Assembly (NCBI GenBank): GCA_017465085.1
Contig: JAFTWW010000034.1
Coordinates: forward strand, 1-55,260
From: Clostridia bacterium
GTDB taxonomy: Bacteria > Bacillota > Clostridia > Oscillospirales > Acutalibacteraceae
Direction: 5' to 3'
DNA: 55,260 nucleotides
In this document: positions 1-55,260 of the stretch, one piece after another
How the letters are laid out: every line of letters begins with the position of its first letter
Numbering within the stretch: position 1 is the stretch's first letter
Notes under the pieces: model-generated
Seen by the model: only the letters and a program-made list of their open reading frames with translations
What the model was told of the DNA's origin: nothing
The model's database searches: none
Program-made: the position numbers and the translations under genes

Positions 1-13
1 CTTCTTTTTTCAT
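1..13 (-). CDS. Start of a gene leaving the window (partial)
   Basis: On the minus strand an ATG at 11-13 follows GGAGGA at a normal distance and opens a frame reading Met-Lys-Lys-Glu before the window ends. A Lys-rich start after a strong ribosome binding site is typical of a real gene, possibly one with a signal peptide, but four codons give no function. Confidence 0.5.
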
Positions 14-106
14 TTATAAATCCTCCGCTTGTGTTTTGTTTTGACTGGCAGGTCTTTACTATTTTAACACAAACGGAGGATTTTGTTCATCGGTTAACCT
101 CTTTTG

Positions 107-176
107 AACCACGCGACTATCGCGTGGTTTTCGTTATACAAGAAACACCGAATCCTGAGATTCGGTGTTTTGTTTT
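107..176. terminator. Two adjacent hairpin terminators
   Basis: Two perfect inverted repeats lie side by side: ACCACGCG with CGCGTGGT followed by TTTT (about 109-132), and AACACCGAATC with GATTCGGTGTT followed by TTTTGTTTT (about 146-174). The second sits directly downstream of the rhaA stop and can end that transcript. The first could serve transcripts from either side. Confidence 0.7.
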
Positions 177-180
177 AATA

Positions 181-1425
181 TTAAGCTCTCTTTGAAAGAA
201 CTTCCTTTTCGTATTTTTCTACCTGGGCGAAGAGCTCTTCATCCTGAGGAACGCCTTCGGTTTCACAGTAATGCTCCCAGATATCGCCTAAGGGAAGGGT
301 TTTAACCGCCTCGCTCATTACCATAAGCTCGGTCAAGCGGTTTTCATCCTGAAGCTTTCTGAGCAGCTCATTGGGGGTAAGAAGGGCGTTAAGAAGAGCC
401 TTCTGCCAGCTACGGAAGCCTACCGACCAAGCGGAGATACGGTTAATGCTTGCATCAAAATAATCAAGAGCCATATAAACTCTATCGGTAGCATTTGAAC
501 GAACAATTTCCTTAGCCATTTCCTTGGTTTCATCATCGAAGAGAACTACGTGGTCGGAATCCCAACGGATAGGTCTTGTAATATGTAAAGCGATCTCATC
601 GAAGAAGCAAAGAAGGGCGGGAATCTTATCGGAAACTACCTCGGTAGGATGATAGTGGCCGTTATCCATAAGAGGCAGACAGCCATCGTGGGTTGCGGCA
701 AAGGAAAGAGAAAACTCTGCCGAGCCTGCGGTAAAGGCCTCAACGCCGATACCAAATACCTTTGATTCAACGCAGGGCTTAACCTTAGCCTTATCAAAGG
801 GCTCAGCGAGGATTGCCTCAATGGACTCCTTATATCTCATTCGAGGGCCCATTCTATCGGAGGGGATATCCTTATAGCCATCGCCTGTCCAGATATTCAT
901 AACGCAAGGAATACCTGTTTCCTCGGCAAAGTACTGAGAAATGCGGATACAAGCCTTACCGTGCTCTATCCAGAAGTTTCGGGTTTCCTCATCAGGACTC
1001 GAAAGGGTTAAGCCATCCTTACACTTAGGATGAGAGAAGAAGGTGGGGTTAAAATCGATACCCATATTATACTTTTTAGCAAGTTCTACCCACTTCTTAA
1101 AGTGCTTGGGCTCTAATTTATCACGGTCTGCAAAGCCATCCTCAAAGATAGCGTAGCAGGCGTGAACATTAAGCTTTTTCTTACCTGGGCAAAGGGACAT
1201 AACCTTTTCCATATCGGCCATAAGCTCCTCGGGAGTTCTTGCCTTGCCGGGATAGTTACCCGTTGTTTGAATACCGCCTGTTAAGGGGCCATCGTGATCA
1301 AAGCCCGTAACATCATCACCCTGCCAGCAATGAAGACTAACGGGAAGATTTTTAAGGGTTTCGAGAGCCTTTTCAACATCAACTCCCAAAGCCTCGTAGC
1401 GTTTCTTTGCCTCAATATATGACAT
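181..1425 (-). CDS. rhaA: L-rhamnose isomerase
   Basis: Interconverts L-rhamnose and L-rhamnulose, the first step of rhamnose breakdown, as a metal-dependent cytoplasmic TIM-barrel enzyme. The 414-residue product has the family's usual length, the N-terminal stretch YIEAKKRYEALGVDVEKAL, the segment LHCWQGDDVTGFD, and the metal-site region containing GHYHPTE. The start is set by GGAGG a few bases upstream of ATG 1425. A minus-strand promoter lies at 1458-1486. No rhamnulokinase, aldolase or rhamnose regulator is in the window. The gene starting at 13 on the same strand could be a pathway partner, but two terminators separate them. Identity is clear from overall sequence. Confidence 0.95.
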   Translation of the reverse strand: MSYIEAKKRYEALGVDVEKALETLKNLPVSLHCWQGDDVTGFDHDGPLTGGIQTTGNYPGKARTPEELMADMEKVMSLCPGKKKLNVHACYAIFEDGFADRDKLEPKHFKKWVELAKKYNMGIDFNPTFFSHPKCKDGLTLSSPDEETRNFWIEHGKACIRISQYFAEETGIPCVMNIWTGDGYKDIPSDRMGPRMRYKESIEAILAEPFDKAKVKPCVESKVFGIGVEAFTAGSAEFSLSFAATHDGCLPLMDNGHYHPTEVVSDKIPALLCFFDEIALHITRPIRWDSDHVVLFDDETKEMAKEIVRSNATDRVYMALDYFDASINRISAWSVGFRSWQKALLNALLTPNELLRKLQDENRLTELMVMSEAVKTLPLGDIWEHYCETEGVPQDEELFAQVEKYEKEVLSKRA

Positions 1426-1457
1426 ATCTTTACCTCCAAGATATAAATTACAGTATT

Positions 1458-1486
1458 ATTATAAAACAAAGTTACTCTTCTTGCAA
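1458..1486 (-). promoter_or_regulatory. Promoter of rhaA
   Basis: Reading the minus strand, TTGCAA (1486-1481), a 17-base spacer and a perfect TATAAT (1463-1458) lie about 35 bases upstream of the rhaA start. Confidence 0.6.
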
Positions 1487-1542
1487 CAAATAATTGCTTT
1501 TTTGGTAAAATTAGTTTATTATATTCATATTGAGGTGATTTT

Positions 1543-2241
1543 ATGCTTGAAATTCTAAAAAGCGGAGCCGTGGTTAATTTCTTCCTTGTTATCCTAGGCG
1601 GAATATTAGGCATGCTCTTTAAGAAAGGGATACCTGAAAGGGCAAGAAACATTCTTATGCAGGGCATGGCGCTGTGTGTAATGTATATAGGTGTAACGGG
1701 CATTTTTGAGGATGGCATCAATGTTTTGGTGGTTATCCTATCGGTAGCCCTTGGCGCCATTGTAGGCGAGCTTATAGACCTTGATGGACTTGTTAACCGT
1801 TTAGGCGAAAAGATAGAGAAGCGTTTTAATAAAAAGGGCGGAAACACCAAAATAGCCGAGGGCTTTGTTACGGCTACGCTTCTTTTCTGCGTTGGCGCTA
1901 TGACGGTGGTAGGCTCTATAGACTCGGGTATTTCAGGCGATAACGCCACCCTTTATTCCAAATCGCTTATAGACTGCGTATCTGCGGCGGTTTTCGCCTC
2001 CACTCTCGGCATAGGCGTAGCCCTTTCCTCTGTTTCGGTGCTTGTTATTGAGGGCACACTTACGCTACTTGCAAAGGTGGTTGAGCCAATACTTACCGCT
2101 GAGATTATATCGCATATGTCGGTAATAGGCTCGCTTCTTATAATCTCCCTTTCCCTTAATATGCTGGGGCTTACCAAGATAAAGGTTATGAACTTGTTAC
2201 CCGCAATTTTCCTGCCGATGATATTTTGTTTATTTATGTAA
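1543..2241 (+). CDS. DUF554 family integral membrane protein
   Basis: Polytopic membrane protein of 232 residues with about seven hydrophobic segments, matching the DUF554 (YdfK-like) family by its opening GGILGMLFKKGIPER and the motif CVGAMTVVGSIDSG. The family is widespread in Firmicutes and is thought to be a transporter or channel, with no firmly assigned substrate. Translation starts at an ATG behind TTGAGGTGATTTT. The CapA-type gene begins ten bases after its stop, so the two are probably co-transcribed. Confidence 0.85.
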   Translation: MLEILKSGAVVNFFLVILGGILGMLFKKGIPERARNILMQGMALCVMYIGVTGIFEDGINVLVVILSVALGAIVGELIDLDGLVNRLGEKIEKRFNKKGGNTKIAEGFVTATLLFCVGAMTVVGSIDSGISGDNATLYSKSLIDCVSAAVFASTLGIGVALSSVSVLVIEGTLTLLAKVVEPILTAEIISHMSVIGSLLIISLSLNMLGLTKIKVMNLLPAIFLPMIFCLFM

Positions 2242-2250
2242 GGATGTATT

Positions 2251-3579
2251 ATGAAAAAAGAACTTACCAAAAGGCAAAAAGCCATTAGAAAAAGAAGAAT
2301 ATTTATAAGCCTCTGCTCATTGGGACTTGCATTAGCTATCGCTCTTACCGCAATTATTGTTACTACTGTTATCAAGGCGGTTAAGAAGAACGGGGGCGAT
2401 GAAGGCTCCTCCTCTGCTCTCACAAGCAGTGAGGAAAGCGCGGATCCTAAAATCGTTTCTACCGCTACTGTTATAAACACGGGAGATATACTGATACACA
2501 ATCCCATTTTAGCAGGTGCCTTAAAGGATGATGGAAGCTACGATTTTTCAGGGCTTTACAGCGAGGTTAAAAGCTATTTTAACTCTGCCGATTTAGCAGT
2601 GGCAAATCTTGAGATAACCTTGGGCGGCACGCAATCGGGCTCATATAAGGGCTACCCCGCCTTTAATATCCCCGATAGCATTATTGATACGGTAAAGGGC
2701 GAGGGCATTGATTTACTGCTTACCGCCAATAACCACAGCTACGATACGGGGCTTTACGGCTTTAAGAGAACCGTTCAGGTATTAAAGGAAAAGAAGATAG
2801 CCTACACAGGCACAAGGGAAACGGCTACCGAGCCGCGATACTTAGTTAAAAATGTGAACGGCGTTAAAATAGGTATGATAAACTATACCTATGAAAACTC
2901 TGCCCCCTCGGGTAGAAAATCCCTTAACGGCAATATAATAGCCCAAGAGGCTAACGACCTTATAAACTCCTTTAACTATGATAATATAGACACCTTTTAT
3001 ACCGATGCCGAAAATATGATAGCATCTATGAAAGCGGATGGCGCCGATGCAATAGTATTTTATATGCATTGGGGCGAAGAATATCAGCTTAAGGAAAACA
3101 CTTGGCAAAGGGCTATTGCCCAAAGGCTTTGCAACCTGGGCGTTGACGTTATCGTGGGCGGTCACCCCCACGTTATACAGCCTATAGATCTGCTTTATGC
3201 CGAGGGCAGTGAGCACACCACCGTTTGCCTTTATTCTTTAGGCAACTCCATTTCAAATCAGCGCCTTCTGGAGCTTTCTAATCTTTCTCCGAACGGTCAC
3301 ACCGAAGACGGTATGCTCTTTAGCTACACCTTCGATAAGTATAGTGACGGCACTACCATCCTATCCGCAGTTGATATTGTTCCCTGTTGGGTAAGTAAAA
3401 CGGGTAGCCGATACGATGCGACCTATAAGCTTCACCCCTTAGAAAACGAAAATTCATATAAGGAATTAAACTTCTCAGATACCACCCTTTCGGGCTCATA
3501 TCTGAGGACAAAAGAAATCGTAGGTGAGGGCCTTACCGAATGTCAGCAATATTTAGGCTGTGAAATAAGATTTAAGTGA
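2251..3579 (+). CDS. CapA-family metallophosphatase-like protein, membrane anchored
   Basis: A 442-residue protein with a basic N-terminus and one membrane helix at about residues 16-42, a Ser-rich linker, then a CapA/PGA_cap domain. Family motifs seen in order: GDILIHNP, ANLEITLGG, NNHSYDTG, MHWGEEY and VGGHPHVIQP, which carry the Asp, Asn and His residues expected of a metallophosphatase fold. The family is associated with poly-gamma-glutamate or capsule formation, but no capB/capC partner is present, so the substrate is open. The domain should lie outside the membrane. It is the second gene of a pair with the DUF554 gene. Confidence 0.85.
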   Translation: MKKELTKRQKAIRKRRIFISLCSLGLALAIALTAIIVTTVIKAVKKNGGDEGSSSALTSSEESADPKIVSTATVINTGDILIHNPILAGALKDDGSYDFSGLYSEVKSYFNSADLAVANLEITLGGTQSGSYKGYPAFNIPDSIIDTVKGEGIDLLLTANNHSYDTGLYGFKRTVQVLKEKKIAYTGTRETATEPRYLVKNVNGVKIGMINYTYENSAPSGRKSLNGNIIAQEANDLINSFNYDNIDTFYTDAENMIASMKADGADAIVFYMHWGEEYQLKENTWQRAIAQRLCNLGVDVIVGGHPHVIQPIDLLYAEGSEHTTVCLYSLGNSISNQRLLELSNLSPNGHTEDGMLFSYTFDKYSDGTTILSAVDIVPCWVSKTGSRYDATYKLHPLENENSYKELNFSDTTLSGSYLRTKEIVGEGLTECQQYLGCEIRFK

Positions 3580-3599
3580 TGATAAAACCCCGATTGGAA

Positions 3600-3796
3600 C
3601 TTAGCGTGATGTCCTTAATGGACAAATCACGCTAAGTTATGATTGCCCTTTGGGCAAGTTATGAGTTATGTTATGCTTTGCATAGTTATGATTGGGCAAC
3701 GCCCAAGTTAGAGGCTTGGTGGGCAATCATATCATAACATTTGCGTAGCAAATTCATAACGGTAAGCGTGAGCGAGTCTCATAACTCTAAACTTAG
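3600..3796. repeat. Mirror-symmetric hairpin array with GTTATGA/TCATAAC spacers
   Basis: The segment opens with a hairpin, CTTAGCGTGAT to ATCACGCTAAG (3600-3636). It continues as short palindromes (TTGCCC-TTT-GGGCAA, TTGGGC-AAC-GCCCAA, ATTTGC-GTA-GCAAAT) separated by GTTATGA in the left half (3636, 3658, 3684) and by its complement TCATAAC in the right half (about 3732, 3753, 3779). ATGATTGCCC near 3639 also pairs perfectly with GGGCAATCAT near 3721, so the array can fold as a branched cruciform. No protein is encoded. Confidence 0.65.
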
Positions 3797-3804
3797 CATA
3801 AATA

Positions 3805-3850
3805 GAAAGAGAGAGAACATTTCGGATTAAACCGATTTGTTCTCTCTTTC
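3805..3850. terminator. Hairpin, likely bidirectional terminator inside the insert
   Basis: GAAAGAGAGAGAACA pairs with TGTTCTCTCTTTC (two-base slip) around a loop holding a second small stem. It may now end CapA transcription in place of the split terminator. The remaining bases 3851-3965 show no gene or structure I recognise. Confidence 0.45.
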
Positions 3851-3983
3851 TTCTTGTGATATGGGTTTGTGCAACTGCGGTCCGCATTTGTACTTATGAA
3901 TGCGATGACGGTGCTTAACAAAAATTGAAAGAATTTTCATATTTTCCGTTAAGGATAACACACATTTCCAATCGGGGTTTTTC

Positions 3984-6722
3984 TTATCTTAGTTCTTTGA
4001 TTATTACGCGTTTAATTTCTATATCCTCTCCGTAGGTAAGGAAGAAACCGTGTTGCCTATCCTCTAATGGCAGATAGCGTTTTACCGAGGAAGTCTTGCC
4101 TCCCGTACCGTTTACCGAAAATTCTATTTCGGAGCCATCAAGCCTCATCCTTATGGGATTTTGGGAAAGCTCACTCGCATTTACTGCATACTCAATAACA
4201 AAGAGCACGGGGTTTACTCCACCATATTTATCGTAGTGTTTTTCTCCGCTCTTTAAGTTTTCATAAGTTAGGCTTTCGCTCATCAACGCCTCATCTATAT
4301 TGGTAAACTCGGGAAGAATGCATCCGCCCTTTACAAACTTGATAAAGGTATTGGAAGCGGTGATAAATCTTAAAAGATTTTTAACGCAGCGTTCAAGCTC
4401 GCCTCGGGAGATATAATCCTCTTTTAAGGCATCTCTTAAATTATGAGCTTTATAGACAGCGTCAACGCAAACCATATAAACATCGTTCTGCGCTCTTACC
4501 ATATCTTTTAAGTTACCGATGGTAGCCTCCGCTTCCTTAGAGGTGTTTCCGCATTTTGCCCACCAATCTGTCATAACAAAGCCTTTATAGCCCCACTCAT
4601 TTCTAAGAATAGTGGTAGTAAGGTCGTAGTTAGAGGCGGTCCAATATTCGTTAACGGGATTATAAGAGGTCATTATGGCGCCGCATTCGCTCTCCTTAAC
4701 CGCAATTTCGAAGGGGCGGAGATAGATTTCACGAAGCGCTCTTTCGGAAATAACGGAATTTACAAAATGTCTCCTTTTTTCCTGATTGTTACCGCACATA
4801 TGCTTTATGGTTGTGGTGCAGTTTGATTTTGCAAGGCCTCTTGACATAGCCGCGGCCATTTTACCCGTAAGTAAAGGATCCTCCGAAAAATACTCAAAGT
4901 TTCTGCCGTTGAGCAGATTTCTATGGATATTTATACCCGGGCCTAAAAGGGCATCGATGTTGTATCTGAACATCTCCACGCCCTCTAAATCAAATATCTG
5001 CTCTGTTAGTTCATCATCAAAGGAGGAGGCAAAAACCATACCGTTAGGAAGGCTTGTGGCATACCAATTATCCTGAATGCGAAGACCTGAAGGACCATCT
5101 GTAACACAGCATACGGGAACGCCTAAATTCCTTAAAGATTCCGAGATTCCTCCAATAGCGCCGCCTGTACCCGCAGTTACCTTGGGACTGTTCATACCCT
5201 CTCCGCAGACCATACTCATTAAATCCTCATCGGTCATCTGAGCTACGAATTCATCAAGGGTATTTTTGCCATCCACAACATCAACAAGCTTTATTCCCTT
5301 ATCACCCGTAAAGCCTATAGTCTCAGGCCTTCTTTCTTTAATACGGGCCTCGGTATCTGATGTTTTAAGAGGCACGGGGGTTTTTTTGAGTATCCGCTCG
5401 CCCTTTTCATTTTCTACTGCGGTAAATCTATTAAAAGGCTTTTCGGGGGCCATAGCCTCTTCTAATTTTTCTACAACTATATCCTCTTCAAGTACAACAG
5501 AGGTGACGCTTTGGCTTGCGCGGACATCGGCACCAACATAGATTATATGTTCACCTGCTTCAAGCACATAGCAGGAGCGATTGCCCGTAACACCTGCATC
5601 ATCATAAGCCGCAAGGCTTTTAATATCAAAGGTGATATTAAGGATCTCGCTCTCCCCTGCCTCAAGGGTTTTGGTTTTCTTATAAGCGGCAAGCTGTTTT
5701 GAGGGAGCGCCTAATTTTCCGCAGGGCGCGCCGTAATAAACCTCTATTACCTGACGGGCAGGAAAGCTACCTTTATTTTTAACGGTAGCGGCAACGGTTA
5801 CGACTGTACCATCTACATTGGCCTCGTAGGTTTCTTCAAATTCGGTATAGGTAAGGCCGAAGCCAAAGGGATACATTACCTTATCCTTAGCAAAGGTTTC
5901 GAAATAGCGGTAACCTACATATATATCCTCTTCATATATATTTTCGTTATCATCACCGAAATTTTTATATGAGGGGGTATCGGTTATACTTATAGGCTGA
6001 GTATCGGTAAGCTTACCCGAAGGGCTTATTCTACCGCACAGAACATCGGCAAGACCATCCGTGCCGTACATACCGCCCTGCCAAGCATAAAGAACGGAAT
6101 TAACAGAATATTTTTCTACAAAGGAAAGGTCTATAAGATTGCCCACGTTAAGAACTACTGCAACTCTGCCGAAATTAGCGGTTACCTTTGAAAGCAGGTC
6201 TTCCTCCGTATCCGTGAGATACCAGCTACCCTTTTCCTCCGCGTTATCATTATCCTCGCCTGCGGTTCTGCCGATTATAACAAGGGCTACATCGTTGCGG
6301 TCCGCTACATCCTTAACAAGCTCATCAGTTACAGGCATTTCCACCTGACTCCAAGGCTCTTTAGCCCAACCTGAGCCATTATTAAAGGGGTTTTCCTCGA
6401 TCCATTTTTCATAAACGGATAAAAGCTTTCGGTCAACAGTGATGCCGCCGTCTTTAATAAGGGATTTTATAATGCTGGGATGTTCCTTTATTCTAACATC
6501 TCCGCCCGAGCCTGTTCCGCTCTTATAATATGTAGTTTGCATTCTGCCGAAAACCGCAACCTTCTCCCCCGCTTTGAAGGGCAAAGTATTATTTTCGTTT
6601 TTTAGCAACACACAACCCTGAGCCGAAATTTTTCTGCAAAGAGGACCGAGTTCTTCGACTGCAGTAAAGGGTTTATCAAAAAGCCTGATACCTCCAACTG
6701 TTTTGTTTTCATCTATAAACAT
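3984..6722 (-). CDS. Circularly permuted GH3 beta-glycosidase
   Basis: Hydrolyses terminal beta-linked sugars from oligosaccharides; no signal peptide is seen, so it is probably intracellular. The domain order is unusual: the GH3 C-terminal (alpha/beta sandwich) domain comes first (about residues 20-270, opening with CVLLKNENNTLPF), then a fibronectin III-like domain (about 310-420), then the TIM-barrel catalytic domain (about 490-800). The catalytic nucleophile is Asp719 in GFVMTDWWA. Upstream barrel motifs are VTDGPSGLR, GPGINIHR and the KH of TIKHMCG. The start at ATG 6720-6722 is chosen because GGAGGTGCG lies just upstream; an in-frame ATG further out has none. Permuted GH3 enzymes are known from rumen and gut Firmicutes. 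Confidence 0.9.
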   Translation of the reverse strand: MFIDENKTVGGIRLFDKPFTAVEELGPLCRKISAQGCVLLKNENNTLPFKAGEKVAVFGRMQTTYYKSGTGSGGDVRIKEHPSIIKSLIKDGGITVDRKLLSVYEKWIEENPFNNGSGWAKEPWSQVEMPVTDELVKDVADRNDVALVIIGRTAGEDNDNAEEKGSWYLTDTEEDLLSKVTANFGRVAVVLNVGNLIDLSFVEKYSVNSVLYAWQGGMYGTDGLADVLCGRISPSGKLTDTQPISITDTPSYKNFGDDNENIYEEDIYVGYRYFETFAKDKVMYPFGFGLTYTEFEETYEANVDGTVVTVAATVKNKGSFPARQVIEVYYGAPCGKLGAPSKQLAAYKKTKTLEAGESEILNITFDIKSLAAYDDAGVTGNRSCYVLEAGEHIIYVGADVRASQSVTSVVLEEDIVVEKLEEAMAPEKPFNRFTAVENEKGERILKKTPVPLKTSDTEARIKERRPETIGFTGDKGIKLVDVVDGKNTLDEFVAQMTDEDLMSMVCGEGMNSPKVTAGTGGAIGGISESLRNLGVPVCCVTDGPSGLRIQDNWYATSLPNGMVFASSFDDELTEQIFDLEGVEMFRYNIDALLGPGINIHRNLLNGRNFEYFSEDPLLTGKMAAAMSRGLAKSNCTTTIKHMCGNNQEKRRHFVNSVISERALREIYLRPFEIAVKESECGAIMTSYNPVNEYWTASNYDLTTTILRNEWGYKGFVMTDWWAKCGNTSKEAEATIGNLKDMVRAQNDVYMVCVDAVYKAHNLRDALKEDYISRGELERCVKNLLRFITASNTFIKFVKGGCILPEFTNIDEALMSESLTYENLKSGEKHYDKYGGVNPVLFVIEYAVNASELSQNPIRMRLDGSEIEFSVNGTGGKTSSVKRYLPLEDRQHGFFLTYGEDIEIKRVIIKELR

Positions 6723-6816
6723 AAGCGCACCTCCGTTTATAATTGAATTATAAACCATCACAGAGTTTATATCAAGTCAAGTATCAGTTCAATATCGGAC
6801 AAAAAGTGCAAAAAAT

Positions 6817-6846
6817 AACCCCGATTGGTAAAAACCAATCGGGGTT
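6817..6846 (-). terminator. pnp terminator
   Basis: Perfect stem AACCCCGATTGG with CCAATCGGGGTT around a six-base loop, followed on the minus strand by an A/T tract rich in T. It lies ten bases after the pnp stop. The stem core is identical to the split terminator at 3584-3982. Confidence 0.8.
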
Positions 6847-6855
6847 TAGGTTTAA

Positions 6856-9048
6856 TTATTTATCGCGCTTTTTGAAGCCGCGGCGTTCCTTATTGTTTCT
6901 ACGGGGGGCCTCTTCATCGGCACCCTCCTCAACAACTGCGCCGTTTATCTCAACGAGAGCATCTCTGCGGGAGAGGTTAATTCTTCCCTGATCATCGATC
7001 TCGGTTACCTTAACGATTACCTGATCGCCAACTGCAACAACATCCTCAACCTTTTCAACTCTCTTCACATCAAGCTTAGAGATGTGAACAAGGCCTTCCT
7101 TACCGGGAGCAATCTCAACGAAAGCGCCGAAGGTCATAAGACGGGTTACCTTACCGCTATATACAGCGCCAATCTCGGGATCGTTAGCAATAAGCTCAAC
7201 GATGGAGATAGCCTGCTGAGCCTTTTCGGCATCAAGAGCGGAAACATATACGTGACCATCCTCCTCGATGGTGATGGTGCATTCGCACTGTTCCTGAATG
7301 GACTGGATAACCTTGCCCTGCTTACCGATAACATCGCCAATCTTATCGGGGCTGATGGTAGTAGTAAACATCTTGGGAGCATACTTGGAAAGCTCTGCGC
7401 GGGGCTCGGCAATACATTTAAGCATAACTTCATCGAGTATGTGAAGTCTTGCCTTATGAGTTTTAGCAAAAGCCTCTTTAATGATTTCGGGGGTAAGACC
7501 GTGTACCTTTAAGTCCATCTGGATTGCGGTGATACCCTTATGAGTACCTGCAACCTTAAAGTCCATATCGCCGTAGAAATCTTCAAGTCCCTGAATATCA
7601 ACCATGGTCATAAAGTCGCCATAAACGCCATCATCACCGGTAATAAGTCCGCAAGAGATACCTGCAACGGGGGCCTTAATGGGAACACCTGCCGCCATAA
7701 GCGCAAGTGTGGAGCCGCAGATAGAGCCCTGAGAGGTAGAACCGTTGGATGAAAGAACTTCACTTACTACACGAATAGCATAGGGGAACTCCTCAATGCT
7801 GGGGATTACGGGAACAAGAGCCTTTTCGGCAAGCGCTCCGTGGCCTATCTCACGGCGACCTGGGCCGCGGGAAGGCTTGGTTTCACCAACAGAATAGGAG
7901 GGGAAATTATAGTGGTGGATATAACGCTTGGAGGTATCCTCATCAAGACCATCAAGCTTCTGAGCTTCGCTGATGGGAGCAAGGGTTGCAACCGAGAGGA
8001 CCTGAGTCTGACCTCTTGTAAACATACCCGAGCCGTGAGTTCTGGGAAGCAAATCAATCTGAGCATCAAGGGGGCGGATATCATCAATACCACGGCCATC
8101 TACACGCTTGTGCTCATCCTTAAGCCAAGCGCGAACAACGTGCTTCTGAACGAGATACATAATCTCATCGAGCTTAGCTTCGTTTCCTTCAAATCTCTCA
8201 TCAAACTTAGCGTGAACTGCATCGTAGATAGGAAGTAAAGCGGCATCGCGAACATTTTTATCATCGGTATCAAGAGCCTTCTTAACATCCTCAATGCAGA
8301 ACTCTTCAATCTCTGCCATAATTTCGGGATCAGGATTGCTGGACTCGAAGGTGAACTTCTCCTTGCCGATTTCAGCAACGATACCGTTTATAAACTTAAC
8401 GATTTCCTTATTAACCTCGTGGCCTGCCATAATGCAATCGAACATAAGGTCATCGTCAATCTCGTTGGCGCCTGCCTCGATCATAGCAACTAAATCTGCG
8501 GTGGAAGAAACGGTGAGGTTAAGATCGGATACTGCGCGCTGTTCAAGTGTGGGGTTGATAACGATTTCGCCATCAACTAAGCCAACGCTTGTGCTCGCAA
8601 TGGGGCCTTCCCAGGGAATATCGGATACTGCTATAGCCGCCGAAACGCCGATAGCGGCGGTGATTTCGGGGGAGCAATCGGGATCAACCGACATAACTGT
8701 TGCAACAACAGAGCAATCGTTTCTCATATCCTTGGGGAAAAGAGGACGGATAGGTCTATCAATGCAACGGGAGGAAAGGATAGCCTTTTCACTTGCTCTT
8801 CCCTCTCTTCTCTGGAAGGAGCCGGGGAAACGGCCTACTGCATACATTTTCTCCTCATAATCTACTGAAAGAGGGAAAAAGTCAACACCCTCACGGGGCT
8901 TATCGGATGCGGTTACGGTACAAAGTACACTTGTTTCGCCATAAGATGCCATAAAGGCGGCGTTTGCAAGGCCTGCCATCTTGCCTGTTTCAAGCTTAAA
9001 GGGACGGCCTGCGATGGTTGTTTCATAAACCTTGTAGTTTTCGAACAT
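6856..9048 (-). CDS. pnp: Polynucleotide phosphorylase
   Basis: 3'-to-5' phosphorolytic exoribonuclease and degradosome component, acting as a trimer in the cytoplasm. The 730-residue product has two RNase PH domains (about 12-140 and 325-460, the second with GRGPGRREIGHGALAEKAL split across catalytic motifs), a helical linker, a KH domain (about 555-615, GxxG motif IGKQGK) and an S1 domain (about 622-692), then a short charged tail. Length and order are standard. The leader upstream folds as a long hairpin (9079-9159). Gene order pnp after rpsO is the classical one. Confidence 0.97.
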   Translation of the reverse strand: MFENYKVYETTIAGRPFKLETGKMAGLANAAFMASYGETSVLCTVTASDKPREGVDFFPLSVDYEEKMYAVGRFPGSFQRREGRASEKAILSSRCIDRPIRPLFPKDMRNDCSVVATVMSVDPDCSPEITAAIGVSAAIAVSDIPWEGPIASTSVGLVDGEIVINPTLEQRAVSDLNLTVSSTADLVAMIEAGANEIDDDLMFDCIMAGHEVNKEIVKFINGIVAEIGKEKFTFESSNPDPEIMAEIEEFCIEDVKKALDTDDKNVRDAALLPIYDAVHAKFDERFEGNEAKLDEIMYLVQKHVVRAWLKDEHKRVDGRGIDDIRPLDAQIDLLPRTHGSGMFTRGQTQVLSVATLAPISEAQKLDGLDEDTSKRYIHHYNFPSYSVGETKPSRGPGRREIGHGALAEKALVPVIPSIEEFPYAIRVVSEVLSSNGSTSQGSICGSTLALMAAGVPIKAPVAGISCGLITGDDGVYGDFMTMVDIQGLEDFYGDMDFKVAGTHKGITAIQMDLKVHGLTPEIIKEAFAKTHKARLHILDEVMLKCIAEPRAELSKYAPKMFTTTISPDKIGDVIGKQGKVIQSIQEQCECTITIEEDGHVYVSALDAEKAQQAISIVELIANDPEIGAVYSGKVTRLMTFGAFVEIAPGKEGLVHISKLDVKRVEKVEDVVAVGDQVIVKVTEIDDQGRINLSRRDALVEINGAVVEEGADEEAPRRNNKERRGFKKRDK

Positions 9049-9078
9049 CTTTCTTAAATCTCCTTATTATTTATTTTC

Positions 9079-9159
9079 AAGAGATTTCTCGTTTAGCAAT
9101 AAATCCAAAGCCTGTTATCACAGACCCTCGATTTACCGCTAAACAACAAAAAATCTCTT
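9079..9159 (-). promoter_or_regulatory. Long hairpin in the pnp leader
   Basis: On the minus strand AAGAGATT pairs with AATCTCTT, GTTTAGCGGTAAAT with ATTTATTGCTAAAC, and an apical GTCTGT-GATA-ACAGGC closes the top. The result is a near-continuous stem of about 80 bases ending some 30 bases before the pnp start. A stem of this kind upstream of pnp is the known RNase III target for PNPase autoregulation in enterobacteria; the same role here is inference. Confidence 0.65.
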
Positions 9160-9198
9160 AATTTACAGCATAATTTTTCTTTGCAAAAAAACTGCAAT

Positions 9199-9226
9199 AA
9201 GGCAGACCTCTTCGGTCTGCCTTAGA
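9199..9226 (-). terminator. rpsO terminator
   Basis: Perfect stem TAAGGCAGACC to GGTCTGCCTTA with a short CGAAGA-type loop just after the rpsO stop. Downstream on the minus strand a T-rich run follows after a few bases. It separates rpsO from pnp, although some read-through is likely as in other bacteria. Confidence 0.65.
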
Positions 9227-9235
9227 GTCCATAAA

Positions 9236-9505
9236 TTACTTACGAAGACCGAGCTTCTTAACGATAGCACGATATCTTTCAATATCGTTCTTCTGGAGGT
9301 ATGCAAGAAGGTTTCTTCTGTGACCTACCATTTTAAGAAGACCGCGGCGTGAGTGATGGTCCTTATGGTGAATAGCCAAATGAGCATTGAGTTCATTGAT
9401 GCGATAGGTTAAAAGCGCAATCTGAACCTCGGGAGAACCTGTATCACCCTCGTGAGTAGCATAATCAGCAATAATCTGCTGCTTTACTTCGTTGGTCATT
9501 TTCAT
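9236..9505 (-). CDS. rpsO: 30S ribosomal protein S15
   Basis: Primary 16S rRNA binding protein of the platform of the small subunit. The 89-residue product is of normal length and carries the family signature around [24 protein letters not shown]. The start follows AAGGAG. It has its own promoter (9613-9641) and a structured 100-base leader, and lies upstream of pnp as is usual. Confidence 0.97.
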
Positions 9506-9605
9506 TTACTCCTTTACAATATTTTTTTGTCCGCCATAGTCCGAGCAAGAGGCCTTAGTAACTCCCCATTTAAGAGGCAGACGCCAAAAGCGCAGAATAC
9601 GGTAG
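9506..9605 (-). promoter_or_regulatory. Structured rpsO leader, candidate S15 autoregulatory RNA
   Basis: The transcript leader (about 100 bases) contains GTCTGCC near its middle pairing with GGCGGAC close to the rpsO ribosome binding site. The enclosed part holds further short stems, for example GCC with GGC around the AAATGGGGAG loop. S15 binding to its own leader is established in several bacteria with unrelated leader structures. That this leader does so is inference. Confidence 0.45.
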
Positions 9606-9612
9606 CTTAGAT

Positions 9613-9641
9613 AGTATATCACAAAGTTTCGGAAAAGTAAA
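9613..9641 (-). promoter_or_regulatory. Promoter of rpsO
   Basis: Minus strand TTTACT (9641-9636), 17-base spacer, TATACT (9618-9613). Confidence 0.55.
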
Positions 9642-9693
9642 GCATTTTATTTTTTTATGTTAATAATAATTAACGGATAGTTCATATATTTGA

Positions 9694-9723
9694 TTGACAT
9701 TTGCAACAAATTCGTTATAGAAT
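9694..9723 (+). promoter_or_regulatory. Promoter of the HtrA gene
   Basis: TTGACA at 9694-9699 followed after 16-18 bases by TATAGAAT (9716-9723). Transcription would begin near 9730, which excludes ATG codons upstream and supports the GTG start at 9749. Confidence 0.7.
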
Positions 9724-9748
9724 GGTAATCAGCAAAGGAGAGATATTT

Positions 9749-11143
9749 GTGAACGACTTTGATTTAAACAATAATAACACCGAAGAAAACCGAGGCAGTG
9801 TTTCGGGATTTGATTCGGTAAACGGTGAGCCTCAGGGCTATACGGTAAGCAATAACGGAGGCTTTTACACCAAGCATAAGGAGGATATCATTCAGGATTC
9901 TCCCGTAAGTGAGCCCGAGCCCCAAGTAAAAGAAGAAACCTATACCCCGCCCCAAAGCAGTTATACAAGCGGCGGCTACAATTATAACTATACTCCCCCT
10001 CATCGAAAGCCAAAAAAAGAAAAGGCTAAGAGGGGTTACAGCGCGGCAGTAGTTATCGTTGCAAGTGTTTTGGCCGCAGTTATAGGCGCAGTCAGCGCTG
10101 CCGTGGTGGTGTTTAGATTCACAGCAGATAATTCATCAGGCACCTCTGCCGCTAAGGATTACTCATCGGATAAGGTTAATATAAGCATTGAGGAAACTGC
10201 CGATTCGGTAGCCGTTGCCGTTGCGCAGAAGCTTAAAAACAGCGTTGTGGGAATAAGAACTACCACTTCGGTTATAAGCTTCTTTGGAGGCAGTCAGGAA
10301 TCCACGGGCGAGGGCTCAGGCGTTGTTTATACCTCGGATGGATATATAATCACCAACTACCATGTTGTTGAAAGCGCCATTGAGGGCGGCGCCTCATCTA
10401 AGATAGAGGTATTTATCGGAGATACAAACGGAGATTCCCACGAAGCTAGTGTTGTGGGCTATAATATTGCCTCCGATCTCGCAGTTCTCAAAATCAATGC
10501 TACGGGGCTCACCCCTGTTGAGATTGGCGATTCCTCCTCACTTAAGGTTGGGCAGTATGTGGTATCCATCGGCAACCCCGGAGGACTCGAATTTATGGGA
10601 AGCGTTACCTTTGGTATTATAAGCGGTCTTGATAGAGAGATTTCAAGCTCCTCGGGTGTTAAACTTATTCAGACCGATGCCGCCATAAACCCCGGTAACT
10701 CGGGCGGCGCCCTTCTTGATACAACGGGAAAGCTTGTTGGCATAAACAGCTCTAAAATCGTTGCTGAGGAATATGAGGGTATGGGCTTTGCAATACCCGT
10801 TAATACCGTTGTTGAAAAGTGCAATAGCATTATTTCAAGAGAAAACGAGCCTGAGGCTTATGTTGGCATAAACATAAGCGAAACCTACACCGCTGAAGTT
10901 CTCAAATACTACGGCTTCCCATCGGGCGCGGTAGTGCTAAGCGTTGATGCGAACAGTCCCGCTCAGGATGCAGGTATCCGTAAGGGTGATATCATCACCG
11001 CCTTTAACGGAACGGATATCAGCGATTACACCGTATTTTTGGATATGCTTCGCGACTGTGAGCCCGAAAGCAAGATAACCCTTGAAATCTACCGCTCAGG
11101 AAGATATTACACCACCTCCCTTACGGTTGGCTCCAACAATTAA
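9749..11143 (+). CDS. htrA: HtrA/DegP-type membrane-anchored serine protease with PDZ domain
   Basis: Envelope quality-control protease. Starting at GTG 9749 (AAAGGAG eight bases upstream, just after the promoter) the protein has 464 residues: a polar, Pro/Tyr-rich cytoplasmic N-terminus of about 97 residues, one membrane helix (about 98-122), a trypsin-like domain with the triad His205 (ITNYHVV), Asp243 (ASDLAVL) and Ser318 (NPGNSGGAL), and one C-terminal PDZ domain (about 365-455). This is the usual Firmicutes layout. The gene stands alone between rpsO and a bidirectional terminator. Function is assigned from the triad and architecture; its clients are unknown. Confidence 0.93.
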   Translation: MNDFDLNNNNTEENRGSVSGFDSVNGEPQGYTVSNNGGFYTKHKEDIIQDSPVSEPEPQVKEETYTPPQSSYTSGGYNYNYTPPHRKPKKEKAKRGYSAAVVIVASVLAAVIGAVSAAVVVFRFTADNSSGTSAAKDYSSDKVNISIEETADSVAVAVAQKLKNSVVGIRTTTSVISFFGGSQESTGEGSGVVYTSDGYIITNYHVVESAIEGGASSKIEVFIGDTNGDSHEASVVGYNIASDLAVLKINATGLTPVEIGDSSSLKVGQYVVSIGNPGGLEFMGSVTFGIISGLDREISSSSGVKLIQTDAAINPGNSGGALLDTTGKLVGINSSKIVAEEYEGMGFAIPVNTVVEKCNSIISRENEPEAYVGINISETYTAEVLKYYGFPSGAVVLSVDANSPAQDAGIRKGDIITAFNGTDISDYTVFLDMLRDCEPESKITLEIYRSGRYYTTSLTVGSNN

Positions 11144-11174
11144 ACATTCTCCCCCTGTTCCTTTTGTATAAACA

Positions 11175-11208
11175 AAAATCCCCGAACAATTTCTTGTTCG
11201 GGGATTTT
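11175..11208. terminator. Bidirectional terminator between htrA and oppA
   Basis: AAAATCCCCGAACAA pairs perfectly with TTGTTCGGGGATTTT around a four-base loop, with T-runs on both strands. It ends the convergent htrA and opp transcripts. Confidence 0.9.
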
Positions 11209-11235
11209 ATTATATCTTAGCTATATCTGTTTTAA

Positions 11236-13065
11236 TTATTTAACAGAAGCATACATAAAGTACTTGAAGCCAAGAGGTGTGGTGAAGAAGTTATCGAGAG
11301 AATCATCACACATAAAGATATCGGTATAGTAGTAAACGGGGCAGATAGCGCCTGTTTCCATAAGGATATCCTCAGCCTTGTGCATAAGCTCAAAACGCTT
11401 AGCAGGATCGGTTTCAGCCTTAACCTGAGCGATTACTGCGTCATAAGACTCAGCCCAAGTAAGACCATCCTTACCGTCATAGCTATAGCCCTTATAGGAA
11501 GCGTGATCGCCGCGGCCTAACTGAGAATCGTTGTTACCGCTATCGGTAATCCACATATCAAGGAAGGAGATAGGATCGTTGTAGTCACCGAGCCAGCCGT
11601 TACGGGCAACAGAGTAGTTGCCTTCCTTACGGGTGTTAAGGAAGGTAGCCCATTCCTGAACTTCAACCTTAACCTCGATGCCGTAAACGCCCCAAGCCTG
11701 CTGTAAGTACTGCGCAACAGCTTCGTGGCCAGAACCTTCGTTGGTGATGTAGTTAATGGTGGGGAAGCCGCTAACCTTGCCATCAGCAACAGTGAACTTG
11801 CCTGAGGTCTTAGCTACGTCTTCAAGAAGAGCAACTGCTGCATCGCAGTTTGCCTTGTAGTCATCAGCAGATACGCTAAAGTAACCGCTACCGTCACCCT
11901 TAGGACCGTTCTTGGAGATATACTCAGAACCATCGGGCTCGGTAAGACCCATTGCTACGAAACCAGCGGCGGGAACCTGACCTGCCTGACCGATTTCTTC
12001 AGCAACATAGTTTCTATCGATCATAAGGCTTAATGCCTCTCTGATCTTAGCCTTCTCTTCTTCGGTGTAACCCTTGAAGGCAGTATCATTTACATTGAAG
12101 GAGATGTAGTAGGTACCAAGCTGACCTTCTACATAGAACTCATCCTTATACTCTTCTTTGAGGTTAGCGATTTCGTCATTAGGTACGGAATCGATGAAGA
12201 GGTAAGAACCGTTCTTGAAGTTTGCAAGTAAGGAAGCATCGTCATCATTGAAAGCAAAGATAAGCTTATCAGAAACAACGCTATCAACATCATAGTAGTT
12301 TTCATTCTTCTCAAGAACTAACTGAGAGTTAGAGAACTCGGTTACCTTGTAAGCGCCGTTGCCGATATAGGTTTCAGCCTTAGTAGCCCAACCATCAGGA
12401 TCAGCCTCAACGATATCCTTCTTAACGGGGAGGTATGCAGGGAATGCACAGAGCTCGTGGAAATAAGGAACATCAACGGTGAGAACTACAGTGAGTTTCT
12501 TGCCATCTTCGGAGGCAGTAACATTAAGAGTCTTCTTGCCATCCTTATACTTGGGGTTGCCATCAGCATCCTTTTCGAATACGATGTTGCCTTCTGCATC
12601 TTCAGAAGTAACATACATATCAGAAAGCTCTGCATAGCCATCGATTACCTCGAACATATAAGCATAGTCTGCACCGGTCATGGGGTCAGCAGCTCTGTTC
12701 CAAGCGTAAACGAAATCGTTGGCATCAAGCTTAGAGCCATCGCTCCACTTAAGGTCATCACGAAGCTCGAAGGTGTAAGCGGTCTTACCGTCTTCAAGTT
12801 TCTCGCCTGTGGGGAGTTCCTTAGCAAGCTGAGCAACGAGCTGGGGGTTGCCTTCATCGTCAGGCTCATAGCCAACAAGGCCAGTGAAGGTATGAACGAT
12901 GTAGGTAGCACCATCAACTGCACTGTTAAGAGCAGGGTCGATGGTATCAGGACGTGCGCCAACGTTAAGAGTTAATTCGCCGCCCTGTTTGCCGCATGAA
13001 GTAAGGCACATCATGCAGCCGAGGATCATTACTGTTACCAGTAATAAGCTCAATACTTTTTTCAT
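11236..13065 (-). CDS. oppA: Oligopeptide ABC transporter substrate-binding lipoprotein
   Basis: Captures peptides outside the cell for import by OppBCDF. The 609-residue protein starts at ATG 13065 behind AGGAGGA; it has a signal peptide with lipobox LTSC followed by GKQGG, so it should be lipid-anchored. The SBP_bac_5 fold is recognisable in LNVGARPDTIDPALNSAVDG near the N-terminus, WSDGSKLDANDFVYAWNRAADP, and the C-terminal NPDAPKRF-like DPAKRFELMHKAEDIL. It is the last gene of the operon, separated from oppF by a hairpin (13090-13120). Peptide specificity cannot be read from the sequence. Confidence 0.93.
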   Translation of the reverse strand: MKKVLSLLLVTVMILGCMMCLTSCGKQGGELTLNVGARPDTIDPALNSAVDGATYIVHTFTGLVGYEPDDEGNPQLVAQLAKELPTGEKLEDGKTAYTFELRDDLKWSDGSKLDANDFVYAWNRAADPMTGADYAYMFEVIDGYAELSDMYVTSEDAEGNIVFEKDADGNPKYKDGKKTLNVTASEDGKKLTVVLTVDVPYFHELCAFPAYLPVKKDIVEADPDGWATKAETYIGNGAYKVTEFSNSQLVLEKNENYYDVDSVVSDKLIFAFNDDDASLLANFKNGSYLFIDSVPNDEIANLKEEYKDEFYVEGQLGTYYISFNVNDTAFKGYTEEEKAKIREALSLMIDRNYVAEEIGQAGQVPAAGFVAMGLTEPDGSEYISKNGPKGDGSGYFSVSADDYKANCDAAVALLEDVAKTSGKFTVADGKVSGFPTINYITNEGSGHEAVAQYLQQAWGVYGIEVKVEVQEWATFLNTRKEGNYSVARNGWLGDYNDPISFLDMWITDSGNNDSQLGRGDHASYKGYSYDGKDGLTWAESYDAVIAQVKAETDPAKRFELMHKAEDILMETGAICPVYYYTDIFMCDDSLDNFFTTPLGFKYFMYASVK

Positions 13066-13089
13066 GATTTTTCCTCCTAAAATTTTATA

Positions 13090-13120
13090 ATTAACCTGCT
13101 CCTCAAAAAGCAGGGTTAAT
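13090..13120 (-). promoter_or_regulatory. Intercistronic hairpin between oppF and oppA
   Basis: On the minus strand ATTAACCCTGCT pairs with AGCAGGTTAAT (one bulged C) around TTTTGAGG, 25 bases upstream of the oppA start. There is no T-run, so it is not a terminator. Such stems often protect or process a binding-protein mRNA so that it exceeds its transporter genes; this is inference here. Confidence 0.55.
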
Positions 13121-13142
13121 CCAGAACTAAATTTGCGGGGAA

Positions 13143-14111
13143 TTAAAGATTGTGACAAGCAACGCTATGACCTGCGGATATTTCCTTAAGCTCAGGCATA
13201 CTCTCGGCGCACTTTTCGGTGGCTCTCGGGCATCTTGTTCTGAAAGGACAGCCGCTTGGCATATTAAGGGGACTCGGAACATCGCCTTCAAGATGGATTC
13301 TCTCGTTTGCTCTTGCTACCTTAGGATCGGGAACAGGTACAGCAGAGAGAAGAGAAATGGTATAGGGATGAAGGGGATGATGATAAAGCTCATCCGAGGG
13401 GCCTATTTCAATAAGCTTGCCTAAATACATAACAGCAATACGGGTTGAAATATGCTTAACAACCAAAAGATCGTGGGCGATGAAAAGATAGGTAAGGCCT
13501 AATTTCTGCTGAAGATCCTCAAACATATTAACAACCTGCGCCTGAATAGAAACATCAAGAGCGGAAACGGGCTCATCGCAAACGATGAACTTAGGCTCAA
13601 CAGCAAGAGAACGGGCAATACCTATTCTCTGACGCTGACCGCCCGAAAACTCGTGGGCATAACGGGAAGCGTGTTCGCTGGAAAGACCTACAAGGTCCAT
13701 AAGATGCTGAATCTTCTCTTCCCTCTCCTTACGGCTTCCGTAAAGCTTATGCACATCCAAAGGCTCGCCTATTATGTCACTTACCGTCATACGAGGGTCA
13801 AGGGATGAATAGGGATCCTGGAAAACCATCTGCGCATTCTTGCGGAACTCGCTTAAGTTTTTACCGTACTGTATCTTTTCACCATCAAACCAAACCTCGC
13901 CCGAGGTAGGCTTATAAAGCTGAAGAATACTACGGCCAACGGTAGTTTTACCGCAACCCGACTCACCAACAAGGCCTAAGGTTTCACCCTCTTTAATATT
14001 GAAGGTTACGCCATCAACAGCCTTTAAGGTAAGGTTTTTCATAAATCCCGAGGGGATGCTGAAATGCTGTTTTAAGTCTTTTACTTCAAGGAGATTTTTG
14101 TTTTCACTCAT
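13143..14111 (-). CDS. oppF: Oligopeptide ABC transporter ATPase OppF
   Basis: One of two ATPases energising peptide import. 322 residues with Walker [10 protein letters not shown] (about 52-60), signature [13 protein letters not shown], Walker [13 protein letters not shown], and the C-terminal oligopeptide/dipeptide-transporter domain with the Cys-rich stretch [14 protein letters not shown], a possible metal or iron-sulfur site seen in this subfamily. Its ATG overlaps the end of oppD by eight bases, indicating translational coupling. Confidence 0.93.
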
Positions 14112-15126
14112 CTTTATACATCTCCTCTACATCTTTTTGAGTCATTTTACCTTCCTCAATAGCGCTCTTGATATTCTGCCAACAGGCTGCGGCGTGATCC
14201 TCATTTATGAGAATCTCCTTAGCCTTATTCTTAAGGCAAACCTTAAGGGCATTATCGCAACGGGGCGCAAAGGGACAGCCATCGGGCATATTGAGAAGGT
14301 CAACAGGTGTTCCGCCTATGGGTTCAAGACGCTTACCATCGGTATTAACGCTTGGTATTGAACGCATAAGGCCATTTGTATATTCGTGCTTGGGATTGTA
14401 GAATATTTCATCTGCAGTTCCTCTTTCACACACCTCACCCGCATACATAACGATAACCTCATCACACATTTCGGCAACAACGCCTAAATCGTGGGTAATC
14501 ATTATGATGGACATTCCAAGTTTTTTCTGCAGATCCTTCATAAGATCAAGAATCTGAGCCTGAATGGTAACATCAAGAGCGGTGGTGGGCTCATCTGCAA
14601 TAAGAATATCGGGCTCACAGGCAAGGGCCATAGCAATCATAACACGCTGACGCATACCGCCCGAGAACTCGTGGGGATACTGCTTAACTCGCTTTTCGGG
14701 CTCGTTAACACCAACTAAGGCGAGCATCTCAATAGCTCTTTCAAGCGCCTGCTCCTTATTTCTATCGGTATGAAGCATTATTGCCTCAACCAACTGATTT
14801 CCTACTGTGAAAACGGGGTTAAGACTTGTCATCGGGTCCTGAAAGATAATGCTTATCTTATTTCCTCTGACAGTATTCATAACCTCTTTTGATGCGCCTA
14901 CAAGCTCCTCGCCGTTAAGCTTAACGCTACCCGAAACAATTCTTCCCGGGTTGGCAAGAATCTGGAGAATGGAATAGGCGGTAACGCTCTTACCCGAGCC
15001 TGATTCTCCAACGATTCCTAAAACCTTTCCCTTATCAAGAGAAAAGGATATTCCGTTAACGGCCTTAACCTCACCTGCAGGGGTGAAAAAGGAGGTGTGC
15101 AAATCTGTTACTTTCAAAAGTTCCAT
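14104..15126 (-). CDS. oppD: Oligopeptide ABC transporter ATPase OppD
   Basis: Partner ATPase of OppF. 340 residues with Walker [14 protein letters not shown], signature [14 protein letters not shown], Walker [13 protein letters not shown] and the C-terminal domain with [14 protein letters not shown]. The C-terminus is extended by an acidic, Lys-rich tail of about 30 residues. It starts 12 bases after the oppC stop behind AAGGAGG. Confidence 0.93.
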
Positions 15127-15138
15127 TTTATTTCCTCC

Positions 15139-16221
15139 TTATTTCTTAAGCTTCGGGTCAAAGGCATCGCGCAGACCATCGCCTAAAAGGTTTAGGGATA
15201 AAACTATAAGGCAGATAGTTACTGCAGGGATAATAAGACGGTAGCCGTAGCTGTAAATACCATCCAAAGCATCCGAAGCAAGAGAGCCAAGACTTGGCAT
15301 AGGCATATCAACACCAAGGCCTAAGAATGACAGATAGCTTTCGGTGAAAATAGCCGAAGGAATCTGAAGAGCGGTGGAGATAATCAATACGCTTATGCAG
15401 TTTGGCAGCATATGACGTTTAATAATATGGCTTGACTTAGCGCCGATAGAACGGGCGGCCAAAACATAATCCTGCTGCTTGATGGAAAGAATCTGACCGC
15501 GTACCAAACGAGCCATACTTACCCAATAAAGCAGGGCGAAAACGATAAATATACTTATCATACCCGTACCCAGCTTTGCAAGGCCTGTGCCCTCAATTTT
15601 GGGAGCCAAGGTTACATTGAGTATGGATGAAAGCAGAATTATCATAAGAAGATCGGGCAGAGAATAGATTATATCAACTATTCTCATCATCACAAGGTCA
15701 ACCTTGCCGCCGTAAAATCCTGATACCGAGCCGTAAACGGCGCCGATAACAAGAACTATAAGACTTGCGAAAAAGCCAACAAGCAGAGAAACTCGGGTGC
15801 CGTAAATTACGCGGATGGCATAATCTCTACCCGCAGAATCGGTACCGAAGATATGGGGGAATACCTTCTCCCCTGCCGCTATTCTTTCGAGTTCGGTTTC
15901 GCCGTACTCAAAAGGCTTCAGGTTATTATAGGAAGAATCAACGCTCTGACCGGGGGTGATACCCAACTGATCGGAATAGTTATAGGGGTAAATCATTGGT
16001 ACAAAAGCGGCGATTAAAACTATAACGCTGATTATAATAAGGCAAATCATCGCGATTTTGTTTTTAGCAAGACGGCGCATACCATCCTTAAAGAAGGTGG
16101 TGCTTTCGCGCATACGCTGCTGCATAAACTTTTCTTCATCGGTTGCCTTTTCAAAGCTTTTAAGATCAAGCTGTAAGCTTAAAGGATTCTTCGAAGGCAT
16201 AGCATCAATATCTTTATTCAT
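15139..16221 (-). CDS. oppC: Oligopeptide ABC transporter permease OppC
   Basis: Membrane permease of 360 residues. A cytoplasmic N-terminal OppC_N region is followed by a first helix at about residues 57-78, then a cluster of further helices; the inner-membrane coupling motif is seen around ARSIGAKSSHIIKRHMLPN. Between the first helix and the permease core is a hydrophilic loop of about 60 residues, standard for OppC. Lies 11 bases downstream of oppB. Confidence 0.92.
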   Translation of the reverse strand: MNKDIDAMPSKNPLSLQLDLKSFEKATDEEKFMQQRMRESTTFFKDGMRRLAKNKIAMICLIIISVIVLIAAFVPMIYPYNYSDQLGITPGQSVDSSYNNLKPFEYGETELERIAAGEKVFPHIFGTDSAGRDYAIRVIYGTRVSLLVGFFASLIVLVIGAVYGSVSGFYGGKVDLVMMRIVDIIYSLPDLLMIILLSSILNVTLAPKIEGTGLAKLGTGMISIFIVFALLYWVSMARLVRGQILSIKQQDYVLAARSIGAKSSHIIKRHMLPNCISVLIISTALQIPSAIFTESYLSFLGLGVDMPMPSLGSLASDALDGIYSYGYRLIIPAVTICLIVLSLNLLGDGLRDAFDPKLKK

Positions 16222-16232
16222 TGTTCTGCCTC

Positions 16233-17168
16233 CTAACTGAAATCTACTCTGGGATCGAATATTTTGTAGCAGATATCCGAAAGAAGAGTCATAATTACCA
16301 TAATTGTTGCAAGGAAAATTGTGGTACCCATAATCATAGGATAATCACGGTTGATAATGCTTGAGAAGAAGTAGTTACCAAGACCCGGAACTGCAAAAAT
16401 CTTCTCAACAACAAGACTACCCGTGAGAATATAAGCAATCATAGGACCAACATAGGTTATAACGGGGGTTACCGCATTTTTAAGGGAGTGCTTGAAGATA
16501 ACCTTAACGGGAGAAACACCCTTGGCTCTTGCGGTACGGATATAATCCTGACCTAAAACATCAAGCATACTTGACCTTGTAAGACGGGTTATATAAGCCA
16601 TAGGATAAAGGCTCAGTGAAATCACGGGAAGCACAAGACCGCCTGCGGTTGAGCCGTTTGATGGGAATAAGGGAATTGTGATACACAGCAACAACAGCAG
16701 TATAGTAGCTATAACAAAGGATGGCATAGCAACCGATGCGGTTGAGAGCACCATTATTACCTTATCTATCACTTTATTATGGAAAACAGCAGCAAGAGCG
16801 CCGAATATAAGGCCCATAATAATCGCGATACCTGCCGCCATAAGACCCAATTTACCGCTGGTGGCAAAGCCTTCAACCAAAAGATCGGAAACCTCACGGC
16901 CGCGGTTTTTAATGGAGGGACCGAAATCAAACTCCAGAACTCCCTTAAGGTATGTTACATACTGCTCCATAACGGGCTTATCAAGACCGTATTTTGCTTC
17001 TAAAGCGGCAGTAACGGCGGGGGTGGTAGCCTTTTCGCTAAGGAAGGGGCCGCCAGGAATCGCTTTCATTGCGAAAAATGTAATCGTGATTACAAGAAAT
17101 ACCGTAAATAATGCAAGCAACAAACGCTTTACGATATACAAAGCTAACTTGGAATCCAAAATATTCAT
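16233..17168 (-). CDS. oppB: Oligopeptide ABC transporter permease OppB
   Basis: First gene of the operon. 311 residues with about six membrane helices, the N-terminal helix preceding FFAMKAIPGGPFL (typical of OppB/DppB) and the coupling motif in DYIRTARAKGVSPVKVIFKHSLKN. A consensus promoter lies about 95 bases upstream (17264-17292). Confidence 0.93.
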   Translation of the reverse strand: MNILDSKLALYIVKRLLLALFTVFLVITITFFAMKAIPGGPFLSEKATTPAVTAALEAKYGLDKPVMEQYVTYLKGVLEFDFGPSIKNRGREVSDLLVEGFATSGKLGLMAAGIAIIMGLIFGALAAVFHNKVIDKVIMVLSTASVAMPSFVIATILLLLLCITIPLFPSNGSTAGGLVLPVISLSLYPMAYITRLTRSSMLDVLGQDYIRTARAKGVSPVKVIFKHSLKNAVTPVITYVGPMIAYILTGSLVVEKIFAVPGLGNYFFSSIINRDYPMIMGTTIFLATIMVIMTLLSDICYKIFDPRVDFS

Positions 17169-17263
17169 CCTCTCAAAATTGTATTATAACGAGTTTCAAA
17201 GACAAATCAGTCACACCCGAAGTGTTTTATAGGCGTAGTAACCCATTAAATAATTATATTGAA

Positions 17264-17292
17264 ATTATACCACAAACTTGTACCATTGTCAA
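17264..17292 (-). promoter_or_regulatory. Consensus promoter of the opp operon
   Basis: Minus strand TTGACA (17292-17287), exactly 17 bases, TATAAT (17269-17264). Both hexamers are perfect. The leader of about 90 bases to oppB has no obvious terminator or riboswitch. Confidence 0.85.
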
Positions 17293-17371
17293 TTCAAAAC
17301 ATCATTATGGTAATGCAATCTCACGAAGATAATTATATAATATTAACAGCAAAAATTAAAGAGGAAAATAT

Positions 17372-17938
17372 ATGATATCTGACAGGATAAAATTACTAAG
17401 AGAAAGCCACAACTTAACGCAGAGCTCGGTGGCAAAGCGCTTTGGAACAGCCAAAGCAGCGGGACTCAAATCAGATTTTAGGATAAGGATTTCACGCTGT
17501 GGCATTGTTAAAATACTCGTTAATCCGACAGGATTAACTGCGTTTTGTGCCTCGCCCCACCATAAAATCCTTTTATCATAAAATTCTGCGACCTAAAAGG
17601 CGCGGTTTTATGAGTGGATTTTTGTGATGCGAAGCACATAAGGCTAACGCCTATGTGCGCCAAAAAGCCAAAAGACACCTTAAAACCGCCCTTTTAGGCT
17701 GACTTGAGTCCCGCTGCTTTGGCTAACCCGTTCAAGTGTTAACGCTTGGGAAATGGGATTTTCAGTACCTTCCACACCTTATATAGTTGAATTATCGCAT
17801 TTATTTAATGTTTCTACCGATTATTTGCTGGGTGTTGACGACAGCGCCAGCGTTGACGTTAACGGCCTTACCGACCTTGAAATAGCTGCTGTAGTAAACA
17901 TAGTAGATCGATTAAAAGAGGGACATAAGATAAAATAA
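17372..17938 (+). pseudogene. XRE-family regulator gene interrupted by a MITE
   Basis: The first part (17372-17448) encodes MISDRIKLLRESHNLTQSSV..., the start of an XRE helix-turn-helix. The rest resumes after the insertion at 17728 with RSSVNAWE-type recognition-helix residues and the family motif SHLFNVSTDYLLGV. Joining 17448 to 17728 gives an uninterrupted 95-residue protein. The inserted length plus target duplication (279 bp) is a multiple of three, so both halves are in one frame, but the insert carries TAA stops (first at 17579-17581). The start follows AGAGGAAAATAT. It was probably a small repressor; whether it controlled the divergent opp operon is unknown. Confidence 0.8.
17449..17724. 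mobile_element. 276-bp MITE with 26-bp terminal inverted repeats
   Basis: The left end begins AGCCAAAGCAGCGGGACTC and the right end is its inverted copy, 25 of 26 bases matching. The direct repeat AAC flanks both sides (17446-17448 and 17725-17727), the expected 3-bp target duplication. There is no transposase. Internal palindromes include GTTAATCC-GACA-GGATTAAC, CACATAAGGC-TAAC-GCCTATGTG and a long outer pair CCTAAAAGGCGCGGTTTTA with TAAAACCGCCCTTTTAGG. The parent transposon family cannot be named from the ends alone. Confidence 0.8.
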
Positions 17939-17972
17939 AAAATCCTCACCTTTACGGTGAGGATTTTTGCTT
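17936..17972. terminator. Bidirectional terminator between the XRE gene and rplQ
   Basis: AAAATCCTCACC pairs with GGTGAGGATTTT around TTTAC, with A/T-rich tails on both sides. It ends both the XRE remnant and the ribosomal cluster. 17973-18066 holds one further weak stem (TTAGTAC with GTACTAA) and no gene. Confidence 0.85.
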
Positions 17973-18066
17973 TTAATTATTTAGTACACACATCATCTCG
18001 GACCCATTTGCGTTTCCGAAAGTAGTTAAACTGTGGTGAAAATGTGAGTACTAAACCCTAAGAGAA

Positions 18067-18408
18067 TTAAACCAACTCGATGATAGCCATCTCTGCTGCA
18101 TCTCCACGGCGGGGGCCTGTCTTAATAATACGGCAGTAGCCACCGTTAACGTCCTTATACTTAGGAGCGATTTCGCTGTAAAGCTTTGCAACAACATCTT
18201 CCTTAGTAATGAACGCCAAAGCCTGACGCTTACTGTGGAGACTATCATTTTTAGCGAGTGTAATATACTTCTCTGTCATAGCGCTTACTTCTTTAGCACG
18301 GGTAACGGTTGTTTCAATTCTGCCCTTTTCAAGCAGGAAGGTAACCATTGCGCGAAGCATAGCTGTTCTATGATCACTTGCTCTTCCAAGTTTACGAGTA
18401 CCTGGCAT
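18067..18408 (-). CDS. rplQ: 50S ribosomal protein L17
   Basis: Last gene of the alpha segment, 113 residues, normal bacterial short form. Recognised by [30 protein letters not shown] at its N-terminus. It follows rpoA by 19 bases and is followed by the terminator at 17936-17972. Confidence 0.97.
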
Positions 18409-18427
18409 TGATATTCACTCCTTTTAA

Positions 18428-19372
18428 TTATTCATCATCTTTCTTAAGAGTATAACCGAAAGAATCTAACTTTGCGATTACCTCTTCCAAAGACTTGCGG
18501 CCGAGATTACGAACCTTTAACATATCCTCTTCGGACTTGTTAATAAGGTCTTCAACCGTATTGATACCTGCGCGCTTTAAGCAGTTGAAGCTACGAACAG
18601 AAAGATCGAGCTCATCAATGGTGAGGTCAAGAATCTTTTCCTTTTCGTTATCAGCCTTAACAGCCATAATGCTTTCGGTATCGCTTACGCCTTCGGTAAG
18701 GTTGAGGAATATCTCAAAATGCTCGATAAGAATCTTAGCAGAAAGAGAAACTGCCTCGTTAGCGGATAAGGATCCGTCTGTCCAAACCTCGAGGGTTAAC
18801 TTGTTTTTGCCGATATCACTGCCTACGCGGGCATTATCAACGGTAAAGTTAGCCTTTACAACAGGCGTATAAATAGAGTCGGTAGCAATAACGCCGATCT
18901 CATTGGTTACATTCTGCTCTGCAGGAACATAACCTCTACCCTTTTCGAGAGTCATCTCCATATTGAGCTTTGCGCCCTCGTCAAGAGTTGCGATATACAT
19001 ATCGGGATTGAGAATTTCTACCTCGGAATCAGCCTTAATGGAAGCTGCGGTAACTACGCAGGGGCCCTCTGCCTCGATATAGATCTTCTTTTCAGAATCA
19101 GCGTGCAATTTAGCAATAAGACCTTTAAGGTTAAGGATTATCTCGGTAACATCCTCTTTCACACCGGGAAGGGTGGAAAATTCATGAACTACACCGTCAA
19201 TCTTAACAGAGGTTATTGCAACACCGGGAAGGATAGAGAGAAGAACTCTTCTCATACTGTTTCCGAGTGTTATAGCATAGCCACGCTCGAGGGGCTCCAT
19301 CACGAACTTGCCGTATTTTCCATCAGCAGTAAGTTCGAGTGTATCAATTCTGGGCTTTTCAATTTCTTTCAT
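18428..19372 (-). CDS. rpoA: RNA polymerase alpha subunit
   Basis: 314 residues. The N-terminal assembly domain begins with the [21 protein letters not shown] signature; a short linker precedes the C-terminal DNA- and activator-binding domain (about 240-310) with [17 protein letters not shown] and [12 protein letters not shown]. It assembles the polymerase and reads UP elements. Complete and of ordinary length. Confidence 0.98.
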
Positions 19373-19477
19373 GTAAAAGCTCCATTTCTCCGCGCTTAAT
19401 ATTTTTTTACTCCTTTATCCAAACGCGGCGGATAAAGGTAGCCTTAGGTTTTAGAAATATGCTTCTAAAACCCGCTA

Positions 19478-20104
19478 TTACCTTGAATAGAACTCAACGA
19501 TGAGCTGCTCTTCAACAGGAGCCTCAATCTGATCACGAGTAGGAAGATTGATTACCTTAGCTGCGAGCTTCTCACGGTCAACATCGATCCACTGGGGTAC
19601 AGGTCTTGCAGAATTTGCTTCTACAACAGCCTTAATCTTCTCGCTGCCGCGGCTCTTTTCGCAGATAGATACTACATCACCTGCTTTAAGAAGATAGGAA
19701 GCGATATCTACGCGACTTCCGTTAACTTCGAAGTGGCCGTGACCAACAAGCTGTCTTGCCTCTGCGCGAGAGGAAGCAAAGCCTACTCTGTAAACTACGT
19801 TATCAAGACGACTTTCAAGAATTCTTAACAGGTTATCACCGGTAACGCCCTGCTTTCTTGCAGCAATCTCGAAATAATGTAAGAACTGTTTTTCCTGAAC
19901 TCCGTAAAAACGTCTTGCGGTCTGCTTAGCGCGAAGCTGCAAACCATATTCGGATGACTTCTTTCTACCCTGTCCATGCTGTCCGGGCGCATAACCGCGG
20001 ATGCCGATGGAACACTTATCAGAATAGCAACGTTCGCCCTTTAAGAACAACTTCTGTCCTTCGCGGCGGCACTGTCTGCAAACTGCTCCGGTATATCTTG
20101 CCAT
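19478..20104 (-). CDS. rpsD: 30S ribosomal protein S4 (zinc-type)
   Basis: Primary assembly protein, 208 residues. The N-terminus has four cysteines (CRQC near residue 9 and CYSDKC near 26-31) in the zinc-binding arrangement, and an S4 RNA-binding domain (about 98-160) with [16 protein letters not shown]. In many bacteria S4 represses its own operon. A gap of 105 bases separates it from rpoA, in which I see no terminator. Confidence 0.97.
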
Positions 20105-20150
20105 CTGTTACACCTCCAAATTTTTTGCTGTAAACTAAAGTTACAAATTA

Positions 20151-20549
20151 TTATACACGTCTTCTCTTGGGAGGACGGCAGCCATTGTGAGGGATGGGGG
20201 TAACATCTTTAATCATGTTAACCTCAAGACCTGCGGACTGCAATGCGCGAATTGCTGCTTCACGTCCAGCTCCGGGACCCTTAACATAAACCTCAACAGT
20301 TTTAAGACCGTGCTCCATAGCAGCCTTAGCGGCAGTTTCAGCAGCGCTCTGTGCTGCGAAGGGAGTGGATTTCTTAGAACCTCTGAATCCGAGCTCACCG
20401 GCAGATGCCCAAGAAAGAGCGTTGCCCTGAGTATCGGTGATGGTAACTATTGTGTTGTTGAAGGTTGACTGAATATGAGCGGCACCACGTTCAATATTTT
20501 TCTTTTCGCGACGACGGCGTGATGCGGTCGCCTTCTTAGCAGTAGCCAT
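20151..20549 (-). CDS. rpsK: 30S ribosomal protein S11
   Basis: 132 residues; basic N-terminus, then [18 protein letters not shown] and the C-terminal signature [18 protein letters not shown]. Binds the platform of 16S rRNA. Follows rpsM by 16 bases. Confidence 0.98.
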
Positions 20550-20565
20550 TAGTTCTTCCTCCTAC

Positions 20566-20934
20566 TTATTTCTTCTTGTTAGCGACGGTTTTCTTAACAC
20601 CCTTACGAGTACGGGCATTAGTCTTGGAACGCTGACCTCTTACGGGAAGGCCCTTACGGTGACGAAGACCGCGATAACTGCCGATTTCAATAAGTCTTTT
20701 GATGTCAAGCGCAACGGTACGACGACGGTCACCTTCTACCTGAAGGTTGTGGTCGATATACTCACGCAACTTTGAAATATCTTCTTCTGACAGGTCCTTA
20801 ACGCGAACATCAGGATCAACACCTGTTTCGGCAAGGATCTTTTTGGATGTTGTAAGACCGATACCATAGATATAAGTGAGGCCTATTTCAACTCGCTTAT
20901 CATTGGGAAGGTCAACACCTGCAATACGTGCCAT
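20566..20934 (-). CDS. rpsM: 30S ribosomal protein S13
   Basis: 122 residues; helix-two-turns-helix body beginning [20 protein letters not shown] and a basic tail [18 protein letters not shown] that contacts tRNA in the P site. Starts behind GGAGG, 55 bases after rpmJ. Confidence 0.98.
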
Positions 20935-20988
20935 TTATCAAAGCACCTCCATTATTTTTTTAAGCTTTTTTTATAAAGCTTTGCGCAA

Positions 20989-21102
20989 TTAACCCTGACG
21001 CTGTTTATGCTTGGGGTTTTCACAGATAACCATGATCTTTCCCTTGCGCTTGATGATTTTGCATTTTTCGCAAATCTTTTTAACAGAAGGTCTGACTTTC
21101 AT
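20989..21102 (-). CDS. rpmJ: 50S ribosomal protein L36 (zinc-type)
   Basis: A 37-residue protein beginning [16 protein letters not shown] and ending in a PKHKQRQG tail. It has the Cys-x2-Cys, Cys and His ligands of the zinc-binding form. Behind AAGGAGG, in the usual place between infA and rpsM. Confidence 0.96.
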
Positions 21103-21134
21103 TTGGATTATACCTCCTTAAATTTTTGCCCTGA

Positions 21135-21353
21135 TTATTTAGAACGCCAAGTAATGCGTCCTTTAGACAGGTCATACGGGGACATCTCAACAGTGACCTT
21201 ATCTCCGGGAAGGATACGTATGAAGTTCATACGAAGCTTTCCTGAAATATGGGCAAGAATCTGATGTCCGCCCTGAATTTCAACTTTGAACATTGCGTTC
21301 GGCATAGCCTCAACAACGGTGCCTTCGAGCTCTATCATATCTGATTTTGACAT
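21135..21353 (-). CDS. infA: Translation initiation factor IF-1
   Basis: 72-residue OB-fold protein binding the ribosomal A site during initiation; recognised by [20 protein letters not shown] and [18 protein letters not shown]. Its start directly abuts the stop of the KOW gene. Confidence 0.98.
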
Positions 21354-21611
21354 TTAATTTTCCTCCTTAATGCATAACACATTGCCGCGAATATCATTAA
21401 GCGCGCGGCGAAGCGAACGGTTTGTAGCCATCTGTTCTCTATCGAGATAGGTGTTTGTGAATTTAAGATGCTTTATGTTTTTGCCCTTTGGTCGCTCTAA
21501 AGGACGGCGCTTTCCGTCACAGACGAAAGCCTTACCCTCTTCGCACCTTATGACTGCCATAAAGCAATCCTTATCACGCCCTGCCTTCGAACAAACTATA
21601 CGACCTATCAT
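21354..21611 (-). CDS. KOW-domain RNA-binding protein
   Basis: 85 residues. The N-terminal half (GRIVCSKAGRDKDCFMAVI) resembles the KOW motif of L14e-like proteins; the C-terminal half is basic. A gene of this type between map and infA is a conserved feature of Firmicutes ribosomal clusters. A role in translation or rRNA binding is inferred from fold and position; no precise function is established to my knowledge. Confidence 0.8.
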   Translation of the reverse strand: MIGRIVCSKAGRDKDCFMAVIRCEEGKAFVCDGKRRPLERPKGKNIKHLKFTNTYLDREQMATNRSLRRALNDIRGNVLCIKEEN

Positions 21612-21619
21612 AATCCACC

Positions 21620-22369
21620 TCAGCTGACCGTAAGAATCTGCGGTCCATCGGGAGTTATGACTATTGTATGCTCAAAGTGAGCAGACAATGAGCCGTCCTT
21701 TGTAAGAACAGTCCAGCCATCCGGTAAAACCTTAACATCACTGCCGCCTACATTTACCATAGGCTCAATGGCAAGGGTCATACCGGGTAAGAGGCGTATT
21801 CCCCTTCCGGGAGTGCCAAAATTAGGTACCTCGGGGGCTTCGTGAAGCTTTGTGCCTATTCCGTGGCCGACAAACTGCCTTACCACAGAGAAGCCCTTCG
21901 ATTCCACATACCTTTGTACCGCGCTTCCTATATCGCCGATTCTGCCGCCGACACAAGCCGCTTTAATTCCTTCGTAAAGGGATTTCTCGGTTGCATCAAT
22001 CAGCCGCTTTGCCTCATCGGATATATCCCCGCAGGCAAAAGTTGCAGCATTATCGCCGTTATAGCCTTCAAACATAGCTCCAAGGTCAACACTTATTATA
22101 TCGCCCTCGGCTATTTTGCGTTTGGTACTTGGTATGCCGTGAATTACCTCGTTGTTGATTGATATACAGGCGGTGGCAGGATAGCCCTGATAACCCTTAA
22201 AGTTAGGAACAGCTCCCTGACTTCTTATATAGGTTTCTGCTAACCTGTCGAGCTCCTCGGTTGTTACACCAGGCTCTACCGCACTGCCAACTATTTTTAA
22301 TGCTTCGGCCGAAATTCTGCAAGCTTCTCGCATTACCTTAAGCTCGCGGCCGGTTTTAAGGACTACCAT
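21620..22369 (-). CDS. map: Methionine aminopeptidase, type I
   Basis: Removes initiator methionine from nascent proteins. 249 residues with the metal-binding motifs VDLGAMFEGYNGDNA (two Asp), GHGIGTKLHEAP (His), LAIEPMV (Glu) and the C-terminal FEHTIVIT (Glu). The active-site His is in NEVIHGIPS. It starts three bases after the adk stop. Length is normal for the type Ia form without an N-terminal extension. Confidence 0.97.
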   Translation of the reverse strand: MVVLKTGRELKVMREACRISAEALKIVGSAVEPGVTTEELDRLAETYIRSQGAVPNFKGYQGYPATACISINNEVIHGIPSTKRKIAEGDIISVDLGAMFEGYNGDNAATFACGDISDEAKRLIDATEKSLYEGIKAACVGGRIGDIGSAVQRYVESKGFSVVRQFVGHGIGTKLHEAPEVPNFGTPGRGIRLLPGMTLAIEPMVNVGGSDVKVLPDGWTVLTKDGSLSAHFEHTIVITPDGPQILTVS

Positions 22370-22372
22370 ACC

Positions 22373-23008
22373 TTATATCTCCGAGAGGGCCTTAAGAACA
22401 AGGGCAGTTGTATCCTTTACATCTTCCTGACCTTCTACAATGAGAAGCTTGTTCTGTTTATTGTAATAATCCTTAAGAGGCTCAGTCTGCTCGTGATAAA
22501 CATTAAGACGGTTAAGAACCGTTTCGGGTTCATCATCCTTACGGATTACGAGCTTACCGTCACAAAGATTACATACTCCCTCTACTGCGGGTTTCTTATA
22601 TTCTGTGTGATAGCTGGCTCCGCACTTTTCGCAAACACGTCTTTCTGACATACGCTTAACGATTTCGCTGTCAGCAACCTCAATGGAGAGCGCTGCATCC
22701 ATCATTATGCCCATATCATCAAGAGCCTGCGCCTGAGGAATGGTACGGGGGAAGCCATCGAGAATAAATCCGTCCTCACAGTCGGACTCGGCAAGACGCT
22801 CGTGAATGATGCCTATTACAACATCATCGGGAACGAGCTTACCCTGTTCGGTATATGCCTTAGCTTTAAGGCCCATCTCCGTGCCGTTTTTAAGAGCAGC
22901 ACGGATGATGTTGCCGGTAGAAATTGTAGGAATATTGTATTTTTCTGAAATCACTTCAGCCTGTGTGCCTTTACCTGCACCGGGGGCTCCTAAAAGTATA
23001 AGTTTCAT
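22373..23008 (-). CDS. adk: Adenylate kinase
   Basis: Interconverts ATP + AMP with 2 ADP. 211 residues: P-loop GAPGAGKGTQ at residues 7-16, NMP-binding STGNIIRAA, the DGFPRT motif and a LID domain with two Cys-x2-Cys pairs (CEKC and CNLC) forming the structural zinc site of Gram-positive enzymes. Located between secY and map, as usual. Confidence 0.98.
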   Translation of the reverse strand: MKLILLGAPGAGKGTQAEVISEKYNIPTISTGNIIRAALKNGTEMGLKAKAYTEQGKLVPDDVVIGIIHERLAESDCEDGFILDGFPRTIPQAQALDDMGIMMDAALSIEVADSEIVKRMSERRVCEKCGASYHTEYKKPAVEGVCNLCDGKLVIRKDDEPETVLNRLNVYHEQTEPLKDYYNKQNKLLIVEGQEDVKDTTALVLKALSEI

Positions 23009-23019
23009 TACCTTACTCC

Positions 23020-24300
23020 TTAATCCAGGAATCCCTTATAATGACGCATCATCATCTGAGATTCAAGGTTCTGAACGGTATCAAGCGCTACGCCTACCAT
23101 AATCAGTACGGAGGTACCGCCGAGAGAGATATTGATCTGACCAACGGAGCCGATGATTATTGGAAGGATTGCGATAACGCTTAGGAATAAAGCTCCCATA
23201 AGCGTAATTCTTGAAAGAATTTTAGATATGAAATCAGAGGTGGGCTTTCCGGGACGGATGCCGGGAACAGCGCCGCCGTTCTTACGCAGGTTATTTGCCA
23301 TTTCAACGGGGTTGAACTGAATGGTTGTATAGAAATAAGCAAATGCAATAATCAGTATAAAGTAGATAACTGCATAGAAAATTCCCTGAGTGCTGAAGAG
23401 AGCCAGAACCTTAGCAAAAGAGGTAGATCTCTGAGCAGTGTTCATAAAGCTCAAAATCATTGTGGGAAGCATAAGAATTGAAGATGAGAAGATGATGGGC
23501 ATAACACCTGACATATTAACCTTAATCGGAATATGGGTATTCTGGCCGCCATACATCTTATTTCCAACAACACGCTTCGCATACTGAATGGGAATTCTGC
23601 GTTCTGCATGTGTCATCCATACAACAAAGCCAATAACGGCTAAGAACATAACAATAATGCCTATAACGGCAACCTGCTGACCTGTTTTGAAGCTACCCCA
23701 GAGTGCTACTGCGGCATCGGGAGCGCGGGAAATGATACCTGCGAACAGAAGCATTGAGATACCGTTGCCGATACCCTTCTCATCTATTCTCTCACCCAAC
23801 CACATAACAAGAGCAGAGCCTGCAGTGAAAGCAAGTACAATTACGAATGCAGCGAAAACTACCCAGCCTCCATCTACGCTTAGGAAATTGCTTCCCTTAA
23901 GGTAGAAGAAATATGCAACGCCCTGAATAAGAGCTAATATAACCGTTGCAAAACGGGTATAGGTAGCAAGCTTCTTCTGGCCCTCCTCGCCTTCCTTCTG
24001 AAGACGCTCAAGGGCGGGAATTGCAACGCAGAGTAACTGCATTATAATTGAAGAGTTGATGTACGGTGTTACCGACATCGCAAATATTGCACCGTATTCA
24101 AGACCGCCACCTGTAAGAATTGACAGATAGTTAAAGAACTCATTAGAGGAAGTTCCTGCAGAGCTCTTAAGAGCCTCTACATCTACATACGGTACGGGGA
24201 TAACGGAACCTATGCGGAAAATGATGATGATGAAGATTGTGAAGAAAATCTTATTGCGGATTTCCTTAATCTTCCAAGCATTTCTTAAAATTTCCAGCAT
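23020..24300 (-). CDS. secY: Protein translocase subunit SecY
   Basis: Channel subunit of the Sec translocon, 426 residues with ten predicted membrane helices. Signatures: N-terminal IRNKIFFTIFIIIIFRIGS, plug region near residues 60-70, IQLLCVAIPALERLQKEGEEG and GIRPGKPTSDFI in the cytoplasmic loop that contacts SecA and the ribosome. Complete. Confidence 0.98.
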   Translation of the reverse strand: MLEILRNAWKIKEIRNKIFFTIFIIIIFRIGSVIPVPYVDVEALKSSAGTSSNEFFNYLSILTGGGLEYGAIFAMSVTPYINSSIIMQLLCVAIPALERLQKEGEEGQKKLATYTRFATVILALIQGVAYFFYLKGSNFLSVDGGWVVFAAFVIVLAFTAGSALVMWLGERIDEKGIGNGISMLLFAGIISRAPDAAVALWGSFKTGQQVAVIGIIVMFLAVIGFVVWMTHAERRIPIQYAKRVVGNKMYGGQNTHIPIKVNMSGVMPIIFSSSILMLPTMILSFMNTAQRSTSFAKVLALFSTQGIFYAVIYFILIIAFAYFYTTIQFNPVEMANNLRKNGGAVPGIRPGKPTSDFISKILSRITLMGALFLSVIAILPIIIGSVGQINISLGGTSVLIMVGVALDTVQNLESQMMMRHYKGFLD

Positions 24301-24302
24301 AC

Positions 24303-24743
24303 TTAGATCACCTCAGCCTTTCCGCCTACAGCATTGATTTTTTCAGTGGCCGCAGCAGAAAATGCATTAAGATTAACGGTTAACTTTTTGGTGAGCTTTC
24401 CGTTGCCTAAAACTTTGATGGCTTTATCAGCCTTTTTAATAATTCCTTTTTCCACAAGAGCTGCTGCATCAACAGTAGCGCCATCCTCGAAAACTTCGAG
24501 AGCCGCAACATTGATTGCGATTACCTCTTGCGCAAAAATGTTATTGAAACCACGCTTCGGAACACGTCTCTGAAGGGGCATCTGACCACCTTCGAAACCG
24601 GGTCTCATACCGTGACCGGCACGAGCCTTCTGGCCCTTGTGACCTTTACCGGCAGTTTTGCCGTTGCCTGAACCGTGACCTCTGCCTATACGCTTTGCCT
24701 CCTTAGTGGAACCAACAGCGGGGGCCAATTCGTGCAATTTCAT
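24303..24743 (-). CDS. rplO: 50S ribosomal protein L15
   Basis: 146 residues from ATG 24743, chosen because GGAGGTGCG lies just upstream and the protein then begins [20 protein letters not shown] as in relatives. Gly/Lys-rich N-terminal tail ([19 protein letters not shown]) penetrates 23S rRNA. Confidence 0.97.
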
Positions 24744-24820
24744 TGTTCGCACCTCCTTGCTTGATTGGCGGTTAAAAAACCGCATTGTCGAAAACGACTT
24801 TTTGGACCTACTGTCCTGCC

Positions 24821-25018
24821 TTAGCCTTCAATAATCTCAACAAGGTGTGAAACCTTCTTGATCTTACCCTTGGTCTGATCGTTATCGGGTTGAACCGTAA
24901 CATCGCCAATCTTGTGAAGACCTAATGCTTCAACAGTTGCAATCTGATCCTTCTTGGAACCGATAGTGCTCTTTACGAGCTTGATTGTAAGGCCGGCAGC
25001 CTTTTTCTTTGTTGCCAT
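24821..25018 (-). CDS. rpmD: 50S ribosomal protein L30
   Basis: 65 residues with the family core [20 protein letters not shown]. Slightly longer than the common 60 because of a basic N-terminus (MATKKKAAG). Lies 14 bases after rpsE. Confidence 0.94.
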
Positions 25019-25032
25019 AGTGCTGCTCCTCC

Positions 25033-25536
25033 TTAACCTATAATTTCCTTAGCAGTTTTGCCGCGGACAGCTGCAACCTGTTCAGCGTCACGAAGAGCAG
25101 CGAGGCCCTGTACGGTAGCGCGAACTACATTGCACGGATTGTTTGAACGAAGAGCCTTGGTACGGATATCCTTAATACCTACAGTTTCAACAACTGCACG
25201 AACCGCACCGCCGGCGATAACGCCGGTACCGGGAGCTGCGGGCTTTAAGAGCACGCGGCCTGCACCGAACTCTCCGATGATTTCGTGGGGAATAGTAGTA
25301 CCTTTAAGGGAAACCTTGATAAGATTCTTCTTAGCATCCTCAATGCCCTTACGGATGGCATCCGGAACTTCGCCGGCTTTACCAAGACCGTAGCCTACTA
25401 TGCCGTTTCCGTCACCTACAACCACTAATGCTGCGAACTTCATAATACGTCCGCCCTTAACGGTTTTGGATACACGGTTTATAGAAACTACACGTTCCTG
25501 TAAATCTAATGTTGATGCATCAATATTTGTAGCCAA
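25033..25536 (-). CDS. rpsE: 30S ribosomal protein S5
   Basis: 167 residues. N-terminal dsRBD-like domain ([20 protein letters not shown]) and C-terminal domain ([21 protein letters not shown]). It takes part in decoding accuracy and mRNA unwinding at the entry pore. Confidence 0.98.
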
Positions 25537-25554
25537 AAGTATTCCTCCTCCTTA

Positions 25555-25914
25555 TTAGAACTTGAGGCCGCCCTCACGGGCACCTTCGGCAAGCTCCTTA
25601 ACGCGACCGTGATAAACATATCCGCCGCGGTCAAATACAACCTCGGAGATGCCTTTAGCAGCGGCACGTTCAGCGATTAACTGTCCAACCTTGCGAGCAC
25701 CCTCTTTATTAGAACCGCTGATACCGAAATCCTTTTCGTTAGAAGCGGCTGCTGCGAGAGTTACGCCGTTTACATCATCGATAAGCTGGGCGTAGATATT
25801 GCTGTTGGAGCGGAATACATCAAGGCGGGGACAAGCTGCTGTACCGTTGATCTTAGAACGAACGCGGGCATGGCGCTTGATTCTTGCCTGATTGCTGTTC
25901 GGTTTAGTAACCAT
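25555..25914 (-). CDS. rplR: 50S ribosomal protein L18
   Basis: 119 residues; binds 5S rRNA. Motifs [21 protein letters not shown] and [24 protein letters not shown] at the C-terminus. Confidence 0.97.
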
Positions 25915-25932
25915 TTTCTATACACTCCTTTA

Positions 25933-26481
25933 TTACTTCTTAGCACCCTTGGCTGCCTTACCTTCTTTGCGGCGGATGTGCTCATCAGAGTACTTAATAC
26001 CCTTACCCTTATAAGGCTCGGGGGGTCTCTTCTTGCGAACATCGGCTGCAAACTGGCCAACCTGCTGCTTATCTGCACCGCTGATAATAATCTTATCAGG
26101 AGCCGGTACATCGATTTTAATACCTTCAACTTCAGGAACAATTACCTGATGAGAATAACCAAGGTTCATTACAAGGTTATTACCCTGCTTCTGAGCACGG
26201 TAACCAACACCGTTAATTTCAAGTTCCTTGGTATAACCGTCAGTAACACCTGTTACCATATTGGCAATGAGTGTTCTGGTAAGACCGTGTAAAGAACGGT
26301 GCTCCTTGTTGTCGGTAGGACGGGTAACAACGATATTACCCTCTTCAACTGCAACATTTATGTCAGCGTTGAAGGTGTAGGTGAGTTCACCCTTGGGTCC
26401 CTTTAAGGTGATAACGTTGCCGTTAAGCTTAACCTCAACACCTGCAGGAACTGCGATGGGCATCTTTCCTATTCTAGACAT
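25933..26481 (-). CDS. rplF: 50S ribosomal protein L6
   Basis: 182 residues from ATG 26481 (AAGGAGGTG upstream), giving the standard start [15 protein letters not shown]. Two-domain protein near the factor-binding site; C-terminal signature [21 protein letters not shown]. Confidence 0.97.
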
Positions 26482-26495
26482 AACCTTGCACCTCC

Positions 26496-26894
26496 TTACC
26501 AAACAAATGCGAGAACTTCGCCGCCGATGTTGGCTTTGCGAGCCTGCTTGTCTGTCATAATACCCTTAGAGGTGGAAAGGATTGCTATGCCAAGGCCTTT
26601 CATAACCTTGGGCATATCCTCTACATTTGTGTAGATACGCAAACCGGGCTTAGAAACTCTGCGGATTCCGCTTATGGTCTGCGATTTATTGGCGCCATAC
26701 TTCAATACAATGTGAATAACGCCCTGCTTACCGTCTTCTTCAACGGTAAAGCTGCTGATGTAACCTTCATCAAGAAGAATCTGGGCAATAGCCTTCTTAA
26801 CCTTTGATGCAGGAACATCTACCGAATCATGTTTAGCTGCGGATGCGTTACGAATTCTCGTAAGCATATCAGCAATAGTATCGGTGATTTGCAT
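26496..26894 (-). CDS. rpsH: 30S ribosomal protein S8
   Basis: 132 residues beginning [18 protein letters not shown] and ending in the [20 protein letters not shown] rRNA-binding motif. In other bacteria S8 also represses the spc operon by binding its mRNA; no such site was tested here. Confidence 0.98.
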
Positions 26895-26921
26895 GCCGTA
26901 AACCTCCTTTAGATTTGCGCC

Positions 26922-27107
26922 TTACCAACTTGCCTTCTTAACTCCGGGGATCTCGCCCTTATAAGCGAGCTCTCTGAAGCAGATACGGCAGATGCCGTAC
27001 TTGCGGAGATAAGCGTGGGGGCGGCCACAGATTTTACATCTGTTATACTCTCTGGTTGAAAACTTAGCGGGACGAGCCTGCTTAACCTTCATAGATGTTT
27101 TAGCCAT
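26922..27107 (-). CDS. rpsZ: 30S ribosomal protein S14 type Z
   Basis: 61-residue short zinc form with CKIC and CRIC pairs; core [20 protein letters not shown]. It lies in the spc cluster as is normal for the zinc type. Confidence 0.97.
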
Positions 27108-27119
27108 AATTCCTTCTCC

Positions 27120-27659
27120 TTATCTCGCAAACGGAGCGCCCATAAGAGTGAGTAACTCACGAGCCTCTTCATCTGTCTTTGCAGTAGTAACGAAAATTAT
27201 ATCCATACCGCGTACCTTATCGATCTTATCATACTCGATTTCGGGGAATATTAACTGCTCCTTAACGCCCATGGCATAGTTGCCGCGGCCATCAAAAGCA
27301 TCGGGGTTAATACCTCTGAAGTCTCTAACTCTGGGGAGAGCTGTGTTGAAAAGTCTATCGATAAATTCGTACATTCTTTCACCGCGGAGTGTTACCTTTA
27401 CGCCAACGGGAACGCCCTCACGGAGCTTAAAGTTAGCGATGGATTTCTTAGCGCGGCAGGGTACGGCCTTCTGACCTGTAATTTTGCCGAGGTCGGTGAT
27501 AACAGCATCGATAACCTTAGCGTTATCCTTTGCCTCACCGCAACCTACATTGATAACGACCTTCTCGAGTTTCGGAATCTGCATGACGCTCTTATATCCA
27601 AATTTGGTCATCAATGCAGGAGCTATTGAATTTTTATATTCATTTCCAAGCGTTGACAT
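27120..27659 (-). CDS. rplE: 50S ribosomal protein L5
   Basis: 179 residues; binds 5S rRNA and the P-site tRNA elbow. Motifs [13 protein letters not shown] and [20 protein letters not shown]. Confidence 0.98.
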
Positions 27660-27679
27660 TTGTCATGTTCCTCCTACTC

Positions 27680-28003
27680 TTAAAGTGTTGCGCCGCATTT
27701 CTTACAAACGCGGTTCTTCTTGCCATCTTTGCCTACTTCGTTTCCGATTCTGGTAGGCTTATTGCACTTGGGGCAAACTACCTGAACCTTGCTGGCATAG
27801 ATAGCGCCTTCGGTTTCAATAATTCCGGAGGGATCTCCGGCTTTTCTGGGCTTAACATGCTTCTTAACCTTGTTTAAGCCCTCTACGATTACTTTACCCT
27901 CTTTGGGGCTAACCTCAAGAACCTTGCCGGTCTTCTTGCGGTCCTTAGCATCTCCTGTAAGGAGTATTACGGTATCACCGGTTTTAATGTGAAGCTTACT
28001 CAT
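27680..28003 (-). CDS. rplX: 50S ribosomal protein L24 with zinc-ribbon-like C-terminus
   Basis: 107 residues from ATG 28003 (AGGTAAAGAGA upstream; start MSKLHIKTGDTVILLTGDAK). N-terminal KOW domain; the C-terminal half has CPKC and CKKC pairs, a four-Cys metal-binding pattern found in many L24 proteins. Confidence 0.95.
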   Translation of the reverse strand: MSKLHIKTGDTVILLTGDAKDRKKTGKVLEVSPKEGKVIVEGLNKVKKHVKPRKAGDPSGIIETEGAIYASKVQVVCPKCNKPTRIGNEVGKDGKKNRVCKKCGATL

Positions 28004-28020
28004 ATTCTCTTTACCTCCCA

Positions 28021-28389
28021 TTAAAGTACTTCCGGAGCGAGAGAAAGGATTTTAGTGTAATCCTTTTCACGAAGCTCACGGGCTACCGGTCCAAAAATAC
28101 GGGTTCCTCTGGGGTTCTTATCTTCACGGATAATAACTGCCGCATTTTCGTCAAATCTGATGTATGTGCCGTCATTGCGACGAAGACCTTTTGCGGAACG
28201 AACCACAACTGCCTTTACTACATCGCCCTTCTTTACTGTACCGCCGGGAGCGGCCTTTTTAACAGAAGCAACGATAACATCGCCAATGTTGGCATACCTC
28301 CTTCTGGAGCCTCCAAGAACGCGGATGCACATAATTTCTTTTGCACCTGTATTGTCGGCAACCTTGAGGTAACTCTGTTGTTGTATCAC
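28021..28389 (-). CDS. rplN: 50S ribosomal protein L14
   Basis: 122 residues, beta-barrel contacting helix 44 in an intersubunit bridge. Starts [19 protein letters not shown]. Confidence 0.98.
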
Positions 28390-28407
28390 AGTGGTTTCCT
28401 CCTTAGA

Positions 28408-28665
28408 CTACTTAGCCTTTTCGATTATTTCGGCAACGCGCCATCTCTTATCCTTAGAGAGAGGTCTCGTTTCCATAATGAGAACTCTGTCGCCAACGCC
28501 ACAGGTGTTGTTCTCATCATGAGCCTTAAGTCTGATTGTGTTTTTGATGATCTTCTTGTAGAGGGGGTGCTTTACGTTGTCCTCAATTGCAACCACAACG
28601 GTCTTTTCCATTTTGTTGCTTACAACCTTGCCCACTCTTGTTTTACGAAGGTTTCTTTCGCTCAT
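28408..28665 (-). CDS. rpsQ: 30S ribosomal protein S17
   Basis: 85-residue OB-fold protein, [20 protein letters not shown] at the start and [20 protein letters not shown] near the end. Early 16S assembly protein. Confidence 0.98.
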
Positions 28666-28685
28666 TTAGACGTACCTCCCTACTA

Positions 28686-28892
28686 TTAAGCGTTAGCGCT
28701 GTCTGCGATTTCTTTCTCGCGGATAATGGTCTGAACGCGAGCGATATCTTTCTTGACAGCAACTATACGCATGGGGTTGTCGAGCTGGTTAATGGCATGT
28801 TGGAAACGAAGATGGAATAACTCATCCTTAAGCTTTGCCAACTGCTCATTAAGCTCGGGTAAAGTGTTTTCTCTGATTTCCTTTGCATTCAT
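28686..28892 (-). CDS. rpmC: 50S ribosomal protein L29
   Basis: 68 residues, two-helix hairpin beside the exit tunnel; [20 protein letters not shown] is diagnostic. Its start touches the rplP stop. Confidence 0.97.
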
Positions 28893-29314
28893 TACTGCTC
28901 ACCACCCGTTTCCTTACCTACAAACTTACATTTGATAGGCAGTTTGTTAGCTGCAAGACGCATAGCCTCGCGAGCCAATTCCTCGGATACGCCGCCGATT
29001 TCGAACATAACGCGTCCGGGTTTTACCACTGCTACCCAATACTCAGGAGCGCCCTTACCTTTACCCATTCGGGTTTCAGCAGGCTTCTTGGTGATTGGCT
29101 TATCAGGGAATATTTTGATCCATACTTTACCGCCACGCTTGATATAACGAGTCATAGCAATACGGGCAGCCTCTATCTGATTAGAGGTGATCCATGCGGG
29201 TTCAAGCGCCTGCAAACCGAAATCACCGTGAGAAACAGTGTTGCCTCTCAGAGCGGTACCGGTCATTCTGCCGCGGTGTACCCTACGGAACTTAACACGC
29301 TTAGGCATTAACAT
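28892..29314 (-). CDS. rplP: 50S ribosomal protein L16
   Basis: 140 residues. The start ATG 29314 overlaps the rpsC stop by one base and gives [11 protein letters not shown], the form normal in Clostridia. Located at the A-site; [20 protein letters not shown] is diagnostic. Confidence 0.97.
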
Positions 29315-29979
29315 TAGCGGGCGCCCCCTCTCTTATTATTTCTGCGGTTCTCATTGAGAACTTCGCCCTTGTAGATCCAAACCTTAACACCGATTCTGCC
29401 GTAGGTTGTATCAGCCTCTGCAAAACCGTAGTCAATGTCAGCTCTAAGAGTCTGAAGCGGAATGGTACCCTCATGATACTGTTCGCTTCTTGCGATTTCA
29501 GCGCCGCCTAAACGACCTGAAACTTGAGTCTTGATACCCTTAACGCCAAGACGCATTGCTCTGCCGATGGCGAGCTTCATAGCGCGGCGGAAGGATACAC
29601 GCTTTTCAAGCTGTGCTGCGATGTTTTCTGCAACTAACTGTGCATCCGCATCGGGATTCTTTATCTCAACGATATTGATTACAACAGTCTTTCCAAGCAT
29701 ATTCTGGCAGGTTTCGCGTAACTTCTCAATTTCAGAGCCGTTACGGCCGATTACCATGCCGGGCTTAGCGCAGTGAATGTGGATTCTAACGCGCTTAGCA
29801 TCACGTTCGATTTCGATTTTAGCAATACCTGCAGTAGCTAAAGCTTTCTTGAGGTATTTACGGAGGTTATAGTCCTCAACTAATGTATCACCAAAGGTGC
29901 TATCATTAGCAAACCAACGTGAATCCCAGTTTTTAATAACACCAACACGCAAACCGTGGGGATTTACTTTCTGGCCCAT
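29314..29979 (-). CDS. rpsC: 30S ribosomal protein S3
   Basis: 221 residues with an N-terminal KH domain (GxxG: VIGRNGSE) and C-terminal domain with [18 protein letters not shown]. Forms part of the mRNA entry channel helicase. Confidence 0.98.
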
Positions 29980-29995
29980 AATTTAACCTCCTTAC

Positions 29996-30331
29996 TTAAA
30001 TCTCGCGTTCTTTGAGAACGAGTGTCATATGGCTGGTTCTCTTTAAGATGCGGTGTGCACGGCCGTGATCCTTAGGACGAATTCTCTTAAGGATCGGTCC
30101 GGGACAAACGAGGCACTCTGCAACATAAAGTCTTGCCATATCCATATTTTTAATTTCTGCATTTGCCATTGCTGACTTAAGCAGCTTCTCTAAATACTCA
30201 CAAGCGGACTTAGGAGTAAATTTGAGTATAGCCATAGCTTTGTCAGCGTCCTGATTTCTGATTAAATCAAGAACAATCTTCACCTTACGGGGTGAGATAC
30301 GGGCATATTTAAGTGTTGCCCTTGCTTCCAT
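29996..30331 (-). CDS. rplV: 50S ribosomal protein L22
   Basis: 111 residues from ATG 30331 (GAAAGGAG upstream). Begins MEARATLKYARISPRKVKIV. Its extended loop lines the nascent-chain tunnel. Confidence 0.97.
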   Translation of the reverse strand: MEARATLKYARISPRKVKIVLDLIRNQDADKAMAILKFTPKSACEYLEKLLKSAMANAEIKNMDMARLYVAECLVCPGPILKRIRPKDHGRAHRILKRTSHMTLVLKEREI

Positions 30332-30353
30332 AGTTAACTCTCCTTTCGGCCGC

Positions 30354-30629
30354 TTACTTACCGGTTGTTTTAGCGCCGGCGTGACCCTTGAATGTTCTTG
30401 TCGGTGCAAACTCACCGAGCTTATGGCCAACCATATCCTCTGTTACATATACAGGCACGTGCTTACGGCCATCATGCACAGCAAAGGTGTGTCCGACGAA
30501 ATCGGGGAATATGGTAGAGGAACGGCTCCAAGTTTTAAGCACACGCTTTTCACCGGCTTCATTCATTTCTTTGACTCTTTTATACAGCACAGGCTGCACA
30601 TAAGGGCCCTTTTTAATGCTTCTTCCCAT
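30354..30629 (-). CDS. rpsS: 30S ribosomal protein S19
   Basis: 91 residues, [19 protein letters not shown] at the start; head protein that contacts S13. RBS GAAAGGAGAAA. Confidence 0.98.
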
Positions 30630-30652
30630 TATGAATTTCTCCTTTCGTGGAC

Positions 30653-31480
30653 TTACTTACGACGCTTTACGATATACTTATCGCTCTGCTTGTTCTTCTG
30701 ACGGGTCTTATAGCCCATAGTAGGTTTACCCCAAGGGGTAACAGGGCTGGGACGACCGATGGGTGATTTACCTTCACCACCACCGTGGGGGTGATCGCAG
30801 GGGTTCATTACAGAACCGCGAACGGTAGGTCTCCAACCCATATGACGCTTACGACCTGCCTTACCGTAGTTAACATTTGCGTGTTCAGGATTGGACACGG
30901 TGCCTACGGTTGCCATACATTTTTCAGGCACGTTACGAAGTTCGCCTGAGGGCAAACGAAGAAGTGCCATACCGTTTTCTCTTGCCATAAGCTGAGCCAT
31001 ATTACCTGCAGAACGGGCAAGCTGAGCGCCCTTTCCGGGATAAAGCTCGATGTTATGGATGAAGGTACCAACGGGGATGTTAACGAGGGGAAGTGCGTTA
31101 CCGGGCTTGATATCAGCATCGGGACCGCTTACAACCTTATCGCCAACCTTTAATCCCTGAGGAGCGATTATATAACGCTTCTCGCCGTCCTCGTACTGAA
31201 CGAGGGCGATAAATGCAGAACGGTTAGGATCGTACTCAAGGGTAAGAACGGTAGCGGGAATACCGAAACGCTCTCTCTTGAAATCGATTACTCTGTACTT
31301 TCTGCGGTTTCCGCCGCCTCTGTGGCGAACGGTGATGCGGCCATAGCTGTTACGACCTGCATTCTTCTTGATAGGTTCAAGCAGACTTCTTTCGGGCGCA
31401 ACCTTAGACAACTCGGAATAATCCATAGTAGTCATATTACGGCGACCGTTGGTAGTCGGCTTATAATGCTTTATTGCCAT
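30653..31480 (-). CDS. rplB: 50S ribosomal protein L2
   Basis: 275 residues from ATG 31480 (start [15 protein letters not shown]). Needed for subunit joining and peptidyl transfer; the C-terminal region has the conserved His-containing motif [18 protein letters not shown]. Confidence 0.98.
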
Positions 31481-31559
31481 TTGTTTCACTCTCCTATTTT
31501 GGCTTAGCGAAGCCTTGCGGCTTCATACATCACCGGAAATCTAAAATTTCCTCAAACGC

Positions 31560-31853
31560 TTACATAAGGCCATCGAAGAACTCGATTGACTTAGAATCAG
31601 CCTTAAGGGTTACGATTGCTTTCTTCCAGGAGGAAGTGTAGCCTTCATAACGGCCCATTCTTCTTGCCTTACCGCGTACATTAACTGTGTTTACCTTGGC
31701 AACGTCAACCTTGAACAGCTCCTCAACTGCATCAGCAATTTCGTACTTGGAAGCGTCCTTAGCGACCTTGAAGGTGTATTTCTTGTCAGCAATACCTGAC
31801 ATGCTCTTTTCGGTAATTACCGGAGCGATAATGATATCCTGTGCGGTTTTCAT
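31560..31853 (-). CDS. rplW: 50S ribosomal protein L23
   Basis: 97 residues; docking site for SRP and trigger factor at the tunnel exit. Begins [18 protein letters not shown] and overlaps the rplD stop by one base. Confidence 0.97.
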
Positions 31854-32476
31854 TATGCGTACACCTCCTCAATTTTCTTGACAGCACCCTTAACTACTAC
31901 GAGTGTATCAGCATTGATGATGTCATAGGTGTTAATGGTGTTAACCTGTGCAGATTTAGCACCTGCAATATTAGCAATACTCTTAACTGCAAAAGCATCG
32001 TTGTTTTCGAGAACAACAAGAGTCTTCTTTGCAGCGCCGATTGCCTTTAAGCACTCAGCAACGGTCTTAGTTTTGAAACCGTCTAACTTGAGTTCATCAA
32101 GAACGATCATATTGCCTGTTGCAACCTTATCTGAAAGAGCAGATAAGAGCGCAAGACGGCGAACCTTCTTGTTGAGAGAATAAGAATAATCTCTCGGCTT
32201 GGGTGCGTGGACAATACCACCGTGTCTCCACTGGGGAGCTCTGGTTGAGCCCTGACGGGCATGGCCTGTACCCTTCTGTCTCCAAGGCTTCTTACCGCCG
32301 CCGGAAACTTCGGTACGGGTCAGAGTGGATTGTGTGCCCTGACGCTGATTGGCGAGATAGTTAACTACTGCCATGTGCATAACAACTGCGTTAGGCTCAA
32401 TGCCGAAAACTGCATCGCTTAATTTCATCTTGCCAACGCTGTTACCTGTCATATCAACAACTGCTATATTAGGCAT
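31853..32476 (-). CDS. rplD: 50S ribosomal protein L4
   Basis: 207 residues; tunnel loop with [19 protein letters not shown]. In enterobacteria L4 is the autoregulator of the S10 operon; Firmicutes do not clearly use this. Confidence 0.97.
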
Positions 32477-32495
32477 AATTCAAAACACTCCTTCC

Positions 32496-33128
32496 TTAAG
32501 CCTTTACGCTATCGAAAAGAACTACGATGCCGCCCTTGGGACCGGGAATGGCGCCCTTAACAGCGATTATGTTCTTTTCTGCGTCAACTTTAACTACGCT
32601 GAGGTTCTGAACGGTTACGCGCTCGTGACCTAAGTGACCTGCCATCTTCTTGCCTTTAAATACGCGGGAAGGAGTTGAACAAGCACCGAGGGAGCCGCCG
32701 TGACGGTGAACAGGACCTGTACCGTGGGTTTCTTTAAGACGGCCGAAGTTCCAGCGCTTGATAGTGCCGGCATAGCCCTTACCCTTAGAGGTGCCTCTTA
32801 CGTCAACAGCCTCGCCTTCAGCGAAGATATCAGCCTTGATTATGTCGCCTACGTTCATAGCGCTTATGTCTTCCAAGCGGAATTCACGAAGCACCTTCTT
32901 GGGAGCTACATCGCCCTTAGCGAAGTGGCCCTTCATAGGCTTTGTTACCTTAGAAGCCTTCATGTCGCCATAGCCGACCTGAACAGCCTCATAACCGTCA
33001 TTCTCGGTGGTTTTCTTCTGTGCGATTACGCAGGGGCCTGCTTCAACAACAGTTACCGGAACAACGTCACCATTTGCATCGAAAAGCTGGGTCATACCAA
33101 GCTTCTTGCCAATGATTGCTTTTTTCAT
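32496..33128 (-). CDS. rplC: 50S ribosomal protein L3
   Basis: 210 residues beginning [20 protein letters not shown], with the central extension [19 protein letters not shown] reaching the peptidyl transferase centre. Confidence 0.98.
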
Positions 33129-33217
33129 TGTTTTTTCCTCCTTTGGTTATTGGTCAGCTCTCGCTGACTTGACCTTGTGCGGTGCCGAAACGCTTTATTT
33201 ATATAAGGTGTTATAAA

Positions 33218-33529
33218 TTAAAGCTTAATTTCGATTTCAACACCGGCGGGGAGCTCAAGGTTTGTTAAGGCCTCAACAGTTTTGTTGGAAGGTCTGATAA
33301 CATCGATGAGTCTCTTGTGTGTCCTCATTTCGAACTGCTCGCGGCTATCCTTATACTTATGAACAGCGCGAAGGATGGTTACAACTTCCTTTTCGGTGGG
33401 AAGCGGTACGGGACCGGATACCCTAGAGCCTGTACGTTTAGCGGTTTCCACTATCTTTTCAGCGGACTGGTCTACAAGCGCGTGGTCGTAACCCTTTACT
33501 CGAATTTGGATTTTTTCTTTTACTGCCAT
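33218..33529 (-). CDS. rpsJ: 30S ribosomal protein S10
   Basis: First gene of the ribosomal cluster. 103 residues from ATG 33529 (AGGAGGCG upstream), beginning [21 protein letters not shown]10 is also the NusE antitermination factor. No str-operon genes (rpsL, rpsG, fusA, tuf) lie upstream; instead there is a dedicated promoter and a leader of about 280 bases. Confidence 0.98.
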
Positions 33530-33808
33530 GTGATTTTCGCCTCCTAATTTAGTTGGCGGGCAAAACTTACACCGTGCCGCGTGTTTCTTCACAGCACAAT
33601 ATAAAACCGGCAATTGCTGGGGTCACAGACAATTCCGGAACAGCGGACTATTCCGCCGTTGCACAAAGGATTCGCAAGTATCTTCTGTGCTTCCAAAGTT
33701 CTTTCGCCCGGTTTAAAATCGGACATACTCCGCGGAAATTTCCCGACTCGGTGGTCGGCCACCTCCCGCATCAACGCATGTATTTTACGCCGCACTTACA
33801 CAGCGTAC
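33530..33808 (-). promoter_or_regulatory. Long structured leader of the S10 operon
   Basis: About 280 transcribed bases without a convincing gene. On the minus strand it contains GGTGG-CCGA-CCACC, CGGGAAA-TTTCCGCG, GCACAGAAG...CTTTGTGC and GGCGGAATAGTCCGC stems in tandem. No T-run terminator precedes rpsJ. It may carry S10-operon control or nut-like antitermination signals, but I could not match it to a described leader family. Confidence 0.5.
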
Positions 33809-33814
33809 CTTGGT

Positions 33815-33843
33815 ATAATAACATAATCAAGGAATATTGTCAA
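33815..33843 (-). promoter_or_regulatory. Promoter of the S10-spc-alpha cluster
   Basis: Minus strand TTGACA (33843-33838), 17 bases, TATTAT (33820-33815). It drives about 15.8 kb of genes in one direction. Confidence 0.8.
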
Positions 33844-33875
33844 GAACTTTTTTGAAAATTTTTTTAGATTTTTCC

Positions 33876-33908
33876 ATAAAAAAGCGAAGGAAAATTTCAT
33901 TCCCTCGC
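33876..33908 (-). terminator. Terminator of the yitT transcript
   Basis: Minus strand GCGAGGGAA and TTCCTTCGC form a stem (G-U pair tolerated) followed by a run of T just after the yitT stop. Confidence 0.6.
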
Positions 33909-33913
33909 TCCTT

Positions 33914-34771
33914 TTATGAATTTATGCTCTTAAAGCCTTCGCCAATAATCTCGCCCGCTTCACCGACAACTATGAACGCGGTTTTATCAAACTCGTTAAC
34001 AACGGAATATACGGAGGAAACCTCATTTAATCTTACAGTACACATAAGCATCTGCCGTTCCTTGCCCGTATAGGCTCCCTTGGCGCTCAGCATTGTAACT
34101 CCCCTGCCCACCCGTTCGATGATTTGTTTGCTTATTTCATCCGGATTTGTTGTTACAATATAAATAATTTTGCCCTTATCGGAGCCATAAAGAAGGGTAT
34201 CCATCACCTTTGAGGAAACAAATATGGCAATTACCGAATAGAGCGCAGTTTCTATATTTCTGTAGGCAAGAGCGGTAAGAAGAATTACAACGCCATCCAT
34301 AGTAAGCAGCACTCTGCCTACCGTTAAATGACGGAATCTGCGGTTTATAACCTTTGCGATTATATCAACTCCGCCCGTGGTACCGCCTCGCATAAATACA
34401 AGGCTCAACCCTAAACCCATTATCATTCCGCCGAAGATGGCGGCAAGGATGCTATCGGTTTTATAAATAGGTATAAAGCTTTCGGTGATTTCAAGGGACA
34501 AGGAAACGAAGGCGGTGGCAATAGCGGTTTTTAATATAAACTTCCCGCCTAACTTTACTATACCTAGGATAATTATAGGTATATTGATAATAAATACCAG
34601 TAAGCCTGATGGGATTCCTGTGAAGCGGTGAACGAGGGTTGATATACCCGTAACACCTCCCGCACTCAGCATATTGGCATCGAGTATCGCCGAAACGGAG
34701 AGCGCGTAAAGAAAGCTGCCAATGGCAATTATTATGAGATCTAAAATCCACTTAAAAACTTTTCTTTTCAT
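33914..34771 (-). CDS. YitT-family membrane protein (DUF2179)
   Basis: 285 residues from ATG 34771. Five or six membrane helices in the first 165 residues, with the family hallmarks LSAGGVTGISTL and FMRGGTTGGVDIIAKVI, followed by a soluble C-terminal DUF2179 domain (about 205-280; ISKQIIERVGRGVTMLSAKGAYTGKE). Family role unsettled. It follows mrnC on the same strand with a weak hairpin between. Confidence 0.9.
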   Translation of the reverse strand: MKRKVFKWILDLIIIAIGSFLYALSVSAILDANMLSAGGVTGISTLVHRFTGIPSGLLVFIINIPIIILGIVKLGGKFILKTAIATAFVSLSLEITESFIPIYKTDSILAAIFGGMIMGLGLSLVFMRGGTTGGVDIIAKVINRRFRHLTVGRVLLTMDGVVILLTALAYRNIETALYSVIAIFVSSKVMDTLLYGSDKGKIIYIVTTNPDEISKQIIERVGRGVTMLSAKGAYTGKERQMLMCTVRLNEVSSVYSVVNEFDKTAFIVVGEAGEIIGEGFKSINS

Positions 34772-34857
34772 AGAATTTCTCCTACACATTATATAAATAT
34801 ATTATACTCCGTTTTATTCGTAAAATAAATAGGCTTTCAAAGATGAAAGCCCATTTT

Positions 34858-35232
34858 TTAATTATGGGATTTTATAATTATATCAAAGAGCTCCTTTGCT
34901 CTATCGGTCTTACCCGATAAATGCAGGAAACCGAACAGACATTCAAGGCCCGTAGCGGTATGATATTCTCCACCTGTGGAGCTTTTAGGCGTATTGCCCG
35001 TGTGAAAATTTCTGCCCCGCTTAAATACTGCAATTTCGTCCTCAGCAAGATGCGGCTCTATCACCTTATATGCCTTTGCCTGAGAGGAGGCGTTAACCCA
35101 CTCCACAGATAATTTGTGGAGCTCGCCCGACGGTCTGTTAACCTGAGCTAAATAGGTTCTTACATAAAGACCGTAAACCGCGTCCCCGACGAATGCAAGA
35201 ACAGACGGGCTTAAAAGATTGATATTATCCAT
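34858..35232 (-). CDS. mrnC: Mini-ribonuclease III (23S rRNA maturation)
   Basis: 124-residue RNase III-type dimeric nuclease without a double-stranded RNA binding domain; trims 23S rRNA precursors in Firmicutes. Signature LAFVGDAVYGLYVRTYLA carries the catalytic Asp. The C-terminal half includes RNFHTGNTPKS and YHTATGLECLFGFLHL. The start ATG 35232 has GGAG eight bases upstream. A 44-bp copy of the gene's own 5' end lies 191 bases upstream (35380-35423), so the present start region is a duplicate. Confidence 0.93.
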   Translation of the reverse strand: MDNINLLSPSVLAFVGDAVYGLYVRTYLAQVNRPSGELHKLSVEWVNASSQAKAYKVIEPHLAEDEIAVFKRGRNFHTGNTPKSSTGGEYHTATGLECLFGFLHLSGKTDRAKELFDIIIKSHN

Positions 35233-35423
35233 TATATTACTCCATATGATTTATAGACTGTATCGGGGACCCCTTGCGGTGCCCGAAAACACGCTCGCTT
35301 GGGGCGCGGCGTGTCTTTCGACCGCGGCGCTTCGTTTTGCTCGCTTCATCGTCCGCAGGACGCGCTCGCAACCTCACCTACGAATGCAAGAACAGACGGA
35401 CTTAAAAGATTGGTGTTATCCAT
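35189..35423 (-). repeat. 44-bp direct repeat of the mrnC 5' end
   Basis: Copies at 35189-35232 (current start of mrnC) and 35380-35423 differ at three positions, all transitions. The sequence between is GC-rich with palindromes (CGTCC-GCA-GGACG; ACACGC with GCGTGT), unlike its neighbours. Confidence 0.85.
35346..35423 (-). pseudogene. Truncated duplicate of mrnC (25 codons)
   Basis: Starting at ATG 35423, ten bases after the obgE stop and behind AAGGTGGGC, this frame repeats the first 16 residues of MrnC (MDNTNLLSPSVLAFVG, one Ile-to-Thr change), then runs into unrelated sequence and stops at 35346. The position next to obgE suggests this was the original mrnC start. It could act as a small leader peptide, but nothing shows that it does. 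Confidence 0.65.
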
Positions 35424-35432
35424 TTGCCCACC

Positions 35433-36707
35433 TTATTCCATATACTCAAACTCGATATCGTAAACACTCACGGTATCGCCTTCGGTTACACCTGCTTCTA
35501 TCAGGGCATCAATAATACCGCTGGAGCGGAGTACCCTTTCGAAATACTGCAGGGATTCATAGTCATCAGGGTCTATGGTATTCATAACATCCATAAGCCA
35601 CGGCGCATCCTCAACGAAGAAAACACCGTCACATGCGCGGATATTAAAGCTTCTCTTTTTCTCGAAGGTAAAGTCCTCAATAGGTTTGGGCTCGGCCTCG
35701 TATTTCTTTATTGCGGGTAGTTTTGCAAGCTCCTCGGCTATGCACTTGACCACATCTGCCGTACCCTCGGCGATAGCCGCCATAACGGGAAAGAAACTGT
35801 AGCCCTTGCCCTCAAAGTAGGCTCTTAACTCCTCTATCTGCTCCTCATCGCAAAGGTCGCACTTATTGCCTACCACTATCTGAGGTCTATCCTTTAATTC
35901 ATCGCTGAAAACTGCCAGCTCATTGTTGATTTTATCAAAATCCTCCTTGGGATCTCTACCCTCGCTACCCGAAATATCAATTACGTGAACAAGCATTCTG
36001 CAACGCTCAACATGGCGCAAAAACTCGTGGCCGAGGCCAACTCCCTCACCTGCGCCTTCAATAAGGCCGGGAATATCCGCCATTACAAAGGAGGTACCCT
36101 CATCAACTCTTACCACTCCTAAAACGGGGGTAAGGGTTGTGAAATGATAGTTTGCAATCTTAGGCTTGGCTTCACTGACCACCGAAATAAAAGTGGATTT
36201 ACCAACATTGGGGAAACCGATGAGTCCCACATCGGCAAGAAGCTTAAGCTCTAAAACAACCTCATATTCTTCGCCCGGATTACCGTTCTTGGCAAAACGG
36301 GGCACCTGACGGGTGGATGTGGCAAAATGCTGATTGCCCCAGCCGCCGTTTCCGCCCTTGGCAATAACGGTGGGCTCATCCTCCGAAATATCGGCGATTA
36401 TCCTGCCTGTTACTGCATCCTTAACAACGGTACCTCTGGGAACATCAACAATAAGGGGGGCGCCCTTTTTACCTGAGCAACGGGAGGCTCCGCCGTTCTG
36501 ACCGTTTTCGGCAAGATACTTTCTCTTGTATCTGAAATCCGCAAGGGTGGAAAGGCTATCATCTACGCGGAAAATTACATCTCCGCCTCTGCCGCCATCG
36601 CCACCATCGGGACCGCCTGCCGCAACATATTTTTCTCTGTGAAAGGATACGGCTCCGTTTCCGCCGTTACCCGCCTTCACATAAATCTTGGCTATATCTA
36701 CAAACAT
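35433..36707 (-). CDS. obgE: Obg-family GTPase (ribosome assembly)
   Basis: Essential GTPase binding the 50S subunit. 424 residues: Gly-rich Obg fold (about 1-158, with GGPDGGDGGRGGDV), G domain (G1 GFPNVGKST, G3 DIPGLIEGA, G4 NKCDL), and a C-terminal OCT domain (about 350-424) as is usual in Firmicutes. It follows the zinc-ribbon gene by 23 bases and sits near rpmA, a common linkage. Confidence 0.96.
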   Translation of the reverse strand: MFVDIAKIYVKAGNGGNGAVSFHREKYVAAGGPDGGDGGRGGDVIFRVDDSLSTLADFRYKRKYLAENGQNGGASRCSGKKGAPLIVDVPRGTVVKDAVTGRIIADISEDEPTVIAKGGNGGWGNQHFATSTRQVPRFAKNGNPGEEYEVVLELKLLADVGLIGFPNVGKSTFISVVSEAKPKIANYHFTTLTPVLGVVRVDEGTSFVMADIPGLIEGAGEGVGLGHEFLRHVERCRMLVHVIDISGSEGRDPKEDFDKINNELAVFSDELKDRPQIVVGNKCDLCDEEQIEELRAYFEGKGYSFFPVMAAIAEGTADVVKCIAEELAKLPAIKKYEAEPKPIEDFTFEKKRSFNIRACDGVFFVEDAPWLMDVMNTIDPDDYESLQYFERVLRSSGIIDALIEAGVTEGDTVSVYDIEFEYME

Positions 36708-36730
36708 TTTTTACTCTCCGTTAAAAAAGT

Positions 36731-37111
36731 TTAATTCTCTTCCTCAAAATCTTCGAAGTCCTCAAATTGAGGCTCACTACTGAGCACCTCATTATAAAGC
36801 TCGGTGGCTTTATCAAGGTTGGTTTCATCAACATAAATCTTCTCGGTAATAAATTCTCCGCCGAAGCCTATTTTTATACCCGTTTCCTTCTGATCTTCGC
36901 CAAGGGAATACGGAATATTATTTTCCTTTAATACATCCTTAAAGATTTCTGCGGTTACTATATCCTCAACCGCCGCTACCATAACAGGCTTTTCGATTAT
37001 TACTGTTTCGTCGTTATCAGCTGCCGCTTCAAAATCAAGCTCTGCTCCGCAAACGGGACAAAGCTCCGCTAAATCCTCGCACTCACATAAACAAACTCTG
37101 CATTTTTTCAT
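36731..37111 (-). CDS. Zinc-ribbon protein with DUF2007-like C-terminus
   Basis: 126 residues from ATG 37111 (AGGTGAT upstream; a GTG three codons earlier is possible). Four N-terminal cysteines (CRVCLC and CPVC) suggest a zinc ribbon. The middle VMVAAVEDIVTAEIFKDVLKENNIPY and the segment FITEKIYVDETNLDKATELY resemble the DUF2007 'putative signal transducing' fold, in which residues binding a ligand are unknown. Acidic tail. Position just upstream of obgE suggests co-expression. Confidence 0.7.
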   Translation of the reverse strand: MKKCRVCLCECEDLAELCPVCGAELDFEAAADNDETVIIEKPVMVAAVEDIVTAEIFKDVLKENNIPYSLGEDQKETGIKIGFGGEFITEKIYVDETNLDKATELYNEVLSSEPQFEDFEDFEEEN

Positions 37112-37136
37112 TTTTATCACCTGTCACACAAAATAA

Positions 37137-37173
37137 AAATCCGAGCAGACATACTAAATAATGCCGCTCGGAT
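37137..37173 (-). terminator. Terminator of rplU-prp-rpmA
   Basis: Minus strand AATCCGAGC pairs with GCTCGGATT, followed by T5, 30 bases after the rpmA stop. Confidence 0.8.
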
Positions 37174-37202
37174 TGTTTTCAGTAAATTTTATTTCTACTA
37201 AA

Positions 37203-37487
37203 TTACTGCTCTACGGCGTAGATGCTAACCTGCTTGCGGTCCTTATCTACACGCTCAAACTTAACCTTACCGTCAATAAGAGCAAATAAGGTGTCATCAG
37301 AGCCGCGGCCTACGTTGTTGCCTGCGTGGATATGTGTTCCTCTCTGGCGAACGAGAATGTTGCCTGCGAGAACGAACTGACCGTCTGCTCTCTTAACGCC
37401 AAGACGCTTGGACTCACTGTCACGACCGTTCTTGGTTGAACCCATTCCCTTCTTGTGAGCGAACAGCTGAATGTTTATCTTCAACAT
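37203..37487 (-). CDS. rpmA: 50S ribosomal protein L27 with cleavable N-terminus
   Basis: 94 residues. The N-terminus [14 protein letters not shown] matches the Firmicutes extension that Prp removes, with cleavage expected between Phe9 and Ala10, exposing the tail that reaches the peptidyl transferase centre. The Prp gene is directly upstream. Confidence 0.97.
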
Positions 37488-37493
37488 GATGAT

Positions 37494-37811
37494 TTACACC
37501 TCCGTGATGATTCGTATTTGTTTTCTATATTCTTTGGAAAGCTCGGTTATATGAAGCCTAAAGCCTTCAAGCACCGAAAGGGTTTTATCGCTCGGATTTT
37601 CTATATAAATCCTCATAAAACCATCGTTTACCTGCGCTTCGCATTTATCACCAATGATTTCTATCACGGTGTTGGCCGACATATAAGCCGCCGAGGAAAC
37701 CGCAGAGCAAACTATCTTTCCGTTTGTGTCGTCACAGTCTTCTGTGCTGTGACCGCTGATTTCAAAACCGCATAAACGATTTTGCTTTTCTAAAAATTTA
37801 ACAATAGTCAT
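37494..37811 (-). CDS. prp: Ribosomal-processing cysteine protease Prp
   Basis: 105 residues. The catalytic His is in GFEISGHS and the catalytic Cys in GKIVCSAVSSAAYMS, spaced as in the family. Cleaves the L27 extension encoded six bases downstream. Starts two bases after the rplU stop. Confidence 0.95.
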   Translation of the reverse strand: MTIVKFLEKQNRLCGFEISGHSTEDCDDTNGKIVCSAVSSAAYMSANTVIEIIGDKCEAQVNDGFMRIYIENPSDKTLSVLEGFRLHITELSKEYRKQIRIITEV

Positions 37812-37813
37812 TA

Positions 37814-38119
37814 TTAACCAATCTCGGTAATAAGAACCTTTGTATAGGGCTGTCTATGGCCCATCTTACGAGCGGAGCCCTTCTTAGGCTTGTAGGTAAA
37901 TACGGTAATCTTCTTACCCTTACCGTTCTTAACAACGGTGCCCTTTACGAAAGCATCCTTAACATAAGGCTTACCTACCTTAAGAGTTTTGTTGCTTACG
38001 GCTACAACCTTATCAAAGGTTATTTCCTCATCAACCTCGGCGTTTAACTTCTCAACATAGATAACATCGCCGTTCTCAACACGGTACTGCTTTCCGCCAG
38101 TTTCGATAATTGCGTACAT
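37814..38119 (-). CDS. rplU: 50S ribosomal protein L21
   Basis: 101 residues, [20 protein letters not shown] at the start and [14 protein letters not shown] at the end. First gene of the rplU-prp-rpmA operon. Confidence 0.98.
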
Positions 38120-38208
38120 TCTTTTTCCACCTGCTTCTTATTCAGTCTCGCTACAATAGGCGCGCGCTCAAATTTTAGGCGCAGCTTAAAAAGCCCACAA
38201 TATGCGGC
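38120..38208 (-). promoter_or_regulatory. rplU leader, candidate L21 leader RNA
   Basis: About 90 bases between the promoter and rplU, containing an imperfect stem built from AAGCCGCA...GCTTTTTAAGCTGC and GCGCCTAAAATTTGAGCGCGC. An L21 leader element is described for Firmicutes. The match here rests on position and structure only. Confidence 0.45.
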
Positions 38209-38214
38209 TTGAAC

Positions 38215-38243
38215 ATTTTATCACACCTAAGTCAACTTGTCAA
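38215..38243 (-). promoter_or_regulatory. Promoter of rplU-prp-rpmA
   Basis: Minus strand TTGACA (38243-38238), 17 bases, TAAAAT (38220-38215). Confidence 0.8.
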
Positions 38244-38331
38244 GAAAAATATATTTTTTATTTTTACAGTCTTTATATTTCAATATTTTTATGATATACT
38301 TAATTAAAATACTAGGTCGGGAGGACTTATT

Positions 38332-39432
38332 ATGCCTAATTTAGAAGAGCTTGATCCTAATTTTAAGGTGAAGCAGGAATATGACCAGAAGGGTATCACC
38401 TTTTATAATATTGAAGAGGAGCCCTTTAAGATCTACGGAATAAAAAAGCAAAGCACCGAGGCTGAGCCTCACGGTCAATACTGCCGTATGGACCATGAGG
38501 TTTCCAAAAACGTAAGCTATAATGTCACCTGGCTTAATTACAATACCGCAGGCGGCAGAGTTCGTTTCAAGACCAACAGCCCCACGGTTACCATTCTTTT
38601 TACCCAAAGCGGAATTCCCAACTACTCTCATATGTGCAGAGTGGGTTCATCGGGCTTTGACCTTTATGTAGAAAAGGATGATGGCTCATCCGTTTACGTT
38701 AATTCCTTTATTCCGCCCTTTGATAAAAAGGATGGCTTTGTAAGCACAATGGATATAGCCCATATAGCAGCCGTTGTAGGTATAGGCAGGGATGAAATGA
38801 AAAATGTTTGCATCAACTTCCCTCTTTACAGCAATGTTTTAGATATGCAGATAGGACTTAAAAACGATGCTTTGATAGAAGCTCCCCGCCCCTACACCAT
38901 TGAAAAGCCCATCGTTTTCTATGGCTCTTCTATTACTCAAGGCGGATGCGCTTCGCGCCCCGGCAACTCATATCAGGGCTTTATCTCCCGCCGATTTGAC
39001 TGTGATTATCTTAATCTCGGTTATGCAGGAAGCGCCAAGGGTGAGCCTGCCGCTTCCGAATATATCAAAAATCTTGATATGTCGGTTTTCGTTTATGATT
39101 ATGATTATAACGCGCCCGACCTTAAACATCTTGAAGCTACCCACGAGGCCTTCTTTAAGGTTGTGAGAGATGCTCATCCCGACCTTCCTATTATAATAAT
39201 GTCCCGCCCTTATTTCCTTGATGGACCCGAAACGGTATCAAGAAGAGAAATTATTGAGGCTACATATAATAACGCTCTTAAAAGCGGAGATAAAAACGTT
39301 TACTTCTTAAACGGCAATCAGCTTATGGCTATTGCGGGTAATGATGGCACTGTTGACGGTTGCCACCCCAATGACTTAGGATTTTTCTCTATGGCACAGG
39401 CGCTTATAAAGGTGCTTGAAAATATACTTTAG
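38332..39432 (+). CDS. SGNH/GDSL-family hydrolase, copy 1
   Basis: 366 residues. An N-terminal beta-sandwich-like region (about 1-175) precedes an SGNH hydrolase domain with the nucleophile Ser in VFYGSSITQGG, block II Gly in GYAGSAKGE, and the catalytic Asp/His pair in DGCHPND near the C-terminus. Such enzymes remove acyl groups from carbohydrates or other esters. There is no signal peptide, so it probably acts in the cytoplasm. RBS GGGAGGA. The next gene is a close paralogue. Confidence 0.85.
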   Translation: MPNLEELDPNFKVKQEYDQKGITFYNIEEEPFKIYGIKKQSTEAEPHGQYCRMDHEVSKNVSYNVTWLNYNTAGGRVRFKTNSPTVTILFTQSGIPNYSHMCRVGSSGFDLYVEKDDGSSVYVNSFIPPFDKKDGFVSTMDIAHIAAVVGIGRDEMKNVCINFPLYSNVLDMQIGLKNDALIEAPRPYTIEKPIVFYGSSITQGGCASRPGNSYQGFISRRFDCDYLNLGYAGSAKGEPAASEYIKNLDMSVFVYDYDYNAPDLKHLEATHEAFFKVVRDAHPDLPIIIMSRPYFLDGPETVSRREIIEATYNNALKSGDKNVYFLNGNQLMAIAGNDGTVDGCHPNDLGFFSMAQALIKVLENIL

Positions 39433-39448
39433 TAAGGATTTTGTTATT

Positions 39449-40522
39449 ATGAATTTACTCGATTTTGATTCTAATTTTAAGGATAAGTTAGAGAATATCC
39501 CTGAAGATATTGTGTTTTACAATATTGAAGAGGAGCCCTTTAAGGTATATGCTGTTAAAAAGCAAAAAACCGATTATTGCAATGAGGGTTGCTACTGCCG
39601 TATGGATTACGAATATTCAAAGACCGTAAGTGACGGAGTTTCTCATGCAATAGGCAACCCTGCAGGCGGAAGAATACGTTTTCGCACAAACAGCCCCTCT
39701 GTAACCATTGCCGCAAAGGAATTCAGTATTCCAAAGGCGGCGGCGGTAAGCAATATGTCCTCTTCGGGTTTTGATATTTATGTTGAAGATGATAAGGGCG
39801 GCAGCAGATGCTTTAAGTCGGCAGTTCCCCCTGCCGATAATAAGAACGGTTTTGTTTTCACCGCCGAGTTTGAAAGCAGCGAAATGCGTGGGCTTACCAT
39901 AAATATGCCTACCACATGCGGTCTTATTGATGTTAATATCGGTATTAAAAAGGGTTGCGCCTTGGAGGCGCCGTTGCCATATACAATAGAGAAGCCTCTG
40001 GTTTTTTATGGCTCCTCCATAACTCAGGGACAGATATGCTCAAGACCAGGCAACAGCTATGAGGCTATTATTTCCCGTCATTTTAACTGCGACTTTCTTA
40101 ACTTTGGCTTTTCGGGTAATGCCAAGGGCGAGGCTGAGGCAGCAGAATATTTTAAGAAGCTCCCAATGAGCGCCTTCATTCTTGACTATGACCACAACGC
40201 CCCCTCCCACGAGCATCTGAAAGCCACCCATGAACCCTTCTTCAAAATTATAAGAGAGGCTAACCCTAAGCTTCCTATTATAATAATGTCCCGCCCTGTT
40301 TTTGAAGATGATGCGGATACTGTTGCAAGGCGAGAGATTATCAAGGCTACATACGATAACGCCATTAAAAACGGTGATGAAAATGTTTATTTCCTTTCGG
40401 GCAAGGAGCTTATGGCTATAGCCCGTTGCGAAGGCTTAGTGGATAATTGCCACCCCAACGATTTAGGCTTTTACTCAATGGCTCAAGCGCTTATCGGAGT
40501 GCTGGAAGATATACTTAAGTAA
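39449..40522 (+). CDS. SGNH/GDSL-family hydrolase, copy 2
   Basis: 357 residues from ATG 39449 (TAAGGA upstream), 16 bases after the stop of copy 1. Same architecture and motifs (VFYGSSITQGQ, GFSGNAKGE, NCHPND); by eye the hydrolase domains are roughly two-thirds identical, with a more divergent N-terminal region. An old tandem duplication with both catalytic sites kept, suggesting two substrates or a hetero-oligomer. Confidence 0.85.
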   Translation: MNLLDFDSNFKDKLENIPEDIVFYNIEEEPFKVYAVKKQKTDYCNEGCYCRMDYEYSKTVSDGVSHAIGNPAGGRIRFRTNSPSVTIAAKEFSIPKAAAVSNMSSSGFDIYVEDDKGGSRCFKSAVPPADNKNGFVFTAEFESSEMRGLTINMPTTCGLIDVNIGIKKGCALEAPLPYTIEKPLVFYGSSITQGQICSRPGNSYEAIISRHFNCDFLNFGFSGNAKGEAEAAEYFKKLPMSAFILDYDHNAPSHEHLKATHEPFFKIIREANPKLPIIIMSRPVFEDDADTVARREIIKATYDNAIKNGDENVYFLSGKELMAIARCEGLVDNCHPNDLGFYSMAQALIGVLEDILK

Positions 40523-40533
40523 GGAGCAATTTT

Positions 40534-41292
40534 ATGAATATTGCGGTTATTACGGGCGCCTCATCGGGTATCGGTATAGATTTTGCAAGAGAGGTTTTAG
40601 CCCAACGTCCCGAAATTGATGAAATTTGGGTCATTGCAAGACGCGAGGAAAAATTAAATGAGCTTAAAGACACTTTAGGTGATAAGATATTCCCCTTGGC
40701 TCTTGATATTACAAGCCCCGATGCTATAAAAGTCTATGAGGAAAAGCTTAAGGAGAAAGACGCTAAGGTTTTACTCCTTATAAATAACGCAGGCTTCGGT
40801 AAGCTTGGAGATTTTGATGAGTTATCGGTTGAGGATAATGCGGGTATGGTAAGGCTCAACTGCGAGGCGCTTACGGTTATGTCGGGCGTAACGCTCCCCT
40901 TTATGCCTGATGGCAGTGAGATTATAAACTCCTGTTCCATAGCCTCCTTTGCCCCTAATGCAAGAATGGCGGTTTACTGCTCTACCAAGGCTTATGTTAT
41001 GAGTCTTTCCAGGTGTATGAGAAGCGAGCTTAAAAAGAGAAAAATCAATGTTCTTGCCATGTGCCCGGGACCTATGGATACCGAATTCTTAGCCGTTGCA
41101 AACATTACTAAGGGCGCTAGCCGCACCTTTGATACCCTGCCCCGCGTTAATCCCGCGGTTATGGCCAAGAAGTGCCTTAAGGCATCAAGCAAAGGCAGAA
41201 GCGTTTACACCAACAGAGTTTTCTATAAATTCTACCGTTTGGTTTCAAAAATTCTGCCCCACTCTATTGTGATGAAGCTTTCGGCAACCTGA
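40534..41292 (+). CDS. Short-chain dehydrogenase/reductase
   Basis: 252 residues of the classical SDR type: cofactor motif TGASSGIG at residues 7-14, NNAGFG, catalytic Ser in NSCSIASF and YCSTKAY (YxxxK). Twelve bases after copy 2, so in one operon. The basic Arg-Arg after the second strand (VIARREEK) suggests NADP(H). Substrate unknown. Confidence 0.88.
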   Translation: MNIAVITGASSGIGIDFAREVLAQRPEIDEIWVIARREEKLNELKDTLGDKIFPLALDITSPDAIKVYEEKLKEKDAKVLLLINNAGFGKLGDFDELSVEDNAGMVRLNCEALTVMSGVTLPFMPDGSEIINSCSIASFAPNARMAVYCSTKAYVMSLSRCMRSELKKRKINVLAMCPGPMDTEFLAVANITKGASRTFDTLPRVNPAVMAKKCLKASSKGRSVYTNRVFYKFYRLVSKILPHSIVMKLSAT

Positions 41293-41356
41293 TTTCTTGA
41301 CAAAGCTTAAAGTTTTTGTATAATTATATAAGATAATTTTCTGAAGGAGAATGATG

Positions 41357-42370
41357 ATGGCAATACTTATTACAGGCGGCGCAGGTTATATTGGTAGTCA
41401 CACCTGCGTAGAAATGTTAAATGCAGGCAAGGAAATTGTGGTTATAGATAACCTTGATAACAGCTCAAAGGAATCACTCAAAAGGGTTGAGGCCATCACG
41501 GGCAAGAGCGTTAAGTTTTATGAAAACGATGTTTGCGATAAGAAGGCTCTTCGCAAGATTTTCAAAAAGCATAATATTGAAGCAGTAATTCATTTTGCAG
41601 GTCTTAAGGCCGTAGGCGAATCGGTTAAGCTGCCTATGAAATATTATGAAAATAACCTTATCAGCACCATTTCCCTTATTGATGTTATGACCGAGTTCGG
41701 CGTTAAGAAGATAGTATTCTCCTCCTCCGCCACGGTTTACGGCGTGGCTACCGAGATGCCCCTAAAAGAAGGTATGGATACCGGCGCTATTAACCCCTAC
41801 GGCAGAACAAAGCTCTTTATTGAGGAAATTCTTAAGGACCTTTATGTATCGGATAACGAGTGGTGCATAGCATTGCTTCGCTACTTTAACCCCATCGGCG
41901 CCCACAAGAGCGGCACCATAGGTGAAGACCCCAAGGGAATACCCAATAATCTTATGCCCTATATTTCTCAGGTGGCGGTTGGTAAGCTTGAAAAACTGCA
42001 CGTTTTCGGCAACGATTACAATACTGTTGACGGAACGGGCGTTAGAGATTATATCCATGTTGTAGATTTGGCAAAGGGCCATGTTAAAGCGGTTGATTGG
42101 ACGCTTGAAAATAAGGGCTGTGAGGCTATTAACCTTGGCACCGGCAACGGCACAAGCGTTCTACAGCTCCGCGATGCCTTTGTAAAGGCCTCGGGAATTG
42201 ATGTTCCATATGTAATCGACCCACGCCGCCCTGGTGACCCTGATGAAGTTTTCGCCGATGCCACCAAGGCAAAGGAGTTGCTCGGCTGGAAAGCCGAGTA
42301 CGGCATAGAAGAGATGTGCGAGGATACTTGGCGCTGGCAGAAGAACAACCCGATGGGATATTCTAAGTAA
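41357..42370 (+). CDS. galE: UDP-glucose 4-epimerase
   Basis: Interconverts UDP-glucose and UDP-galactose with bound NAD. 337 residues from the third of three consecutive ATG codons, which has the best spacing (seven bases) from GGAG. Motifs: ITGGAGYIGSHT, SSSATVYG, NPYGRTK (YxxxK) and VRDYIHVVDLAKGH. Complete extended-SDR protein. Confidence 0.96.
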   Translation: MAILITGGAGYIGSHTCVEMLNAGKEIVVIDNLDNSSKESLKRVEAITGKSVKFYENDVCDKKALRKIFKKHNIEAVIHFAGLKAVGESVKLPMKYYENNLISTISLIDVMTEFGVKKIVFSSSATVYGVATEMPLKEGMDTGAINPYGRTKLFIEEILKDLYVSDNEWCIALLRYFNPIGAHKSGTIGEDPKGIPNNLMPYISQVAVGKLEKLHVFGNDYNTVDGTGVRDYIHVVDLAKGHVKAVDWTLENKGCEAINLGTGNGTSVLQLRDAFVKASGIDVPYVIDPRRPGDPDEVFADATKAKELLGWKAEYGIEEMCEDTWRWQKNNPMGYSK

Positions 42371-42396
42371 TAAGTAATAGTGAATAGTGAAGAGGT

Positions 42397-42448
42397 ACGG
42401 TGTGCCTTCGGCACGATATAAAAGCGGGAGGGGAAACCCCTCCCCTAC
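42397..42448. repeat. Two short palindromes between galE and tRNA-Arg
   Basis: GTGTGCC-TTC-GGCAC followed by GATATA, then GGGAGGGG-AAA-CCCCTCCC followed by CTACAA. The first resembles the units of the array at 42745-42928, the second those at 53217-53325. Confidence 0.6.
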
Positions 42449-42461
42449 AATATAAATATTT

Positions 42462-42538
42462 CCGCTCGTGGCGCAGCTGGATAACGCAGCAGATTCCGAT
42501 TCTGAAGAACGGGGGTTCGAATCCCTTCGAGCGGGCCA
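42462..42538 (+). tRNA. tRNA-Arg (CCG anticodon), CCA encoded
   Basis: Acceptor stem CCGCTCG (42462-42468) pairs with CGAGCGG (42528-42534); discriminator G 42535; CCA 42536-42538. Anticodon loop TTCCGAT with CCG at 42496-42498, reading CGG codons. The T-arm GGGGG-TTCGAAT-CCCTT has two G-U pairs, and the last anticodon-stem pair (27-43) is a mismatch by my alignment. The D-arm has AGCTGGATA. Confidence 0.9.
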
Positions 42539-42539
42539 A

Positions 42540-42584
42540 TAAAATAAGGAGTGCACCGCAAGGTTGTGCTCCTTATTTTATTTT
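42540..42584 (+). terminator. tRNA terminator
   Basis: AAAATAAGGAG pairs with CTCCTTATTTT around a small bulged loop, followed by ATTTTG, directly after the tRNA. Confidence 0.7.
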
Positions 42585-42596
42585 GCATTAAGCGAA

Positions 42597-42699
42597 GAAG
42601 GGATTCGAAACGACCTCCAAACTCTGCAAGCGAAGCGAACAAAGAGTTTGGGAGAAAGGTCCTGTGGACCTTTCGATAGCCGAAGAGGAGAATCCCTTC
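42597..42699. repeat. Three-way-junction fold-back element beside the tRNA
   Basis: Outer stem GAAGGGATTC/GAATCCCTTC (10 bp, perfect) encloses two hairpins: CTCCAAACTCT with AGAGTTTGGGAG (one bulge), and AAAGGTCC-TGT-GGACCTTT (perfect). The right arm continues GAATCCCTTCGAG, identical over 13 bases to the 3' part of the upstream tRNA-Arg. A terminator-like stem AAAAACCGA/TCGGTTTTT follows at about 42711-42743. Confidence 0.55.
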
Positions 42700-42744
42700 G
42701 AGTAGGCAGGAAAAACCGAATTGTATCACACAAGTCGGTTTTTC

Positions 42745-42928
42745 ATCGATATAAATTCCTAACGGAATTTGCGATATACCTTCGGTGCGATATATTACTG
42801 CGTAATGCGATATGTCCCATTGGAACGAAAATGGAATTTATATCATATCGCAACGAAACGAAGTGTAGTTATATCGAATTTGCGATAGCAAATATATCGT
42901 TTTGTGCATTAGCACAAAATATCGCTTA
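42745..42928. repeat. Mirror-symmetric hairpin array with GCGATAT/ATATCGC spacers
   Basis: Short palindromes (AAATTCC-TAAC-GGAATTT, ACC-TTC-GGT, ATTA-CTGCG-TAAT, ATTTG-CGATAG-CAAAT, TTTTGTGC-ATTA-GCACAAAA) separated by GCGATAT in the left half and by ATATCG(C/A) in the right half. A central stem TCCCATT/AATGGAA is where the spacers change orientation. Non-coding. 42929-43037 shows nothing further. Confidence 0.65.
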
Positions 42929-43037
42929 AATATGTAGGCATTCAAACCCTTAGCTCAAAAATTCAAATGGCATCGGATTTGTACAATCCTTTTCAAAAAA
43001 TATACCTTATTACACCCTTCGCTTTGCAATTCCAACA

Positions 43038-43065
43038 TTGCAAAGATTCTTTGCTGTGATATAAT
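43038..43065 (+). promoter_or_regulatory. Promoter of the XRE membrane regulator gene
   Basis: TTGCAA (43038-43043), 16 bases, TATAAT (43060-43065). Confidence 0.6.
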
Positions 43066-43137
43066 ATAAATGCAAAGGCTATTTGATAGACTTTTTTATC
43101 CTTTAATAATACACTTTTGTTTGGAAGGAGGATCTAT

Positions 43138-43878
43138 ATGGATTTGGGTAATAAGATAAATAAAATCCGCAAGGATAACAATTTAACCCAAGAAGATTTT
43201 GCAGAAAAATATAATGTTACCAGACAAACTATTTCAAACTGGGAGAACGGTAAAAGTTACCCTGACCTTGAAACATTAGTAAAAATCAGCGATGATTTTT
43301 CTGTTTCTTTGGATGTACTATTAAAGGAGGATAAAAAAGTAATTATGGATATATCAAAAAATCAAAAGAACAGCAAGCTCTACAAGCGGATAGCGCTGGC
43401 TCTCGGGGCTGTTGTTGGAATTGCTTTATTGGCTATAGGAGTATATTTTGGTATGTATTACGCCGCCAAGGCAAAGCTTGAAAATCAATTTGAGAAGGCG
43501 ATAAAGGAAAACAATTTTTATAAAAACGCAGATGGATATTACACATTAGATTATAATGAGTCCATATCTTACGACGTTCCTAATCAGAAGCTCCCTATTG
43601 AATCGGGCTATAATTTTCATTTTTTCGCCATGCATTTAGATTGCAATATAGACCTTAACGAAGAAAATTATTTGGAAATTACCTGGATTGATTATGATTA
43701 TTACGATGCGGATTTGATTGACAAAAAAACAGGTGAAATAGAAAAGAGTGTGGGTCTTCTTGGCAGGGATAATGTTAATCAGATAAAAGAAATCACCGAT
43801 AAAATCCAAGTTGATGAAAATTTATTAAGAGAAGCCGTTGATAAGGGCAACGATTTATATAAGCAGTTCTATAAATAA
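43138..43878 (+). CDS. XRE-family regulator with one membrane helix
   Basis: 246 residues from ATG 43138 (GGAAGGAGG upstream). Helix-turn-helix at about residues 5-60 (NLTQEDFAEKYNVTRQTISN), a linker, one membrane helix at about 82-105, and an extracytoplasmic C-terminal domain (about 115-246) of unrecognised fold. It probably senses a signal outside the membrane and controls DNA from the inner face. No partner gene is adjacent except the T-box operon, which has its own control. Confidence 0.8.
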   Translation: MDLGNKINKIRKDNNLTQEDFAEKYNVTRQTISNWENGKSYPDLETLVKISDDFSVSLDVLLKEDKKVIMDISKNQKNSKLYKRIALALGAVVGIALLAIGVYFGMYYAAKAKLENQFEKAIKENNFYKNADGYYTLDYNESISYDVPNQKLPIESGYNFHFFAMHLDCNIDLNEENYLEITWIDYDYYDADLIDKKTGEIEKSVGLLGRDNVNQIKEITDKIQVDENLLREAVDKGNDLYKQFYK

Positions 43879-43907
43879 CCTTATCCGCCTTCATTCCCAC
43901 AAAACCC

Positions 43908-43936
43908 TTGACAAATTATAAAAATTTATATAGAAT
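43908..43936 (+). promoter_or_regulatory. Promoter of the trpXYZ operon
   Basis: TTGACA (43908-43913), 17 bases, TAGAAT (43931-43936). Transcription should begin near 43943, at the start of the T-box leader. Confidence 0.75.
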
Positions 43937-43942
43937 GTTATT

Positions 43943-44218
43943 ATACAAAATAAAAACGTTTGAGCAGAAACCAGTAACCGCTTTTTGAGTTTAAGAGAGC
44001 TGCCGCTCGGTGCGAGGCAGTAACAAGAATTTCGGTGAATTCCTTCTGCGAGTTGTGGGCTGAAAATTTCAGTAGGCTTAACCGGTTGCAACCGTTATAT
44101 TGCAAGGGTGTTCTCGGCACCTAATGAGGCTTTTTTCGTGAGAAGAGAGCGAAGCAGAGTGGTAACACGGTTTTATAAACTGTCCCTGCATCCTTTTGGG
44201 TGCGGGGTTTTATTTTTA
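43943..44218 (+). promoter_or_regulatory. T-box leader, tryptophan type
   Basis: The leader has the stem I pieces expected of a T-box: AGTA near 43975, AGAGAGCTG followed by GGTGCGA near 44001-44022, and a TGG specifier triplet at 44056-44058 within the loop flanked by GCG and CTG pairs. The T-box sequence AGAGTGGTAACACGG is at 44156-44170. The competing terminator is CCCTGCATCC-TTTT-GGGTGCGGGG (44184-44207) with a T tract. UGG codes for Trp, agreeing with the downstream transporter. Uncharged tRNA-Trp should switch the operon on. Confidence 0.9.
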
Positions 44219-44243
44219 TAATTTATAAAAAGGAGTTCTTACT

Positions 44244-45170
44244 ATGAAAAAAATCGTATCAATCGTTTTGGCCCTTACGCTTTGCATTGGCGCCTGCCTC
44301 TCCCTTACCGCTTGCGGTGATAAGGCAGATTTTACCGTTGGCATCTGTCAGCTGATGGAGCACGAATCCCTTGATAAAGCCACCAACGGCTTTATTGATG
44401 CTTTAACCGAGACTCTCGAAAAAGAGGGCAAAACCGTAGAGTTTGATACTCAGGTTGCAGGCGAGGCCAATCTTTGCACCACCGTTATCAACGCCTTTAC
44501 TTCCAAGAAGGTTGATTTAATTATGGCAAACGCTACCCCCGCTCTTTTAGCGGCCGCTAATGCTACCACCACCATCCCCGTACTCGGCACCTCTGTTACC
44601 GATTACAACGATACCTTCTCAGGCAATATCCCCGAAAATGTTTCGGGCACCTCTGATGCCGTTCCCTTTGATGAGCAGGCCCAGATGATGATTGATTCCT
44701 TAGGTCTTAAAAAGGGCGATAAGGTTGGCGTTATTTATTGCACCAACGAATCAAACTCCCTTATTCAGTATGAGGCTGTTAAGAAGCTCTTTGAAGCAAA
44801 GGAAATCGTTGTTGAGGCTTATACCTTCTCCGATACCACCGAGCTTCAGGCTGTTGTAACCAATGCGGCTAACAACTCTAAGGCTATCTATGTTCCCTCT
44901 GATAATACCGTTGCCGATAACGATTCTGTTGTAGGCACCATCTGCACCGAGAAGAATGTGCCCGTATTCACCAGCTACGGCGGCGCTATCTGCTATGCAA
45001 GTCTTGCTATTGACTACTATGAGTTAGGCTACAAGACCGGTGAAATGGCAGCCGAAATTCTCCTTGGCAACAAAGAGCCTAAGGATTTCGAAATTGCAAC
45101 CCTTACACCCAGTGTTGTTTATAACGATGAGCTTTGTGGAAAACTTGGCATCACCGTTCCTGAAAAATAA
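44244..45170 (+). CDS. trpX: Tryptophan ABC transporter substrate-binding lipoprotein
   Basis: 308 residues; signal peptide with lipobox LTAC (Cys at about residue 24), then the ABC_sub_bind fold (COG2984 type) with DLIMANATPALLAAANATTTIPVLGTSVTDY. Tryptophan as substrate is inferred from the T-box and the trpXYZ arrangement described in other Firmicutes. RBS AAGGAG. Confidence 0.88.
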   Translation: MKKIVSIVLALTLCIGACLSLTACGDKADFTVGICQLMEHESLDKATNGFIDALTETLEKEGKTVEFDTQVAGEANLCTTVINAFTSKKVDLIMANATPALLAAANATTTIPVLGTSVTDYNDTFSGNIPENVSGTSDAVPFDEQAQMMIDSLGLKKGDKVGVIYCTNESNSLIQYEAVKKLFEAKEIVVEAYTFSDTTELQAVVTNAANNSKAIYVPSDNTVADNDSVVGTICTEKNVPVFTSYGGAICYASLAIDYYELGYKTGEMAAEILLGNKEPKDFEIATLTPSVVYNDELCGKLGITVPEK

Positions 45171-45190
45171 TAAATCTTCTGAGGTAAAAA

Positions 45191-46108
45191 ATGGCTTTTC
45201 TTTATGCTTTGCCGGGCGCTGTTGCCGAAGGTCTTATATGGGGACTTATGGCAATCGGTGTCTATATATCATATAAAATTCTTGATATTGCCGACCTGAC
45301 TGTTGATGGCTCTATCTGCACGGGCGGCTGTGTTTGTGCCGTGCTTATATCCCACGGTGTTCCCGTGTGGGTGAGTGTTTTAGTATCCTTCATTGCAGGT
45401 ATGCTCACAGGCGTTATCACGGGCCTTTTGCATACGGCTCTTGGTATCCCTGCAATTCTTGCGGGAATACTTACACAGCTTATGCTCTATTCCATTAACC
45501 TTTCTATCCTTGGCAGTAAATCCCTTATTGCCATCGACCCGAGGGCTAATAATCTACTTGTTCATATGAGTGATAATATCCGCTCTATAATCGTTGCAGG
45601 CGGACTTATAGTGGCAGTTATCATTCTGCTTTGGCTCTTCTTCTATACCGAGGTTGGTCTTACCCTTAAATCTACAGGCGATAACCCCGATATGAGCCGC
45701 GCTCAAGGAATAAATGTTAAGCTTAATAAGGTTATAGGTCTTGCTATTGCCAACGGCATTGTTGCCTTTGCGGGAGCATTGCTTGCGCAGTATAAGGGTT
45801 CTGCCAACATCAACGATGGCAGAGGCGCAATAGTAATCGGCCTTGCGGCAATATTCATTGGTCTTTCGGTTTCTCTTAGAATCAAGCCTAATTTTGTTGT
45901 AAGCCTTATCGGTGTTATCGGCGGCGGAATTACATATTATATAGTTTATAACTTTGTAGTTCTCTTAGGCCTTAAAACCGATTTCCTTAAAATGCTCTCG
46001 GCAATAATCGTTACCATCTTCCTTGCTGTTCCATATATTAAGAGTGAGTATTTCAGCAAGCCAAAGGAACTACCTGCCGAAGTAAACGGAGGTGACTCCG
46101 ATGCTTAA
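45191..46108 (+). CDS. trpY: Tryptophan ABC transporter permease
   Basis: 305 residues with about eight or nine membrane helices, of the branched-chain permease superfamily. Motif TLKSTGDNPDMSRAQGINVKL is the usual cytoplasmic coupling region. Starts 20 bases after trpX; its end overlaps trpZ by eight bases. Confidence 0.88.
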   Translation: MAFLYALPGAVAEGLIWGLMAIGVYISYKILDIADLTVDGSICTGGCVCAVLISHGVPVWVSVLVSFIAGMLTGVITGLLHTALGIPAILAGILTQLMLYSINLSILGSKSLIAIDPRANNLLVHMSDNIRSIIVAGGLIVAVIILLWLFFYTEVGLTLKSTGDNPDMSRAQGINVKLNKVIGLAIANGIVAFAGALLAQYKGSANINDGRGAIVIGLAAIFIGLSVSLRIKPNFVVSLIGVIGGGITYYIVYNFVVLLGLKTDFLKMLSAIIVTIFLAVPYIKSEYFSKPKELPAEVNGGDSDA

Positions 46109-46898
46109 AATAAACAATCTTCACAAAACCTTTAATGCAGGCACCATAAATGCCAAAACCGCATTAAACGGCCTTGACCTTACCCTTAATGATGGAGATT
46201 TCGTTACCGTTATCGGCGGTAACGGCGCAGGTAAATCCACAATGCTTAATGCTATAGCAGGCGTATGGAAGCCCGATTTCGGCAGTATAGAAATTGATGG
46301 CGTAGATGCTACGAATATGCCCGAGCACAAGCGCGCCGCATTTTTAGGCAGAGTTTTTCAGGACCCAATGAAAGGCACCGCTCCCGATATGGAGATTGCC
46401 GAAAATCTTGCCATAGCCGCAAGAAGAGGCACCAAGAGGAAGCTTATATGGGGTATTAAGAAGGATGAGCGCAAGAAATACAAGGAGCTCCTTGCCACTT
46501 TAGAGCTTGGCCTTGAAACACGGCTCTCCTGTAAGGTTGGCTTGCTTTCGGGCGGTCAGCGCCAAGCAATAACTCTGCTTATGGCAACCCTCAGGCGACC
46601 GAAGCTCCTGCTCCTTGATGAGCACACCGCCGCTCTTGACCCTAAGACCGCGGCAAAGGTATTGGAAATCACCGATAAGCTTGTAAATGAGAATAAGCTT
46701 ACTACACTTATGATAACCCACAATATGCACGATGCTATTGCCCACGGCAACCGCCTTATAATGATGCACGAGGGCAAGGTTATTGTTGATGTTTCGGGCG
46801 AGGATAAGAAAAAGCTTACCATAAGTGAGCTTTTAGGTCTTTTCGAAAAGGCAAGCGGAAGCGCATTTGCAAGTGATAAAGTAATGCTTTCTAAATAA
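46101..46898 (+). CDS. trpZ: Tryptophan ABC transporter ATPase
   Basis: 265 residues from ATG 46101 (CGGAGGTGA upstream, inside the trpY end). Walker A GGNGAGKST, signature LSGGQRQAITL, Walker B LLLLDEHTAALDP, and the His switch in MITHNMHDA. The DEHTA in place of DEPTS is typical of this subfamily (COG1101). Confidence 0.9.
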   Translation: MLKINNLHKTFNAGTINAKTALNGLDLTLNDGDFVTVIGGNGAGKSTMLNAIAGVWKPDFGSIEIDGVDATNMPEHKRAAFLGRVFQDPMKGTAPDMEIAENLAIAARRGTKRKLIWGIKKDERKKYKELLATLELGLETRLSCKVGLLSGGQRQAITLLMATLRRPKLLLLDEHTAALDPKTAAKVLEITDKLVNENKLTTLMITHNMHDAIAHGNRLIMMHEGKVIVDVSGEDKKKLTISELLGLFEKASGSAFASDKVMLSK

Positions 46899-46902
46899 AA
46901 TC

Positions 46903-46935
46903 AAAGAACGGAAATCCTTGGATTTCCGTTCTTTT
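46903..46935. terminator. Bidirectional terminator between trpZ and the AraC gene
   Basis: AAAGAACGGAAATCC pairs perfectly with GGATTTCCGTTCTTT around TT, with T-runs. Confidence 0.9.
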
Positions 46936-47733
46936 TTATTGAGCATTACGCTCTTTATACTTTGCGGGAGATAAGCCCATCAGCTTTTTGAACTGCTTGC
47001 TGAAATGGTATTCATCATAGAAGCCTAAGTTACAGGCAATTTCCTTTATGCTCATTTCGGGGAACATATCAAAATATGAAACCGCCTCTTTAATCTTAAA
47101 GCTCAAAATATACTGATGAATAGTGGTACCGAACTTTGCCTTGAACTTATTCTCAGCCGTTTTTACCGAAACGTTGGCCTTATTTGCCAACTCCTCGTTG
47201 CTGAAGAATTTTTCGGGGTTGTTGTGAATTATCTTTTTTATTTTAGCGGCAGTCTGATAATCCGAAACATCGAGGGAATTTTCATAAAGCTCACACATTA
47301 AAAGCTCAAAGTATAAATCTGCCTTACGGCTATTTCCCGAAAGAAAACTGTTTACAATTTCGGAAAAAAGCTTTTTAATATTTTTATTCTCCGAGGCATC
47401 TATAAGGGTGTTGACGGCGTTTCCACCGAGAGAGCCATCCGCCGTAGCGCCTATATCCCCCTCCTCACAGCTTACGTGGAAATACATAGTTTTAGTATTT
47501 TCATCGCAGGGTGAAACTCCGTAATGAGTATTGCCCGCAGTTAAGATAATAAGGGAATCCTTTTTAAGCTCGTAGGTTTTTCCGTTTTGCCCTAATTTCC
47601 AACCGCCCTGAAGTAGATATATAAAATCGTGGTCCCGCATTTTCCTTTTCGGATGGACAAAGGGAGCCCTGTAAAAATTGATGTTTGCCTCGGTTATTTT
47701 ATGCAATTTTTCGGTTGAGAATATATTTTTCAT
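46936..47733 (-). CDS. AraC-family transcriptional regulator
   Basis: 265 residues. N-terminal cupin-like sensing domain (about 20-130; HDFIYLLQGGWKLGQNGKTYEL and ILTAGNTHYGVSP), C-terminal double helix-turn-helix domain (about 160-262) with FSNEELANKANVSVKTAENK and the family signature CNLGFYDEYHFSKQFKKLMG. Divergent from the glycyl radical operon across 117 bases, so most likely its regulator, responding to a sugar-like ligand. Confidence 0.9.
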   Translation of the reverse strand: MKNIFSTEKLHKITEANINFYRAPFVHPKRKMRDHDFIYLLQGGWKLGQNGKTYELKKDSLIILTAGNTHYGVSPCDENTKTMYFHVSCEEGDIGATADGSLGGNAVNTLIDASENKNIKKLFSEIVNSFLSGNSRKADLYFELLMCELYENSLDVSDYQTAAKIKKIIHNNPEKFFSNEELANKANVSVKTAENKFKAKFGTTIHQYILSFKIKEAVSYFDMFPEMSIKEIACNLGFYDEYHFSKQFKKLMGLSPAKYKERNAQ

Positions 47734-47850
47734 ACCCTGCTCCTTTCACATCAATTTGCTTTATTTTACATCTCATTTTCCTATTTGTCAATTTTATTTT
47801 TTTATTATTTGTGCTATATTAAAATCGGAATAAAGTGAGGTGAGGGATTT

Positions 47851-48552
47851 ATGAGAATTTTCGGCAAGGGCTTTAACTTTGCGCAGGATGGCCCAGGCAA
47901 CCGATTTGTTTATCATCTATCGGGCTGTAATATGCGCTGCCTTTGGTGCTCCAATGCTGATGGAATGGATATGGCGGCAGGCAAGGAATACAGCGTGGAA
48001 GAGGTAATAAAAGAGGCGCTTTCCTGCAGACCTATGTTCTTTTCGGGCGGCGGCGTTACCTTTACGGGCGGAGAGGCCACCTTGCAGGCAGAAGAACTGA
48101 TAAAGGTGCTTAAGGCTCTAAAAAAAGAGGGTGTGCACACCTGCCTTGAAACCAACGCCACATCAAAGAGGCTTGCGGAAATTTCCGAGTTTGTTGATTA
48201 TTTTATAATGGACTTTAAGCATTTTGATAGCGTTGTTCTAAAAGAATACACAGGTGTTGGCAACGAAACCATAAAGGAAAACTTTGAAGCCCTTAATAAG
48301 CTAAGAAATCAGTTACATATAAGAATCCCCCTCATCAACGGAGTTAATGCCAAAAATCCCCAAGGGTTTGCAGAATATTTTGCCAAATACTCTTCACCCA
48401 ACACCGTTTACGAATTCCTTTTATACCACGAATACGGCAAAGAAAAATGGCAGGGTGAATATAAAATCAAGGATGGATTTGTATCTAAAGAAACCCTTAA
48501 ATCATTTGTAGATACCTTTGAAGCCTTCGGTCTTAAAACTATAACAACATAA
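47851..48552 (+). CDS. Glycyl radical enzyme activase (radical SAM)
   Basis: Generates the glycyl radical on the enzyme encoded next, using S-adenosylmethionine and a [4Fe-4S] cluster. 233 residues with the Cys-x3-Cys-x2-Cys motif at Cys26, Cys30 and Cys33 (SGCNMRCLWCS), then TGGEATLQ. It lacks the Cys-rich ferredoxin-like insert of activases for most dehydratase-type glycyl radical enzymes and is about the size of pyruvate formate-lyase activase. RBS GTGAGGTGAGGG. First gene of a tight operon (13 bases to the next). Confidence 0.9.
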   Translation: MRIFGKGFNFAQDGPGNRFVYHLSGCNMRCLWCSNADGMDMAAGKEYSVEEVIKEALSCRPMFFSGGGVTFTGGEATLQAEELIKVLKALKKEGVHTCLETNATSKRLAEISEFVDYFIMDFKHFDSVVLKEYTGVGNETIKENFEALNKLRNQLHIRIPLINGVNAKNPQGFAEYFAKYSSPNTVYEFLLYHEYGKEKWQGEYKIKDGFVSKETLKSFVDTFEAFGLKTITT

Positions 48553-48565
48553 GGAGCTAAATACT

Positions 48566-50893
48566 ATGAAAAGCATTTATAAATCAGGTGAAATTACCGC
48601 AATGGCAAAGGCTCTCTACCGCGAGGAGAGAGAAATCAAAAGGCTTGACGGTTGGTTTATAGCCAAAGAAATCGAAATGAACAACTCCTCTAAATACGAG
48701 GGGCTTGATGAAGAGGTTAAAAAGGCCTATCTCTTATGCGATGTTTTAAGAGAGCTTACTCTGACACTCAGCGATAACGCCATCTTTGTAGGCGCGCAGC
48801 GCGATGCCTTTGCAAGAACCTACGCCCTTATTAACCCCTCCTTCACTGTTAAGGGCTTTTCGGGTTACTGTGATCCTATGGCAATCTACGGCGATATTGA
48901 GCCTAATAGCGAATTTACGGAAGAAAGAATTCAAAAGGTGCGCTCCTTTACGGCAGATACCCCCTATGTTAAGGAGCTTAACGCCACCTATGCGGATGCA
49001 GAAAACTACACTAAAGAGGTTATCTTCTTCGTTGAGCAGGTAACGGGCCATGTTATCCCCGATTTCAGATATGCTCTTAAATACGGTATTGATGAGTTGA
49101 TAGCAAAGGCCGAGGCTAAGGAGGGCGAGTTTTATAAGGCTGCCGCCGTTTCCCTTGGCGGTGTAAAAATACTTATAAGTAGATACTTAGAGCTTATAGC
49201 CGAACAGAAAAAGACCTGCAACGAAAAAAGACTTGCTCAGTTAGAGCTGCTTGAGGATTCCCTTAAACATATAAGCGGCAAGGGCGCGAGAAATCTTTAT
49301 GATGCTTTACAGCTTTACATTCTCCTTTGGGAGATTATGTGCTTAGAGCAGGCTCCCAACCCCTATGCCTTCTCGGTTGGTAACGCCGATAGAATTTTCG
49401 AGCCCTACAGAAATGATTTAACCCGCGAGGAAGCAAGTGAATTATTCAAGCATTTCCTTGTTTTCTATAATGTTGGTGACAGAAGCTGGGCTATCTCACA
49501 GAATGTTATCGTAGGCGGCAGAGATTTAGATGGTAACGACCTTACGAGCGTTATGTCCTACGCCATACTTGATGCTTACTACGATATGAATCTTCCACAG
49601 CCTATCCTTTCGGTTAAGCTTCATAAGAACACTCCACAAAAGCTTTATGAGGAAATGGGCAGATTTTTCTTCTCGGCAGGCGCCCTTACTCCCTCGCTCT
49701 TTAATGATGATGCCTTGTTTGAGGTACTAAGAAATAACGGAATTGATGAAAAGGATATTCCCGATTACAGTGTTGCAGGATGTCAGGAGCCGCTTATTAT
49801 GGGTAAGGATAACGGCAACACCACAAACAGCTGGTTAAGTCTCCCAAAGGTTCTTGAAATGGTGCTTTTAGGCGGAAAGTCTGCTATTACGGGTGAAAAG
49901 CTTATGGATACCGAAGATTATACCCTCGAAAACATCCGTGAAGTTTTCTATCGCACCTTAGATAAGGTTATAGATGAGATGGCAAAATACGGAAACGGGG
50001 CATCTGTAGCCCTGAGTAACCTCCGTGTTCCCTTCCTCAGCTGCTTTATGGGTGGCCTTGAATACGGCCACGATATGCGTGACCCCAAAAATCAGGGAAC
50101 CAAGTATAACGGAAGCGGATGTCTTGTTCACGGTCTTACCGTTCTTGCCGATTCCTTTATTGCCATTGATAAGTTTGTAGAAAAATATCCTGACCAAAAG
50201 GATATGCTTATCGATGCCATTAAGAAGGATTTCGAGGGCTATGATGAGCTTCACGCATTCTTACTCGGCTGTTCTAAATTCGGCAATAACATTGAAGAGG
50301 TTGATAACGAGGCGGCAGAAATTGCAAATAAGGTATCCGATATGCTCCGCTCTAAGAAAAACTACCTTGGCAACCCCTTCCGTCCCGATTTCTCAAGCCC
50401 CTCAACCCACCTTACCTACGGTTATTGGGTTGGCGCTACCCCCGATGGAAGAAAATCGCGCGATATGTTAGGCTACGGTGTTGACCCCCTATACGGCGAA
50501 GCTTCAAACGGCTTGGGCTTCAGAATGTTATCTAATATGAAGCTTCCGTTCCACCAATTTAACGGCGGCTACGCCTCCCACCTTGGTATAGACCCCAAAT
50601 ACTTTACGGGTGAGACCTATGAGGCAAAGGGATTAGAGTTTTATAACAATGTTGTAAATCCCCTTTTCTTTAACGAGTATCAGCAGGGCGTTTCTCCCTT
50701 CTATCTCTATGTTAATGTTACCACTCCTGAAATTTTGAGAAAGGTTTTGGCTAACCCCAAAAAGTATGCTCCCAGCGGAGTTTATATTATGAGAATCCAC
50801 GGTACCTTTGTAAACTTCCTTGACCTTTCCCCCGAAATTCAGCAGGATATAATAACAAGGCTCGACCTTAAATCCACCTGCATTGGTTGTTAG
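48566..50893 (+). CDS. Glycyl radical enzyme, dehydratase type, substrate unknown
   Basis: 775 residues in the pyruvate formate-lyase/glycerol dehydratase superfamily. The thiyl Cys406 and Glu408 lie in VAGCQEP, the Cys-x-Glu pattern of glycyl radical dehydratases (the Cys-Cys of pyruvate formate-lyase is absent). GKDNGNTTNSWLSLPKVLEM follows as in dehydratases. The radical Gly746 is in RIHGTFVNF, replacing the usual RVxGY pattern, and DLSPEIQQDIITR follows as normal. GHVIPD near residue 165 aligns with the substrate-site His region. Strictly anaerobic. Context (isomerase, sugar kinase, AraC) points to a sugar- or polyol-like substrate; I cannot match it to a characterised class. Confidence 0.88.
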   Translation: MKSIYKSGEITAMAKALYREEREIKRLDGWFIAKEIEMNNSSKYEGLDEEVKKAYLLCDVLRELTLTLSDNAIFVGAQRDAFARTYALINPSFTVKGFSGYCDPMAIYGDIEPNSEFTEERIQKVRSFTADTPYVKELNATYADAENYTKEVIFFVEQVTGHVIPDFRYALKYGIDELIAKAEAKEGEFYKAAAVSLGGVKILISRYLELIAEQKKTCNEKRLAQLELLEDSLKHISGKGARNLYDALQLYILLWEIMCLEQAPNPYAFSVGNADRIFEPYRNDLTREEASELFKHFLVFYNVGDRSWAISQNVIVGGRDLDGNDLTSVMSYAILDAYYDMNLPQPILSVKLHKNTPQKLYEEMGRFFFSAGALTPSLFNDDALFEVLRNNGIDEKDIPDYSVAGCQEPLIMGKDNGNTTNSWLSLPKVLEMVLLGGKSAITGEKLMDTEDYTLENIREVFYRTLDKVIDEMAKYGNGASVALSNLRVPFLSCFMGGLEYGHDMRDPKNQGTKYNGSGCLVHGLTVLADSFIAIDKFVEKYPDQKDMLIDAIKKDFEGYDELHAFLLGCSKFGNNIEEVDNEAAEIANKVSDMLRSKKNYLGNPFRPDFSSPSTHLTYGYWVGATPDGRKSRDMLGYGVDPLYGEASNGLGFRMLSNMKLPFHQFNGGYASHLGIDPKYFTGETYEAKGLEFYNNVVNPLFFNEYQQGVSPFYLYVNVTTPEILRKVLANPKKYAPSGVYIMRIHGTFVNFLDLSPEIQQDIITRLDLKSTCIGC

Positions 50894-50902
50894 GAGATAT
50901 TT

Positions 50903-51919
50903 ATGAAATTTGAACCTTTATTTTTTGAAAGAAACCGCGTAGGCCGTGTATATACGGGCGGCAAGCTTTTTAGCGGCCTTTTCGGTGATGATGCGGTTGA
51001 TGGCTACCTGCCTGAAGAATGGATAGCCTCTGCAGTTAAGGCGCTTAATAAGGATTCCCTTTCCGAAAAGGAGGGCGTTTCCAAAATCAAGGATAGCGAC
51101 ATTTATTTCGATGAGCTTTTGGAGAAATACGGTGATGAGCTTTTAGGCAGGGGTAATAAGCTTCGCATACTAGTTAAAGCCCTTGACAGCGCCATTCGTC
51201 TTCCCGCTCAGGTGCATCCCGATAAGGCGTTTTCTCAAAAATATTTTAATTCAAGCTATGGCAAAACAGAGTGCTGGACCATTCTTGATACCCGTGAGGA
51301 TGCAAAGATATTCTTCGGCTTTCAGGATGGCGTTACCAGAGAGGATTTGGAAAAGGCCATAGACCTTAGCGAAACCGATCCCGATGCTATGGAAAGGCTG
51401 ATGGAGGTTATCGTACCTAAAAAGGATGAGGTATATTTTGTTCCTGCCCGCACGGTACACGCCATCGGCAAGGGTTGTCTTATCTTAGAGGTGCAGGAGC
51501 CCACCGATTTTACCATCCAGCCCGAGCATTTCTGCGGTGAATACAGACTCAACGATAAAGAGATGTATTTAGGCCTTGAAAGAAGCGTTGCGGTAGATTG
51601 CTTTGATTTCGGCAAGGCTCCCGATTCCCTCCTTGAGCCCACACTTATCTATAATGAGGATGGAGCCGCTAAGTATTCGGTCGTAAGTAAAGATCATACC
51701 GATTGCTTTATCATTAACCGCTTTAATTTAACGGGCGGTAAGGCTACCCTTAACGTTGAAAACAGCTACGGCATATATATCGTAACCGAGGGCGAAGGCG
51801 CGCTTTCGGGAGGAGGCTACGAAAAGCGAATTAAAAAGGGCGATTACTTCTTTATGCCCGCGTGCTGTATGGGCAAATATGAAATAAGCGGTAATCTTAC
51901 CGTTACTGAATGTTATTAA
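50903..51919 (+). CDS. manA: Class I phosphomannose-isomerase-like protein
   Basis: 338 residues of the cupin-type zinc enzyme family. Zinc ligands visible: Gln and His in LPAQVHPDK (about residue 100), Glu in GKTECW, His in ARTVHAIGKG. Normally interconverts mannose 6-phosphate and fructose 6-phosphate, but relatives in catabolic operons act on other sugars. In this operon a role on the product of the glycyl radical enzyme or kinase is inference. RBS AGGAGA; ten bases after the glycyl radical enzyme gene. Confidence 0.85.
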   Translation: MKFEPLFFERNRVGRVYTGGKLFSGLFGDDAVDGYLPEEWIASAVKALNKDSLSEKEGVSKIKDSDIYFDELLEKYGDELLGRGNKLRILVKALDSAIRLPAQVHPDKAFSQKYFNSSYGKTECWTILDTREDAKIFFGFQDGVTREDLEKAIDLSETDPDAMERLMEVIVPKKDEVYFVPARTVHAIGKGCLILEVQEPTDFTIQPEHFCGEYRLNDKEMYLGLERSVAVDCFDFGKAPDSLLEPTLIYNEDGAAKYSVVSKDHTDCFIINRFNLTGGKATLNVENSYGIYIVTEGEGALSGGGYEKRIKKGDYFFMPACCMGKYEISGNLTVTECY

Positions 51920-51929
51920 GGATGAAGAT

Positions 51930-53210
51930 ATGCAGATTATAGGAATTGATCTTGGAACAACAAGCATTTGCGGTGTTGTAGTAGATAGTAAAACGGGCGT
52001 GGTGCTTAAATCCAAAACTGTTAGCAGCGAGGCGTTTATTGATAGCCCAAATGCCTTTGAGAAGATACAGTCTCCCGAAAAAATCATATCACTTGCAACC
52101 GAAATTCTCGATGGGTTTATAACCGAAGAAACCGCCGCCATCGGCGTTACGGGACAGATGCACGGCATTGTTTATACCGATATCCACGGTAATGCAGTAA
52201 GTCCCCTTTATACCTGGCAGGATAAAAGAGGTAACGAACTGTATCAGGATACCACCTATGCAAAATATTTGGGCAGTAACACGGGCTACGGTAATGTTAC
52301 GGATTTTTACAATAAGGTTAACGGCATCCGTCCCGAAAGTGCTGTGGGTTACTCAACCATCCACGATTATCTTGTTATGAAGCTTTGCGGACTTAAAAAG
52401 GCCAAAATTCATATAAGCGATGCGGCAAGCTTTGGTTTGTTCAATCTGGAGGGCAAAGCCTTTGATTACGACTGTGATTTAGATGTGGTTGATAACTACA
52501 CGGTGGCAGGCGTATATAAAAACATCCCCGTTAGCGTTGCTATCGGAGATAATCAGGCAAGTGTTTTTTCAACCCTTGCGGGTGATGATGCGGTGCTCCT
52601 TAATGTTGGAACGGGAAGTCAGGTTTCGGCAATAAACGATAAAATTATAGTAAGTGAGAATCTTGAAACAAGGCCCTATTTTGATGGCAAATATTTAATC
52701 GTTGGCGCCGCCCTTTGCGGTGGCAGAGCCTTTGCCGTTCTTAAGGATCTTTATAAGGCTTTACTTAACACTGTTTGCAAAACGGATGATGGCAAGGTTT
52801 ATAAAATTATGGATGAGATGCTTGAAAAAACCACATCCTCACCCCTTAAGGTTGATACAAGATTTTCAGGCACAAGAGCCAATGAGGGTATCCTCGGCAG
52901 CATTACGGGCATCTCCGCTGATAATCTCACGCCCGAAAACCTTACCTTCGGTGTTATCGAGGGTATGGTGGATGAGCTATACGGTCTATATAAAGAGATG
53001 AATATAAATAAGAAGCTACTTTTCGGCTCGGGCAACGGGCTAAGAAAGAACAAGCCCTTTATCAAGCTCTCCGAGGATAAGTTTGGAGCAGAGCTTAAAA
53101 TACCTGCTCACAAGGAAGAGGCGGCATTCGGTGCTGCCCTCTTCGGCGCAATTGCGGCAGGAGTTTTCAAGGATTCCAAGGAAGCGCAGGAGCTTATCAG
53201 GTATGAATGA
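51930..53210 (+). CDS. FGGY-family carbohydrate kinase (sedoheptulokinase-like)
   Basis: 426 residues. N-terminal phosphate motif GIDLGTTSICGVVVD, the TGQMHGIVY substrate-site motif, TWQDKRG, adenosine-site GTGSQVS, and LLFGSGNGLRKNKPF near the C-terminus. Shorter than typical xylulokinases (about 500) and resembling sedoheptulokinases by the GTGSQ region. Phosphorylates a ketose or polyol, exact substrate unknown. Eleven bases after the isomerase gene, last in the operon. Confidence 0.85.
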   Translation: MQIIGIDLGTTSICGVVVDSKTGVVLKSKTVSSEAFIDSPNAFEKIQSPEKIISLATEILDGFITEETAAIGVTGQMHGIVYTDIHGNAVSPLYTWQDKRGNELYQDTTYAKYLGSNTGYGNVTDFYNKVNGIRPESAVGYSTIHDYLVMKLCGLKKAKIHISDAASFGLFNLEGKAFDYDCDLDVVDNYTVAGVYKNIPVSVAIGDNQASVFSTLAGDDAVLLNVGTGSQVSAINDKIIVSENLETRPYFDGKYLIVGAALCGGRAFAVLKDLYKALLNTVCKTDDGKVYKIMDEMLEKTTSSPLKVDTRFSGTRANEGILGSITGISADNLTPENLTFGVIEGMVDELYGLYKEMNINKKLLFGSGNGLRKNKPFIKLSEDKFGAELKIPAHKEEAAFGAALFGAIAAGVFKDSKEAQELIRYE

Positions 53211-53216
53211 GGTGGC

Positions 53217-53325
53217 GGACAGTCCGGGAGGCCTGTCCCTACGTAGCTCATAACATTGCCGCAGGCAATTCATAACTCTAAACTCATAACTGAAAAGGAA
53301 CGCCACATAGGGCGTTCCCTACAAA
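53217..53325. repeat. Cluster of three palindromes after the kinase gene
   Basis: GGACAG...CTGTCC then CTACG (53217-53242); CTCATAAC-ATTGCC-GCA-GGCAAT-TCATAACTC (53247-53278); GGAACGCC-ACATA-GGGCGTTCC then CTACAA (53298-53325). The middle unit shares its spacer with the array at 3600-3796, the outer two share the CCCTAC ending with the unit at 42424-42448. Confidence 0.65.
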
Positions 53326-53332
53326 AAATAGA

Positions 53333-53366
53333 AAGAACTTGGGGTTTCCCCCAAGTTCTTTTTTAT
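53333..53366. terminator. Bidirectional terminator, kinase and dockerin gene
   Basis: AAGAACTTGGGG pairs with CCCCAAGTTCTT around a four-base loop, followed by T6 on the plus strand and T-containing sequence on the minus. Confidence 0.85.
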
Positions 53367-55260
53367 TTACTGTAAAAGCTTTAATCTGAGAGCAGATTCA
53401 TCTGCTGTATCTACCGCTCCGCTTATATCTATATCTGCGGCAAGCTTATCTATTTTAACAGATGTGTTATCATCATTATATCTTGCTATACGGGCAAGGT
53501 CGCGTAAGTCAACGCCGCCATAGGCGTTACAGTCACCCTCAAACTTGATTTTTGCTATAAGCTCATCGTTATCGGCATAAGTCTCATAAAGCTCGTTTGT
53601 GTTATCAATAATGGTGTTTACAAACTGCTTTGTGTTATAAAGGGTTGATAAATCAAGGCTTCTCATACTGCTTAAGAAGGTTTCATCAGCAGCGCTAAGG
53701 GTTGTTTCCTCAACTTTTTTATATAAAACCATACTGCCGACATAAGCCTCTATATCAAGTCCGCCTTCAATACACAGCATCAAGGTGCTAAATACCACGC
53801 CATCACCAAACGATGTTCTAATAGCATCTATACCTCCGCTTATAATATCCTCATCGGTATAGGTTATCCACTTTCCTGCATTATCGGCGGCAACATCTAA
53901 AGTGTTTCCGCTCTTTTGCTTTGCAGTGCCGCCGCCTGTGAGGTAGGTATATATTTTACCACCCTGATTTACGGTTTCATAGTATATATTTATATAAAAT
54001 CCATCGTATTCGCTTATATCTATTCCGTCTCCAAAATCGAAACGGTCTTCCCTGCCGCAGAAAAGAATTCTATCATAGGAATCCTTTCCTAAATCACTAT
54101 CGGCGGTATTATCGTTAATATCGTAATAAGAATAATAATCTCCTAACATTTCGGCGGTTGCGCCAAAGGGAAGAGCTTCGCTTTCGGCAGTTGCAAAGAT
54201 ATTATCTTCTCCTACATATGCCGCACCTGCATTATTAACCTTAACTCCCGCGGGCTTAAGACCTGTGCTGACAGATGAGTACATATTGTTATAGGCAGCC
54301 CTTATTTCTTCGTTGCTTTCAAACAGTACTAATTCGGTAGCATAGGCAGACTGTGCCAATTCCAAAGCTTCAACAAAGGCTTCCGTGTTTTGGTAGCCTG
54401 TAAAATCAAAGGCTTTAGCCTTGCTTACCAAATCAGCTCCGTTTACATATTCGGGAACAGGAGCTTTATAGCTTACTCTCAAGCAACCTACACTTACATT
54501 AGCCTCAGCGCCATCTAAAGCCTGCAATTCAAATCTTGTGAAGGTGTGACTTGTGAAGAAGGTTCTCCAATCACTAACACTACCCATTGGCATAAGCTCA
54601 TCAAGGGAGATCTTTATCCACTTATCCTCATTTGCTTCGGTTATATCTAAATAATATCCGCTAGGACTAATATTACCTCCATCATAGGCTAGACGGAAGC
54701 CCATCTTACCTTCTGTTACAATAGAGTTAATCTTAACATAGAGCCAACCTTCAGCTTCCGTGCCTTTTGATTTCGTTGAACCAGCTGCGAACTGATCGCC
54801 ATCGCCCATAAACAAGGTATAGGAGTTGGTACCGTTTGCCGTAGCTCTTGAAAGACCATCAGACATATCTAAGGTAGCATATTTCTCGCCGTAAGCAAAC
54901 TCTTCATCAGAAGTTGAAGTTTCGGTGGCGGTGGACCAAACATTGGTCTGATTTGCGCTTGATTCTTTTCTGTAAGTAGTAGGATAAAGCCAACTCTCAG
55001 AGGTTAACATATCCTCCCAAGCGGCTTCAAGCGCAAGAACGGATAATTCCTTTTTATAGTATTCCTTAGCATCGTTCAGAGCGGATACGAAGTTCTCGGT
55101 GTTAGCATAGCTTGAAGTGTCTAAACTCATAGCTTCCTTAACGAGCTCAATTCCAGAAAGCTCAGGAACATCAGTAACTGCAAATTCTCTTACTATACAG
55201 CTTATTGTTAAGTTGGCTACAGCGCCATCCAATAACATAAGCTCAAATTTTCCGAAATAA
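53367..55260 (-). CDS. Dockerin-containing repeat protein (5' end outside window)
   Basis: At least 630 residues, open through the right edge (the frame continues upstream of an internal Met at 55238 into FGKFEL). It alternates beta-rich modules resembling carbohydrate-binding jelly rolls (FELQALDGAEANVSVG recurs as FELMLLDGAVANLTIS) with helical repeats (GADLVSKAKAFDFTGYQNTEAF, matched by GIELVKEAMSLDTSSYANTENF). The last 65 residues form a type I dockerin: two calcium-loop repeats, GDCNAYGGVDLRDLARIARY and ADIDISGAVDTADESAL. Probably secreted and docked to a cohesin scaffold. No catalytic domain is visible in the part seen. Confidence 0.85.
   Translation of the reverse strand, partial: YFGKFELMLLDGAVANLTISCIVREFAVTDVPELSGIELVKEAMSLDTSSYANTENFVSALNDAKEYYKKELSVLALEAAWEDMLTSESWLYPTTYRKESSANQTNVWSTATETSTSDEEFAYGEKYATLDMSDGLSRATANGTNSYTLFMGDGDQFAAGSTKSKGTEAEGWLYVKINSIVTEGKMGFRLAYDGGNISPSGYYLDITEANEDKWIKISLDELMPMGSVSDWRTFFTSHTFTRFELQALDGAEANVSVGCLRVSYKAPVPEYVNGADLVSKAKAFDFTGYQNTEAFVEALELAQSAYATELVLFESNEEIRAAYNNMYSSVSTGLKPAGVKVNNAGAAYVGEDNIFATAESEALPFGATAEMLGDYYSYYDINDNTADSDLGKDSYDRILFCGREDRFDFGDGIDISEYDGFYINIYYETVNQGGKIYTYLTGGGTAKQKSGNTLDVAADNAGKWITYTDEDIISGGIDAIRTSFGDGVVFSTLMLCIEGGLDIEAYVGSMVLYKKVEETTLSAADETFLSSMRSLDLSTLYNTKQFVNTIIDNTNELYETYADNDELIAKIKFEGDCNAYGGVDLRDLARIARYNDDNTSVKIDKLAADIDISGAVDTADESALRLKLLQ

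Follow-up and report, generated by a model that had tools for sequence, protein, structure and literature searches.

Glycyl radical enzymes (GREs) shape much of the anaerobic chemistry of the gut, including the conversion of choline to trimethylamine, the formation of sulfide from isethionate and the use of hydroxyproline. The described GREs with the folds closest to the enzyme reported here are the B12-independent glycerol dehydratase and 1,2-propanediol dehydratases (1r8w, 9rco, and 5i2a). PflD and YbiW of E. coli, the anhydromannitol-/anhydroglucitol-6-phosphate ring-opening GREs, share with it an eliminase fold and a sugar-type context, and share with some of its relatives a link to a gene of the TAL/FSA family. 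The proteins encoded beside it also recall known systems, namely PflA, the short radical SAM activase of PFL, the class I mannose-6-phosphate isomerase ManA (1qwr), and the XylB-type FGGY kinases, which have both FGGY domains and a GQMHG motif in common with the kinase of the locus. XylB-I is reported to have the Met-His pair of this motif, as are GntK and AraB-III (PMC3245297).

Locus organization

The locus lies in a stretch of 55,260 nucleotides (hereafter the window) of contig JAFTWW010000034.1 from a member of the Acutalibacteraceae (Clostridia; assembly GCA_017465085.1). An initial sequence-only reading had described a divergent AraC regulator facing a tight four-gene operon, and this was borne out, with the ORFs lying where it had placed them and Pfam in agreement (Table 1). 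The activase, GRE, phosphomannose isomerase (PMI)-like and kinase genes are separated by intergenic gaps of 13, 9, and 10 bases, respectively, and a transporter gene is absent from the window's operon. Two long hairpins with T-runs bracket the unit of regulator and operon, terminator-like sites in the region being at chance level overall (7 found compared with 7.1 expected). The arrangement of the operon is not due to chance, as these genes are found again beside the GRE's relatives. Ten related AraC-type ORFs were identified beside the GRE across loci by ORF clustering, the window's own included.

Table 1. Features of the regulator and operon unit and its flanks (window coordinates).
Feature	Coordinates	Strand	Domains, motifs and remarks
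Two-way terminator-like hairpin	46903-46934		14-pair stem, T-run on both strands; between upstream ABC operon and regulator gene
AraC-type regulator	46936-47733	-	Pfam HTH_18 + AraC_binding; divergent from operon
Radical SAM activase of GRE, 233 aa	47851-48552	+	Radical_SAM + Fer4_12; CxxxCxxC motif
Glycyl radical enzyme (GRE)	48566-50893	+	Pfam PFL-like, 329 bits; Cys406, Glu408, Gly746
PMI-like protein (class I mannose-6-phosphate-isomerase-like)	50903-51919	+	Pfam MPI_cupin_dom, 36 bits
FGGY carbohydrate kinase	51930-53210	+	Pfam FGGY_N + FGGY_C; GQMHG and WQD motifs
Two-way terminator-like hairpin 3' of operon	53330-53363		15-pair stem, then T-run

Placement of the glycyl radical enzyme

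The GRE was found to possess the PFL-like barrel fold, and the active-site Cys, the C-terminal Gly and an upstream radical SAM activase, which mark the superfamily, are all present. Cys406 and Gly746 are invariant in 57 aligned sequences. Eleven NCBIfam families were matched, all far below cut-off, with PFL2-3 the best at 238 of a required 678 bits, and none of the named classes compared (PFL, PflD, CutC, HypD, HpsG/HpfG, IAD, HPAD, and PFL2-3) was reached. Membership of PFL, PflD, CutC, HypD, HpsG/HpfG or the arylacetate decarboxylases is ruled out by these scores. Identity as IslA was also rejected, the GRE being 20% identical to the IslA structure with no NCBIfam IslA model among its matches. 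Identity to the solved GREs listed is 24% at most.

In a tree of 13 family and 20 other sequences the family forms a long branch, separate from E. coli PflD, YbiW and 18 other GREs, with modest clade support (0.78). The root was another GRE of the source genome, carrying the Cys-Cys motif of PFL. Judged on sequence, the GRE is a member of a deeply divergent and unassigned clade, and the tight clustering with a characterized class that the sequence-only reading had named as counter-evidence was not seen.

Compared with the glycerol and propanediol dehydratases, identity is 24% and 21-22%, the radical loop differs, Thr-Thr stands in place of the His-Asp pair after the GCxE motif, a two-residue insertion precedes the Ser motif, and diol-pathway genes were not seen in the sample of scanned neighbors of the GRE loci. 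The GRE is 24 and 22% identical to PflD and YbiW, respectively, falls in a separate clade from them, and is accompanied by a kinase in place of PTS genes, none of which was seen beside it.

Radical loop and activase

In 88 of 89 sequences the usual radical loop RVxGYS is replaced by RIHGTF, and the one remaining sequence is truncated. Relative to other GREs, the residues flanking the radical Gly are changed from A or S to H, from Y to T and from S to F. The Pfam glycyl-radical domain model PF01228 gave no match in the window up to an E-value of 10 and scored 15.2 bits, below its cut-off of 22.2, for the relative at locus L077; the controls YbiW and PflD scored 117 and 112 bits. This class has possibly been overlooked since its loop falls outside the standard domain model. 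No paper on a GRE clade with the RIHGTF loop was found in the literature, subscription papers lying outside the coverage of the search, so that absence is not proven.

The activase resembles PflA in being a short radical SAM protein. It differs in scoring below the PFLA cut-off (147 compared with 232 bits) and in that its target loop is not the usual one; the PFLE_PFLC cut-off was not reached either (157 compared with 174 bits).

Conservation of the gene neighborhood

The neighborhood was compared across 80 fetched relatives of the GRE (80 of 109 kept; 56-81% identical), collected by a pattern scan that favors close homologs. ORF calling at these loci was greedy, and a six-frame check recovered some kinase genes that had seemed missing; window-type and xylulokinase-type kinases were separated by two custom-built profiles. 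An FGGY kinase was found to follow the GRE in 58 of 76 testable loci, with a xylulokinase-type kinase nearby in 10 more and neither type nearby in 8. The expectation that relatives would keep both isomerase and kinase as neighbors thus held for the kinase and only in part for the isomerase, a PMI-like gene lying downstream on the same strand in only 30 of 68 loci. A close PMI-like ortholog can sit elsewhere in the genome. Among 23 genomes picked for having no downstream PMI-like gene, 16 were without an ortholog of at least 48% identity anywhere, and two of these carry a 37-41% identical copy with Ser at the position considered below.

In 6 of 80 loci, same-strand genes of the GH38 (alpha-mannosidase) cluster lie inside the operon or ahead of it, with no signal sequence evident by eye in their products, and ribose-type transporter genes are added in some relatives. 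A TAL/FSA-cluster gene is present within the fetched stretch of five of 80 loci (L005, L076, L077, L078, and L082). The in-operon member of L005 has Phe where those of L077, L078, and L082 have Tyr, and so looks transaldolase-like rather than aldolase-like. For the aldolase/transaldolase model TIGR00875, 15 of the 23 genomes with the GRE gave no match, the source genome included, ruling out such an aldolase as the general last step; it matched 10 of 14 control genomes, so that the FSA family is common. Neither aldehyde dehydrogenase nor microcompartment genes were found in the sample of neighbors scanned. A PTS gene was not seen in this sample either, and the E. coli type of anhydrohexitol-phosphate pathway, which is linked to the PTS, was set aside on this ground. 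Neighbor clusters 5, 10, 11, 16, 19, 20, 22, 31, 32, 34, 35, and 36, each judged from one representative, were housekeeping, unmatched or unlinked. By record titles, named strains with the clade are Extibacter muris DSM 28560, Claveliimonas bilis c-25 and Diplocloster modestus ASD4241.

The PMI-like protein and the kinase

The PMI-like protein has the cupin domain of ManA and keeps the metal-ligand motifs of class I mannose-6-phosphate isomerases (Gln-x-His, Lys-x-Glu, and His). It differs in scoring below the ManA model cut-off (75.5 compared with 116.2 bits) and in having Gln206 where these isomerases have Arg, a residue on whose role a literature search gave no result. Gln occupies this position in 16 of 16 orthologs of at least 48% identity and in 35 of 35 PMI-like copies from the fetched loci, both counts including the window, while the 14 other copies read have Arg (12) or Ser (2). 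The initial label of a class I phosphomannose-isomerase-like protein needs correction in that the protein falls short of the ManA cut-off and is without the Arg kept in the ManA-like copies read here. A housekeeping ManA is ruled out by the second copy of the source genome (contig C43, L180), which has the Arg, and is countered also by the operon copy following the GRE across genomes. Close orthologs were found in 8 of 394 genomes of one order, all eight among the 10 that bear the GRE. It is unlikely that this protein is an ordinary mannose-6-phosphate isomerase.

The kinase was confirmed as an FGGY protein by both domains (61 and 37 bits, cut-offs 28.8 and 27), although it rose above the cut-off of no named FGGY subfamily. 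Against the XylB model TIGR01312, which has 481 positions, the 426-residue window kinase scored 92 bits with a cut-off of 380, whereas the kinase of L077 reached 479 bits. The window kinase presumably resembles the sedoheptulokinases. Its relatives (E 1e-50) were found in 28 of 394 genomes, 10 with the GRE and 18 without, so that its presence does not mark the pathway exclusively.

Proposed pathway and alternatives

We suggest, with confidence that is evenly balanced, that the operon encodes a regulated module for the breakdown of a sugar-like polyol in free, unphosphorylated form, in which radical C-O elimination would yield a deoxyketose that is then phosphorylated. The activase would put a radical on Gly746, from which it would pass to Cys406. 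The substrate of the GRE would be a polyol, anhydro-polyol or sugar of 5-7 carbons. A hydrogen would be taken from one of its secondary carbinols, and a neighboring C-O bond (to a hydroxyl or ring oxygen) would be lost with the help of Glu408, a 1,2-elimination with a ketone, the deoxyketose, as its expected product. The kinase would phosphorylate this product, probably at the far end, and the ketose phosphate would enter an aldolase/transaldolase step where present, or glycolysis. The PMI-like protein may isomerize a free sugar on a branch leading into or out of the pathway, and the GH38 mannosidase of some relatives could supply it with mannose. A first guess at the substrate, offered from context and with little confidence, would be a 1,5-anhydrohexitol or a hexitol of mannose configuration.

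What stands as an interpretation from the sequence-only reading is a radical elimination on a sugar or polyol, with phosphorylation as a later step. Its order of isomerization and then phosphorylation is not established because many operons are without an isomerase gene, and the C-C cleavage it had offered as an alternative is less likely since the Cys-x-Glu motif and the closest folds belong to 1,2-eliminases. Several observations fit the proposed module poorly. An ending through a TIGR00875-family aldolase is not general, and the member in the L005 operon looks like a transaldolase by its Phe. A normal aldose-ketose isomerase could not act on a 1-deoxyketose, so the PMI-like protein misfits such a product; its gene is often missing downstream, and GH38 is a minority neighbor. 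Kinase relatives also occur in genomes without the GRE, and some loci are without either kinase.

A weaker candidate, which we consider improbable, is the anhydrohexitol pathway of E. coli in a form that depends on ATP and does without the PTS. The GRE would open free 1,5-anhydroglucitol or 1,5-anhydromannitol to 1-deoxyfructose, the FGGY kinase would form 1-deoxyfructose-6-phosphate, and fructose-6-phosphate aldolase would release hydroxyacetone and glyceraldehyde-3-phosphate. However, TIGR00875 is unmatched in most GRE-bearing genomes, the source among them, and the FSA family is common in the controls; the PMI-like protein would be left without a role, and the GRE is not a PflD ortholog (189 bits compared with a cut-off of 1109).

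Less probable still is a mannose or mannoside pathway of classical isomerase-kinase logic, in which GH38 would free intracellular mannose, the PMI-like protein would convert it to fructose and the kinase would give a fructose phosphate, the GRE acting on the other moiety of the mannoside (for example a polyol aglycone). The same-strand GH38 genes with products of no evident signal sequence, and a PMI-like family that keeps its metal motifs and has lost the Arg, agree with this, as does the pairing of FGGY kinases with free-sugar isomerases in known pathways, XylA-XylB and RhaA-RhaB being such pairs in the gene lists of PMC3245297. However, 38 of 68 loci are without a downstream PMI-like gene and even fewer loci have GH38, whereas GRE and kinase remain together.

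It is more doubtful again that the GRE is a downstream diol dehydratase on a C3-C4 polyol (propanediol or an analog left after sugar cleavage), with kinase and isomerase as upstream steps. The closest folds are those of the glycerol and propanediol dehydratases, and the glycerol dehydratase-equivalent His and Ser, which we take to be active-site residues, are retained in the alignment. Against this, Thr420 of the family aligns with the Asp found after the GCxE motif in the pocket of glycerol dehydratase (Asp447), the aldehyde dehydrogenase and microcompartment genes were missing from the scanned neighbor sample, and the constant partner is a kinase and not a dehydrogenase. That the changed loop, unmatched by the Pfam glycyl-radical model in the window, leaves the Gly unactivated in a clade turned from radical chemistry to another function is most improbable, given that neither Gly746 nor Cys406 varies, that the Cys motif is retained in an alignment of 75 activases and that 77 activase ORFs were found among the 90 loci clustered. 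An activase gene would hardly be maintained for an inactive enzyme.

Significance

The operon points to a sugar-breaking pathway not yet worked out. Somewhat short of even confidence, we suggest that it represents a deep eliminase class of GRE in an ATP-dependent radical sugar pathway of gut Clostridia, together with a short activase that has co-evolved with it, a kinase dedicated to ketoses and a PMI fold re-purposed for an unphosphorylated sugar. If this is true, the changes around the radical Gly imply that the activase recognizes its target in another way than in the GREs studied so far, and the surroundings of the radical may differ as well. The clade could also show how closely activases depend on the sequence of the glycyl loop. 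Being tightly associated with it, the Arg-less PMI-like protein provides a way toward a new isomerase specificity. The clade is missed at its defining domain by the standard annotation model, and it could add a reaction to the list of those carried out by GREs in the gut.

Operon and surroundings

The five ORFs described in the sequence-only reading were borne out by ORF reading as to position, with intergenic gaps of 13, 9 and 10 bases in the four-gene operon, and their naming agrees with Pfam. Terminator-like hairpins lie on both sides of the unit, in a region whose total of such sites matches chance expectation. The assembly (1.66 Mb, 52 contigs) encodes three PFL-like proteins, of which the glycyl radical enzyme (GRE) of the operon has the lowest Pfam-model score (330 bits vs. 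690 and 790).

An ABC transporter operon, with a TrpX-like binding protein (177 bits, cut-off 390) and, by eye, permease-like and ATPase-like ORFs, stops just upstream of the AraC gene. A two-way terminator-like hairpin lies between them, and this operon is probably unrelated. A 623-aa protein, with no match in Pfam or NCBIfam, has a C-terminus that is dockerin-like by eye (GDCN...GVDLRDLARIARY); a cohesin-domain protein is found close to the GRE operon in one related locus, L009.

Coordinates of features in the window and in loci of relatives (L-numbers)
Feature	Sequence	Position	Strand
ABC transporter operon	window	44244-46898	
Terminator-like hairpin	window	46903-46934	
AraC-type regulator	window	46936-47733	-
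Activase	window	47851-48552	+
GRE	window	48566-50893	+
PMI-like protein	window	50903-51919	+
FGGY kinase	window	51930-53210	+
Terminator-like hairpin	window	53330-53363	
623-aa protein	window	53367-55238	-
Second kinase-GRE pair	L031	14735-18364	
814-816 aa protein	L022	12894-15335	
814-816 aa protein	L023	4923-7370	

A separate GRE family

Out of 109 GRE relatives from a genome scan, 80 were retained (56-81% identity in the best segment); 56 relatives aligned to the window GRE are 57-81% identical to it. Whole-genome searches (E 1e-60), with the own genome counted, found the family in 10 of 394 genomes of the order and 14 of 391 of the class. In an alignment search of 299 genomes of the phylum, the window GRE scored 1415 bits and the next GREs at most 265, with no intermediates between the family and other GREs. 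On re-scoring, full-length family members reached 1368-1424 bits, family fragments 527-1100 and other GREs at most 285. A FastTree phylogeny covering 13 sequences of the family and 20 further GREs was rooted on an own-genome GRE that has the PFL-type Cys-Cys motif. The family's branch measures 1.13 substitutions per site (support 0.78) and is separate from the remaining GREs, among them PflD and YbiW, the anhydrohexitol-phosphate ring-opening GREs of E. coli.

The loop around the radical glycine (Gly746) reads RIHGTF in 88 of 89 family sequences, and R(V/I)xG(Y/F)(S/A) in 34 of 35 other GREs; the exceptions, L070 and L129, respectively, stop before the loop. The Pfam glycyl-radical domain PF01228 had no match at the C-terminus of the window GRE with E values of up to 10; the relative L077 scored 15.2 bits (cut-off 22.2), and YbiW and PflD 117 and 112. 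Cys406 and Glu408 do not vary across the aligned family sequences. N273, R276, K351, Q407, T420, N421, H672, Y715, H745, T747 and F748 are among the residues that all 13 family sequences share and none of the 20 comparison GREs has. Fold, catalytic residues and activase thus mark the window protein as a GRE, yet it departs from the loop signature.

The family GRE of L062 is divided between ORFs of 160 and 611 aa. Upstream of it, on the opposite strand, is a distant GRE relative of 702 aa (95 bits).

Kinase

Both FGGY domains were found in the kinase, along with a GQMHG motif, the Met-His pair of which is described for XylB-I, GntK and AraB-III in PMC3245297; no named subfamily scored above cut-off. 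Among the 76 of 80 loci with at least 500 bases downstream, a same-strand window-type kinase lies within 3.2 kb downstream of the GRE in 58 (immediately adjoining in 56), a xylulokinase-type kinase is near the GRE in 10, and eight have neither. At E 1e-50, kinase relatives turned up in 28 of 394 genomes, namely all 10 GRE genomes (45-100% identity) and 18 without the GRE (36-45%). Beside its GRE-kinase-isomerase operon, L031 has another FGGY kinase, of xylulokinase type by our profile, paired with a different PFL-like GRE that scores 355 bits to PF02901.

PMI-like protein

The class I mannose-6-phosphate-isomerase-like (PMI-like) protein retains the Gln-x-His, Gly-Lys-x-Glu and His motifs, with Gln where ManA-like proteins have Arg. 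In PMIs, this Arg probably has a role in catalysis or in contacting the phosphate. Gln is present in all 16 of the compared orthologues of at least 48% identity (window included), and the 14 other copies compared have Arg (12) or Ser (2). The Ser copies (L167, L168) come from G381 and G209, the order's two GRE genomes lacking a close orthologue, so that an Arg-less copy is present in each of the order's 10 GRE genomes. The genomes of L036 and L043 also have copies with this Ser (L188 and L189).

At E 1e-80, matches were found in eight of 394 genomes of the order, all within the 10 GRE genomes (Fisher p 3e-15, which ignores relatedness, three of the eight being one genus, and counts the own genome). 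Among the 68 loci whose sequence extends 3 kb past the GRE, 30 have the gene downstream on the same strand, and all 30 belong to the 51 with a window-type kinase. The gene can be non-adjacent, lying on a different contig from the GRE in genome G021. Of 23 genomes picked for absence of a same-strand downstream copy, seven have a close orthologue (nearby on the other strand in L058, outside the fetched stretch in six) and 16 have none of at least 48% identity.

Gene order and minority partners

The isomerase gene precedes that of the kinase in the window, L085, L087 and L088, and the kinase comes first in the other loci with both downstream. A GH38-cluster gene, the cluster being named from a Pfam run on L009 only and having no signal sequence evident by eye, shares the strand of the operon in L007, L009, L010, L013, L021 and, upstream, L015, and is on the other strand in L036 and L042. 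A transaldolase/fructose-6-phosphate aldolase (TAL/FSA) gene separates GRE from kinase in L005, closely follows the GRE in genome G659, and is near it on the other strand in L076-L078 and L082. Loci that we label Lachnospiraceae-type carry ribose-type ABC genes, ROK, GntR-type and DeoR regulators and Zn-alcohol dehydrogenases, assigned by cluster from one or two scanned representatives.

In two loci, L022 and L023, an 814-816 aa protein lies 3' of the isomerase gene, and its L022 copy had no Pfam match. A probably helical protein, mostly of 216-252 aa (151 in L035), is 3' of the PMI-like gene in 11 loci (L032, L033, L034, L035, L038, L039, L048, L051, L053, L057, L061); the L038 copy had no Pfam or NCBIfam match and the L061 copy no NCBIfam match.

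Proposed pathway

The closest precedent is YbiW/PflD, which, according to PMC12441222, convert anhydrohexitol phosphates to 1-deoxyfructose-6-phosphate. In the YbiW system, ybiW adjoins fsaA. An aldolase step reportedly follows 1-deoxyfructose-6-phosphate in the primary paper. Three points count against a simple copy of this pathway: 15 of 23 GRE genomes, the own one among them, have no match to TIGR00875, a TAL/FSA model; the L005 TAL/FSA member is transaldolase-like (Phe for Tyr); and a 1-deoxyketose would leave an aldose-ketose isomerase without work.

GREs with a Cys-x-Glu motif are dehydratases and lyases. On this ground, and with the support of structural neighbours, the GRE step would be a radical 1,2-elimination. 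As the most constant partner is a kinase of a ketose- and polyol-using family, the product is suggested to be a ketone-bearing deoxy sugar and not a free aldehyde; the scanned neighbours included neither an aldehyde dehydrogenase nor a shell gene. Unlike YbiW/PflD, the family has an FGGY kinase and no PTS gene among the scanned neighbours, and phosphorylation by this kinase therefore probably takes the place of the PTS. Given the evidence against a copied YbiW/PflD pathway, we name no substrate and propose only a general scheme, to which we give roughly even chances: elimination by the GRE would be followed by phosphorylation by the kinase.
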